A stretch of DNA of 64,000 bases from Physcomitrium patens (lineage: Eukaryota > Streptophyta > Bryopsida > Funariales > Funariaceae), in contig NC_037262.1 of the NCBI RefSeq assembly GCF_000002425.4, positions 10,763,243 to 10,827,242 of the forward strand, read 5' to 3'. Positions 1 through 64,000 of the stretch are shown piece after piece. The position numbers and the translations under genes are program-made. How positions within the stretch are numbered: position 1 is the stretch's first letter; the number at the start of each line of letters is the position of its first letter. The notes below the pieces were generated by a model. It ran no database searches. It saw only the letters and a list, made by a program, of their open reading frames with translations, and was not told where the DNA came from.

Positions 1-1513
1 GGTGCATCAAAGGACACTTATAAATTTATTTTATGTTTAGAAAGCTTTCTAAATGTTTTATAAAATTATCATCTACTTAACAAAGTTTTTTTATTTTTTT
101 CTTTCTCTATTTATTAGCTTTATATATATATATATATATATATATGAGTGGTAGAATTTTAGTTTTTTTTAATTAAGTTGATCAAATTTAAATAACATCA
201 AATATTATTAAGGCCTTTGTATGAAATATTTAAAATTTAATGAAACAAGGTATTTTCCTCCAATTATATCTCAAAAAACCTAAAGTCTATTTCTATAGTT
301 ATAATATGAAAAGTATTATATCCTATTATCTATTTTAAAAACACATTATATTTTTTTAAGATCCTCGTCTTGATTTTAGGGACATCAGAGTCATTCAAAT
401 CCAATGATTTTTTTGACTTAGGCACAAAATGTTAGAATAAGATTTTTTTTTAATTTTTAATTTTTAAATGCCCAAAATAATGAAAGCCAATAAGAGGATC
501 AATTATTATATCCAAACGAGTTGAAATAGGAAACAAAACGTGATACTATAAAATAAAGACATCATAACTTCAACAACACTAAATAATCGCCAATTATATT
601 ATTAAAACCCAAATCCTATTCACACTTTGGTAAAGCAATGCTCACATGGATGAACGAATTCCGAATCAAGGTGGGACAGCTTCGGCGAATGTGCTCATCC
701 GTCCTCACCTCCCTTCTCCCTTCAACTTTTGGGCAAGCTTTCATTCACCGCGTTCATCCAACTCAGAGCAGCGGAATCCGGAGTTCGTCCAGCTGGAATG
801 GATGGATGAAATCCTAAAGGGATTTTTCATCCTCTGACCTTGGACGGCAGTGGAGGATGTGGTCAAAGGGGGGGACTCGTAGTAAAATAAAAAAAATGCT
901 TTAATGATTTGGGTCAATGCACTGAAAAAAGTGGATACTTTATCAGAAAGTCAGAGGTCTTTGCCGGCGACATAGTTGGAATCTTCATTCATTGTGCGGA
1001 GGAATAGTGTTATGCATTCACATGTTATTGTTGTTAGAAATAATATTGCAAACTTGTTTTGTGTCATAATGTTAAAAATAATGTCATTTTACCATAGTTG
1101 CAACTGCGTAATGGAATACTATTAATCATATTGTGCGGAACTGTTGTAATTCTCTGGCGTTAAATTAATTGAGGATTGACTTAACAACATGAGTGATTGT
1201 GTTGTAAGTATAGTAGCAATCCTACAAAACACTCTATCATGATGTGTTGAATTTTGTAATATTCATGCTTTTGTCTTTACAGTCATTTTTTTAAAATAAC
1301 TTTCACATGGGTTTCTATTTCTAGTTCGATATTTTTTAAAGGTTTGTCACTCTAAATTTTATAGATTGTGCTTGGAGCTTTTTGCTACTACACCTACTTA
1401 AGTTTAAACAGAAAATTTAGAACAGAACTATTGAAAAAAAAAAAAAATGTTTCAAGTGAATAGAGAACAGACAAAGAGATTTTCAAACAACATAGATACC
1501 CTCTTGAAGGGGA

Positions 1514-1518
<5 letters not shown>

Positions 1519-1555
<37 letters not shown>
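1519..1555. repeat. (AT)n microsatellite
   Basis: About 37 bases of uninterrupted AT dinucleotide, the longest pure AT tract in the first 10 kb. Confidence 0.95.
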
Positions 1556-1558
<3 letters not shown>

Positions 1559-2679
1559 CTAGGTAATGGGCTTTAATCAAAATTAAAAAAGAAAAAAAAT
1601 GTAAATCCACTCTACATAACATCAATCCAATTAAAACTGCAAGGAACAAAACATCTATTTAGCTTACAACCTTATACCTATACCATGTTAGCATCATTTG
1701 GATATGTTACAAGAAACCCAAGAGTGTAATGTTTTAGCTACTACATAAGATTCCAATACTCATCAACAATGCATTCAAGCAACATCAAAAGAAAAAAAAT
1801 GCAACAATTTTTACATAACCAACTATTGACAAAATTAACCAACTATTTTGAAACCTTTGTATAAGTCATTAAAAGACTTGGAGGCAACTAAAAAAACACC
1901 TTGGTAAAAAAATAGACACAACAAGGCATAGGAACAAACAATCACATCTCTCTACTATTTATTTATTTATTTATTTATTTTAATAAGAACCAATTGGAAA
2001 TTTGACATGCTTTAGGAAGGAGCAACAATATTTGGTTCTAATCTCACAATCATCAATTTATTATAAGCATTAGTGCTCTAATAACATTGCATGGCATTGC
2101 TTAGCTTTTTTGTCACCTTACTATTATGTCACAACCAGTTAACAAGACAGAGGAATAACACATTGGATATGAATAGAACAACAATTAATTTCCAGTATAT
2201 ATATTCTCATGTTGTACATTCTATGTAGATGAAATATATTGTTAATATATATATATATATATATATATAAATATATTTTCAACATCATACAACATAATGG
2301 TTACATGTACAATTAGATATGGTTCCAAAATCAAGCATGGAAGACATAAATGTACTATAAAAAGAAATGTGATCTGACAAAGTTTGATTAATCATCAATA
2401 ATTGCTCAAATACAATTTAGCAAGGACTTTGAAAAAAAAAAGATTAAAACATACTTTCAAAACTAAACGTACAGATAATTAATACTTTTGTTAAAAAATT
2501 GCAACAAGAAAAGTGGTGAAATAATATTTTAAATCATAAAACAGTAATCAAAGATTAAGAACCAATTTATATAGAAGCTTATTCCTACGAAACCTTTCTC
2601 TTTTGAATATTGAGCAAAAATCTACTAAAACTCAGAAAAAATATGCACTATTGGATCATTAACAGAAAATTTAAATTCA

Positions 2680-2681
<2 letters not shown>

Positions 2682-2712
<31 letters not shown>
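2682..2712. repeat. poly(T) tract
   Basis: Thirty-one consecutive T. Read on the minus strand it is a poly(A) run, which could be the tail of a retroposed sequence, but no coding body was recognised next to it. Confidence 0.9.
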
Positions 2713-2715
<3 letters not shown>

Positions 2716-3187
2716 GAAGTCAGCATGTTTAATATGCAACAAAAAATGAAAAAAAATTAAAAAATAGGAGTAAGATGCCATGATTTCTAAAATGCAAAAG
2801 ATTAGTCTCCTTTTTAAATTAACTAATATCCATCTAATTTTGGAATATACACCCAAATAATAATAATAACAATAATATATTTAAAATGCTATGTCTGATA
2901 AAAACATGCAAACAATCTATTAGATACACACCATACTGCTGCTCTCTTGCCATTATTTGCATATTTTGAAACTCGTCAATTTACTTATGATTTCACTTTT
3001 CATTTTCAATAGGAACAATTTAGAAACAACAAACCATTTTTTTTTTGTTGTCCTTCTTTCCATCCATTCATTCAAAGTGTTCAACATGTTTGTTTACAAT
3101 CACTCAATCCATTGCTTAAATCACACAACTCACAAATCTCTAAAGAAGAAATTAACAACCCATGTATATATATATATATATATATAT

Positions 3188-3324
3188 GAATGTTAAATAG
3201 ACCCATATTTTTTATTGGTTGCAAATCCAGAAATGGAGGAATGAATCTAGAGATCATTTTTACTTTTCATGATGGTTTGGAAGGGCGGTTCGCTTTAGTA
3301 AAAACTTGGGTCTATTTAACATTC
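3188..3324. repeat. 137-bp fold-back element with 18-bp inverted repeats
   Basis: GAATGTTAAATAGACCCA at 3188-3205 recurs as its exact reverse complement at 3307-3324. The left arm follows directly on an (AT)n tract. The next bases inside the arms keep partial complementarity (T-rich stretch, then GGTT against AACC). There is no coding capacity. This fits a tiny MITE-like element that inserted at TA, or a transcribed hairpin; the sequence does not decide between them. Confidence 0.6.
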
Positions 3325-4479
3325 CTCCAATATGCACATATTCACACACACAAACACAATGATGATGATAATGATGCTGAGAGATAGAATTGAATGCACA
3401 AGAGTGAAGGCAAATGGGGGACAAACACCAATGCTCCACACCCACCCAACATGAGAGAGGGGAAGAAGGGCAAGGGAGGGAAGGAATGGAGGAACCTGCA
3501 AAAAGATCAAGTCCAGCACCACAGCACAGCACAGCACACTCTCAAATGGCCTTGCCACGAGGAAGACTCTGGACCCACAATAGCCAATAATCATGAGGTG
3601 GAATGACCCACCCAACAACACCATCATCAACAACAAAGTGAAACGGATCAGATCTAAAATGTCCAATCACATGGTAAAGGGAATGAATTGTTAAAGTAGC
3701 ACCGCAATCACATGGAAGGGAATGAATGCCAAACCCCGGACTAAAGAGCCAATGCTCTTGTGTAAGCTTAGAAAATCAGACCTCCACAACGAATCAATCC
3801 CATGGTCAACAAAAAAGCCCCTGATTTATTTTATTTTTTGTTTGCAAGGCCCACCTGGCCACAGTTTGTGGTCGATGCGTTGCTGACAGAAGTGTGTGTG
3901 TGAGGGGAGAATCGGTAGCAGAAGCGGTAGCACGGTAGATCTGCACATGCTTGAGTCCACTGGCAGGCAGATCCACTAGAGCAGCAGCAGCCCACGGTGT
4001 CGGTCCTCCCTACTGATGCAACCCACACTGTCCTCACCGATCCTTCCCCGTGCTACTGCAGTGATTGTGGTTGTGAGCAAAATCAGCGCTAGTCTGCACA
4101 TCACAGGCCACCAAGCGGTGATTCCAGAGTGTGGATCGACACTGTTTCGGTTGCTCGGAGAGACGGTGGGACCTGAGCTCGGAGATGCCGGAAGGTGAGA
4201 ATTTCTAAGAGGAAATGTTTTTTTCTACAGACGAAGGGGAAGTTTGTTGTGTCTAACTCGGCTATCGATGAAGTTTAATCATTTGTGGGGTAAGTTGTGG
4301 GATGGATGCCGTGAAATAATTGTCAACGGCTAATTAAAGGCTGCTATAGCCGGGTCTGCTGTTGACTTCGGCGCATGCTAGATTCAATGGCTCATCGCTG
4401 GCTTCTCCTTGGTTTCTACCTACTTCATGGGTTTACTGCACGCTTCTACGGAAGTTGCTGCCGTCGTGTTCGTTTCTCT

Positions 4480-4506
4480 CTCTCTCTCTCTCTCTCCCTC
4501 CCTCTC
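4480..4506 (+). repeat. (CT)n pyrimidine tract in leader region
   Basis: A CT dinucleotide run followed by CCCTCCCTCTCC. Pyrimidine tracts of this kind are common in plant promoters and 5' leaders. It lies about 1 kb upstream of the small secreted-protein gene. Confidence 0.7.
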
Positions 4507-5490
4507 CTCACTGTTCAATGCAGTGGGTCTTCGGAATCTCACTCATCCTGCACTAGTCTGCAGGTGGTGGTGTTGTTGCTTCGGACTGGTTTTACATTCC
4601 CTCCGACACTTTGCTGGCGGTCGCTCCGTGACGTGAGGATCCTTCGGGGTGCGAAGGACAGGTCGTGGGGATGCGGATTTGAGCGGATGAGGGAGGGAGG
4701 GAATTGTGTAGGTATATATTGAAACCCTCGTTTTTATTTTTCTTTTCGCGAAGGTGGAGCGGTGCGGCAGGGAACGGTTGTGGATTGCTAGGGACGACTT
4801 GCAGTGGTGGGCTGGGAAGACGTTGGGATTGATTCGTGACGTCGTTTGGGGTTGAGTTTGATCAGAGATTTGCAATGGTGATGGACAAAGCGGCTTTCAG
4901 GTACTTTTAACCAGCTGTTTTTGTTTTTGCCGGGGAACTCGGGATCTGAAATGAATGGATGGGTCGAGGTCATAGTCGTCACCTTTCTACGCTAGGACGG
5001 TGATCTCACGCGACACCAAGATGGTGTTGTGACGTGCGTAGTTCCGTGCACTCTCAGATCGTGCCATAGACCTTCAAATCAACTGCCTTACTCACTGCAT
5101 GGATTTGTAGCCGTACCAGTACTACCGGCTTGTGTCGAGAACGTAGTATCAGGAACTTAACACCGAGGGTGACGTACTGTGGATCAATCTACAGTTTGTA
5201 CGCTTGAATCTGAGCGTTGTGTCCGTCCCACGCATCAAATTTTCAAAAGTCTTGGTTTGAAGTTTCAGGTCAAAGAGTCGACCTTGGTGAGCGCGGTGCA
5301 AGCACTGTCGCTCCTTGAGCACTCCACTGCACAGGAATGTCGAAACAGTTGCGTCAGAGTAGGGCACTGAAACGTGACTACGGAGCACGCGTCTTTTCTA
5401 ATTGGGTTCAGTGCCAGGCTGCAGGCATCGAACGATCTGGTGCAGGTGTTTAGTATTAGCTTGCGTCGGTTGATTCCAGAATCGCACATC

Positions 5491-5847
5491 ATGTTTGAGT
5501 TAACGAATTTGAGTGCAACGTGCAGATGGCGGTCTTGTTTTCTGGTGGTTCTATTACTTTTGCACTGCATTGGTCTCTCCAACTGCGAGGATAAATTGGC
5601 CACTATTCTCAGCGACACAACCTTGCTTGAGGGCTGTGGTTCTGATTACCAGGTGATCACCACCATTAGCCAAGGGGATGAGGTGATGATCCTGGGCGGA
5701 AAGATTGGGGAATCCGTGTTCGATGATAATCTGTGGCTGTGCGTGTATGTACCCAAGCAACGATTGTATGGTTACGTGGCCGATTATTTCAGCGATTGTG
5801 GTCATGTCGGATATTGCAATCCCCCGTCGGGAGAGTGTCCTGTTTAG
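5491..5847 (+). CDS. small secreted protein with SH3b-like domain
   Basis: The product has 118 residues. Residues about 14-30 are a strongly hydrophobic stretch after basic residues, a typical signal peptide, with cleavage likely near residue 32. The remaining ~85 residues read like a single bacterial-type SH3 (SH3b) fold: a TLLEGCG turn (44-50), the ISQGDEVMILG strand (59-69), LWLCVYV (81-87) and the closing YGYVADYF (93-100). A short tail follows. Cysteines at 32, 49, 84, 103, 109 and 116 could form disulfides. The start at 5491 was chosen because it places the signal peptide at the N-terminus; the frame is open upstream to 5374. An AATAAA-like signal lies near 6113. SH3b domains usually bind peptidoglycan or peptides; the role here is unknown. 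Secretion is inferred and the domain call rests on pattern. Confidence 0.6.
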   Translation: MFELTNLSATCRWRSCFLVVLLLLHCIGLSNCEDKLATILSDTTLLEGCGSDYQVITTISQGDEVMILGGKIGESVFDDNLWLCVYVPKQRLYGYVADYFSDCGHVGYCNPPSGECPV

Positions 5848-6110
5848 ATCGATCTCCACGAACCTGGTTTCAGCTGTTGTACGTTTTTTACGGACTCATA
5901 TAGAGTCCTTCAATTTATTCCTAGTCCTGGAAATGATGCAATTTTCTGTAACAGGCATTGCTATCTATATCGAGAGAAATCCATAACCGGAAGAAAAAAT
6001 ACAAAAAAGTTAAAAATCTACAATTTGTCAAATGTGTTGTACCTGGATTCGGTACATTGCAATATGTGCACTGTAAATAATTCCGACTCGCACGTGAGCT
6101 TACATGTGCT

Positions 6111-6800
6111 TCAATAAACTTCCGCCGCTTTAAGCTCGTCGTGATCAGTTCTGTGACTTTGCCGCGGTGAATTTTCCAGCAGTATGCGGGCACTAAGGAA
6201 TTCTTGTGGAACCACGATAGTCACTTCAATGTCATGTATACTGCTTCCATCGAACTGAGAGGAAAGGATTACCATTGCTGACAGGTCTTTGAAATGCTTT
6301 GCATTGGCAAGGCCAGAATTCAGCACATGCACATATGGGTCTTCTAAAAGCCTCTAACTTCGGCAGTGATATTGTTCAAAAGGATCATATATCCAGGTTT
6401 CGACTGCATTTTCTGACAAGGTTAGAGTTTATGACTAACTACCTTTGATACAAATACACACACATACATTTACACTTTCGACAAACATCTTCCTCAGGAA
6501 CTGCTGAGGATCCCCAATTTGAAGCGAGCGCATTCCAAACATCGGCCTCAATGTACCATCAGCTTGCTTTTCCTGATTGCACTGGGAGACATTCTAGCAG
6601 CAAATTGTGCGATGCATCGATTCTGCGGCTCACCCTGTCTTCCAGTAATCCTGTTCTGGTCCAGAACCGTTTGTTTGGATTTCCTGGCAGAGGCCCTTCA
6701 ATGCAAAAAAATTTGAGCTCCTGATGAAGTGTGTATAAATTAAGGGTTGTGCGCGTACTCCGGTCACAATATTGCTTTTGATGTAGCACAACTCTGAGGT
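6111..6800 (-). pseudogene. 5'-truncated fragment of an unidentified gene
   Basis: Three minus-strand blocks look coding but cannot form an intact gene. The block at about 6559-6789 contains FWTRTGLLED and continues in the same frame, across a TGA, into WYIEADVWNALASNWG. After a plausible acceptor (AATGCAG) the next block starts with an ETWIYDPFEQY-like stretch, meets a TAG, and continues in frame as RLLEDPYVHVLNSGLANAK and onward to a stop at 6111. Composition and residue order look like real protein, including an alternating hydrophobic part (DIEVTIVVPQEF). Nothing coding was seen further upstream on this strand, so the 5' end appears lost. I do not recognise the family. Confidence 0.4.
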
Positions 6801-8408
6801 CGTAGATGTTAAATCATACACAACTTTCATGTGATGTGTAGGTTTTTGCCTGTGTGAACAATCCAGTGAATTCTTTTGAGGTGAAAGGATTGAAGTGTTT
6901 TTTGTTTTTTTGTTCATAAATTGTTGACAAGGCTTGGAATAACTTCAGTTGTGTCCTGTAAGTGAAAAAAATGTTTCAAACATTAGGCTTAAATGTAAGC
7001 TATTGCAACCATGCCAAAAAAATCTTCTGACACCATTTGGCATTTTTCTAAAAAAACTTAAAATTTCTATTACTACGTTGTACTCTCCATAAATATTTTC
7101 TGATTTTTTATTTCTTTTGGATTTGAATCTACTTTTAACTTTTCAAATAAGAATATGTAGATGCTTATATGCCACAACTTTGTTCTGTATAGCTTTTGAG
7201 TTTTTCCTTACTTTTACTTGTGCTACTTCAATTTTATTTTAAGTCTGTTTCTTAAATTATATATTAAAATGCTATAAAAACGTGTGTACAACTGTATCTT
7301 TTACATTATGAAGGTAATCAATAATTTACGTGATTTTCAAATGGTTGTCCAATGAACTATCTTGATCTATTTTATTTACTGAAAATCTAGCTTCAAACAT
7401 AAACACATACACATTCGTACACTTGTATATATACACATAGATACATACATAAATACATACATACACGTATATTAAAACTTAAATGAGATGCATGATCCCA
7501 TCATTGTCAAAGGGCATTTTTTTACATGTAAAAGGCTTTGAGGATGATTAAAATTTAAGACAAATACAAAATATTATTCATAGAAATGACATAACCTATT
7601 CCTTTATTTATTTTTTTCATCCATGAAATATTACTTTCTTCTTAAAAAAAGTATGTGTGTCAAGAAATATGTGCAATATTAGATTCTAAAATTTAATTAC
7701 TTAGAATGACGAAAATATGAACAATATTATGGATGCATATACTACTCAGTGAACTAGAACCACCATTAAAATTACCTCCGATAGACTTCCGAGAAAATAA
7801 TGGTAGCTATTAAAAAAACTTACATAAAAAATAAAAAATATATGTGAATAATAAAATAAAACAAAATAAAATAGGATAAAAATAAAAATTCCGAAGTGTG
7901 ATTCAACGACGATGTGACAAGTCATCCATGACCAATGGTCATAAGGAACTTTCATCCATCCACTTTTGAATTCGCTGTGAGGCTGTTCATCCGTTCTTCT
8001 TCCAGGGTTCCCCATGTTCGTTCCCCCAAGTTCCCAAAGATGGCATTCGTCGAGGCCTTTGAGTCGCGGGGCTGTGTCGCCCAGGTCTGGCTATGGCGGA
8101 CTCTGCATTTCGCCGAGGCCATGACCTGCTCATTATTCAATCTGACGCTTGGAGCTTGGGTACGGCCATGCTCTAGCGCCAACGAGGAAGAGCAGGAGGA
8201 GGAGGATTCTTAGTTTGATTTTCCGATTCCCCCCTGTGATCGACATGTGAATTTCTAGCTTCTTCTACGGCTGGATGCCACCGGAATGGGTACGAAACCT
8301 AATCTTCTCTGAGGCATTGCTTGAGCGATCAACGCTGGTTTGTTTCCATCCGACTCGCAATCCTGAAGCGAAGTAGCCTTGCGGTGCGGAAGGAGAAGGT
8401 GGCGAGCA
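6801..8408. other. Intergenic; NUP54 leader and promoter region
   Basis: 6900-7900 is AT-rich with no coding signal. 7930-8408 is GC-richer and directly precedes the NUP54 start, so it probably holds its promoter and 5' leader. The open frame at 7935-8213 has no recognisable content and ends in a GAGGAAGAG-type purine repeat. Confidence 0.5.
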
Positions 8409-11400
8409 ATGTCGATTTTTGGTACTCCGGCTCAATCCAGTGGGGCGGCGATGGGGTCGACGCCGTTTGGCGCTGGTGGGGGAGGTTTGTTCTCCACGCC
8501 GTCTTCTGTTGCAGCCCAGACTTCGAGCGGGTATGCTCTTTAGCCTTCGCTCTGTGATTTCAGTTGTCGCAGGTCGGAGTTTATAGCTCTCAGGCTCTTC
8601 AACTTTTTCTATCCTCTGCAAGTTACTATCGGTTGTTTTTCTGTTGCTTGGGAAAGCTCTTGGAAAAGAATGAGAGTAGTTCTCAGTGTTACTGTGTGGA
8701 AGCTTTTTTTTTTTCTAAACTCGATCAACTGATAGTGTCCCCGATTCCATGAAGATGATCATAGAAGACCACGTAATTTTTAGTGCTATAGTGACTGGCA
8801 GGCATAGGTCCATGCGCAAACTTTCCTATTGGAAGTTCAATGTGGTCATGAATCAATAGTCGGACCTTAAAACTTTGAATAACTAGCTGAAGTTCTGGCA
8901 AATGGTATCAAGTGTCTGTTTACATGAGAGTATTCTTCAAATCTTTCCAATCGTTGAATGAGTCTCTTTTGTCACGATTTTCAGGTGTCAACCAACCATA
9001 GCAATCAAGCGTAATGGTTTTTTTAGTAGATTTTGAACTCCTGGAACAGCATCTTAGGATGGCACTGGCATTTTTAATGATCTGGTTCGGAGAGGAGAGG
9101 TTTAAGGGCGTATGGGCTCAGGGTTTTAGGTCAATTGCATTGCGGTGGAGATTAATTGCAATATCTTTGACGAGCTTGAATATCAATAATGCGATAGCCA
9201 CCACAGGGCGTCACAGCCCGAACATGTGAGCCAGCTGTTTGATATTCGATTATGTTGTCGCTCAGGTCTGTTTTTGGTGGCGGTGGAAGCTTATTCGGGT
9301 CGACGACACCTGCGTTTGGTGCGAGTAGCAGTGGTGGCCTCTTCGGCAGTGCCACTCCTTCGACCCCTGCATTTAGAGCATCAGGTCCGACCTAGCCTTG
9401 TCATTTTAAAATCCATCTTTTCACCAGCTTTTTTCTCTTTTCATTTTCTTTTTCTTAACATGTGTGTGTGGAATTGAGCTTAAAATGCTGTCAGATTTCA
9501 TTCTCTGCTTAAAGCTTTAGAAGTACATCATCTGTGTACAAGCAAAATTGCGACGAAGAGGTTTTCTCCTCGTGTCCTTAGCTTCAGTTCGTAACCTGAA
9601 ACCTGTAAATTGCTCAACCGTAACCGAGTGAATTTTGAGTTGAATGAAATAATCCACTTTGGTTTGCCTTTGTCAATGCTTCGAGCGAAGCCCAGAAACA
9701 AGAAGGCAGTTTATTGTGTTCCTGCAATTTTACCCCTTTGTAGACTGAAGGTTCAAGTTCTATTGGTCAGGTCAGCAACAAGGCTCCTCTTTGTTTGGGC
9801 AATCTCCATCACCTTTTGGACAGCCACAGGCGACGCCCTTTGGGCAAACTCAACAGACACCGGCATTTGGGCAAACGCATCAAGCATCTACATTTGGGCA
9901 GCCTGGACATAGCCCCTTGTTTGGGGGACAGCAACAGCAGGCATCGCCGGTCAACCAAGCTTCAGGTGGATTGTTTGGCCAGCAGCAGTCAAATGGTTTT
10001 CAACCCCAACCAACGCAGCAGATGAATATGTTCAATAGTAACATAAGTACTCAGATGGCCCCAGTAGCACCGGTGGTTGTGCCCTTGCCTGATCGGGAAA
10101 TTCAGGTGAGTTTTCTTGGAAGATGATCATTTTTTTGTGTTTCTCTAAAGACAGTTTCCATACCTGTGGCGAATGGATAAGTATGCTTGGAAAAGCTGCT
10201 GCTGGTTTCAAAAATTACTTCCTGGTTTTTAAGCACAATGGCATGCTTGTCATTCTAGTTCTGTTTAATTATTAGACTGTGGGCATCTGTTTCAGGCTAT
10301 TGTTGATGCTTACAGAGACGATGTAGGAAATCCTCAAGATTGTTTTAAGGTTGGTGTGAAAACATTCACATAATATGCATTGTATTTGGTGTAATGTTAG
10401 TAAGCTATCTTGCTCATGAATAGTGCTGATGTCTCTGTGTGGGTTTTACGGATTTGTACTGTTTATAACAGTAGAAAAATGAAATGGGATGATGCATTTT
10501 TGCTGATGTTGTTGGTGGTTGTTTCAGTATTTGCTACTAAGCGTCACTGATCCGGCAGCACGCTTCAAACCTGCAGGCGTATCAGATGTAAGAAATTCTG
10601 TCGGACGTCCACGTGTCATCTATACACAAGAGTACTGATCGTGTTCTTTTCGTTTTTTCTTTTGTTTTTGGACGATTCATTCCATGATGGCAGTTGCCAT
10701 AACGGACTGGCAAAAGTTTCAGTTCATTACTTGAAATGGTGATTTATTGTGATTGTGGGAACTTATGTAGATTCTGTGGGCAGAAGCTATGAACAAATTG
10801 GAAGGTTTGGATAGCATGGACAGAGAACGCCTGTGGCCGGAATTGGTGCATGGCTTTAAAGATCTTTCACGACGTATGAAGGTATAATTACACTTTCCAG
10901 TTTTAACTGCAAAGGCCATTTTCAATCCTACTCGCTTCAGTGCTGACATTTACAAATGATCACATGAAAGTGTAGATTTTACGCTGGTGAATGGTTAGTT
11001 TTCATGAATTTAGGCACATTTCACTTATTAAGTTTTTTTTTCACTTATAAATATCATTATAAATCTCTGATGGTGTGAGTAAATTATTCTTACCCTGGGA
11101 ATAGCTTAGAGTGAACTTTCCCCTAATTCTTTTTGAGTGTGTCTTAGTTCATTGAATCTGGAACTATTTCTTTGCTCTTTTAATGTGAGATTTTAGTGCC
11201 TTGGCCAGTTTCAACCTTAATCATGTACTCTGAACTCATAGTATTAGTGTTAGAGACTTCTCTACGAGAGGCGTTTCGTTAGTTGAAGTTCGATGGAACC
11301 TAGTAAGACGATTTTCATGCTGCAGCTCCAGGATGAGGCAAGCACAGCTGATGTGCAGCGCCTTCAAGCAACAGAATCTAATGTCAAGCTTGTAAGTTAT

Positions 11401-12749
11401 CTTTCTACTTTAAATTCATTTTATGGTTTTTAAGTACTGCCTCATTAACAGCAGATGATCTTATCAAGAGGTGTCAGGTTGTCGTTGGCTTTTTGTCAAT
11501 AGTGTGCTTTTGTTCTTGTTGAGTTCTTGTTAATTATCGCTCAAGCATTTTCCAGGGCTGGTTCAAATAGTGTTAGTAGATCTTGCATGAAGTTCTTAAA
11601 GGCTGTGCTCTTCTATCTTATTGATTGTCTTATTGGTGGCTTTCAACAGCTCCGTCGTCATTTTGAAACAGATTCTCTACCTTGGATTCAAAGGCTTCGT
11701 CAAAAGGAGCAAGAGTTGCAACGGCGCCTACTCAAAGTACTTGTTCCTCTTCATATGAACATGTGTGTTTGCAGTTCAATATTTCAAGTTCACCTGTTTA
11801 CTAATTGCTACTTTAAGAATGACATGTAAAAAATCTCGTTTATGACTGTCCTATCAGAGGGATTATTCGAGATTGAGTTCGTGGATGGACTCAGTGGCTG
11901 CATTTTTATTTTTATTTTTTATGGAGATCAGTATGGTTACTTACGATTTAGAATAATCAGAAAAGACTTGAAACTATAATTCGTTAGAGTTTCAGTGGGC
12001 TGCCTTGCATAATTTTTGATACTGATTGTTGACCTTGTGTGTTAAGATTATGAGAATGGTGGAAGCTCTTGAAGGCAAGGGGTTGCATATGGCACTGACT
12101 CGAGGAGAGGCCAATTTGGGTGATCACTTGAGGGGCTTGACACGACAGGTAAATTGTCGGGATTGAGGATAATTATTATTAATATTTTTTTGAAATCTTC
12201 CTGTAGTTATTGTCATTCGGCAAATTAATCCCGGGGAGCTGTCGTTTTGACTGCAGCTTCAAGGAGCCAGTGCAGAGTTGCCTCGAAGAGTGGAGGTACT
12301 GCTTTCTGTATCGCGGATGCAAGTTGGTTTAGGAGGAGGATCACAATCAGTACTTTTGGGCCCTGGAAAGATCGACAACCAAAGTCTTATTGAGATGCAC
12401 GAGGTAATGGCCGTCTTGACTTTCAATGTCGTATTTGAACGTGGCATTAAAATGGACTATGACATGGGTTGTAATGTTCACTCCTCAAATATGCATTATT
12501 CATCTTACAGTCTTGACACCAGGGCTTACGAAGAAATTTGGTCGCTCTGATCATTTTCAGGTACTGAGGCAGCAAACGGAGGCAATCTCACGGCTTGCTA
12601 CAGTTTTAAAACGAGACATGAGGGACATAGACATCATTCTTACGGAAGACACAGAAATGGTTGACGGGCATGTAGATAATGACAACGGCAAGTACCATGG
12701 GAGTCAAGCTCTGGTGGGATATACTAAAAAATTTCATTCGGGTTTCTGA
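8409..12749 (+). CDS. NUP54: nucleoporin NUP54 (central-channel FG nucleoporin)
   Basis: NUP54 is part of the NUP62-NUP58-NUP54 central-channel complex of the nuclear pore. The model has 11 exons: 8409-8530, 9266-9384, 9771-10105, 10296-10349, 10528-10587, 10771-10881, 11326-11391, 11650-11736, 12047-12148, 12257-12403, 12561-12749. All introns are GT-AG, all phases agree, and the product is 463 residues, close to plant NUP54. Residues 1-192 (first three exons) are FG-repeat sequence, with repeated PFG, AFG, LFG and FGQ units rich in Gln, Ser and Thr and almost no charge. The rest is the helical region: PQDCFKYLLLSVTDP, RERLWPELVHGF, LRRHFETDSLPWI, then coiled segments ending in SRLATVLKRDMRDIDIIL. 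The start follows a GC-rich leader. The last exon carries the stop at 12749. A likely poly(A) signal lies near 13111. Confidence 0.93.
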
Positions 12750-14151
12750 GAGTCTTCAGTTCACGATCTCTCGTTTTTGCTCTGTAAGTGTTGTAACGTC
12801 ATCAGCTTTGTCCTAAGCATTGACTCTATTGATCCAGCAATTTAGGATTTTAATTTAATTTTAACGCTTTAAATTTTGTGTTCATCAGTGAATGCCGTCT
12901 TTAATTTGTTAGCATGGAGCGGGAAAGCATATGTTCAAATGACCTCAAGTTTCTTGGTACCTTACACTTATGTCAGTTGACTACCTTGTTTTGGCCATGC
13001 TTATTATACTTCATGTTTTCTTGATATTTGTTCAAATTTCTGGCAAATTAAAAGTCACTATTCAAGCTTACCACCCTCCACCTATTTAGACATGGGTACA
13101 TACCAAATGCAATAAAGCACACGAAGAACTACCTTGTTCATTTACTGGGAATTTACTCCATTCCCACCCTGTCGAACCTTCACTGCCATGGCCCAGTTGA
13201 GAGTATGGATTCCTGGACAGTATTCTTTGGCAGGTCAAGTTTGGAGGTGGATTCGTGGAATCCTTCTAATTACATGTAATAGACAAAAGTATAACTTATC
13301 GATTATTGTCTTGTTATTGTATGAAAATCATTAGCTTGCCTAAAATCTATCAACTATTTAGCTACATCAAGTTAAACATGGGAAAGACAATTCAAATTAC
13401 TTGTTTGAGAGGACAATTCCTAAAACAGAAATGGACATACTTGCTACATTTCACATTTTCATTGCATTTATGAAAGCTCGAAATTCCATAACTATAAAAT
13501 AAAATTACTCCATATGTAGATTCAAAACATCAATACCAAACTGTGCATTTAAATTGCAGTTATAATTAACATTAACGAATTCAAAAGATGAACTTGTTGA
13601 TGAAGTGTGAAAAGATAATCTTAGTTTTACTGCATTCAATACAAGAATTTATAACGTTACTTATACTTAGTTAAAAGATTAATCATAATGTTTGGTGAAA
13701 TTTGTAGATATAAAAATTAGCATACATGCATGCAACCAAACCTACAAGAATTTAAATATAATATAACATTAAAAATAAGTTTAGTGTTTTAAATACACAT
13801 TGATATTAAGAATTTTATAAATTCAATTTTTAATCTATTTTAGTCTACACCTTAATTAGAAGGCAATTATGAATTGCTTCGTTTTCAAAAAATATTCCTA
13901 GAAACCAAATGAATACTTATAATTTATTATTAAGTTGTATTAACATTTAAATAAAATATTTTATTCATCCCTAAGTAATATTAGTTCTAGTCTATTGTAT
14001 TTCATGTATGATTATGCATAAAATACAAACTTGATAAAAGAGATATTATCTCATAGTATCCTATTTACTTATTATATAGATATACCAAAGGAAACTCAAT
14101 TAGCAAGCTAAATTATTGTTTTTACATTGGTACTGTTAACAGAATACATTG

Positions 14152-14182
<31 letters not shown>

Positions 14183-14207
14183 GTAATTATGCCATAGATT
14201 TGATGTT
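12750..14207. other. AT-rich intergenic DNA
   Basis: This is the 3' flank of NUP54, then AT-rich DNA with no coding signal, ending at the (AT)n tract 14156-14182. Confidence 0.7.
14156..14182. repeat. (AT)n microsatellite
   Basis: Pure AT dinucleotide tract of about 27 bases directly before the decayed coiled-coil gene. Confidence 0.95.
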
Positions 14208-16233
14208 TTGTACTTGTCAAAATTTTGCTTGTGGATGAATGTGTTGCTCGAAGCAAACTGGAATCGAGGGAGGTGGAACTCAGGCAGACAAGATAATAAT
14301 GTGTCTGAATTGTTGCATGCTGAGCCTGACGGTGTAAAAACCTCTCAGGAGCTGCGCACATCGTTGGATAGACATTGTGATAAACAGATAATGTCAAATT
14401 CAACCAAGGAGGTGGCAAAGTTTAAGAGAGAACATTACAAAAATTGCTTGGGTTGAAGAGGAGGGAACGAGAATTAAGAGTTGTGCGCGAAGCGAAGGCA
14501 TGCCAGTTATGCAAGAATGTTAGACTAAATTAGTTGGGAGTTGAAATATTTGAACCAAGGTCTTCGCTTAATGTTCTGTCTATACTTGAAGTTGGACAGC
14601 GTGGATTAGATTGAAATAAAACGACTGTGCTTGACGCGACTATTTTTACCGAGTGTCGAGAGCTGCAAGATGCAGTACTCCTTTTGTGGCTGAAGAACCC
14701 CAAGGCGGTGAATTGCCATGTGAGGATTTCAAGGTGGTATAAGTTGGACACTATCAAGAGATTTTGGTTGCTCATGAAGTCAGATTGCAGGTTGCTTAGA
14801 AGGAGCAGATGAAATAACAGCTCTCAATTCAAACGCATGAACAGAAAATTATCAAGCAACAAGATTCGGACCTGAAATATTTGCAAGTTGATGGCGATAA
14901 GGCTTTGGCGCTACTTTTATCCAATGAAACAGCTTGGCATGATGAAAGAGCGAAACTTGTCTTGGAGACAGATACATGTAAGAGTAAAGAACTTGAATAT
15001 GAGAGTCGGGTAAAGGAAATGCTGTCGGACACGGAAAGACTTTGGGATGTCATAAGCAAGCTTGATGCACCAATATCATCATTGGAGCAATACATTTCTA
15101 AGAAAAGCTTGATTTCGGAGGTTGTGATTGGTTATTTGGTGATTGATAGAGCAGAAGTGGAACGAATGAAGCGGGATTCATACTCTCCGAGTGATCCATT
15201 TGAAGCAATACTAGCGGCTAAAGATGCCACTATTGCAGAGCTTCGAAATCATGACCGCAATTGAAAGTCCCTGTATCCACTGGGAGATTGTTAACAGGAC
15301 GCAACAGTTGTCCAAGGAGGAGGTATTGACATACTCATGGGGCAAGATATCAAAGTTCAATTATCTTTTGAGGAATTGCAAGGGGAGAAATTGAACGCAG
15401 AATTTCTCAGCTATAAAGAGGTTGAACATATCAGCTCTGCTTCGAAAATGCTTCGTCACGGTTATGGGGGATTGAGGATTGAATCACTTCGTAGTTTTGA
15501 GGATGGTCAGCTGCTAAGGACAGCGGCATACTGAAGTGGGAGAAAAATATCATCAGCATGCTTTGTATTCAATATAAACGACTGATATCCAGACTGCGCC
15601 TGAAGGTAGGATTCAAGAGGCTTCAGTTGCTGTAATCAGGGCCAAAAAATCAGCCGAGGTTAGAGTACATCAAAAAAAGCTTCTACGGCTGTAAAAGAGA
15701 CGAAGCATGTGCAGTCACAGCTCCAGCAAGCTCAATGCGCCTTTGGCAACCTAAGATCGCAACTCGAGCATGATAAGGACCACGTAACTTTTGCAGAGAA
15801 GGTGACTCAACAGTGGAAGAATATTAATCTGATAACTCAAAAGGAGGCTTCCTTTAGATTAGAAAACCTGACGCATATCCTGTCTCAACTTGAATGCAAG
15901 AACGCTATTGGAAAGAGTGATCAAGCACTATTAAGAATCCAACATGAGGTTTGAATTAATGAGTTGCAGAGCAAGGTGTTAGTGTTGAATGTATCGCTCA
16001 CTCATCTCAAATCCAAATGCCACACTTGTCATAGAATGATGCAATCTGTGGAGGTACAGGTCTCGCAAGATCAGCAATCTGAAAATGCACGTGAGAAGAC
16101 ACTGTCCAGGCACCATATCAAGTCGTCTGCAGAGTTTTTCATGCACTACATTACGGTGACAACATATGCACATCATAATAACCAAGAGTTATTTCGCACT
16201 GATCAACTTATTTTTGGCCTTGCAACATTGTGA
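14208..16233 (+). pseudogene. decayed coiled-coil protein gene
   Basis: Four open blocks (14881-15264, 15337-15534, 15709-15954, 15964-16233) lie in one frame and are interrupted only by stops, with no splice signals at the breaks. Each reads as charged alpha-helical coiled coil, with many Glu, Lys, Leu and Gln in heptad-like spacing. Upstream, 14208-14456 plus a KRREREL-type continuation is in another frame, so at least one frameshift separates it. More than 1.2 kb in one frame without introns suggests a retrocopy, or a long exon of a dead gene. It is not a decayed copy of the CFAP57 coiled coil as far as I can see. Identity unknown. Confidence 0.6.
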
Positions 16234-17977
16234 ATGGATTGACAGGAACTCTGCAGCATTTTCTGATCTGATAGGCGTGTGCCTTGTAAATCGTGATCTT
16301 TTGGGTCAACTTCTCGAGCATCTCCAGTGTTGGAATTCTTAGAGCATGTGGAACTTATGATAATGAAATTGCCATCCTTCATCTTCATGTCGTCAAGTGA
16401 AGAGTATCTAGTATCATGCAGATATTTATGACATCTTTCAGCTGACCATCACGTATGTCCATGTATAGGATGATATCTAGAGACATTTGGGGGGAAGATT
16501 TGCATACTTCGGGATCAAATTCGTATGAAACAAAACATTCATTAGTTCTGTCCTAAATCCTCAGTTCGAAGTCCCGCATGATTGGGACGCGTCATTTGCC
16601 CTCACAAATGCATGTTGGCAAGCTTGCAACAAGCGTACTTTCCACTGATGCATCCAGCTGCAATTCTTTAGGCAAAGTGGAGAAAAACTCTTTCACACAT
16701 GGTCTTCGCAGTCTTGACAACTATGTCACTCACAGGAAATATTGGAATAACCAGTCGACTCTGCTCAGGGGTTCGCTGTTTTGAATTGAACTTTTTCTAA
16801 GCTTACACAATTGAGCTTCAAAGACCAAAGTGGGATTTGTCCTATGCGGGGAAGGAGTTGAGCTGTGCAGCCGATTGCTACTGAGACGCCGTTTTGGAAC
16901 TCATTTAGCGAGTCAATTGTAACGTACTGTGACTTTGCAGTCCATCACATTGGTTATTTTTGACTTTTCTATTCTCAAACCTTTTTAGTGTGTATTTGTT
17001 CTGTTGTTGTGAAGCTGGGTGGGACTTGCATGTATGATTAATACAAATTGTAACAGTAAGAAAATGTGCAGGTGCCATTCTGTATGGCAGCCGAATACGA
17101 GGTCTTTTGAAATTTGTATGTGAAATTTTTATCACATTTATTGGATTAAAGTTTGCTAAAAAAGTAATTATCCACAAGAAAAAGTCAAACCTAAAACTTA
17201 ATGTGTGTCAAAGCATGTTCATCTAAAACTTTTTGTTAAACAATAAGTAAAGGAAAAAATTGAGGTTTAAAAGAATATATATATATATATATATATATAT
17301 ATTCGTAGTTGAAAAATGTATATTGTAATAATCTTTTAAGTATATCTAAAAAAGAAAAACCAAAAGATTTATTTATTTATTTATTTATAATAGTGGGTAA
17401 GTAAATTATTTCATTGTATTTCAAACTTTTATACTCAAATAGATTGTTGCAATATCATTTATGTAAACATCCATTATTTTAATTTATTTTATTCTCCACA
17501 ACGGTTAAAAACAATTTACTTATTTACTCAGTTAGATTAGTTTTAAGTGTATCATTATGTCTTATTTTAATGGTAGAAAAAATAGATGGTAAATAAAGAG
17601 GAAGATGGAGAGTTGAATACTTTATTGTATCAAGCTTGAAACCAAGATCTTAGTAGAGTAAAACTAAGACTAATATAACAAGAAGGAAGGGATAAATAAT
17701 TGTTTAGTTTTAATGATGTGTGAAAGAACTATTTGCTAGCCTTGGGGGGGAGGGTAGGCAGTTGGCGCTAACCATAACTAAGCACCACGGTCACTGGTCA
17801 CCACAGCCTCGTCCTCCGGCCCCGACTTCAAATCCAACACAGCCTGAGATCAGCGCATGCACAATAGCTGCTGCTAGCTTGGCTAAGCTTTTTGCCCCGC
17901 GCTGCAGCGTCGGAGTGTGCAAGTCGCGGGTTCGATCAGGATTGCGAGCATTGAATCTCTCCCTCTCTCTCTTCCCC
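16234..17977. other. Intergenic; CFAP57 promoter region
   Basis: 16240-16800 has weak, broken coding-like stretches (for example 16578-16784) that could be further decay of the preceding pseudogene. 17100-17720 is AT-rich with an (AT)n tract at 17275-17302 and TTTA repeats near 17370. GC content rises from 17740 into the CFAP57 start. Confidence 0.55.
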
Positions 17978-20900
17978 ATGGCGATGGCTTCTTCGGCGTC
18001 GTCGTTGTCAATTCCGTTGAAGCCAAGTGAGGCATTTGGAGTGAAGGGATCCCTCCGAGATGGGGTTCATTTCGTGGAGGGGTATACTTTCATTTACGTT
18101 GCCAGCCATTGTGTAATCGAGAAGAACATACGAGATTTGAGAGCGCAGGGGCGCTTCCTTACAGGCTCTCCGAGCATGTGTGGCATCTCCGCCATTGTTG
18201 TCAGCCCTGATGACCGAACCCTGGCGGTTGCCGAGATTGCGAAGCTGCAGGACGTGAATAGTAGTTATAGCAGCAGCAGCGTGGCGGCCGCGAGTCCTGT
18301 GATTAGTGTTTACAGTGCTGCAAAGCTCTCGAAAAAGCAGTCTCTGATTAGTGCTTCGGCCGGATCGCACGAGTACATTTCGTTGTCGTATACTTGTGAT
18401 GGGAAGCACCTCGCTGCTTTGGGTGGGCCGCCGGAGTGGCTGTTGCAGCTGTGGCATGTTAGGAAAACCAAAGTGCTGTGTTCTATTAAGACTGTTACCT
18501 TAAACTCAACAGGAGCTTATCAGGTTTGTGGGGATAATTTTTTTTTTTCTTTTTTTTTTTTTTTTTCCCTTTTCTGGATCGTTTTGAGCTTAGAAGGTCG
18601 ACGTTTCAACGTGCATTGTGATTTACATTACATCATTGTACATTGGAATTGTTACATGATGTGACTACACTTGGAAATTCATCATCTGGGATTTCGAATG
18701 TGCCAATGCTCTTGATTAGTATTTTTGGTTTCCAACCCAGGTTTTGAGGATTTGACAATGACCACTTGTCATTGCTGATGGCTGAAATCCATCGGGTGTT
18801 GATTTTTTCTTTCATTTTAAGAGAGAGGGCGTTGTGGGATTAAGGATATTTCTGAGATGATAATCGTGACGGAGGACTGCATATTTATCACTGGAACCTA
18901 CAACAGGGGATTATACTCTTATAGGTACGATGCTGTCCAGTGGACAAGAATTGGTTTACAGTGTGTGGAGATGGCTTTGCGAAGACGTACAAGATGGTGG
19001 ACACCGACTTGCGGCAGGTGTCCACAGATTATACGAACCAGGAGGGACGGAAAGTATTCTGTCATTCTTGGATTCCACGATCTGCCGTAAAATCAGCTGA
19101 GGATGAGGAAACCAAAGCCAAGGGTGGGAAAGGATTAAACGGCAAGATCACGGTCGTTAAGAAAGCAAATAAAGAGATGAAGCTAAAAGGCAATGAGGTG
19201 GTGAAATGTGGTTGCGTGTACGCTCTTGATTCCGGGGAGCTTTTGTATGTAAACCATGGGGAGGTGGGCTTCTCTCCGATTGTTCAGTTTTCTAGTTGTT
19301 CTATATAAAAATGTTTTAGGTTTGTTAGTGGAAGCATCAGTAACAACTTACTGAGGCAAATATAAGAGACAAACCATCTTGGTGTTGATTTTTGAGATAT
19401 TGCACGATAGGTTCACTTTATAGTTATCTCTTGGTTCCGCATTAGAATATGTGAAGCACATTACGAATTAAATGAACATCGTGGAAGAGATCTTTGCCGA
19501 AAATTTTATTATGAGGCTCTTTTACTATAATATTGCTGGTACTGTTTAGAGAGCTACTGCAGTCTGTTGACTGCAATTTCGACTATTTTCATCTTTCCAA
19601 AAGGGTGGAGGTGTTTGCTTCGCAGGTGATCGCAAAAATACCTATGCAAGAGTCGGGAGATGAAGTATGCATTGTCCAGACTATTTTACCATATTCGAAA
19701 GGTTTTATATGTGGCGAAAATGGAAAAGTTTCAGTTTATGACTACGATAAGGATCATAAAACCTACAAGAAAGTTCGGTCTATTAAAGTGGAGGAGACCA
19801 ACGCTCGCGTTCATGGATTAGCCTTGTCGTCTGAGGAGGATGTGTTGATATGTTTGCTATCCACCAACCGTCTCATCCACCTTTGTTTTGACGAGATTGA
19901 TACGATGTCAGCTGATACGGTCTCGAAGAAAGTCCAAGCACAGGTTTTTCCTGAATCTTTACATACTCAAATATTCGAGTCAGACAATGAGATGATTCGA
20001 GCATACTAATTTCTTTGAACTTTTTTCACTCAACTTCAGTTAAGAGGGCCATGCTTACTGGACCTGCACTTTTCCGTGTATAAACCTGGATATGAGCCTC
20101 ATCACATAGTGCAGTAGGCACAATTCTGTTTCAGGAATCTGCTAGTTGTTAATAGCATCACTTTCATTTATTCATGTAATTTCAAGAGAAGAAAATTCCG
20201 AGCCCAGTGACAAGATGATCATAATTGTTTGGCAAGTTTGTGGATCGATCATGTCGTGAACTTGTAATTTTTATACTGATCTTCATGTGGAATGAAAGCA
20301 GTCGTATCATCAAGCGTTCATAACAGGCATGGACACATGTCTGCTCAAACCATTTGTGGTTACATGCAGCAAGGACAACAGTGTGCGTGTGTGGAACTTT
20401 GAAGATCGCTCTTGCGAGATTTTGAAGTTTTTCCCATCAGAAGCGTTATCTGTTTCCATACATCCAAATGGTACCCTGTTTTATTCCCTTGTATTCAACC
20501 TTGATTCGACCAACAGTGATTATTATGCGATTGGTAAATGTTTGTGATTTATTATGACACGTTACTAGTGTTGTCGTGTGTGGTTATGTATTGTGTTCCT
20601 ATCAAGGATTTAATAACTTCGAATGCGGATGGCAGGTTTGTATCTGTTGGTTGGATGTATGGACTGTTTGCATCTGTTGAACATGGTCATTGATGATTTG
20701 AGTTTATGGAAAGAATTCCCATCTGTGAAAGGGTGCACGGACTGCGCCTTCAGCCGCGGTGGACAATGTTTCGCAGCTGCTACTGGCAACGTCATTCATG
20801 TAATCTCGACTTATACCGGTCAAATCATTGGTCATTTGCGGGGTCACACAAACAAGGTGAATTTATCCACTAGCCTTTTTGGTCATCTGGATCTGTGCTT

Positions 20901-23900
20901 GATTTTTGTATGGAAACCCATTTGATCTGTGCACTCTCGTACACTGAGCAACCTGGTTTGGCCAGTGTGGTGAACAATATACTTTGTGAAGTGAAAGGTT
21001 TTCGTTGTTCTGACCAGGTGCGAAGCATTTGGTGGGCATATGATGACTTCAGCATAGTGACTTCGGGAATGGATGGGGCCATCTATGAATGGTCGCTAAA
21101 GACATGGGAGCGAAGCCGTGAGTATGTCACTGAAGGTTGCCCACAAACGTGTGCGATTGGGACCAAAAGCTCGAATCGCTTTTTCAGCACCACTTCAAAT
21201 TGTAAACTTCGGGAGCTGGATAGTGTGGAAGTTTTCCATGTTGAGTCCTTTAACCTTAACTACATTCTTGGTTATGTCCTACTGGCTTGGACCACTCTTC
21301 AATCACATGTACAGACTTTGTAGTGAATCATGCGTAGACAAATCTTCGCTGGTTTCATCAAGAGTGACTTGTGAATTGTGGAGATCACTTGTACACAAAC
21401 TATAATAAATGACCTCAATGATCAAACGATTATAAGCACAGTCTCGTGGTTGGTCGTCTTGTTTTTATTTGTATCACCATCACAATATGAGTATTACTTG
21501 TCCTGGTTCTTGTCATCTGTGGCAGGAGCTCCTCATTGTTAGAGTTGAAGTATTTGTTTGGGGTGCAGACTATTGAAAGCAATGTAAACCTCACCCAGAT
21601 TGTTCAATTCGTAGAAGGTTCCGTGTTGTTCGTGGGCACGGAACATGGAGCCATTCGAGCTTATGATTATCCTCTCACAGGCATGCTTCTTCTAGTCCTC
21701 ATAGTACTGTTGCGTGACATTGATTTGGCAACTACATACGTAAATCTGGAATCTGATAATTACCTGGTCTTCAATTATACTAAACAGGATTGAGGTTTAC
21801 TTTTATGATTGCAGATTATTTCTCTGATGAGTTCCAAGCAATATAACAATTACAATGCTAGTATTGTAAATGGCCGCTTGATATTGCCCATCGTGATGAT
21901 ATCGAGCTTTGGATGTCAGGCCACAGGATTGTTTCATGAAGTAAAGTTGTTTGCGGCTTCGGTGGTTAAAGTATGCCTGAGCAGTGACAATTTCCTATTC
22001 TGCGCTTCTGAGGATGGATTGATTATGATGTTTGATGTGCGAATTCCTGGTCCTCAGCATCATAGGTGGAGCGATGATGTTTTGATCCCAAAGGCTAGCC
22101 TCGAAGATTACATGAGGAGGGTTCAAGGGTTAGAAATCCAGGTACCTTCAACAATTAGATGATATTTAGACAGCTTGAGAATGTTTCAAATAAAAATATA
22201 CATGAAAGCTGTGGGTGTGGGTATAGAAATCATCAAACTATGCAGTAGATGCCTGGAGGCATTTTGAATCCTTACCAATTGAGTCCTGGTCCATGAACCA
22301 GGTTAGATCATGAAAATAATCGTGAAAATAGTGAACGGTGGTTACAGCAGACGTTAAAAATACGTACGTTGTAAACTCTTTAACTGGGCAGTATTGTTTC
22401 TCAACCTGAACTTCCATCTTTGAACCGTTGGATTGTTCCAACACGTGACAACAGGCTGTGCACACAGAGAAGCTTTGTGAACAAAGAGTGAAGTCTAATT
22501 GCGATCGACTGGATGAGGAGATCGAGGACATAAAAAAGCAGTACGAACATACAGTGGACGTAGCTCGGGATGAGCTCCTGGCACTTTCAATGGAGAAATC
22601 TGCAATGGTACATAATTGATAAACTCAGGAAATTCTAATACAATTTATTATTCACAATTTATTCTCAATTAACTTACGAAATGAATGCAGGAAAATTTTA
22701 TGAAATTTAAGAATTAGTTCAGAGTACCTCGAGATGATGTGGTTGCCGAATACTCGAATTGGTTTATTTAGACTCCCATTGTATTCTTTGTGGGAGTTGA
22801 CGTTTCGTGGTCGAATTGCACTAAGTACATGTTTAGAAAGCAATGTATCAGAGAAATCCTCAGTTCATTATCATCCTAAATTTAGTGTTGGAGGATGCAG
22901 GAGCTGAATGCGGAAAGAAAACAGAAGGATGTTCAGGCTATTCATGCCCAGCATCTGAAGGACATGGAGGATGTTTACAATAGAATGACTGTGGTAGAGA
23001 TCTCAAGGTTCTCATTCATCGTCACTTTAGTCCGTGCGCACATGTTCGAGTTTTTCGCAGTAAATCTGAGATAAATGATTGGAACAAATTGCCAATCTAA
23101 TATGATTTTTAAGTACTCTCACGAAGTTTTGCCTGTTTTCACGAATTGCTTTTTTCATATTATGTTAGAACATGCGCAGGTACGATGAATTTGTGCGGAG
23201 CAAGGATGCAGCAATTATTCGCTGGACCCAGCAAATGAAATCTCTAAGTAAAGAACATGAGGTTGCACTTCAGGCAAGATATTTGCTTGTACTCAGCAGA
23301 TTCCCAAGATATTTCACATATCCTTCGTTTCTGACCAACGTTCCAAATCTGATGGTGCTCTATTACGATTAGCTGATAAGATTATCACTCTGCCAGGAGC
23401 TTATGGAAGCATGCGAGGCAAAACTCGAGGATAGTCGAGAAGTGCTCAAGAAATCGAAAGAGACCAAGGAGGAAACCACCTTTAACTTGGAAGAGATCCG
23501 AAAAGTATTGGAGGAAGATATCAATCTTGAGATTGATGAAAAGAGAGAACAGTATGCCTCATCCCCACACAGCACTTGGATGCTTTATTCTTTGGTTGCT
23601 AAGTATAAAGACATGTAGTAGATAAAACATACTCAGAATCATTTATTTTGCAAATATTGCTTGACCAGTTGCCTTTCTCGTGATTGCTACAAGGATAAAA
23701 TCATTGCATGCAGGTATGAACTGAAGTTGATGATAGCAGAGGAAGAGATACAAAAAGTCCTGGGTGAAAATGGTATCCTGAAATACAAATTTGGTCTCTT
23801 CCAAAAGGATGTAGACATGTCATTTGCAGAGTTGAGCGAGTTGGTGAATCAGAAGAAGGAGCTTTTTGAAATCATTCGTCATTGCCAACACAACATTCAG

Positions 23901-26383
23901 TACGTGAATCAATGCCTGGTCTAGTATGTCAATCTACGCCAGGTACACGAGCTGAAAAAACTAGCCATCTTCAATCTACATATATTCGCGAAATCTTTTG
24001 GTCGTTGGCAGGTAAAACATGTTTGACTTCGGACTAGAATCGACTCAGATCAATTGAAATGCCGCCCCATATTCAAAATCAACGACACGTTGTATTTGCA
24101 CAGAAACGTATATGATAATCTGCATCGTAAATGTCCTATTTGTAAATAAACTATTTATTGCTACGAGCTTACATCAACTTCTGTTGTAGACTCAAGCTAT
24201 TCTACTCATTTCTTTTAAATTAAAAATGTATGTTTTTATTTTTAAAATTCATGTTATCTTTTGTTCTTCTTCAAAGCCTTAGTCAAGTGCACGTCTTATT
24301 ATAGTTCCTCAAATTACCGCCTACTGTGCGTTCCCAATTATTTCAATTGCAATTTATAAGAGCAATATTAACTGAGGTGCAAATCAGAAGGAATTCTCTT
24401 TTGGGTACCTAAGAGTATACTTCACAACAGGATGCTTGAAAAAAATTTAGAAGAAAGTGAAGAACTACTACAGGAGAAAAACAAGCGCATCAATGGCCTC
24501 AAACGAGCTAATCAGGTAACGTCGGTACTTGAGTTCACCACAGCCGTGACTGATCGAGTTTCTAAGATTGTGTCTCGAAATCCCCGTGTAATCTTCTTTG
24601 GATTAATTCCAGCCCATTATAGTGAATGATCTCACGTTAATTGTACCCATTAGTCCTGAAATTACGTAGATTGATTCTAAATTGCAACCTATTTTATTAA
24701 AATGTTTTAATTAGATAGAGGATCAGGTGAAAGCTTTTTTTAATTTTTATTATTATTACTTTTTTTTTTATCTTCTATCGCGCACTTTGCCACCTCATGA
24801 CATGCTCGTGAGAATCATATTAAACTTCCACCTGATCTACTGCAAATTCCCCCATAAAATTTTATGACATGCTGGAGAAAATCTCACGTAGTCCTGAAGG
24901 TTCATATTCTTAATGCTTGTAGAAATGTACTGGCAGGAACTAGAGAAGTTCAAATGGATTCTGGACTACAAACTGAAGGACCTTAAGGAGAGTATCAAAC
25001 CTTCTCGAATTCAAGCCGCAGAACTTACAGAAAGAATAGGAAAAATGGAGAACGAGTTAATTAGGTACTTTTCCAACGTATTAGGGACGGACTAAGAGAT
25101 GCACTATCGTTAAGTGGAGCCATTTTTGAAACCTTACAAGGTCAAATTTCAACTTTAAAGTCGGTTTGCATGGATGTGCCCTAGCTCATTAATTCCGTTT
25201 CGTTGAGATAAGACATCCGCATTGGCCCCTGGCCTGTAGCATCAATTTTTTGTTTGTTGCTTATCCGAATTTTGTAGTTGCTTTCTTCTGTGCTCATTTA
25301 GATTGAAATGATTATAAATATTTGTCGCACTTGGACAGAGCACGCCATATCTCGAAAGACAAGGAGCTTATGCTGAGAAGCCTGAAGGCCAAGCTGCACG
25401 CTGCTGGTGTAGAAAAACAGAGGATGCTTTTATCCATCTCAAAAACAACCCAAGACTTTAGGAATTTTCAAATCGACTTTCACGAATTGTCACAGAAGAA
25501 CGAGGTCCTACTTTCCCCCCGTAGCATTATTATTCTGTCTAAATGAGCAAAAACGTGTCATTAGATGTTGGTATGTAGCGTAAAAATATTTTTGGGTGTC
25601 AATTGAACTTTTACTCATGGAGCTCATGTGAGGCATTGGCCATGTTTCCTTGTATGCATAAAGTATACTTCTGAAAAAAACCGTTTTCTACCACAAAATA
25701 TGTATGATAGGTTCACAAGACCTCATTACCATTTCCTCACTTTCATTGTGCAGAGTGTTCGAGTTCTGAAGAAGGAACTTTTGAAGGTGTTTCGGAAGCA
25801 CGTCAAAGGCAAGCTCGGAGTGAGAAATTTCGAGAGATCTCCGGAGGATGGAGCATTCTTTCAACGAGAGCTGTTGGAAAGGAAGGTATACTTTATAGCC
25901 ATGAGGATGGGCAGACTTATACTCTCTCATTTGCAGTTTTACAAATCATGAATCTTTCCTCATGGGCACTCTCCTTGAGTTCGTGCATCCCAACTACAAA
26001 TTCCATTACTTGTGGGTGAGCAGGTGAAATCACTGGAGCACGACATAGAAAAGGAGAGAAAGAACAACAACAGACTTCGCTTGCGTTTGGTAAAGGACAA
26101 CCAGTACCTGGTAGAGTATACAGAAGAGTTGCGTGAGGAAGTACGAAGCAGGGAAAGAACACCGATGACAAGCGCTGCGAGCTCAAGGTTCAGTTCTAGG
26201 CCTACCACATCAGATGGGAAAGATCAGTTGTCCTCGATGCGTAAACAGGTGGCAGAGCTGCAACTTCAGCTGTCAGCTAGATGTGCACAAGTTGAGTTAT
26301 TGCAAGAGCAGTTAGATTCCTCTCTAGATGGTGAGCTCAGGCAATGTGTCGATGTGAGGAAGTTGCCATCAACTCGTCGATGA
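17978..26383 (+). CDS. CFAP57: cilia- and flagella-associated protein 57 (WD40 plus coiled coil)
   Basis: CFAP57 (WDR65, FAP57 in algae) is an axonemal protein tied to inner dynein arms, here presumably for motile sperm. The model has 18 exons: 17978-18523, 18925-19263, 19626-19943, 20302-20470, 20636-20856, 21018-21230, 21569-21680, 21927-22141, 22455-22607, 22901-23007, 23180-23273, 23397-23551, 23714-23899, 24431-24515, 24937-25064, 25339-25504, 25754-25885, 26024-26383. The product is 1232 residues; the animal protein is about 1250. Residues 1 to about 690 are WD40 repeats, opening with FGVKGSLRDGVHF and including GLYLLVGCMDCLHLLNMV and SIVTSGMDGAIYEWSL. The rest is long coiled coil, including MLEKNLEESEELLQEKN and LEKFKWILDYKLKDLKE, both close to animal CFAP57. 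The start at 17978 follows a pyrimidine-rich leader; the frame is open upstream to 17720. Two introns appear to use GC donors (21681 and 23274). The exact edges of exons 6 and 7 are the least certain. Confidence 0.92.
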
Positions 26384-27457
26384 CCACTTGCAAGGAGCAC
26401 TTGCAATCAACCCAATTTGTTTGATTACTGGGTCTGGACATCAGAGATTCCTGTTTTGGATCTGTTCTAGCTCATGGACCAGGTAAATCTAAGAGTGAGT
26501 ACCCCTGTATGACTGCATACAGAGGCCACGCATAGTACAGAAGCATGAACTTAAAGCCAGATTAGAATACATTTTTAAAAAATGCATTTCAATTGACCAT
26601 CATGCAGACAATTACATCATGGAGAATATGTTGGCTCTTGGGTTCCCGTTCCAATATACATCTGTTGTATCGTGCATGAGCCTCTTACCGGAAGAGTAAA
26701 ATTAGACTAAACCTTCGCAGCATTTAACAAAGAATAGATATTGGGGTATTTTGTTTCTTCATTGGTGTTCTTTTTGAGGGTGAAAAGTTAAAATAGTAAA
26801 AATTTGGAAAATCACAAAAGTGCCAAGTAATTAGCAATGAATACACAGTTGTCAAACTCGTTTAACATTTAAACATTTCAAGGTAATTTCACATTTGAGA
26901 ACAGATTCATTTACTGCAACACAGAAGATTGCACACAAATATTTCTGTGTTAATATGTTCGTATGTAAATCAACTAACATATAATTTATAAATGTGTACT
27001 TCACAGTTTGCATTGAGTAGTTTTCCGACACTTCAATGTACAAATCTTGAAGATGAGATTAAAATTGACTAATATGTGAATATCAAAGAGCTGTGCGATA
27101 AATACAAATTTACTGTACAAAGCTCTCAAAGTGAAATTAAGATACGCATTGAATTAAATCATTTAAAACACAATTTAAGAAGAATGTGTTATTTAACGGG
27201 TTAGTTAAAAAATATATATTTTTGAAGTATTCAATCTTTCACAAAGTTTGATAAGTGAGATGCAATTTCAACATGAGTACATTGCAACATGAGTTTGCAT
27301 CTTACAGCAAAATACCTCGCTACCAGTCGTCAATAACTGTGAAAGGTACTAGCGGCGATCTGGCAACACAAAAATTGACCCTTAAAAATTCCGTCGACTG
27401 TCAAGGTGAACACGTGACTATTGTAAGTTCGAACTTGTATTCAATGTACAGATGTTT
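26384..27457. other. Convergent 3' flanks of CFAP57 and POLA2
   Basis: AT-rich, no coding signal. It contains the 3' ends of both neighbouring genes, which are transcribed toward each other. Confidence 0.7.
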
Positions 27458-30400
27458 TCAAACACGTACGATTTTGACCTGCGCCCTTTTGTGAAGAGGT
27501 TCTAATTCAGTGTTTGAATCTCCACTTGAAAGATGAATCTCAGTGAAAGTGCCTCCAGACATCCCTCTTGCAGCATATCCTGGGTTGATACAAATACATT
27601 TAACCTTTTCCACCTTCTCTCTATTCTCCTGCCGTTGTATATCCGCTGGTAAAGACAAAACCTGTGAATTGATAGATTTCATTCAGTTACAACTTCAAAG
27701 TACCTCGATAATACAAAACGAAACTAGTAATTCAAATGAGGGGGTTCAGTGTTACTTTATCAGAAAAACAACTGTACTGAGCATGGAAATCGAAGCATAA
27801 AATCAATGACTAAAGTCTTGAAGAAGAGTTCAAAGAACCTTCACAAATGGAGCAAGATTAGAGGACAGCAACAAGATATCTGGCGAAGACGATAGATCCA
27901 GCGACTCAGGAGCAACTGATAAGTCCAGTGGGACACTTTGTGGAGGCGGAAACAGGGGATAAAAACTGCATCCGTACCACGCTTGTTAATGCTCGACACC
28001 GTGTCGCAGAATCTAATCAAGAACAATGATCAAATTGCTCTGACAATCGAAGGTAATTTTCTAATAGTTGCACAAGTTTCAATGTTGCATAAATTTTAGC
28101 TGTTCACAGCCTACTGAAAATGTTCAAAACAAATACCTGCGTTGTGAAAGGAGATGTGAAGCAAGTCTAGTCATTCGATCACTGGATGCTCCTTGAGGTA
28201 CTCGGGACACCTCTTCGCTACTCAAGTGTCTCAGGATGTCGGTTGTACAAAATCCCACAGTTACCTGAAACCAAACAGACATAAATTCGTGAACGGTTAC
28301 TAAACACCACAAACAATCCAGCGATCATTTTGATTGTGACATTCTACATTCTAAACCGGGTTTCTGGCTTATCTAAAAACTAGCATGAGCAGAATTGTGC
28401 AGTCCCGGGAGCATTCATGTCAGAAATCCGTCAACAACTGCTCTACTACCGTAAACCATGCAATAATTGACTTAGAAGATGTGATTATTGAAGGGAAATG
28501 CTAACATTAGTTCAATGAAGATAACTTTGCAATTTATATAATCCAAGAGAACTCATTGTCCATCCTTCACGATTTACATACGATACGCGAACTTATTGAA
28601 CGTACCTCATCAACTTTCAAGACGCCTGGATTTGAAAGTAACGTTATCTGCGTTCAATAAGAAATGGGTCAGCCAATAAGATGAATAAAAGGTAACTGGC
28701 TAACTTGTGCTGAGCTTAAGAACACACTGCACTTTACAAAATACATGAATAATACTGGAATTATCAATAAATTCAGTAATTGATCCGAAACTGGTCTCAA
28801 CTCATACCTGGTGATTTGGGTCCTCGAATTCATCAGCATCAAATGGAGGCTGCACACTAGAGTAGATAAGGAAATCTGTACAATTAAGCTATGAATTGAC
28901 GAAACAAATATTACAGAATATTTTTCTGATCCAAGATCGAAGAGGCTGCATTCTGTTATGAGGTCAGACCATTGTACAGGGATATTGTCGACTGTCTTTC
29001 CTGAAAAAAACGTAGAATTAGGTTACCATGTAGAGATATTTAGACATGTGATCGGAAAACAGTTGGTAACTTACTTGAGGAAAAATAAGATCGTGGTGGG
29101 CATCACGATGAGAAGGAACCAAAACAATCCGACAACCATCACCCATTTCTTCACAATAATCCTCCACCTACACCACAAACGGTACGTCTTTAATATAAGA
29201 TGTAGAAGTACTCGTACGTGATTTTGCTAGAACAAAGAATTGCAGTTTTGGCGAAACCAAAACTGAATGACTTCGGTCAAGGTTCGTTGACCATTTAACA
29301 CAGCGTTTAATTAGCTTACCCGCATCCTGATCTCTTCCTGAAAGATATGGGAGAATAACTTGCCGACAGTCCCCTGCTTGATCTGTGGATGCTCAGAATC
29401 TACAAACGGACCCATCTACATTGAAAACAACCACAAGAAAAATGAGTTTACCTCTGACAAATAGTAGTTGAAGGATTAGAACCTGCGAATCTGAATTCGA
29501 CAAATGAGGGAAGTAAAAAAAGTGTCAAAAGACTACCAATATCAATAGGTTCGGCCGAACTTTCTTTGCATAAGCGAAAAGTTCCACAAGTGGCTCATAC
29601 GCAAGGTTGTCATTGGTTGTGAATGGACCCGCTGCAGCCACCTGGATGACGGATTCAAGTAGTATAAGAACAGATCTTCTAAAGTCAAAGCAAAGCATAA
29701 CATTATCCGATAATCATGAAACGTGTCCTCTACTGTCACCGACAAACATAATAAATAGTTACAGCAACTAAGCAAACGTACAATGCGTGTGTATTGTCGA
29801 GGTTCAGAGTCACTCGGATCTCGACTAGAAGTTCGGCGTTTGGTTGGGGGTTCATCAGACTTCAGTGAGGACGAAGATACAGGAATAGAATCAAAAATGC
29901 GTGTAGCCATAAGACAAAACCCACTTGGATTTTGACCTTCAACGCCTAGTACCTGATTAATTGCAGAGAAAAAGATTAGGAATTTGCCAAAGTTTCCTTC
30001 GTAAGGTAGAAGATTCAGGCCAAATGCAGAGATTTCACTTTCATATTTAAATGAAGTTCAGCTGAACAGGGAGGAAAAGTTCGATATATACACTAGGGTT
30101 AGAAATACCAGAGGTAAACGTGAAAGAAAAGGGCGACTACCTGACCAGGAAAGAAGGAAAATCTAGGTATATTACGAAGATCAAGGCGAACACGTTGCCC
30201 ATTTGAGTGCTCCACACTGCATACCACAGACCAGCATATTGTGTAACAATCAGCTTAGAGAAAAAAGCAACACCCTGCAAACGAAAACCTTTCCAGTGAA
30301 TCAGAAGGCTTTTACAAGCAATAGTGTAATTTAAGCTGTAGCACACAGTAAAATAGAGGAGAAAATGTTTCCGCTATCCATAAACCACCACATACTTCAA

Positions 30401-32558
30401 AAATTGAGTGTCGCATACTCACCTCCCTTCTAAAAGAATAGAATTGTCATTGAGATGGCCCTCTGCATCACAACAAATCCTACCTACCACCATTACCTTT
30501 TCCTGCACAACCATATTCAAATTGAGAGGCTAGAGCCCATTTGTTGAGAACTTTGCGTGTACGAGATTCCAGTAAGGAGACTATTCTTTCACACTTAGTG
30601 GGTAAACTTGCAATAGAACAGAAGGGCATAGTAGTCGCAAAAGTTCACCTGAGAGGAAACAGCAACATGATCGTTCATCTTCCGTTGCAAACGCTCCTCC
30701 AACACCTTGGCAAAATTTTGTATCCGTCTGTCCACTGCGCCAAACTGATTGTACAACCCTCACGAGATGCCTCAGGTTTTCTAAAACATAATGCGTGCAA
30801 GACAGGATTGGCCATTGTTATCTTCAATAGTCCCTCTACGATACAAACTAGATACCGACTAAAAGAACTGCTGGAACCACAAAACGATCAGATTCTGACG
30901 ATGTAAAAATTGCTACTAAGCGCCACATCAAGGTCCTTGTCATCACTCGACAATATTCACTCAAGCAAAAGATTAAGAATGACGGCAAAGGAAAGACGAG
31001 GAATTTTTTGCCATCCAAAATCAAAATAAACCACTGAGAACTTTGCAGAAACTCACCCTGTTCTCGGTCTGGTCAAACATGTATCGAATTCCGGGCTCAG
31101 GACCAGTCCTCACAACGTCAACCTCACAACGTCGCACCGGCTTCAAGCGCTTCAAAATATCATCGTCGCCAGAATTGGAGACAGCCTCCTCGCTTGCCTC
31201 AAAAGAAAGATGATCGTTGAAGGTAGATTGCACGTTGAACTTTTTCACGCGACGCTGAAAGGGAGTGTCTGAAGGTTTAAGAGATACATCTGCTGGAGTA
31301 TGTAATGAGAATCCACGATTTTTTGAAGCAAACGGAGGGGGTGTTAGCTCCATCGGGTCGACATAAGATCCTGATGTTGGCCTCTCCTTAGAGGGAGTAG
31401 CTGGCAGGTGTTTTTCCTGCCATTCGGTTTCCTGCTTGTCATCAAGCAACCTAATTTGACAAAGAAAAGATATATTTACAATCTGAACAGAGAAAATACT
31501 CAAATGAAGTTGACAATGAAATTGGAAATGAAATAATTAATGGTCGTGGACAATCTTCTGATGCCCGTGGCGTGGACATTGCAAGATGGAATTCTAAGGA
31601 CATACATGTCGACGTCATCTCTGGTGTAGTAGTGCAGTCCAGTTTGCCTTTTGCGAAACGATTCTATTTTGTCCCTCTCCAGAAACTGTTTGAAACTATC
31701 CAAGTTTGCCTTCAAAACTTGAACTCCATCCAGCTGCCTAAAAAACGTAGCAAAGTTCCATCAGAATAGCCCGTTACATTCTCATCATTAGGTATCAAGC
31801 TTAAAGCAGCAAAGATGTCCAGTCATGACTCAGAAGACATTTGACGCTGATTCCTAAGTAGATAATAAGCACCTGAAACAATGCCAGAATTAATAACACT
31901 CTAGTGTGCCATGTTACACAGTGTGGCAAACATTCTGGGGAACACTAGAAGCACTATTTCTCCAAATTCTCCATGAAAATATGACTGGGAAATTGTTTCC
32001 AGGCAGTTTAGAGAGATGATTCAGTGTAACTTTCACATGACCTAGGTCACGAAGTGCGCAACCTGCAGGACGAAGATAATGACAAGTGGAAGCAAGTCTC
32101 ACATGCGACAACGAATTCCGTATTTGTAGAACATCTCATGCACTACAGTCAGCTGCATTGACATTATGACTAAACAGAAAACTCACTGATTCAGGTAGAA
32201 AAGTTCCCATTTGGAGACGAACATTTCCGGCTCCATCCCAAAACTCATGCACAGCGATGCACCTGAGAAACACAAACTTCCTTAATGCTCAAGCATTCAC
32301 AAGCTAAAATCACATCCATGTCCTCCACAAAATTTCAACAATTAAAAAACTTCCATTAACAATTCAACTAATATTAACGCACGCCGAACTTCTCAAACTC
32401 AAACTTCTGAATACGAACTAAGGGCAACACAGGTCCATAAAACACAACAAAACAAGAACGTGGCACAATGTGAAGGGGCACGTACATTTCTCAGCTGTTT
32501 CATCGTCCTCCAGCGTAAAGTTATTATTCAAAAATTCAGTCCGTATCTGATCCTCCAT
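27458..32558 (-). CDS. POLA2: DNA polymerase alpha subunit B (primase complex)
   Basis: This is the regulatory B subunit that tethers primase and the catalytic subunit of DNA polymerase alpha for primer synthesis in S phase. The model has 16 exons on the minus strand, listed 5' to 3': 32486-32558, 32187-32262, 31606-31737, 31057-31450, 30649-30744, 30423-30502, 30141-30216, 29782-29952, 29537-29641, 29320-29415, 29075-29167, 28808-28849, 28606-28647, 28137-28264, 27839-27965, 27458-27661. All phases agree; the product is 644 residues. Residues 1 to about 95 are the helical N-terminal domain (MEDQIRTEFLNNNFTL, WELFYLNQQLDG), followed by a Pro/Ser-rich linker. An OB-fold runs from about 258 to 366 (EKVMVVGRI, FSFFPGQ). 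The inactive calcineurin-like phosphoesterase domain fills the rest: AAAGPFTTND, MGPFVDSEHP, IVLVPSHRDAHHD, CINPGY, and a C-terminal VKIVRV like that of the animal protein. Confidence 0.95.
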
Positions 32559-33570
32559 GGATAAAAGAAAAAATCTCAAATCTCCTACTCCCCGTTATTG
32601 CCAGCTAAAAAACCATAACATAAATAAAAAGAAACTGACTACTCTACAATCCTCCGCAGATACAAACTACTACTCTGTATGCTCCAAGCCTTCGTCCGTG
32701 ACCTAAACGAAGAAAAAAGAAGCAACAGCACGATTGTGTCTCGACGCAAACCCTGTCAATACCGATCTCCCTCCACAAGAAACTCAACATTTAGGAAAGG
32801 ACGCAGATCGGGGTGAAATCCGGGCGGAATTAGAGGAGGAAGAAAGCGCAGGTACGGACAGTGGGCATCGCAAGGGACGTGGTCATAGCCGCCAAATCCG
32901 AGTCCTTTTTTGCGAGGGACGGAATTCAGCGCGAGCTAACGAAATTCAGGGCGCTCTTCTTCCCGCGCAAACGCACTCGAACCTTAATATCTTGAAGCCA
33001 GTATGAACACGAAACCCTAAATTGTGGATCCTATAACCATTGTTCATTATTCACCGCACATTGCTCATCTGTCACCGCTCACACGTCAACACTCCCCCGT
33101 GGACGCCAGAGAGCCTGCAGGCTGGACCCACCCTCACTATGGAGTTTCCCAGCGGAGTCCCCAAACTCAGAACTCTGACGGGTTTCGGGACCAGGGTTTT
33201 CAATGTGCCGTGCAACCAGCCTTGTACGTTCTAGAATCTTTCCAAGGCTGACTTTAGTTGTTCACGCTCTCTGCAGCGGTATTCGCATCCAACTTCCTGC
33301 AGAACGAATTAAGAGGGAGAACTGGAGCCTTGGCACATGAATTTGTTAATTAAAGTTGCACATGTAAACCTCTTACTTGAATTACTTCACTTGCACAGCT
33401 TCACATCACACCTTAAAAAGAGGTCATATGCTGTGCGATCAATTATGGGGAATAGGCTCAAGTTATACAACTCTAGTAGGCTTAAACCGCTAACTATGTA
33501 GTGGTCTGGGCACTTCAGGAGGTTAAGTTACAGAGCTGCTCGTATATTTTGTTCAGCCTTATATATCGGC
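32559..33570. other. Divergent promoter region between POLA2 and the TNL gene
   Basis: About 1 kb between two divergent start codons. It is GC-rich at 32720-33000, on the POLA2 side, with open frames (32734-33006, 33024-33251) that lack recognisable content. A telomere-box-like AAACCCTAAA is near 33010. Confidence 0.5.
32960..32971. promoter_or_regulatory. E2F-like site upstream of POLA2
   Basis: TTCCCGCGCAAA is a near-palindromic match to E2F sites (TTTSSCGC family, one base off on each strand). It lies about 400 bp upstream of the POLA2 start. Plant replication genes, including polymerase alpha-primase subunits, are known E2F targets. A single motif match; function is inferred. Confidence 0.4.
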
Positions 33571-36211
33571 ATGTATCTCTTCTTAGGATTCATTTGTAAA
33601 TGGATAGCGTGGGTGTGTGGTGGATTCCGAGGTGATGGAGAACAACATCCCAATCAAGCTCATAGCAGTCTCTACACCGACCATGGCGACTGCCCCCGCA
33701 CACCTGAAGATGCGGAGAGTGATGACGTCCACAATCTCGGTAGCCCTGCTGTTCACCTTCATCGCGTCCTACAACAGACCAAGTATGACATTTTCATAAA
33801 CCACCGGGGTCCTGACACAAAGCTGACGTTTGTCACCCACCTCCAAGAGGGGCTAAAGGAGAAGCAGTACACTCCGTTTGTGGATAAGTCACTGGGAGAG
33901 GGAAAACAAGTCTTCGAGGAGATCGAAGCAGCCATTCGAGACACACGGGTTCACTTGGCCATATTCTCTCCTGGGTACGCTGAGTCTAAATACTGCCTCG
34001 ATGAACTGGTTTCTATGCTAGAATGTAGACGAAAGAGTCCCAATGGCGCTGTCACCTTGGTGCCTGTCTTTTACGACGTGAAGCCTCAAGCACTTCGCAG
34101 GCCCGATTTACCTGGAAGTCCTTTCTGGCACGCGTTCCAGCAGAAAAAACTCAGATATTCTGATCAGCGAATCTCAGCGTGGAAGAAAGCTCTACATGAT
34201 GCAGCGGATATCAAAGGATTTGAGTTCAAAATCGGCGAGTATGTCCCCGAAACGCACATACAAAACTCTGAGTTGTTTGTAATTGAGTTTGTTTTGTAAC
34301 ACTCTGCTTTTGACAAATTCGACTGAGCTCTACATACTTGTTGAAGGTATCAAAACTTCACAAACCGCTAGCAGAGTCGCCAGTGGTTTGAATGGGCATT
34401 TTGCCTCCTAAGTTAACATTGTCGGTACACATGCTGTACTGTTGTCCACCTCCGTCTCCCAGTGTGTAGTTGCGAGGTTTACCAGGCTGCTCTTTAATTT
34501 TAGCTCCTGCTAGACCAATGGAGGTCGCAGAGAACATTCACATATGCAAAAATAGGGGGCTGTTTGGTTCCCTTCTCCCTCTTCTACCCCATATTTTATA
34601 GGGTGAGGTTTACAATAGTGCAGTATAGTGAATGATGTCTGATATATCCACCTTACATGTTTTTTCCTAAAGCTTCATAACACCATACACCTTGAAGTCT
34701 GGGATTTTCACATTGAATTGAAGCATGAAACAGTACAAATCCGTTGTCATCACTAGTTTATAGTGCTTCAAGTGCTTAATAGGTGATGCTAATTCTTGTC
34801 CTTGTACAAGCTTCTATCAACTTCTAAGCTGGCAGGCCTCACAATGTATGTGGCAAGTTGAGTCCAGCTTCGCTTCTAATGCAGGCAGTAAGAGTGCTTT
34901 TGAAAGGGTCACTAGTGGTTTTTGTTTGGGAGATTGGACTCTGATCAGTTTATCGATTCCAGAAAAAGATTGAACAGGGTTATTATTGGAAACCGATTGA
35001 TGTGTACCGCGTGTGTATGTGGGCAGAGATACGAATGAGCTCAAAAAGAAAATCATCAACCGGGTGCAGGAACTAATTGCACCACGAAGCGGACAAAGCA
35101 GGAAACAGTCGGTCCCGAGCCCAAATGTTGGAGGCGAGGTGCTACTGAAAGAAACACTCAGACGGTTGGAAGAAATGGGGGACAACGTGGGAATACTAGG
35201 CATATGTGGCATGGGAGGCATTGGCAAAACAACATTGGCCCAGGAAGTCTACAACCACTACTCCACAGGTGGAAAATTCCTGTACCAAACCTTTCTGAAG
35301 ATTGGAGACATCAAGGACACGAGCCACTTACGAAAACAGGCACTCCGCGACCTCCTCAACAAAAAAGAGAAGAACTTAGATGAAAGATACGTGAACCACT
35401 TCGAGGGCCTCGCTGGAGTGAAAGTGTTGGTTGTCTTAGACGACATATCCAACGTCGAACACTTCAAGGAACTTGTTCCCAACATGAAGAAGCTGGGCGT
35501 GGGAAGCCGAATAATACTAACTTCACGTGAGAGGGATACGATGAGAGCCATCATGAGCGAAGCACCGTCTCGATTTGGTTCCTACTTGCATGAAATGAAG
35601 CCGTTGGAAGCTACTGATTCGTTTAATCTTTTTTGGTTCCACGCTTTCCATGACAGAGAACTTTCAAAGGCCGAGGACGAAATGTTTCGCCCTCTCGCAC
35701 TAATGGTGGTTAATAATTTGTGTGGAGGTCTTCCCTTGGCATTGAAGGTTATCGGACAACATTTGTATGGAAAGCCGCAGGAAGTGTGGAGAGAAGCAAC
35801 CATGTCTCTAAAGGATAGACCTGATATCATAAATGTCCTTAGCATCAGTTACAAGGGTCTAAAGGAACAAAACAAGATGATGTTCTTAGATGTCTCTTGC
35901 CAAATGGTTGGTTTGCTGGAGGAGGATGCCATCGACATCTGGAAATCTTGTGGGTCTTGCAAGTCCCGTTACTGCATGACTTCTAAAATGGTCCATGATT
36001 CCTTGCAAATTCTGAAAGACAAGTCCCTTGTGGAAGTAGACAAAGATAGAAGAATGACCATGCATGACCTCCTTCGTGAGATGGGCAAAAAGATGGACGA
36101 GGTGGACAAGATTGGTAGTTTGAAGAAAGAAGGACATTGGTGCCACCTATGGGATCCTCTTCTCGTTAAATATTACCTCACGGATGACGAGGTTTGTGCA
36201 TTTTGAACCAG

Positions 36212-36275
<64 letters not shown>

Positions 36276-38585
36276 TGTTATTGAAATTATGAACAAAAGA
36301 ATTTATCAAATTTATGAGTTGAGTTTGTAATGCTCAGTATTGATTTAATTTATAGAAGTTGAATCTCTACATGTGATTTCTACCACAACTGAAATGATAT
36401 ACGTATGTTTAGCTTTTTCTCTTAGCTCTGCATGTCTTTAAACATTGTTTCACAGAAGACAAACGTTAATACTTAATGTTGGTCATGGTAGGGGTCAAAG
36501 GAAGTAAGAGGATTGTCACTGGTTGGGGCGAAGCAAACAGATTTTGCTGGATTGGAGTTTAAAATGATGTCTGAGATCCACTTGATGCAACTAGATGGAG
36601 CTCGAATTGAGGGGGATTTCTCCCTACTATCCAAGAAGATACGGTGGCTGCAGTGGAGATCCTCGTTTCTCAGAGAGCTGCCTCCTAGATTGCACATGCA
36701 GGTTTTGGTAATCCTGGATCTCTCAAATAGTTACAGCTTAGCTCGACTTTGGTCAGACGATGATGCACAGGTATCTAAACAGAGGATTAGTAAGTATGCT
36801 GTATTTGGTTTTAATTCAATCCTTTGGATTAAAAATGCATGTTATTGCCTGATCATTATCATTATATATGTAGCTTAGGGCCGGCTCTCAATATAATTTA
36901 CTAGTGATATGTATATGTATATATATATATATATATATATGTTTTTTGATCTTGTCGTGCGTTTTTTGAATGTGTCGTGACTGTCTCAATCAGGCCGTGC
37001 CCAGTTTACTGAGAGTGTTACTCCTTCAGAACTGCACAGCATTGGAAGAGCTACCAGAGACCATCAAACTACTGACCATGCTTAGAATACTGAACGTTCA
37101 TGGGTGCAAAAGACTGAAACTGTTACCAGGCTGTCTGGGCGACCTACAAGGACTTCAAGAACTTAATTTGAATGAGTGCGAGAATCTGGAAAGGCTGCCC
37201 GAGGGCATGGTCAAGCTATCAAACCTCAAGGCATTGTCATTGGACGGCTGCAGTAAAATTGCGACCCTATTCTCAACCGAAGACGGAGAGCTGGGAGCAA
37301 ATCTTATCAAATTTTCTGCTTTATGTGCTTCCAGCCTCACCAAACTATCGGGACCAAGCATACATTTGCACCTTGAGAAGGCCTCACCCGCTGGTTAAAA
37401 GTCTGAAAGGTGGAGACAAAGTGTGTGTGTTTGCTAGATCTGTGTACAAAGAATGGAGGATCACAGTCATGAAGGGGAGCATCTGCGTTGCATATAACCG
37501 GCCCGACCAGGGATTGAGGTCGGATGTTCTCGACGGTTTAGTTTTGAAAGATGGTGTGAGTGACACTCGGCATACGTTTCGAGCTGAGCCGTTTCCACTT
37601 GTCCTTCAGGTTGCCATTTTACCCATGCTAATCTCAATCTTTGATGAAAGCGGTGTTCGAATTGGTCAGGACATCAAACGCGTTGTTGCCCGCCCTTCTC
37701 ATGATAAAAGTGATGCCAAAGCTATCCGCTTCCGAATGGTAAGTGTGCTCGACGTGTTATCACTCACTGTCTTGGTTTATAGTGCTGGTTTTATACAATA
37801 TATATGACCCCTAAATGAATGAGAGGCAGTTAATATCAGAGTCAAATGTATGAAGTAATCAAAATATAGTTTTCCAGTCTGAAATGACTTTACACTACCT
37901 TGGATGATGGGGTAAGTGATATGGTTCATAATTGCTACCTACGTGGTCTCAAGGTTCGAGTTATTGTTGCTGTGCCATCCTTCATCCTCTTGCCCTTGAT
38001 AGGAGCTTGCACTTAGTAAGTACCCCAGAAAATAGACTAATATGAAAGGTAGGCTTAGAATATTATGCTGAGGGCATGGTCTGTTTGGTTATTCAGTTCC
38101 TCAAAAATAACTGGACTAGTTTGTAGTAATGTGCTTAGGCATGGTCTGATTATCCATTCACCGCAGCTTGCTATGCAGGTCTTGTGTTTCAACTTTGAAT
38201 TTATTGCACCCGGTGAGTCTTTGAGCTTTTAATAATTGGAATGGAATGTAATGTGCAGGTGCATTCTCGTTTCCTCCGACGATGTGATATATGCGAAACG
38301 CTCATCACAGGTCAACGTGGTTGGCATTGCAACGTGTGTAATGAGTTTGACATGTGTGAAACTTGCTTCAAGGAATCGGAGACTGAGAATTGGGAGCCTC
38401 CTCCACCCCATCGGTCGGGCCATCCCATGTCAGTCTTTCAGGCACCCAACCCAGCTGAATCTGAACCAATTTTGATGCCGAATGAACAGGGTGTATACCC
38501 GTCCAATTGGGGGATCAATTGGGGGTATGTGGTGTACGATTATCCAACTATGCGGTGGTGTGAAACTTTTGACTTCATTCGTTGA
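33571..38585 (+). CDS. TIR-NB-ARC-LRR immune receptor with C-terminal ZZ zinc finger
   Basis: Intracellular NLR-type receptor. The model joins six exons in phase: 33571-34238, 35027-36191, 36492-36770, 36994-37252, 37335-37738, 38259-38585; 1033 residues. TIR, 71 to about 220: KYDIFINHRG, and SPGYAESKYCLDEL, whose Glu145 matches the NADase glutamate. NB-ARC: P-loop GMGGIGKTT (284-292), kinase-2 VLVVLDDIS, RNBS-B GSRIILTSRE, GLPL-type CGGLPLALK, and MHD at 568-570. A short LRR block follows (exons 3-4; four or so repeats such as LRILNVHGCKRLKLLP). Residues 791-925 form a domain I do not recognise. Residues 934-980 form a ZZ zinc finger: C934, C937, C949, C952, C958, C961, H976, H980. The start is uncertain: the first 70 residues are unlike TIR leaders and the true start may be in another upstream exon. 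The 82-base intron 4 is inferred; if retained, the product stops at 37398 after the LRRs. Confidence 0.8.
36216..36274. repeat. compound (AT)n(GT)n microsatellite in TNL intron
   Basis: An AT tract followed by about 12 GT units. It lies inside the second intron of the TNL gene; a further (AT)n tract at 36911-36940 lies in the next intron. Confidence 0.95.
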
Positions 38586-39750
38586 GACTTATAAGGTTCT
38601 CACTGCAGTGAGAGGTGTGGTTGTAACCGTGACAATTGAAGGCCATGAGAAGATAATACAACACAAGAGTACCAATGCGAGATTCATTTACGCACATGTT
38701 CTTTACTTTTGTTTATAATTATTCTCAATGAAAATTTAATATAGAAAGAACAATGAAAAGAATTTACCTTACAAAATAATTAAATAAACTACTAAAAATT
38801 TTACAACTTTTTAACTTTGTGCCATCATATTAAAAATTGTTAAGTTATCCGAATTATATATGCCAAATTTAAAATATGTTTTTAGAATTAGATATAAAAA
38901 AGTAACACAAATACTCTTCTTAGAGAAATTAAAACTTATTGCAGACATTCATCAATCTTCTATTAAAGACTACAAGTATTAAATTTTGACATGAATTACT
39001 TTTTTTCAATGAATACCATGTTTTCCTTTATTAGTTGACATATGATAATCAACCTTGGTATGTATTCATTGTAATAAAGTGTTATTGAAATAAATAGTAA
39101 CAGTGAAGTATAATGTTTAATTACAAACAATCACCAATTCAATCAGCCCGTACATTACACAGTAATTAGTTGGTTTGTTAAAATTTCTTTCTTCAGCCTT
39201 TGTATAGTTCCACGCTGTGAATCCAAGATGTGGATATTTTACAGAAAGGAAGAGCTATATGAAGAAATGAGGAGATTTTTCAGAATGTGAGAAATTAACC
39301 AGGAAATTCGCTTTCTTTTATAAATTTGTATTTGTTGCTATTTTAAAACATTCAACAAGACCAAGTGATTTTGTGGTTGTTATTGTGTGAGATTTCTTGT
39401 TATCTTTTCCCCATCTTCAATTTGTGTGTCTTTTAAACTTTAAAAATATCCTCTAAATGAAGAAAAAGAAATCTTAATATATCTCAAATTCAAGTCACTC
39501 TGAATGAAATTACATCCCTTGTGGTGTACGACTCAAAAACTTGGCACCCAACTTTTGGAGTGCACATTCTTCATGAAATAAGCCAATTCCATGTAGTTTT
39601 TGACGATGGCAGTGTCGCAAATTCTCACACACAACCAATTCTATGCACTGCTTACAAAACATAAGAGAATACAACTTTCCTGTCTGCACCATCTGCTACG
39701 TCACTATACTGCTTATGATCCAACCCAACGGCCCTCGTTAACAGCGTTTA
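38586..39750. other. AT-rich intergenic DNA
   Basis: 3' flank of the TNL gene. AT-rich, no convincing coding signal on either strand. Confidence 0.65.
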
Positions 39751-40266
39751 TCAAAGTTGCAAGCAAAAACCAGAAGTGGGTAGCCCTTGATTGATCAGTA
39801 ACAAGGAGATCACTGAACCTACTCTGATGAAATGAATTATCCACAGGCAAAAATTCTCCGCTCCAGAATCTTGGCACTCTTGAAGAACAAACTTCTTTGC
39901 AATCATTTGATTCAGATCTGTGTAACCACACGTATCGTAACAAATCGTTGAGATAAACTCTGTACAAGATAAACAGGTACCAAACTTGCACCGTGGAATG
40001 GCAACTTCAAGGACTTGCTCAGGTAGCACCAAATTTTTTGAGGCGATGTCATTGCGGAAGAATATCCTGGTAAAGACAAGATTAGAACATAGTAGAATAA
40101 CAAGTAATACAAGTCTTCGGATTGCTATTCGGATCTGCGTATCGAAAGTCAAATTCGCTGCTGCTAATTTCTCTTGGTGAACCAAACCGATATGTACGTC
40201 TGTCCCTCTTTCGACCGTAACAGAGAACCTGCAGCTTCGTGTGGAATCATGATAACCATCCGGCAA
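39751..40266 (-). pseudogene. possible protein-kinase gene remnant
   Basis: A 171-codon open frame on the minus strand holds pieces that recall a plant receptor-like kinase in the right order. LTFDTQIRIAIR resembles the segment before the catalytic loop, FFRNDIASKNLVL resembles an HRDIASKNILL catalytic loop, and FISTICYDTCGYTDL resembles the THISTxxxGTxGYLDPE activation segment. The catalytic HRD and the DFG and APE motifs are not intact, and no N-lobe was found. It could equally be an unrelated short gene or chance; the resemblance is by eye. Confidence 0.35.
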
Positions 40267-40614
40267 CTGTGTTATACGGCATCTTCGACGGCACCTTCGA
40301 CATCAATTCATAAACCTGGCTGGGTATTCGGGAATTAAGAAGTCGAAATACGCGCATAAGAAATTACTGACGTTGTAGGACGATACTTCACCAATCGCCA
40401 CATCGAAACATCACAAGCCGCAAATATTTGCAAATGCAAGCGAGCAATTTACAACAGTAAGAAAACAGAAGGAAACGAGAACTCGTCACAGCAGATAAAA
40501 TTGCACTTATGGTGCCATCATCCTCACAATTACAAGCCTTGAGAGTAAAATACAGATGATTTAATGATCCGTAATCGGGCACTGTATCAGGCGTTTAAAA
40601 TGCTCCTATACAAG

Positions 40615-41979
40615 TCACAAAAAGGAAGAACCTGCATGAACGTTGTGAAGCAGGTTATGAGCAATCGAGTCACGAGCCTGTAGGGCTGTGATAGGAAAGT
40701 TGATGTTCTCCGGCAACATCTCATCATCAACAACCTCGAAGTGAAGCTCGGGGTCAAACATTTCGTTGTGCATCTCGCAGATATTGTGCAGCACACAGCA
40801 TGCACCCAAGACAGCAGGCAGCTCTTGCAACTTCACCTCGGTTCTCCGTTGCAAAAACTTCCAACGTCCTTTCAGACGGCTGAAAGCATTTCGGGCAATC
40901 TGTAGTACCTCCACTACCTTTTCGTTGAATGCATGTTGCGCCCAAGTTAAGTTGTGTTGGACATACGGCACCAACAGCCAATCCAGCAACGGATACCCAG
41001 GCCCTCCAAGTACCCACATTCCACGCAGGTCTTCACTCATTCCACGCCTAAACAAATTCGATTTTTCAAACACACGTTCGTCGGACATGGACCCTGGCCA
41101 CCCGATGCACACATCTGTGAATGAACCGCGTGCATCCACCATTCCTTGCAAAGTGATGGAGTACGACGTTTTCTGATTGTGCTCAGTATGCCGCTTATTG
41201 AAATAAGCAGCCACATTGATCTTGGGAGCTATAATAGGAATATGCGTCGTGTAGAGGGCCCCAACCACATTCCGCATCCCAGACATAGCCTCAAATTCCC
41301 GCGTCACATGTTGCAGACGCTCTGCTGACGGCCATTGCACATACTTAGGAAGCAGCACGTCATTGATTGCTGCGCAGACCTCTAACACCATCTTGTGACA
41401 TGTTGATATTCCAAGTCCAAAGCGCTTTGAAACAAGTCGCAAGGGTTCTCCTGTGGCCAACCGCCAGATGCACACTGCTACTCTCTGCTCCACAGGTATG
41501 GCTGCCCTGAGCATAGTGTTCTCCTTCGCCACCGCTCCTGCGAGCTGTTCACAGATGAGATTGAACGTAGCGCGACACATCCGAAACGATCGATGGAACT
41601 CCTCGTCTGGAAACCCTGGGTGATTGCACTTTGCCCACCATGCTTGCGACCTATTTTTCACCCATAATCGACGATGCACGCTTTGTTGCGTTGATACTGC
41701 AGCTCCCAACGCAGCTGCTGCTACGTGAGCACGACGCAACCGACAACTTTCAAGGACATCGAGATCCGCATATAGAGCTTGCAACTGACAGTAATAATTC
41801 TGCAACCATGTGCGACGACGAGCATGCTGGTGTTGCCATTGTAGATATGCGAGTGTCTGTTGCCGATCTTCCCACTGCTGCTGCTTTTCCTCCTCCTCGT
41901 CCAACAGTAGGAGCAATAACAGCTGCCACTTCCTGTTCCTGTTCCTGGTAATGCGACCGTCAGCACCAGGCGCCCTCAT
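40615..41979 (-). CDS. Harbinger transposase-derived, ALP1-like protein, catalytic residues lost
   Basis: An intronless 454-residue gene of the HARBI1/ALP1 family. Residues 1-80 are a low-complexity, Gln- and Trp-rich N-terminus with no match I recognise. Residues 104-150 carry the family signature (RRLWVKNRSQAWW, then FPDEEFHRSFRMCRATFNLI), followed by the helix-turn-helix-like RLATGEPLRLVSKRFGLG (173-190). The nuclease domain spans about 240-400. The usual DGTHI aspartate is replaced by Tyr243 (ALYTTHIPI), the GDxGYP aspartate by Gly326 (LGGPGYP), and the ERAFGRLK glutamate aligns with Arg363 (ARNAFSRLK). The surrounding fold residues are well kept: WPGSMSDERVF and CCVLHNICE. An intact frame with a dead active site indicates domestication. 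Arabidopsis ALP1, of this family, joins Polycomb repressive complex 2; a similar role here is only a possibility. Confidence 0.88.
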   Translation of the reverse strand: MRAPGADGRITRNRNRKWQLLLLLLLDEEEEKQQQWEDRQQTLAYLQWQHQHARRRTWLQNYYCQLQALYADLDVLESCRLRRAHVAAAALGAAVSTQQSVHRRLWVKNRSQAWWAKCNHPGFPDEEFHRSFRMCRATFNLICEQLAGAVAKENTMLRAAIPVEQRVAVCIWRLATGEPLRLVSKRFGLGISTCHKMVLEVCAAINDVLLPKYVQWPSAERLQHVTREFEAMSGMRNVVGALYTTHIPIIAPKINVAAYFNKRHTEHNQKTSYSITLQGMVDARGSFTDVCIGWPGSMSDERVFEKSNLFRRGMSEDLRGMWVLGGPGYPLLDWLLVPYVQHNLTWAQHAFNEKVVEVLQIARNAFSRLKGRWKFLQRRTEVKLQELPAVLGACCVLHNICEMHNEMFDPELHFEVVDDEMLPENINFPITALQARDSIAHNLLHNVHAGSSFL

Positions 41980-42860
41980 CGTCGCTCATGCAATGCTCGC
42001 CTTCACAATTTCATCCTCATCATCCCCTTTCTCGAGTAAAATCCATGCCACTGTAAAAACGCAACTCTAAATATAGGGCAAATGTCAGCACTTGAAACAC
42101 AGATACTAAACCTAACTGTTTGAGACTCTGCTCATACTGGAATCATGAAATGTCAATACAGGAGCAAGTCCGAGTGTATCCGTATACAGTGAGATGCAAG
42201 TCTCGTATCAGTACTCAAAACTAGCTAATGTAAAAAGTTTTCTCTCACGGTTATTCTGAACTTTGACCAGACTTAAGTGTCTTCCATGTCATTTCTAACA
42301 CATAACTTGGCGGAATGCAGACTACCAAGAAGAGCTGACCTTGAATGCTAACATTGAAAAAATTAGGTCAGAGTTGTATTCTCAACGTTGTCAAATCCCC
42401 TCCAAAAGTTTCAGCGACCAGCAACGAGCCAGTACATAAAATTGAAATCCCCGGAAGCAGAAATTTGTCATAAATCGCGATACTCTACCCTCTGCTGGCA
42501 CCAAAAGAAGCTCATACTACAGCCTAACAATAAACATTTACTTCAAAAAAAAAAATGAAAATAATATTAAAGTAAAACAAAATTGAAAGAAGCGGACAAG
42601 CTGCCCGTTTTCGCAAGGCAGCCCTGCAGGGAGGGAGTAAAAACAAAAAAATAAAAACAGCCGTCCCTAATCGAGTGAACCGCCCAAATCAAAACACCAA
42701 CACACAATGCATTGATTCAATACTCCTCGGAAGAGTAATCCCACCCTAACATTCGAAAACATTCCGCCCTTCACCTCGACTCCAGTCTCCGTCGCCACAA
42801 ATTTCCTCAGTAAATGCACATGCACAAACACCACGTGCAAATCTTTCCCCCAACGATTCC
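41980..42860. other. Upstream region of the ALP1-like gene
   Basis: Moderate GC, no coding signal. Probably the promoter and leader of the minus-strand ALP1-like gene. Confidence 0.5.
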
Positions 42861-43490
42861 TTCTTAAAAGAAAGTTTCACCGGCAGGGTTGTGAGACGTA
42901 CCCTCGAAATTCCGAAACGCTGCAGCTACGAAGTCCACCACCACTCCCAAGTCGAGTAATCGAACGCGAACAGAAGGAGACGCACACCCAGCACCGCCGA
43001 GAAAGCACATACAAGGGAACAGAACGAGAAACACACACACACTCACACTCACAAACACACAGACGCCCCTCCACCAGCCCGGAAAATAATAAAAATAAAA
43101 ATAAAAATAAATCTGGGCCCCACGCACAACCCCGTCTCTCGCCCAAGCTGGAGGACTAGCGCCGTGGGGTCCGCGGTTGAGAACCGGAGACATGCACGAG
43201 CCCCGCCTCTGATAGGTAGACACCCTGGTATACATCCGGTACCTCCCGGTCATGAGCCTCAGCGGCGGAGAGCCTAAGTACCCCTGGAGTAGTGGCGAGT
43301 TGATAATAGAATCCAGGAACGAGTCTCCAATTATGCTTTCGGGGTGGGGGTGAGTACCGAATCTCGAAGCCAGTGTTGGTTGCATAATAATAATAAGAAG
43401 AAGCAAATACCCATTACTTGCTTCTACTGCAAAATAACCTCTTGCTCGCTCGCCATACAGTGCACTGAGGCATGGGCTCCATTGCAATTA
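42861..43490. other. GC-rich island of unknown nature
   Basis: This is sharply GC-richer than its surroundings, especially 43120-43370. It has an open minus-strand frame of 207 codons (42864-43487) whose translation has no recognisable domain and a biased composition. It ends in an (ATA)(AAG)-type simple tail near 43385-43400. It could be a distant first exon or leader, or an inserted element. Confidence 0.4.
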
Positions 43491-44505
43491 TTTTACATTC
43501 GTCCTGCTAAATAAATAAACAAATGAATAATCACTTGTCATGTGAGAAAGGTAACTTTGTATGTTTGGATAATGGGTTTCTCGGTTGATTACTTTATTCT
43601 TTAGGTGTTACAAAAATGTTGTGAATTCTTGTATTGATTTCCGTTTCTTGATTTTACTTAAAATTAATTAATTTAAAATTTATCAAATGTATAACATTGT
43701 TTTCAGACCAATAGCTTAAACTACGATAAGATTCAGTGATATGAGTAATGCATGGTGAAGAACTATGCTTACAAAAACCATTGTATCAGATCCTTCCATT
43801 TGATTCTTAAACTTATGCATTTCATGCTGAGTGGTTAATCACTTATCTTACAATTATTTTAAAACTTTGCACAATTCCTATGCAAGAGAAATAAATAATT
43901 TAATAATCTATAATTATGGAGGGAAAATAAAAAAATAAAAAATAAAAAAAATAAAAAAATAAAACAGGACAACAACAACTTTAATTGTTGTGCAATAACA
44001 AATAAAGTCTGAAATGACAATTTCTTCAATTTACTGTTCCCATTTTTCCATTTCACAGAAAGTTTTTTGCTACTTTGCATAATTCATATTGTTCTTTAAT
44101 TTTCATAAATTTTAATTTGATCACAAAAATTGAACATTACACAAAATACTAGGCTCGACTTTCTTTGATGCAAAAAGAAAATTTTAATGATAAATTATCT
44201 TTTCTTCTATACTATACTTAGTTGTCAAGTTTTTTGATGTGTTAAACTAAAACAGTAAATACTGTTCCAACATCCAAGGATACAACCACACATACTGATT
44301 GATTCATGACAAATTTCAATACTTCAATTCTTAGGGAATATTTAAGAAAATTGAGCCTTAAATATTATTAATGGAAACAAAGACTTCTACATATTAATAT
44401 TGATATCTTGTTGTTTAATAAAAAAATTGATGAAAAGAATATAATATGTTTACTTGTAGAACAAACTTTTTATTTGTCAAGTTATTCCAGAATTACCTTA
44501 TTTGT

Positions 44506-44547
<42 letters not shown>

Positions 44548-45385
44548 ATATATATTTCTATGTTTCGATACAGTTACAAATTTTAGATCTCTAATTATTA
44601 TGCTGTATTCTATTTAAAATTTGATATAATTTCATACATACACATCTTTAAAATATTCAAGGATTGTTTGTCACATGTTATAAAACTAGTTTGTAGAAGG
44701 TTTTTATATATACATATAAAATTTTGGAAATTGACTGAACTATTATGTATAAGTTTTAAACTTGATAATGCAATACAAAAAATTAGACAGATAAGCTCGG
44801 CGTTTTGAAGTTGGATTGACTTCAACCACAGAGCTAACTTAAACCAAATACTCATCCATTCTATGGTGAAATGAATAGGTATTCTCAGATGTATATTGAG
44901 TTAATTCTGTTTTGATTGATTTTCAATTGTTTACAAAGTTGTATTTTGTTTTGTTTTTTGTTATGTACCATGTAGCTAAAGGCCATGGTGTCGATGATTC
45001 AGTACTGTTGGAAAGGGAACCCTACTTGTGTCTGATGCATGTTTTGTTTTAAATTTAGTACATCCATTTTTCAGCCTATATGGTAAAGATCCTCACTTCC
45101 ATAAACTATTCTGTCATAATTTCCCCAAAAAATCAAACTTTGTTTACCTCTTCTATCTATCAAAATTATTCAATATTATCTATGTGTTGGGTTGATTGTT
45201 TATTATTATTATTATTTGAATAATTCAAGCATGGAAAGATCCTTATCTGTTAAAGATCAACATGCTTTTAAGAATTAATTTTTACTTTTGGTAATTTTTT
45301 TTCATGATCATCAAAATAAAAGCTAAAAAGAGAATTATACTTAATCAATGCAATAAAATAAATTAAAAATAAAAGCTATAGATGT
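43491..45385. other. AT-rich intergenic DNA
   Basis: No coding signal. Contains a (CT)n tract with a short (AT)n at 44508-44556. Confidence 0.7.
44508..44556. repeat. (CT)n(AT)n microsatellite
   Basis: About 40 bases of CT dinucleotide with one interruption, then a short AT run. Confidence 0.9.
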
Positions 45386-45614
45386 TGTTGAGAATGTTTT
45401 GAGAGACACAAGAGTAGTTAGATGTAATATGCATGAAAATACACACACACATGAAAGAGTATATTGATATGGTTATCTCACTTATACAAAGAGGAGGGGA
45501 GAAGATAAATAGTTTTTCCCCACTACATTCCAAATACTATAGCTACATTATTTACTATAAACTACAATAAATATTATAGGAAGCGTTGGCTATATTTAAT
45601 GCTTTCAATACTCT
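45386..45614 (-). repeat. Copia 3' LTR (left copy)
   Basis: Begins TGTTGAGAATG and is alignable end to end with the right copy, including shared blocks around GTTATCTCACTTATACAAAG and AACTACAATAAATATTATAG. Confidence 0.85.
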
Positions 45615-48249
45615 TCCGTACTCGTCATAATATTTATATAATATAAAATTTGCATAGAATTATAATTACATATTTTTTTAATCTTATAAGTTCAACAACT
45701 GTTCCTTCATTAAAACCTTATCTACAAAAACCTTATTGTATTTAAGAGCAAAAACTATAAATAAAGGAAAAAGAATACAACATCATTTTAAGAATTCATT
45801 AACTTTCTTGCTCAAGAAAAGCAAGTCCCCACATGCCAATGCTATAAGTAAGTTAGCAATGATTGTTCAAAGGAAGAACTTTGGTGAGGAAATCAACAAG
45901 ATTATTTACAAATTCAATTTTCTTAATCTTAAGTGCTTGACCAATAACCAAGTTATGGATATAACTAAAATACTTTAGTTCAATATGCTTTGTCGTGTTG
46001 TCTTTAATGAAACTAACTTGCATTTGTGTAACACAAGTACTATTATCTTCATACAAGATAATTGGAGAATCATTATGTGAAAGTCCACAAGTTGTTTGAA
46101 TGACTTTATCAACTTATTGCAACCAAATATATTCTCAAAATGCTTCATGTAGGGCAATAATTTTTGCATGGTTGGATGAAGTTGCAATTATAGTTTGTTT
46201 CACTCATTTCCATGATATTGCAACTCCATGACTTAAGAATATATAGCCTATTTGAGATTTAGTTGTTGCAATATCAGATTTATATCTTGCATCACAATAT
46301 CCAACCAATTTTGGATATGTAAATTGTGTGTAGTATAATCTCTAATCTTCAATATTTTTTAAATAATGTAATAAATATTTGATGTCATTCCAATGTTATA
46401 GTATTAGACATGCATTGTGTCTTATAAGAAAATTAATTGCAAATGCAATATTTGGTCTTGTGGATGTAGCTAAATATAAAAATGCTCCAATCATTGTGAG
46501 GTATGGATATTGATCTCCTAATATTTCTTCTTCCTCTTTGCATGGATGGTATAGATCATGGCTATTATAACTACATCCAACCATTGGTATTGATAATGAA
46601 TAAGAATCAATCATATTGAATTTCTATAAGATTTGTCTAATATACATTAATTGGAAGAAAAAAATACTACCATCTATGAAATGCATAATCTGAAGATTAA
46701 CACAAAAAGTTGTTTTTTCTAGCATTTTCATTTCAAACTCATCGATAAGTAGATTAATAGTTGCAACACATATAGATGTAGTATCCACTAAGTTAAGATC
46801 ATCAACATATTCAACAATAATCACAAAACCAATTTTAACTTGTTTGATAAATAAACAAGGACTTAGTCGATCACTTATAAATTTATTTGTAATTAAATAA
46901 TCTTAGAGACATTGATACCACATGCATTTAGATTGTTTTAGATCATATAGGGCCTTGTGTAATTTGATACCACAATATTGTCTTGGAATAAGTGCATTTG
47001 GAGTTTTTGTTTTCAAATCAAGTAGAACTTTCATAAAAATGTTTGCATCAAAAGAACCATACAAATATGCAGTTCTCACATCCATGAGATGCATCTCAAG
47101 AGTGGCATGGACTATCATTCCAATAATATATTGGAATGTAATTGAATCCATGATTAGAGAATATATAGATTCATAATCAATGTCAAATTATTGAGTAAAT
47201 CCTTAAACAACAAGACAAGCTTTATAAAAGTTTATTTGACTCGTAGCATCTAGCTTACATATTAATACGATCTTATATCCCATAGGGTGAGAAGTAAGAG
47301 TATCCACAATTGGACCAAAGACTTCATCTTAAACAAAGAAGCATATTCCTTTTCAATGGCAGTTTTCCAGTTTAACCAATCAAAGCAACATATCGCTTCC
47401 TCGATGGTCAAAGATTCAAGATCATCTTTCTTGTAAAAAAAAAGCTTCTGCAATCATAAATGTAAATAATTCATCTATTATAATAGATGGTCTATCTCAA
47501 ATGCCATTAATAATACAATATATAACTGATAATTTTATACTCAACTTGAATTTATTCCTCTTAATTTCAAGATTTTTTATTGCATCATGTGAAGATATAA
47601 TTTGAATGGACATGTCATCATTAACTGATGGTCCGATAGATTTAATAGGAACTTCTATAGAAATTATATCAAAATCACCACATATTATAGTCTTCTTTTT
47701 TTGTGGTTGCTTATCTCCTTCATGAGTCCTTTTAATTTTTGATGTTTAAACCTAAGGTATATTAGTTAGTGGTGTTGCAATCTCAAAAAATTCATTCTAA
47801 GTCTCATTAATTGGAACTCTTATAATCCAAGGCACATCATCAAATCCATGAGGTGTTTCATATACAATCTATTTTAGATACAAAACTATTACAACTTCAC
47901 TCTCAACTAAAGAAGTTTTAAGATCGAGATTCATTATAAACATTTTGAATACTTGAAATATAAGTATTGCATTTCTTTGTTGATTAAATATTCTTCCTTG
48001 AAAAAATAGGAATACATTCTTATCAAAACAACAATTTTAAAAACGTACATGTAATAATGTATCTTTAGATAGATCAACAATATAAATAATATTTAATGAA
48101 TCAAAACCAACATATATGCCCTTTTGTCAATGAGCTCCAATAGTACATTGTTGAGGTTCTTATATTGAAATCCAAGTGTCGTATTGCATATTGTTTTGCT
48201 CAAGAATACACCAAGCACCTAGCTGTGGAAGGTGAGATTGTGTTTCATA

Positions 48250-49500
48250 AGTAGCCAAAAATACTAATAGATTTTGTCCATACAAGAAGTATATAATCTG
48301 AATTTCAATTCAAAAGTGCTTAAAATACTTTTCTTAGTAGTATTAACCATACATAAATCCCAATTACCTTGTTACTTCTATATTTAAGCAATTTAGATTT
48401 TTCTTATAAGCCCCAATCCTAATCAAAGAGCTTTAACAAGTTGTAATATCCAATCCAATTGTCTACTTGATGTAGAATTTTGCATGCAATTGTCAATGTA
48501 AGTCTTTTATATGCTCAAGAATTTTTAGCCCAATCCAACTTACAGATTGTGAAGAAACCTCCAAAAATTACAATGATGTCACTCAACCGCCAACTTGAAA
48601 AGTGAAGCAGAAATCCTAGCAATGATTTCTCCTTTTTTAACTATTAACTTTGTTTCAAAATTGGTATGTAGCTTGATCTTCAAGTCTTTCAACACTATGT
48701 TAATTTTCATCTTAATCCAATCAATAGATCTTCAGATATCATAGAAACCCTACCCAACTTCAAACTGCCATCTTCTAAAATCCTCTTTTGCTAAAAACTA
48801 GATATCTCTAAACCACATCATTAGATTATCACAAAATTTTGTATACACTTAGCACACCCAATAATCCAAATAATATCAAGTTTTCAACTATAGATGTCAC
48901 ACGAATTGCATGAACTAGCCAAAGTTACTAGTCCTAATTATATTATATAAAATCCAAATCACTAATACAAATCCTAACTTTGAAAAATAATTGTTAAGTC
49001 CTCCAAAACCTTCTCAAAAAAATTCTTATGTCTTTGGAAAGAATTTCAAGCTAGCTCTCAAACCTTAATCTTCGATCTTCAAATGACCCCCTATTTTGCC
49101 CTAAGCCATCAATTTAGTGGCTAGAGGTCTGATTTTGGCCTTGTTTCACAAATGGTCGATCCCCGGGTATCAATCTAACCTATCCTAAGGGTTTTTTAGG
49201 GCAATCCTACTCTCAACTTAATTCTAGTACCAACTATATTAATTATTTATCTCTTCTAATCTAATTTTATTAATTTATGGTCTTTCTAAGGTAGTAGAAG
49301 AGTCTCTACAACCTAGAAGGTAAAATTACTAACTAACCTTCAACCTATTAACTATTAAGATAAGAAAATAATCTAAGAGGCTTTTATAAAAGCCGTGTTT
49401 AGATACCTCAAATTATAATTAAATTAAGATAATTAGATATTAATTAGAAATTCAACTTTGATTACAATTTCACTATATTTCACTATATTGTCGTATTACA
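48250..49500. mobile_element. possible insertion inside the Copia element
   Basis: This segment separates two integrase-like portions of the Copia element and shows no Copia-like coding on either strand. It contains sequence of different texture (CCCCCTATTTTGCCC and a GATCCCCGGG stretch near 49080-49200). A nested insertion is the simplest reading, but its borders, family and any target duplication were not resolved. Confidence 0.35.
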
Positions 49501-51786
49501 TCACGACAATGGCAACTAAATACTTGTAGGTGAAATATATTTAGAACACAACCTAAAATAAGCTCTTGATGTATAATAATTTCAAGAAAAAAAAGATTGA
49601 GGTGTATTAATGCTGCAACATGCAAAACTACATAATCCCACATAGATGTAGGTAAATTTGCCTAAAGATAGAGTGGCCAAGTAATGAGTTGAATATGCTT
49701 TATAAATAACTCTGTAAGTCCATTTTGAGCATGTTCATATAGAACACAATATATCAGCATTAATCCATGTTGTAGTACAATAGTCTTCAAAAGACTTTGG
49801 TACAAATTCTTTTTTATTATCTATATATAATATTTTAATAAGATAATTAAGAAAATATAATCAAAAATAAAGAAATATAGATATAAGATTGGAAAATACT
49901 AAATTTTAGGTTGATAATAATGAAACATGTGATTGTTTGCTTGATGCATCAACAAGAACCAAAAAATATCAAAATGGTCTAGATATTAGATTAATATGAC
50001 CACAAATATCACCATGCAACTTTTCAAGCATTGGTGGTAACTTTCATGGGAGTTTTCAAATTGAAGGCCAAGCAATCATCTTACCTTGCACTCATGCATG
50101 ACATAATTCTATAGAATTTGTATTTATAGGTCTTAAATTATATCCAATTATATATGGAATTATCTTTCAAAATAATACAGATTCTTGATGTTTCAATTGT
50201 CCATCTCAGAGAAAAATGCGACTCTTTGTGATAAAGGATATAAAATTAAATATAACAAGAGGTTGGATTGCAATCTAATATAAACCATTTGTCGCAACAA
50301 AGGCTTTTTCAATAAATTTATGATTTTGTACAAGAACCAAAATCTTTTGTTTATCTAGAATTAATGTTGAAAGATGATAACCATTGGCATGCACAACTTA
50401 GTAGTTGATCACCCTCCAAGGTGTAGAAGTTACAAAAATTGAATGTTTATATTTTATAATAGAGCATGCACACAATTTTACCATTATTATTCCCTCTTAG
50501 AAATGAAACACATTTGTTCTAGCCATAGTCATCAAATTTTTAGTTTGCCAAGTTGAAGATTTTTTAATAAAAAATCATCTATGTTGTAAGATAGTATGTG
50601 TTGTTGTAGAATCAATGAACATATCATTTGTTTCATTATTAGAAGTTTTATCATTCATATAAGCATCTAAATCATGAATACTAATTGAGTCCATGGATAC
50701 ATCTTTAGTATGAACTTCACAAGCTTCAACTTTAAATTTCTTATTTTTTTAGAATATTTTAACAAAATATTCTAAAATATTGCACGTATATGCTAAATAT
50801 TCAATCATTCCATCTTTGATTTTTATTTTCTATTTTAATTAGTTGTAGAACATTTATTCTTTCCATATGGGCCAAAATAATCACGACTATGACTGATCTG
50901 GTGCTTATGAGCACTTTTTCCATGTTTGTATAATTTTTTCTTAGACTTTGAAATATTAAATGCATGACATTCTGAAACTTTGGTTCTAATAGGACAAGCT
51001 TCAGCATTATTTAAGAATAGCTCATTTTGTTTTTCCATAAGAAGTAGATAGGATATGAGATCATAATGACTTTGAAATTTCATATTCTTATATTATTGTA
51101 CAAGTACTACATATGTAGGAGGAAATGTAGAGAAAGTTTACTTGATCATTTCTTCTTTAGAGATGCTTTCTCTACATAACCGTAGTTGTGAGACAATATG
51201 ATACATTTCACTATTAAAAGTATTTAAATTTAGAAAATCTAAAAAACATAAATGTATCCAATTATGACAAGCTTGTAGAAGGAAAATAGTCTTTTGATGA
51301 TCAAACGTAGATTTAAGATTCTTCCAAAGCTTCACTAGATCTTCAATTTCTAAATATTAATGTTGTAATGTAGATATAAGATGACGATGAATGAAAAAGA
51401 AGTACTTTCAAATAGATAGCAAGAAAAATTGAAGTACTTACAGTAAAAAAAATTTAAAATAAAATTACATCTGAGAGTTGTTTTGTAAATAAATTTACTT
51501 TTGCCATTTTTGTCTATAATAAATAGTTATTTCTATGAGCATCCAATAGTAGAAATAGAAGAACTTGAAAATATTGGGATGCACTGGTGATAGTTAGAAA
51601 CATAATAGATGCAGTTGAGGATAGTGAAGCACTCATTGTAAATAAATCTGTGAACAAAAAATATGAAATCAAGTAGAAGAGTTTGAGTAAAATGCATCTT
51701 GAAATATAAAGCCAAATAAAATGATAAAATTATACTTAAGGAGATTTTTTTTTTTTACAAAAATAAGGCTTTGTGGTAGACTATAA

Positions 51787-52046
51787 CAAGATGCTGCAAC
51801 TTTGTGGCAGGGTGCGGCAATCAGTAGCAAGATATGATAGATAGCAGTATGGTGCGGGAGTTAGTAGTACAATGCGACAAATGATGGAAAGGTACAAAAA
51901 ACGGCAGCAAGGTGCGGTAGTTAATGGCAAGATGCAGCAATTATTAGTAGGATGCAGTAGACGATAGCAAGGTGATGCAATTGGTAGCAAGGTGCAGCAA
52001 TTTGGCCACAGTGTGTGACATTTGGTGGCAAGATGTAGTACATCAC
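51787..52046. repeat. 20-bp degenerate tandem repeat in the Copia leader
   Basis: About 12 units in register, almost all exactly 20 bases, for example CAAGGTGCGGTAGTTAATGG at 51908 and CAAGATGCAGCAATTATTAG at 51928. Units share a CAAGRTGCRGYA core followed by a variable half. The array lies between the 5' LTR and the gag-like region. An open frame across it (51781-52149, -) is a product of the repeat. Confidence 0.75.
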
Positions 52047-52260
52047 AACACAACAATAGAATAGGGTGCATTACAATAGCACAATAGGGCATAACACATG
52101 AATAGGATAAGGTATAGCATAGCAGCAACATAGCACAATAATACAACAATACAATATAATAACAGGATTAACAAAAAAAATAAGGAAAAAGTGAAGGATA
52201 AAGTGCACATAAGTTTTTAAGAACCAAGACTAGTATATAAGAGCAATTGTGTTGATAATG

Positions 52261-52484
52261 TGTTGAAAATGTTTGGAAAGTCACAAGTGTAGTTAGAAGT
52301 AATGTGCATGAAAATACACAAATACATACAAGAGAGAGTATATTGATGTAGTTATCTCACTTATACAAAGACAAGGAGAGAAGATAAATTATTTCTCTCT
52401 ACTACATTCCAAATATTTTAGCTATAGTATTTATTATAAACTACAATAAATATTATAGAGAGTGTTGGCTACATTCAATACTCA
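52261..52484 (-). repeat. Copia 5' LTR (right copy)
   Basis: Begins TGTTGAAAATG and ends CAATACTCA, so it keeps TG and CA termini. 224 bp, roughly 85% like the left copy by eye. Confidence 0.85.
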
Positions 52485-52757
52485 ATAGATGCAAAGTCAT
52501 TGATCATAGCTCTCATACAAAAATAATATAGAGCTAAGTTCAAAATGTGAAGAATCAAATTTCAAATGTAAAAATTTGATTTTATGAAAATTAAAATAAT
52601 AATAAAACATGTATAAATATTAACTAGGCAGCTTAAAAACAAAGTAATTTGTTTAATTTCATAAACACTATTTATTGAGGTTTTGAAGTATGCAAGAATC
52701 CTAATAATAACAATAAACTATTATCTATTCAATTATTTCCTTCTCTCTTTCTATTTA

Positions 52758-52796
<39 letters not shown>

Positions 52797-53901
52797 AATG
52801 GATTCTTATATTAATTGAACAATTACTTTAGCAAGATTGTTGAAACAAATACACATGAAAGATTCAATATTTTTCATCACAACTTATACAGAATTAATTT
52901 CAATACTGTTTCTATGGTTGATTTTTTTGTAGTATTATAATAAAAAATAAAATAATCAACATCACGTAGCTTTTAGAAAGATTTCAACTAATATTTCAGT
53001 TTAAATGTCTTCTCAAAGCAAATGAACTATTGTAGGATATGCCAGTTATAATTTTGATTTTTGAATCATGATTGATTTTTATTTTTTTTATATTTTGTTT
53101 TTTTTTTTTTTTTTTCATTACTTCACTCACACTAGTGAGTATTAGAGTATGTTCATCAATAACTAGAACAAGTGTCATGCATTGTGTAAAACATAATGCA
53201 ACTAAATATGAATGCAAAGTTAAAATTTATAAAATACAGTCATATTTGAATGTCCCAATAAAAGTTTGGTAAAAAATAATTGTAATATATTCATGTTTGT
53301 AAAATCAGCAATTGAAAAAATTATCAAAATATCAATTAATAAGCATAATAGTGATTGATAATTACTGTCACTTGAAAAATACAAATTGTTTGAAAGTTTA
53401 GAATGTCACACCAAAAGTACAAAGGAACAAATTTCTAGAATGTGTTTTCAAAATGAGACTATTATAAGGTTATATTTTATTTCACGTTCTGAAATAAATA
53501 AATATATATAAATATATATAAATATATATATATATATAGATATATACATACATACATACATACATGCATGCATTTAAAAAAAAATGTAGTTTTTTAAGAA
53601 ACATATTAAAATGAACATCAACAACATAGAAGAAGATTATTATTATTATTAATTTGGCATTGAGCTAATTACACTTTTTTCTTATGAAACAAGTTTTTGC
53701 AAGAGGTCAATGCTTTGCAAACATTGTTAATTTTTGTGTGCACATGTAATACTGAACAATGAATGATTTATTCAAAGATATTTATTTTTAAATTTCAGTT
53801 ATTCATAATTGTGTTCATAAAAGTAAATTTCCAAAATATAGCATTTAATTTGTGGTTTTAGAAAATTTTCAGTGAACTTGAAAAATTATAGTACTTTGTA
53901 C

Positions 53902-53935
<34 letters not shown>

Positions 53936-55468
53936 AAATATTTATAATTTTTATCCGTTAGATAGAATCTGTTGTCAACAGTTTGTAGGAGAGATGTTTT
54001 CATTCATAATTTTATCATGTTTTTTATAATTTCCAAAACAGTTAATATAACAGTAATAACATACAATTATCTTTAAAAATTAAACACTAAAGAATTAATT
54101 AAGCACCACAATAGCCACCAACATATACTTTTTAGCAATTTAGTAAAATTATGTCTTTTTCTATCATTTAATATAGATAATTTATATGCTTGGAATAATA
54201 AAAATTAAATCGAATCAAATCAAATCTCTTGTTGGTATGTTATATATTAGTAGATCAAACTTATTATGTACACTGAGTAACACATTTGAATTGATTTGCA
54301 AAAGAGACTCTTTCATTTTTTTAATTCATTACCATGAAATGCATGTGTGTGTGTGTGTAAATATAAATAGGAATTAATCGATTTTTAATACGAGATAAAA
54401 CATTTATCCCAAATCATTATTTTCAAAGATAAATGAATTAAACGTAATAAAAGAATATATTTTAACTTGTCTCAACAGCAAAAATAAGAAGAAAAAACAA
54501 ACTTACTGACCACAAAAGTAATCTAATTTTACTGAAACTTGAAAGTGTAATAAGTTGGGCTTATTTCAAAATATTACATTATAAAATAATATGTATTTTG
54601 ATGAGAACTCTGTAGTTTTATTTATTGCATGTACATAATGATAAGTGTGGTTACTATTACAAATTTTGTATTTACTAAGCCTCAAATAACACAATGCGAA
54701 AAGCAAAGAAAAAATTTCATCATAGAATAATATATTGCATGCACGAGCATGACATTCAGGATTAATGTTTAATGACTAATACAGTAATTTAAATTAACAT
54801 CCCATTTCAATTATATCAACTTCTTAAAACTTTGGTTTCTGGCCCAGTCATAAAATTTTCATGCACATATTTAACAGTATTGCATCATTGTAAAGTTGAA
54901 AACTTTCAAAGATGGAATTTGAAAAGTTTTAGAAACTTTTTAAAAAACAAATGATGATGTGTTTGCATTTTGATATTATCTGGCTGATGGTTTAATTTAA
55001 GAAATACAATTACATTACTACTTTTGGGTTTAAAAAAAAAAGAAAAAAAAGAAAAAAAAAACGAAAATACATTTAGCATTGTGTCATATGTATTTGAGAA
55101 TTTATGTTTATTTTGCAACACATCTTCTAGAGCATCTGTAGGACATGTTATGGACACAAAACACTTGTTTGTTTGTTTTGTTTTGTTTGTTTATTTTTTT
55201 ATTCTTGCTTTTAACATGCTCAACTACTTTAAAGCTGTGTGGTTATGCTTTATCATAACATATGAATCTTAGGTTTTTGCTATTTTTCATCACACTACAT
55301 TTGTTTTTTTGAAGACTGAACAACAACAATGAAGTAGAATGTTTTTCATGTGTTGTATGACAATATTGAACACATTCAATGAACCCAACACTGTGCATTG
55401 AACCTGGTCACTTCTTTATTTAACATGTTTAATAATATATATATATATACATATATTATTAAACATGT

Positions 55469-55505
<37 letters not shown>

Positions 55506-56235
55506 GGCTTTTTCTAAAAAATTGAATTGAGATAGAAGTAAAGTTGAAGTATACATGTTTAAATTTTCAATAGAAAATTCCAAATGAAATGAGAAATTTG
55601 TGTTCAAGTGAGAGTGTAAGAAAAACCATATCTCTAACTATTTGCATACTTACATGCACATGGCTTTTTATCATTGTATTAACTAAAAATCAAATTCAAT
55701 TGAAATGTCTGTTTTTATTTTATTTTATTTCATTTCTTACACATATATTTAAAAGTAAGTGAATAAATAAAGACATATACACTGTTAATGGCCACAAAAG
55801 TCATGGTATTATTTTGCTTATGACATGAAGTCTGATGTAATGTGTTCGATTAAAAAAGACATGTATATATATTAAAAAAATATATATCTTAAGAGATGTC
55901 ACATTTTGGAAACATTCCATTGACCCTCTCAAAGAAACCAACTAGCACAAATTACAAGACCAACAAGAACCCATCATTTGGCTAGACTTTCACACCCTAT
56001 CCATTCAATATATGAATATATAAATATGTATATATATTAAAAATCAAGAATAGCAAAGATAGTCAAGTTGTCATGACAAATATGAATGCTTGTAGCTCTT
56101 TCCAACCATTATTTTTGTATGAAGTCAAAGTGCACCAAGCAAGAATGGGAGAATAGAAGAAACTAGAGACAAAAAGATGTTAACCGAAGATTCCCCTCCA
56201 CAAAAGTACCACTTTACTCCAAAATTCTCCAACTC

Positions 56236-56268
<33 letters not shown>

Positions 56269-56350
56269 AATACTACATTTGGTGGTTGTCATCTCCCTTC
56301 TTGTATTTTGCAATCTCCCTTTCACCTTCAACTAAGATTAAATCTTTTTG
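52485..56350. other. AT-rich intergenic DNA
   Basis: Nearly 4 kb without coding signal. Holds (AT)n tracts at 52754-52789, 53904-53932, 55472-55502 and 56240-56265 and an inverted repeat at 55423-55468. Confidence 0.75.
55423..55468. repeat. 46-bp palindrome
   Basis: ACATGTTTAATAATATAT on the left is mirrored as ATATATTATTAAACATGT on the right around a short AT core. It could extrude a cruciform. A further (AT)n tract follows four bases later. Confidence 0.8.
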
Positions 56351-56620
56351 CCTATGTTATGCACCCTCAAAGAAGTAAAAGATATAGCAATAGAACAAGT
56401 GGATAAGATTAGCATACAAAAGCTTGTTGTTTAAATAGTTAATGAAAAGAATAAGCTTTACTCCATGCATGGGATCAAGAAATATCTTCCATCTAAAACG
56501 GATGATAAACACACGGATATATACTTCGCATCCATTTTCATCCATCCATAAAGTCATCCATCCAACAAAGGCTAAGCGTGGACTTGAGTAAACACACACG
56601 CTTGAAGGTGGTGGAGGGGG

Positions 56621-56621
56621 G

Positions 56622-56649
<28 letters not shown>
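56621..56649. repeat. (GA)n microsatellite
   Basis: About 29 bases of pure GA dinucleotide directly preceding an AAACCCTAAA box. Confidence 0.95.
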
Positions 56650-56653
<4 letters not shown>

Positions 56654-57090
56654 CAAACCCTAAATCTGGAGATGAGGGGGTCCTCTTGAATGGCACAACG
56701 TGGGGGGGAGAAAGAGACAAATGGAGATCACGTTCCCACCTACTTCTACCCCAGTGCCCGTGGTCAGAGAAAAATGAAAAAAAGAAGAGGAAAATGGCGC
56801 CACATGGATGCCACGTCAGCTATGGCCACTTCGGGGCCGCGTCAGCACCTTATGATGAAGAATCTGACGAGAATATTCCATAATTGGTGCTCCCATGTGG
56901 GCCTTGCTTTTCCCATCCACTAGAGTCCCGTTCCCTTTCAAGATATCGTGACCCCGTGCCACAGCGAACGAACGAAAAACGATGGAAACGGACGTAACAT
57001 ATGGGAACGTGAGGGAACGGGAGGCGAACGGGGTAATAGGCTCTGCAGTGCTGGAAAGAAGGGAGGGCGGATTTAGGGTTTACTTCAGGG

Positions 57091-57139
57091 GATGAATGAA
57101 TGGATGAATAAATGGATGAATGAATGAACGAGTGAATGC
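57091..57139. repeat. GAAT/GGAT tetranucleotide repeat
   Basis: Imperfect array of GATGAATGAATG-like units over about 49 bases. Confidence 0.85.
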
Positions 57140-58581
57140 GCTTGTAGGGAGGGTCAAGTGGGGGATGCAAGTGGGCTGGGTTCCGCATTCTATTCCACAA
57201 TTAGGGTTTCACACTGCCCCCACACCCCCGTGAGAATAATCACAATCCCCCCTCTGAACTCTTTGGGTTTTGTTATATACATAAAATTTATTCTCAAGTA
57301 ATGCTGGAATCCTGCTCCACACACACGAGTACAGTCAAAAGCAATGCTGGAATTGTGGTTACAATTCTCACGGATCCAACGGGATGTAATAGCAGCCTTA
57401 CATAATGTATGTAGATTGTAATAGGCTCTTGGTTACACAAGGTAATTAAAAGGAATTCTACAGTACCACAAATCTATTCGATAATACACAGAAAGTGCAT
57501 CGGATTGAGAAGTAAAAGTAGATACTTCACATTGTACTCTTTACTCCGCCCCCTTGCGTATTAGGTGTTAAGTTGTGTGTTGTAACTCTTTTACTTCATC
57601 CATGCATCAGGTAAACCCTATTTTGTGTATATATTTATATGTATATATTCATAGATTGCATAAATTTTGTGTGAAAAATGGTGAAGACGTGGATGTTTTT
57701 ATTCAAACAGAAATTGCGTGATAAAGCCTTAAACCTGCTGCAAAAGGTATGATCAGTAAAGAGTGTTGGAGTTTCATTCTGACCAACAGTTGAGAAGAAA
57801 AATACAAAAAGTAAAAAAATGTAGTAGACTCGGCAAACAAAAAACGGAGTTGAATAAGCAGCATAACGTAGCATGTGGAGAAAGTGAAATACTTTTGCAT
57901 GGTGGATGATGCCTCGGGCGATGGCTGCGGGTGTGACGACGCGGAGAACGCAGACAGTGGGCGCCGTCGTCGCGTTGTCATAGATTGATGGTTACAGGAA
58001 AACACAGGGGAAGTTAGAGATAGAGTGAGCACAGTGACAACAAGAGTGGGAGGAACCGCGGCCAACACGGAATCGCTCGGAGCTGCAGGTCCGACCGCCA
58101 GTTGCAGATGGGGTACAATCGGTGTGGAAACTAAAGCATGTAGCTGCAAGGACATGCATTATTTATAGAGAGAGAAAGATAGAGAGAGATTCACATGTAT
58201 TAAAAAAGTCACGTGTTGTCACAGAAGATGAGGTCGAGTGATTGTTACACACTTTTTGTCAGTGGTAAAATGGTAAAAGGACGAATCTTCCCGGGTAGTG
58301 GGTGAGTGTGCGTTGAAAACAGTCGCCGAGTCGCAGACCACAGCTTGGTTCTGTGCTTCGACTTTTCTTGGTATTGAGCCTACTCCCAATTTGGAGGTGT
58401 TGTGGTTTTCTGGGTTGAGTCGGAGGAGTGGTTGCTAGAGAATGTGTCAGTGAGAATGACGACATGAGCTCCGAGCTTAGACGTGGGTTGAGGCCGAAGA
58501 GAAGGAGTGGGTGAGCGAGAGAGAGAGATAGGGAGTGGCGTTGAGAGGGCGTGTTTGAGACTGGGGTTTGTTGTTGTGGCG

Positions 58582-61058
58582 ATGGGGAGCATGCGCGCGG
58601 TTGCAAGGAGGCATGAGTTTGCGAATGTTGCAGTAGCAGTGCTGCTCTGCGCCTTGCTTGTGCACGGTGCCGGTGCCGACAGTTCCCCTTGGTATGTGGA
58701 TGCGGCCTTGAGGGCTGATGCGGACGCGCTGCTGCAGTTCAAGGAGGGGTTGCAGGATCCGAACGGCGTGTTGCGAAGCTGGAATTATCTGCAGACTCCG
58801 TGTTCATGGCTCGGGGTGGAGTGTGCCCGCGTGGGGACCGACCACGTTACCCGCGTGGTAGGGTTGGAGCTCAAGGAGGCCAAGCTGAAGGGCCACATCT
58901 CGTTCAAGCTTGGGGATCTTTCCGAGCTCGAAGTGTTGAATTTGATGGGCAACGAGCTCGAAGGCTTCATTCCGGTTGAGCTGGGCAATTGCAGGCGACT
59001 CATGTTGTTGGATCTGCGAAAGAATGACTTGGTTGGGTCCCTCCCTCCCGGTATCCTCACCCTCTTGCCCAATTTGTTGGAGTTGTCTGTCTCCGGAAAC
59101 AAGCTTTCCGGTCGTCTCGACCGCTTGATCGAGTTGCATCTGGCTCCCGAGAACGCTCCATGTGATCATTTGAAGCTCTTGGACTTGTCGCACAATCGTC
59201 TCACGGGCAGCTTGCCGAGGCAGTTGCACGAGTGCTCGCAACTTGTGGAAGTTTATCTTGGTTCCAACCTTCTTGTCGGTGGCATTCCGGCTGAGTATGG
59301 GAGACTTGTCAATCTTGAAGTTCTGGAGGTCCAGAACAATATTTTGGATAGACAACTTCCTCAAGAGCTGAAGAGCTGCACGAAGCTGCGGACTTTCAAT
59401 ATGGCCGACAATTTCATAGTGGGTGAAATTCCGTCGTCTTTCGCGGAGCTTCGAGAGCTCCGAGAATTTGATGTAGCGAGAAATAGGTTGTCTGGGCACA
59501 TCCCCCAAGGCAGGTGGGTGCGTGAAGCTCCCAAGTTTCGTGGGAACGACGGCTTGTGCGGTTCACCTTTACTGACTTGCAAAGATGAAGACGTTCTTCA
59601 GGAGTTCAAATCCCACGTGAACAGTCTTTTTTTCAAGGGGGGCGAATTTGTCCGAGGCAGTGTCAGCAAGTATTTTGAAAACACCTCTCAGCCACGAACG
59701 CAAGTTGGGGTGCGAAGGTCCTTGAAAGCTGCATCAAAGAACCGCCGCAGCAAAGGCGCCCGATGGGGGCTTGGAATTGCGGCAGGATTAGTCACTGGGG
59801 CGGTAGCCGCTGTCCTTCTCGCACTCATAATACGCGTTGTGGTGGCGTTTGCTTCGGGCACTGAGAATCTCAAGAAGCCCATAATCTTCGATAAGAAAAT
59901 CACGCCCCACATGCTTGCTTTCCTCGACAAGGAGGACGCATTAGCTGGCTGCCGTCTCCTTGGTGCAGGAGGAAACGGGAAGGTATACCAAGTTCCTCTC
60001 CAGGATGATCTCGTCGTGGCAATAAAATGTGTCCGCATCGCCTCGGACGAAGCTGAAGAGGGTTCAGACTCCAGCCATGACGCGAAGCAGATTCGTGCAG
60101 AGCTCGAAACCCTAGGCTTCATCCGCCACCGAAATTTGGTACGATTGTTGGCATACATCTTCAAGGAGGACTCTCACTTGTTGGTGTACGAGTACATGCC
60201 AGGGGGAAGTCTGCAAGATGCGCTGCACCGGGTAGCTACTGGTAACTTGACACTGTCATGGCCTGAACGCCATCGCATCTTATGCGGTGTTGCTCAAGGG
60301 CTTGCGTATCTCCACAATGAGTCTCTCGGCAGCTCCATCGTGCACCGTGACTTGAAACCCGCCAATATCTTGCTGGACGAAGGATACGAAGCAAAGCTCG
60401 GTGACTTCGGCCTGGCAGCTGTCGTCCCCCTGAAGGCCACTCACGCCACCACTGAAGTGCTTGCTGGCACCATCGGATTCATTGCACCAGAATATCATCA
60501 AACGATGAGGTAAGTTGAGATCAATCATACGCTGCACATTTCCTTGTTCTTGTCACTGCTTGCAACCTTCAATTCCAGCAGAGTTGAGATGCATGCGCAC
60601 ATAGTCTGACGCGGTGTACCATGTCTGAATCCAGGTACTCGCAAAAGAGTGACGTGTTTAGCTTCGGTGTCGTGATTGCCCAACTCGTCACAGCTCGTAA
60701 CCCAACCGACCAATTCGTCGTGGAGAATGGCGGTAGTATTGGCCAATGGCTCCACAAGTGTCTCCAATCGAGCAATGGAGTCGAAGCAATCGATCCCGCC
60801 TTGCAGGCGTCAGGGTACGAGACCGAGATTCTCTTGGCTATGAAGATTGCCGTCTTCTGCACACACGTTGACCCTCAGCAACGCCCCAAGAGCATTGAAG
60901 TGCTGAAAATGCTCTTGCAGATCCGAAATCCCGACCCTGTTCCCGCAGAACGTAACTTAAGTCCCGACATTGTCGAGAGTGACGTTATGACCCTCCCATC
61001 TAGTGATTCTCTAAGATTTCCAGTATCCGGAGCAACGTCCCTGACTAGCAGCTATTAA
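58582..61058 (+). CDS. SOBIR1-like LRR receptor kinase
   Basis: Plasma-membrane receptor kinase resembling SOBIR1/EVERSHED, the adaptor kinase that pairs with LRR receptor-like proteins in immunity. Two exons, 58582-60509 and 60635-61058, joined in phase; 783 residues, longer than Arabidopsis SOBIR1 (641) because of a larger ectodomain. Signal peptide about 1-34; LRRNT with a PCSWLGVEC motif; roughly eight LRRs to about residue 315; a spacer; then a transmembrane helix at 395-423 containing GIAAGLVTG, the GxxxGxxxG pattern known from SOBIR1. The FDKKITPHMLAFLDKEDALAGC leader (436-457) is nearly diagnostic for SOBIR1. Kinase: P-loop GAGGNGKV, Lys482, HRD at 588-590, DFG at 608-610, APE at 635-637, so it looks active. 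The start at 58582 puts the signal peptide first; the frame is open back to 58507. SOBIR1-like is confident; one-to-one orthology is not shown. Confidence 0.9.
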
Positions 61059-61842
61059 TCAGTCACATCAACACTTGGATCGCCTGTGAAGTGTATCCAT
61101 GAGTATGTCGCATAACGTTTAATCTCGTGCAACGCATTTTTTTCCTGGAGTTGTCACACGCAGCGAGGTGTAATTAGTGAATTGATCAGCGTCTTATGTA
61201 AGTCGACGCAATCATCTAGCACCCTTTTTGTGCATCACAAACCCTAAGTGAGGCTCTCTTCTCTGCCGCAGACAGAAGCTTAATCTGGTGCAATATTACT
61301 TATTCGCGCACCAGCGAAAGTAGAATAGTTTATGCTAATCTGAAGCAGTTATAAATATTTCCATATGATGTACGAGGATACAGTAAACGTGCATCTGATA
61401 TATAGACATTACAATAGAGAGTGGGAAAAAAATGAGTACTATTCTGTGTCCGACAATTTCTGCAGCATACATTTTACCATTTTAGAAAATTAAATTATTG
61501 AAAACATGGAAATTTGAATCCGCTGCAGACATCGGTACGATATAACTAAATTAACCTTAAAATTAATTGCCCTTTGAAAAAGACGTTATCCAACCTCTTG
61601 TTGGTAAGTGACCGCATGCTACTAACCCCTGATAAGTTCAACAAAAAATCTGGCTGCACTATATCTTGTGGGTTCCATAATGTTCACATTAAGCAACTAA
61701 TGATCATACAGTACACCAGGTGCCTATAATTCAGGCCTAGGCTAACTGCAGATCTCTCTAGTTTTACTGCGATTGATGAAAAGAGGCACTAACGGAGAAG
61801 CACGTTTTCTTAAGCATATCTACCAGAGGAAATGCCTCTGCA
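61059..61842. other. Convergent 3' flanks of SOBIR1-like and HPAT genes
   Basis: No coding signal. The two neighbouring genes are transcribed toward each other. Confidence 0.7.
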
Positions 61843-64000
61843 CTATTCCCCTCCTTTCCATCCTGGAATGCTTGCGGTGGCTTCATTCACCATTTTGACC
61901 AATGTGACCTGCATTCACCAATCGCTAGGTCACTATAGGAAATGCAAACCCTGCAATTGATTAAAACGGCTGATGACTTTATGGACAGACCATGAAATGC
62001 TTCATTGCAGCTTTAATGGTTAAGGTACATTTGAGATTCACGCCTGTTTTGTGCACGTACATAACTATAACCAAAATCAGTTATTGTTCAGTTCAGAGTA
62101 TGCTATATTGAAATCTACAAACTCAAAACTCTTTTGAAGTCTACATAAGTGCAAATATTTAAAACAAACTAGTATTGAAAAAAATTCATTTGAAGAATAT
62201 TTTTGTGATATTGATACGAATACTTCTCGTCAATAATACTATCTTTCAAGTATTAAAAATAAAAATTGAACTTGTGATAAATATTCAAATGTGAGTCTTT
62301 AACAAAATTAAGATTTTTTTTTTTTTGATAAAATAAACTTAAATTTAAAACTAGATGTCGTTAATATGCACATGTATATAAGAAGATTCATATCACAGCG
62401 CATTTAAGATTTTCCTAGGATTAGGACACCTCGACCGTTAATGGGTTAAGTAAGCAATTTAGAAACCAAAATTCTGCAGTTGTTAGTACTAACTGCTGCT
62501 CACGTTTAAGGAAAACAAGTGGCGAACTTACCACTGTCTCTGGTACACCTGGAGGAGGCAGCGTCAGGTTCTTAGGTGGAGCTCCTGTAGTGAAAGAACG
62601 TTTGTCAAATCGCCATTCTCCAATTTTGCCGTACGTCAACTTCCCCTGAGAAATAAAACATGGCGATGAGCATGTGTTAACGCCAGTCGCCACTTGATAA
62701 AGAGCAGTAAAGAGAACACAATCTCTGGTATCAGAAGACTAAGATACTTAAATGTCAAGGTGACAGTAATTCAAACCTGCATGTTGTAATCACATCCATA
62801 TGTGTAATGAATAATGTATTTGTTTCCAAGGTCGGTATCCCAAGGTGGCTGCAAGAAAAAAAACGATGGTAAGTGCTGGCCGGCGTCATTAACAGACGCG
62901 AGAGTCAAACTTGTCCTATTTTTCAGGAACAAAGAGATATTGACACAACCAGCTAAATGATATCTTGCAAATCCAGCTCACAAAGTAGAAAGAGAGGACA
63001 TCATATGAAAACCAATGCACCTGTAGCATGAAATCTTTCACCAACATATGTCTAATCCCGTGTAAAGCTGAAGCCGTTGCGTATCCGTACCTGCTCATAC
63101 AATGCACATCCTCCAAATTAGCCAAAGCACAGCAAAGAGGCGACAAACAATGTACTAGGCTAACTACCAGACAGAAACTTGCGCAGACTACCAAGGTTGA
63201 AATTTCACGCACATTTCCAGAACCCAACCAAATGCTTTGTCAGTTTCTGGGTCATCTTTCATCTTGATGGACACGTCAGACCATGTTGGAGCTATCTTCT
63301 CTAGTTGACTCTGCATTTATCAACAACACACTTAGAGTTCACATAATATGGAAATACAGTTCCTAAGTATTCAAAAGAAGCAAGTTCAGTAATCCACATC
63401 GCTTAACGGTTTAGACAGTGGGTCTTTGATAAAAACGTCGTACCTTCTTAATAATGACTGGAGAATTGCCTATGGGATCGATGTTGGCAATCGGTCCCTT
63501 CTCATTCGGAAAGAATTTCCTTAAAACTTTTTCATTTTCCGTAGGAACAATGTAAAAGAACTTGAAGGCAGCCGGCATTTCTTCCGTAGCTAAGTTTGGA
63601 AGCGGCCGTATGAATATATGATCTGGTTCTGCCATCAGGATATAACTGACCCCCGACCGTGTCCCCATGAGTGATGAGATTAAAAACGTAATTTTTTACT
63701 TTCGATCCCCGCAAAGAAACCAAGACTAATATCAAAATGTATTAGATCCATAAGCAAGCAGCTATATTCGCAACAGTACACTACACTGTAAAGGATACTC
63801 ACAGCGATCTAAAACCTAAGCTAAAGTAACACAAGCAGGTGATAAAGTCAATGATTGTTCCGTTCAACTGCAACTCAAAATGGCTCCCTAAAGAATAGCC
63901 AATGCACATGCACACGCGCACACACCCACCGACACACTAATCACATGCACACCAACATAATTTGGAATAAGATTCATACTCCTCAGGTATGTCTGCCTTT
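61843..64000 (-). CDS. HPAT: hydroxyproline O-arabinosyltransferase, C-terminal part (runs off window)
   Basis: HPAT enzymes (RDN1 family, GT95) add the first arabinose to hydroxyproline of extensins and secreted peptides in the Golgi. Seven exons are visible, 5' to 3' on the minus strand: 63980-64000 (cut by the window), 63444-63645, 63213-63310, 63021-63090, 62777-62848, 62532-62645, 61843-61908. All phases agree over 213 residues. Conserved blocks: ILMAEPDHIFIRPLPNLA, NIDPIGNSPVIIKK, KIAPTW, DPETDKAFGWVLEM, ASALHGIRHMLVKDFMLQ, YIIHYTYGCDYNM, GKIGEWRFDKRSF and the C-terminal VTLVKMVNEATA. The AEPDH element is the family's DxD-like site. The signal anchor and N-terminal half lie beyond position 64000. 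Which HPAT paralogue this is cannot be told. Confidence 0.95.

What the first reader, a model, noticed from the sequence alone, without database searches (positions are those of the whole stretch)
33571..38585. TNL immune receptor carrying a C-terminal ZZ zinc finger
Six exons join in phase into TIR, NB-ARC, short LRR, an unknown domain and a complete C6H2 ZZ finger (Cys934 to His980). ZZ fingers are known from NBR1/p62, HAC, ADA2 and PRT1, not as a standard part of TNLs. Additional NLR domains often act as integrated decoys that imitate an effector target; ZZ domains bind N-terminal degrons or histone tails, so a decoy for autophagy, N-degron or chromatin factors is possible. The P-loop, MHD and TIR glutamate are all intact, so the receptor looks functional.
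Basis: partly seen in the sequence, partly recalled or inferred. Interest (0 to 1): 0.8.

Follow-up and report, generated by a model that had tools for sequence, protein, structure and literature searches.

The report
Known moss TNL with ZZ finger
This is a moss immune-receptor gene with an unusual zinc finger at its end, apparently the one listed in a 2014 paper; in this copy a large deletion has removed part of the receptor, so it is uncertain whether the finger is still attached to the protein.

Summary
The domains are real: TIR, NB-ARC with winged helix, LRR and ZZ lie in order on one strand, and the six-exon chain is open for 1033 aa. The gene matches a published one, Physcomitrella patens TNL3 (Pp1s145_93V6.1), listed in 2014 as a TIR-NBS-LRR with C-terminal zinc finger over 5,015 bp, exactly the finding's span. 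A 2019 paper also names ZZ among P. patens NLR-like genes.

New here: (1) Two paralogs in the same genome keep TIR to ZZ in order; one is a pseudogene without exon 5. (2) The ZZ is closest to that of BIG (plant UBR4), keeps all eight zinc ligands and both Asp that grip the amino end in PRT1. (3) The 'short LRR' reflects a deletion of 1,254 bp relative to the fuller paralog. (4) Intron 4, the only bridge from LRR to ZZ, is doubtful: it is LRR coding in both paralogs, which lack its GT, and its donor ranks 152nd of 329. The other introns are conserved.

A BIG-like integrated domain is the best family-level reading; this copy may make only an 838-aa TNL without ZZ. No transcript data were available.

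The parts
33571..34238 (+). Exon 1: hydrophobic N-terminus and TIR domain, Glu145 kept; donor phase 2, conserved in 3 of 3 copies
35027..36191 (+). Exon 2: NB-ARC and winged helix, P-loop to MHD intact
   Evidence: splice sites conserved in 3 of 3 copies
36492..36770 (+). Exon 3: start of LRR region
   Evidence: no Pfam hit of its own
36994..37252 (+). Exon 4: LRRs; the LRR frame runs on without a stop to 37395 (TAA 37396-37398) if intron 4 is not spliced
37253..37334 (+). Proposed intron 4 (82 bp): LRR coding sequence in both paralogs; GT donor only in the window copy; doubtful
37346..37347 (+). Junction of a deletion: 1,254 bp present in the other C10 copy are missing here (placement good to about 3 bp)
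37335..37738 (+). Exon 5: domain of unknown fold; 5' part 78% identical in the other C10 copy, dN/dS 0.37 (0.18-0.76); 3' part not alignable
   Evidence: no PDB match at E up to 10
37739..38258 (+). Intron 5, phase 0; donor conserved in the 2 of 3 copies that have that stretch, acceptor in 3 of 3
38259..38585 (+). Exon 6: ZZ zinc finger (C934-H980), a tail of about 50 aa, stop

Best explanation
The locus is, by span and architecture, Physcomitrella patens TNL3, one of a three-copy family of TIR-NB-ARC-LRR receptor genes that end in a domain of unknown fold and a BIG/UBR4-like ZZ finger. Most likely the family works as integrated-domain NLRs: the ZZ unit, copied from or resembling the ZZ of BIG, is the part met by a pathogen effector or by an exposed protein N-terminus; this releases the NB-ARC switch, and the TIR makes the NAD-derived signal. 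Shown: domain order, motif integrity, ZZ similarity, retained zinc ligands and Asp pair, paralogs, conserved exon 5-to-ZZ junction. Inferred: bait function, ligand, signalling. In this copy a deletion removed most of the LRR region found in the fuller paralog; the ZZ is attached only if an 82-bp, poorly supported intron is spliced.
For: Pfam domains in order; open 1033-aa chain; the three copies are a group at 73-74% NB-ARC identity, next relative 38%; ZZ and tail present in 3 of 3 copies; all 8 zinc ligands in 3 of 3; exon 5-to-ZZ splice at the same place and phase in the other C10 copy. Best PDB match of the ZZ is BIG, E 1.6e-11, best non-BIG 2.5e-4; the best matches in this genome outside the family are the moss BIG pair, 45-46% identity, E about 1e-9, one of which was checked as BIG (E 4.7e-196). 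Asp935 and Asp956 sit, by my alignment and count, where PRT1 has Asp312 and Asp336, which bind the substrate's amino group (PMC11668491 passages; PRT1 sequence; alignment). PMC11218826 (passages) reports expanded TIR-NLRs in mosses, expanded NLR-IDs in Ceratodon and Sphagnum, and zinc fingers among nonflowering IDs.
Against: No ligand, effector or transcript evidence. The ZZ exon shows no clear purifying selection (dN/dS 1.02, range 0.45-2.59, 103 codons; 0.64 and 1.81 for the other two pairs); that fits a fast-evolving bait or simple relaxation. The ZZ tree does not resolve its origin (1 of 7 inner branches starred). Of the aromatic-pocket residues named for PRT1, Tyr317 faces Leu940 and Ile333 falls in a three-residue stretch that the TNL ZZ lacks (alignment). 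The LRR-to-exon 5 bridge is unproven also in the other C10 copy, where LRR and exon 5 lie in different frames and 532 possible in-phase introns gave no clear winner.
Confidence: 0.5

Rival explanations
1. This copy makes a truncated TNL of 838 aa (TIR, NB-ARC, short LRR) ending at the stop 37396-37398; exon 5 and the ZZ exon lie downstream of the stop and are no longer translated. The single-gene model of 2014, whose exons I did not see, would then have bridged the frames with an artificial intron.
For: Intron 4 sequence is LRR coding in 2 of 2 paralogs and 37253-37396 is coding-like in the LRR frame here; weak donor (152 of 329), GT in 1 of 3 copies; a 1,254-bp deletion has its junction 12 bp downstream. 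A P. patens TNL with an early stop, TNL4, is on record.
Against: Exons 5 and 6 still lack stops, and intron 5 has the best donor in the gene. The acceptor of intron 4 ranks 21 of 321, and intron 4 has the best sum of 85 in-phase candidates. New short introns can arise after deletions (general knowledge).
Confidence: 0.42
2. The ZZ is not a bait but a working part of the receptor: a contact surface for oligomerisation, localisation or a partner.
For: ZZ plus its tail is kept in all 3 copies, also as an open frame in the pseudogene; the tail after the ZZ is similar in the three as well.
Against: Nothing points to a partner; the low conservation of the ZZ exon does not suggest a fixed interface.
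Confidence: 0.2
3. Exon 5 and the ZZ exon form a separate downstream gene with its own promoter.
For: LRR and exon 5 lie in different frames in both copies that have exon 5; the exon 5 frame alone is open for 211 aa here and 265 aa in the other C10 copy.
Against: Within the 17.4-kb stretches compared, the similarity of the two paralogs starts about 170 bp before the TIR start codon of the C10 copy and ends about 600 bp past its ZZ stop, as for one gene; the exon 5 frame begins inside the LRR exon; the 2014 table has it as one sequence.
Confidence: 0.08

Closest known systems
Physcomitrella patens TNL3, Pp1s145_93V6.1 (PMC3991678, Table 2)
   Same: Moss TIR-NBS-LRR annotated as one sequence, with C-terminal zinc finger (44 aa, by Pfam); genomic span 564173-569187 is 5,015 bp, the same length as 33571-38585
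   Different: No difference found. The parts read give no sequence, so identity rests on span, architecture and genome. The sections read (11 and 14) say nothing of the deletion, the paralogs, the doubtful intron or BIG.
P. patens NLR-like genes with ZZ (PF00569), Andolfo 2019 (PMC7145615)
   Same: Same species, same Pfam family on NLR-like genes (section 17)
   Different: One sentence only; no gene named there
ZZ domain of BIG (plant UBR4), PDB 9lgr, 9lgs, 9qt9
   Same: Best sequence match, E 1.6e-11; same ligand pattern, same spacing to the His pair apart from a 2-residue insert
   Different: BIG is a protein of about 5,000 aa; exon 5 matched no PDB sequence, full-length BIG included
NLRs with integrated domains (PMC4759884, PMC5067614)
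   Same: Extra domain fused to an NLR; mosses included (passages)
   Different: The term searches in these two texts showed no ZZ; tables and supplements were not read through

Membership tests
TNL (TIR-NB-ARC-LRR receptor) | TIR, NB-ARC and LRR in order on one strand | tested here: met
TNL (TIR-NB-ARC-LRR receptor) | Phase-2 intron between TIR and NBS (feature given in PMC3352924) | tested here: met
   intron 1 is phase 2; passage
TNL (TIR-NB-ARC-LRR receptor) | P-loop, GLPL, MHD and TIR catalytic Glu intact | tested here: met
   motif names recalled
TNL (TIR-NB-ARC-LRR receptor) | LRR as long as in its fuller paralog | tested here: not met
   1,254 bp missing against the other C10 copy, whose LRR frame is open for 491 codons; not a defining feature of TNLs as such
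ZZ zinc finger (PF00569) | Above the curated cut-off, eight zinc ligands | tested here: met
   31.8 bits against 21.4; ligands
NLR with integrated domain | Extra domain in the same transcript as the NLR | tested here: inconclusive
   exon 5-to-ZZ junction conserved; LRR-to-exon 5 junction not
NLR with integrated domain | Extra domain is an effector target or binds an effector | not testable with these tools
   needs effectors and binding or cell-death assays
N-degron-binding ZZ (PRT1, p62) | Asp pair that binds the alpha-amino group | tested here: met
   Asp935 and Asp956 in register with PRT1 Asp312 and Asp336
N-degron-binding ZZ (PRT1, p62) | Side-chain pocket of PRT1 (Tyr317, Ile333, Phe352) | tested here: inconclusive
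   Tyr317 faces Leu940; Ile333 falls in a stretch the TNL ZZ lacks; Phe352 not placed; p62 pocket not examined

The most novel reading that the evidence does not exclude
The ZZ is a decoy of BIG/UBR4, so these moss TNLs guard the N-degron machinery: pathogen proteins that bind or exploit the BIG ZZ, or protein fragments with new N-termini made by effector proteases, are caught by the TNL ZZ and trigger TIR signalling. It would be an NLR that watches an N-recognin.
Probability: 0.15. Interest if true: 0.7.

Novelty: already known. Interest (0 to 1): 0.36.

Why it matters
The gene and its zinc finger appear to have been in print since 2014, so the architecture is not a discovery. What is added is a sharper and testable lead: the finger looks like that of BIG, the plant UBR4, which enhances Arg/N-degron degradation (PMC11371152, title and passages). 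If it is a bait, mosses would have an immune receptor that watches protein-degradation machinery. The locus is also a caution: a gene model that bridges a deletion with a doubtful intron may turn a truncated receptor into an apparent full fusion.

Tried and rejected
ZZ from p62, CBP/p300 or ADA2: rejected as nearest source, since in the PDB search they lie about 23 bits or more below the short BIG entries. In this genome the HAC-like loci (label by eye) match at E 0.004 only. NBR1 was met in neither search, so it was not compared. A tree of 10 ZZ sequences gave no resolved placement. Exon 5 from BIG: rejected, no PDB match at E up to 10 although full-length BIG is in that set. Fold of exon 5: AlphaFold2 without an alignment gave mean pLDDT 36, not used. 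Exon 5 relatives: no match to 6 peptide patterns in viral contigs; in this genome only the window and the other C10 copy. Its likeness to fungal C-terminal domains is my recollection only and was not tested. Synonymous and non-synonymous counts between the two paralogs did not show which frame is coding between LRR and exon 5. In one search the row for 'intron4' was taken in a wrong frame and is void; one search replaces it. A DNA search for the origin of the unalignable 3' part of exon 5 did not complete.

Of the 15 PF00569 places: L002 was checked as BIG and L006 as PRT1; L001 as BIG, L008 and L011-L013 as PRT1-like, L004-L005 as HAC and L003 as ADA2 are labels by eye. L007 was not read properly (one search read it on the wrong strand) and its ADA2 label in note 4 is untested.
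Full report
What is there. Pfam on the separate frames gives TIR (5.1e-27), NB-ARC (2.3e-29), a ROQ1-type winged helix (2.6e-7), LRR (LRR_14 2.1e-9, just under its cut-off; LRR_13 2.5e-7, above its own) and ZZ (1.3e-7, 31.8 bits against a cut-off of 21.4). The P-loop, GLPL, MHD and TIR Glu145 are intact. The intron between TIR and NB-ARC is in phase 2, as reported for TNL genes (PMC3352924, passages). Exons 5 and 6 are not chance frames: equally long open frames appeared in 0.3% and 1.3% of 5,000 simulated sequences each, and the claimed frame scored best of six for both, though for exon 6 only narrowly; 0 and 6 of 500 shuffles reached the observed score.

It appears to be a known gene. The window lies in a 470-Mb genome of 101 contigs, which fits Physcomitrella patens (recalled). 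PMC3991678 (abstract passage, sections 11 and 14 read) lists four P. patens TIR-NLs; TNL3, Pp1s145_93V6.1, at scaffold 145:564173-569187, carries a C-terminal 'zinc finger (44)' and is annotated as a single sequence. Its span is 5,015 bp, the same as 33571-38585. The other C10 copy covers about 6.26 kb from start codon to stop, so it is not TNL3. The C22 copy, about 4.95 kb from its first TIR match to its ZZ stop, has no start codon in the aligned place and two stops in the TIR, so it is an unlikely candidate but not excluded by span alone. The authors already remarked that no R genes with these C-terminal domains had been reported. PMC7145615 (section 17 read) names PF00569 among P. patens NLR-like genes. 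A search of the library for the gene identifier found only the 2014 paper. The identification rests on span, architecture and genome, not on a sequence match.

A three-copy family. Searching the whole genome with the ZZ exon gave 9 matches at E up to 0.1; besides the window itself the strongest were C22:2970523-2970834 (74%) and C10:14885540-14885848 (68%). Searching with exon 5 gave two places, the window and C10:14886541-14886822 (77%), and a longer version of the domain gave the same two. Searching with NB-ARC gave 54 matches at E up to 1e-10, of 106 candidates scored; the same two loci are 73-74% identical and the next is 38%. The copy at C10:14.885-14.892 Mb, on the minus strand, has open TIR, NB-ARC, LRR, exon 5 and ZZ pieces. 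The C22 copy has two stops in the TIR, a break in the NB-ARC and has lost exon 5, so it is a pseudogene, although its ZZ frame is open. Within the 17.4-kb stretches compared, the similarity of these two copies begins about 170 bp before the C10 copy's start codon and ends about 600 bp past its ZZ stop, as expected if TIR to ZZ is one gene.

The short LRR is best read as a deletion. In both paralogs the LRR continues past the place where the window gene stops; the LRR frame of the other C10 copy is open for 491 codons and scores LRR_14 at 2.1e-28. Against that copy the window lacks 1,254 bp between 37346 and 37347. The difference, a multiple of three, leaves LRR and exon 5 in different frames, as they are in the other C10 copy too.

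Intron 4 is the weak link. That stretch is in-frame LRR coding in both paralogs: SKIATLFSTEDGELGANLIKFSALCASSLTK here, RKIATLFPTDDGELGANLIKFSARRASSLTK and SQIATLCSTDDGELGANLIKFSALGASSLTK there. In the window itself 37253-37396 scores best in the LRR frame. Its GT exists in 1 of 3 copies, and its donor ranks 152 of 329 GTs in the gene, while donors 1, 2, 3 and 5 rank 33, 3, 8 and 1. In its favour, its acceptor ranks 21 of 321, and of 85 in-phase candidates it has the best sum. If it is not used, the protein ends after 838 aa with no ZZ. By contrast introns 1, 2 and 3 have both sites in 3 of 3 copies, and intron 5 has its donor in the 2 copies that keep that stretch and its acceptor in 3 of 3, so exon 5 and the ZZ do belong together. 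How the other C10 copy joins LRR to exon 5 is unresolved: 532 in-phase candidates, none decisive.

What the ZZ resembles. The best PDB match is the ZZ of BIG (1.6e-11 and 2.0e-11 for the short entries, 3.1e-9 for full-length BIG); next come p300 (2.5e-4), HERC2 (3.9e-4), a fusion with the ZZ-type protein P35G2.11c (4.4e-4), CBP (5.4e-4), ADA2 (0.0089) and p62 (0.023 at best); PRT1 is not among the 39 matches at E up to 1. Within this genome the nearest ZZ outside the family are the two BIG-like loci, at 45-46% and E about 1e-9; one was checked as BIG at E 4.7e-196. All eight ligands are kept in 3 of 3 copies. PRT1 binds the substrate's amino group with Asp312 and Asp336 (PMC11668491 passages); by my count both are in register with Asp935 and Asp956. 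That review also says it remains to be determined whether the BIG ZZ binds N-degrons (section 9, part 1), so a binding role here is inference. The BIG likeness is of sequence only; the tree of ten ZZ sequences is unresolved.

Selection. Nei-Gojobori estimates between window and the other C10 copy: TIR 1.03 (0.59-1.97), NB-ARC 0.69 (0.51-0.94), exon 3 0.69 (0.28-2.25), exon 4 0.34 (0.16-0.68), exon 5 first part 0.37 (0.18-0.76), ZZ exon 1.02 (0.45-2.59), ZZ core alone 1.45 (0.47-8.03). ZZ exon against the C22 copy gives 0.64 (0.32-1.45), between the two paralogs 1.81 (0.78-8.11). Exons 4 and 5 were under constraint for at least part of their history; for the ZZ exon constraint, relaxation and fast change cannot be told apart.

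Verdict. A real and apparently published moss TNL with a ZZ finger. An integrated BIG-like domain is the best working idea for the family (0.5); a truncated TNL without ZZ at this copy is nearly as likely (0.42; the two overlap, since one concerns the family and the other this copy). No transcript data and no other moss genome were available to me.

Noticed in passing
L014 (G000:C13:13873000-13878000), L067: A second kind of ZZ unit: an ORF with two ZZ matches and a tail related to the TNL3 tail (E 1.8e-5), lying upstream of NLR-like remnants (an ARC2-like piece without P-loop, by eye, and an LRR frame) and downstream of an FtsH-like gene (Peptidase_M41) on the same strand. Not shown to be one gene.
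   Followed up: partly
L069 (G000:C2:818500-828400), hit at 4540-5031: A related ZZ-plus-tail frame (38% identity, one stop inside) with no match to the TNL3 protein in the 9.9 kb around it at E up to 0.01.
   Followed up: partly
window 37608-37738: The 3' part of exon 5 does not align with the other C10 copy (about 126 against 193 bp) although both flanks do; origin unknown.
   Followed up: no
window 40615-41985, minus strand: 456-codon open frame with a DDE_Tnp_4 domain (1.1e-33), a transposase of Harbinger type (name recalled), about 2 kb downstream of the TNL.
   Followed up: no
window 58492-61055: LRR receptor-like kinase in two open frames (Pkinase 6e-34 and LRRNT_2 3.6e-14 in the first, kinase end in the second).
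   Followed up: no
L001, L002 (C11 and C7): Two BIG/UBR4-like loci in this genome with the same ZZ core; only L002 was checked against BIG.
   Followed up: partly
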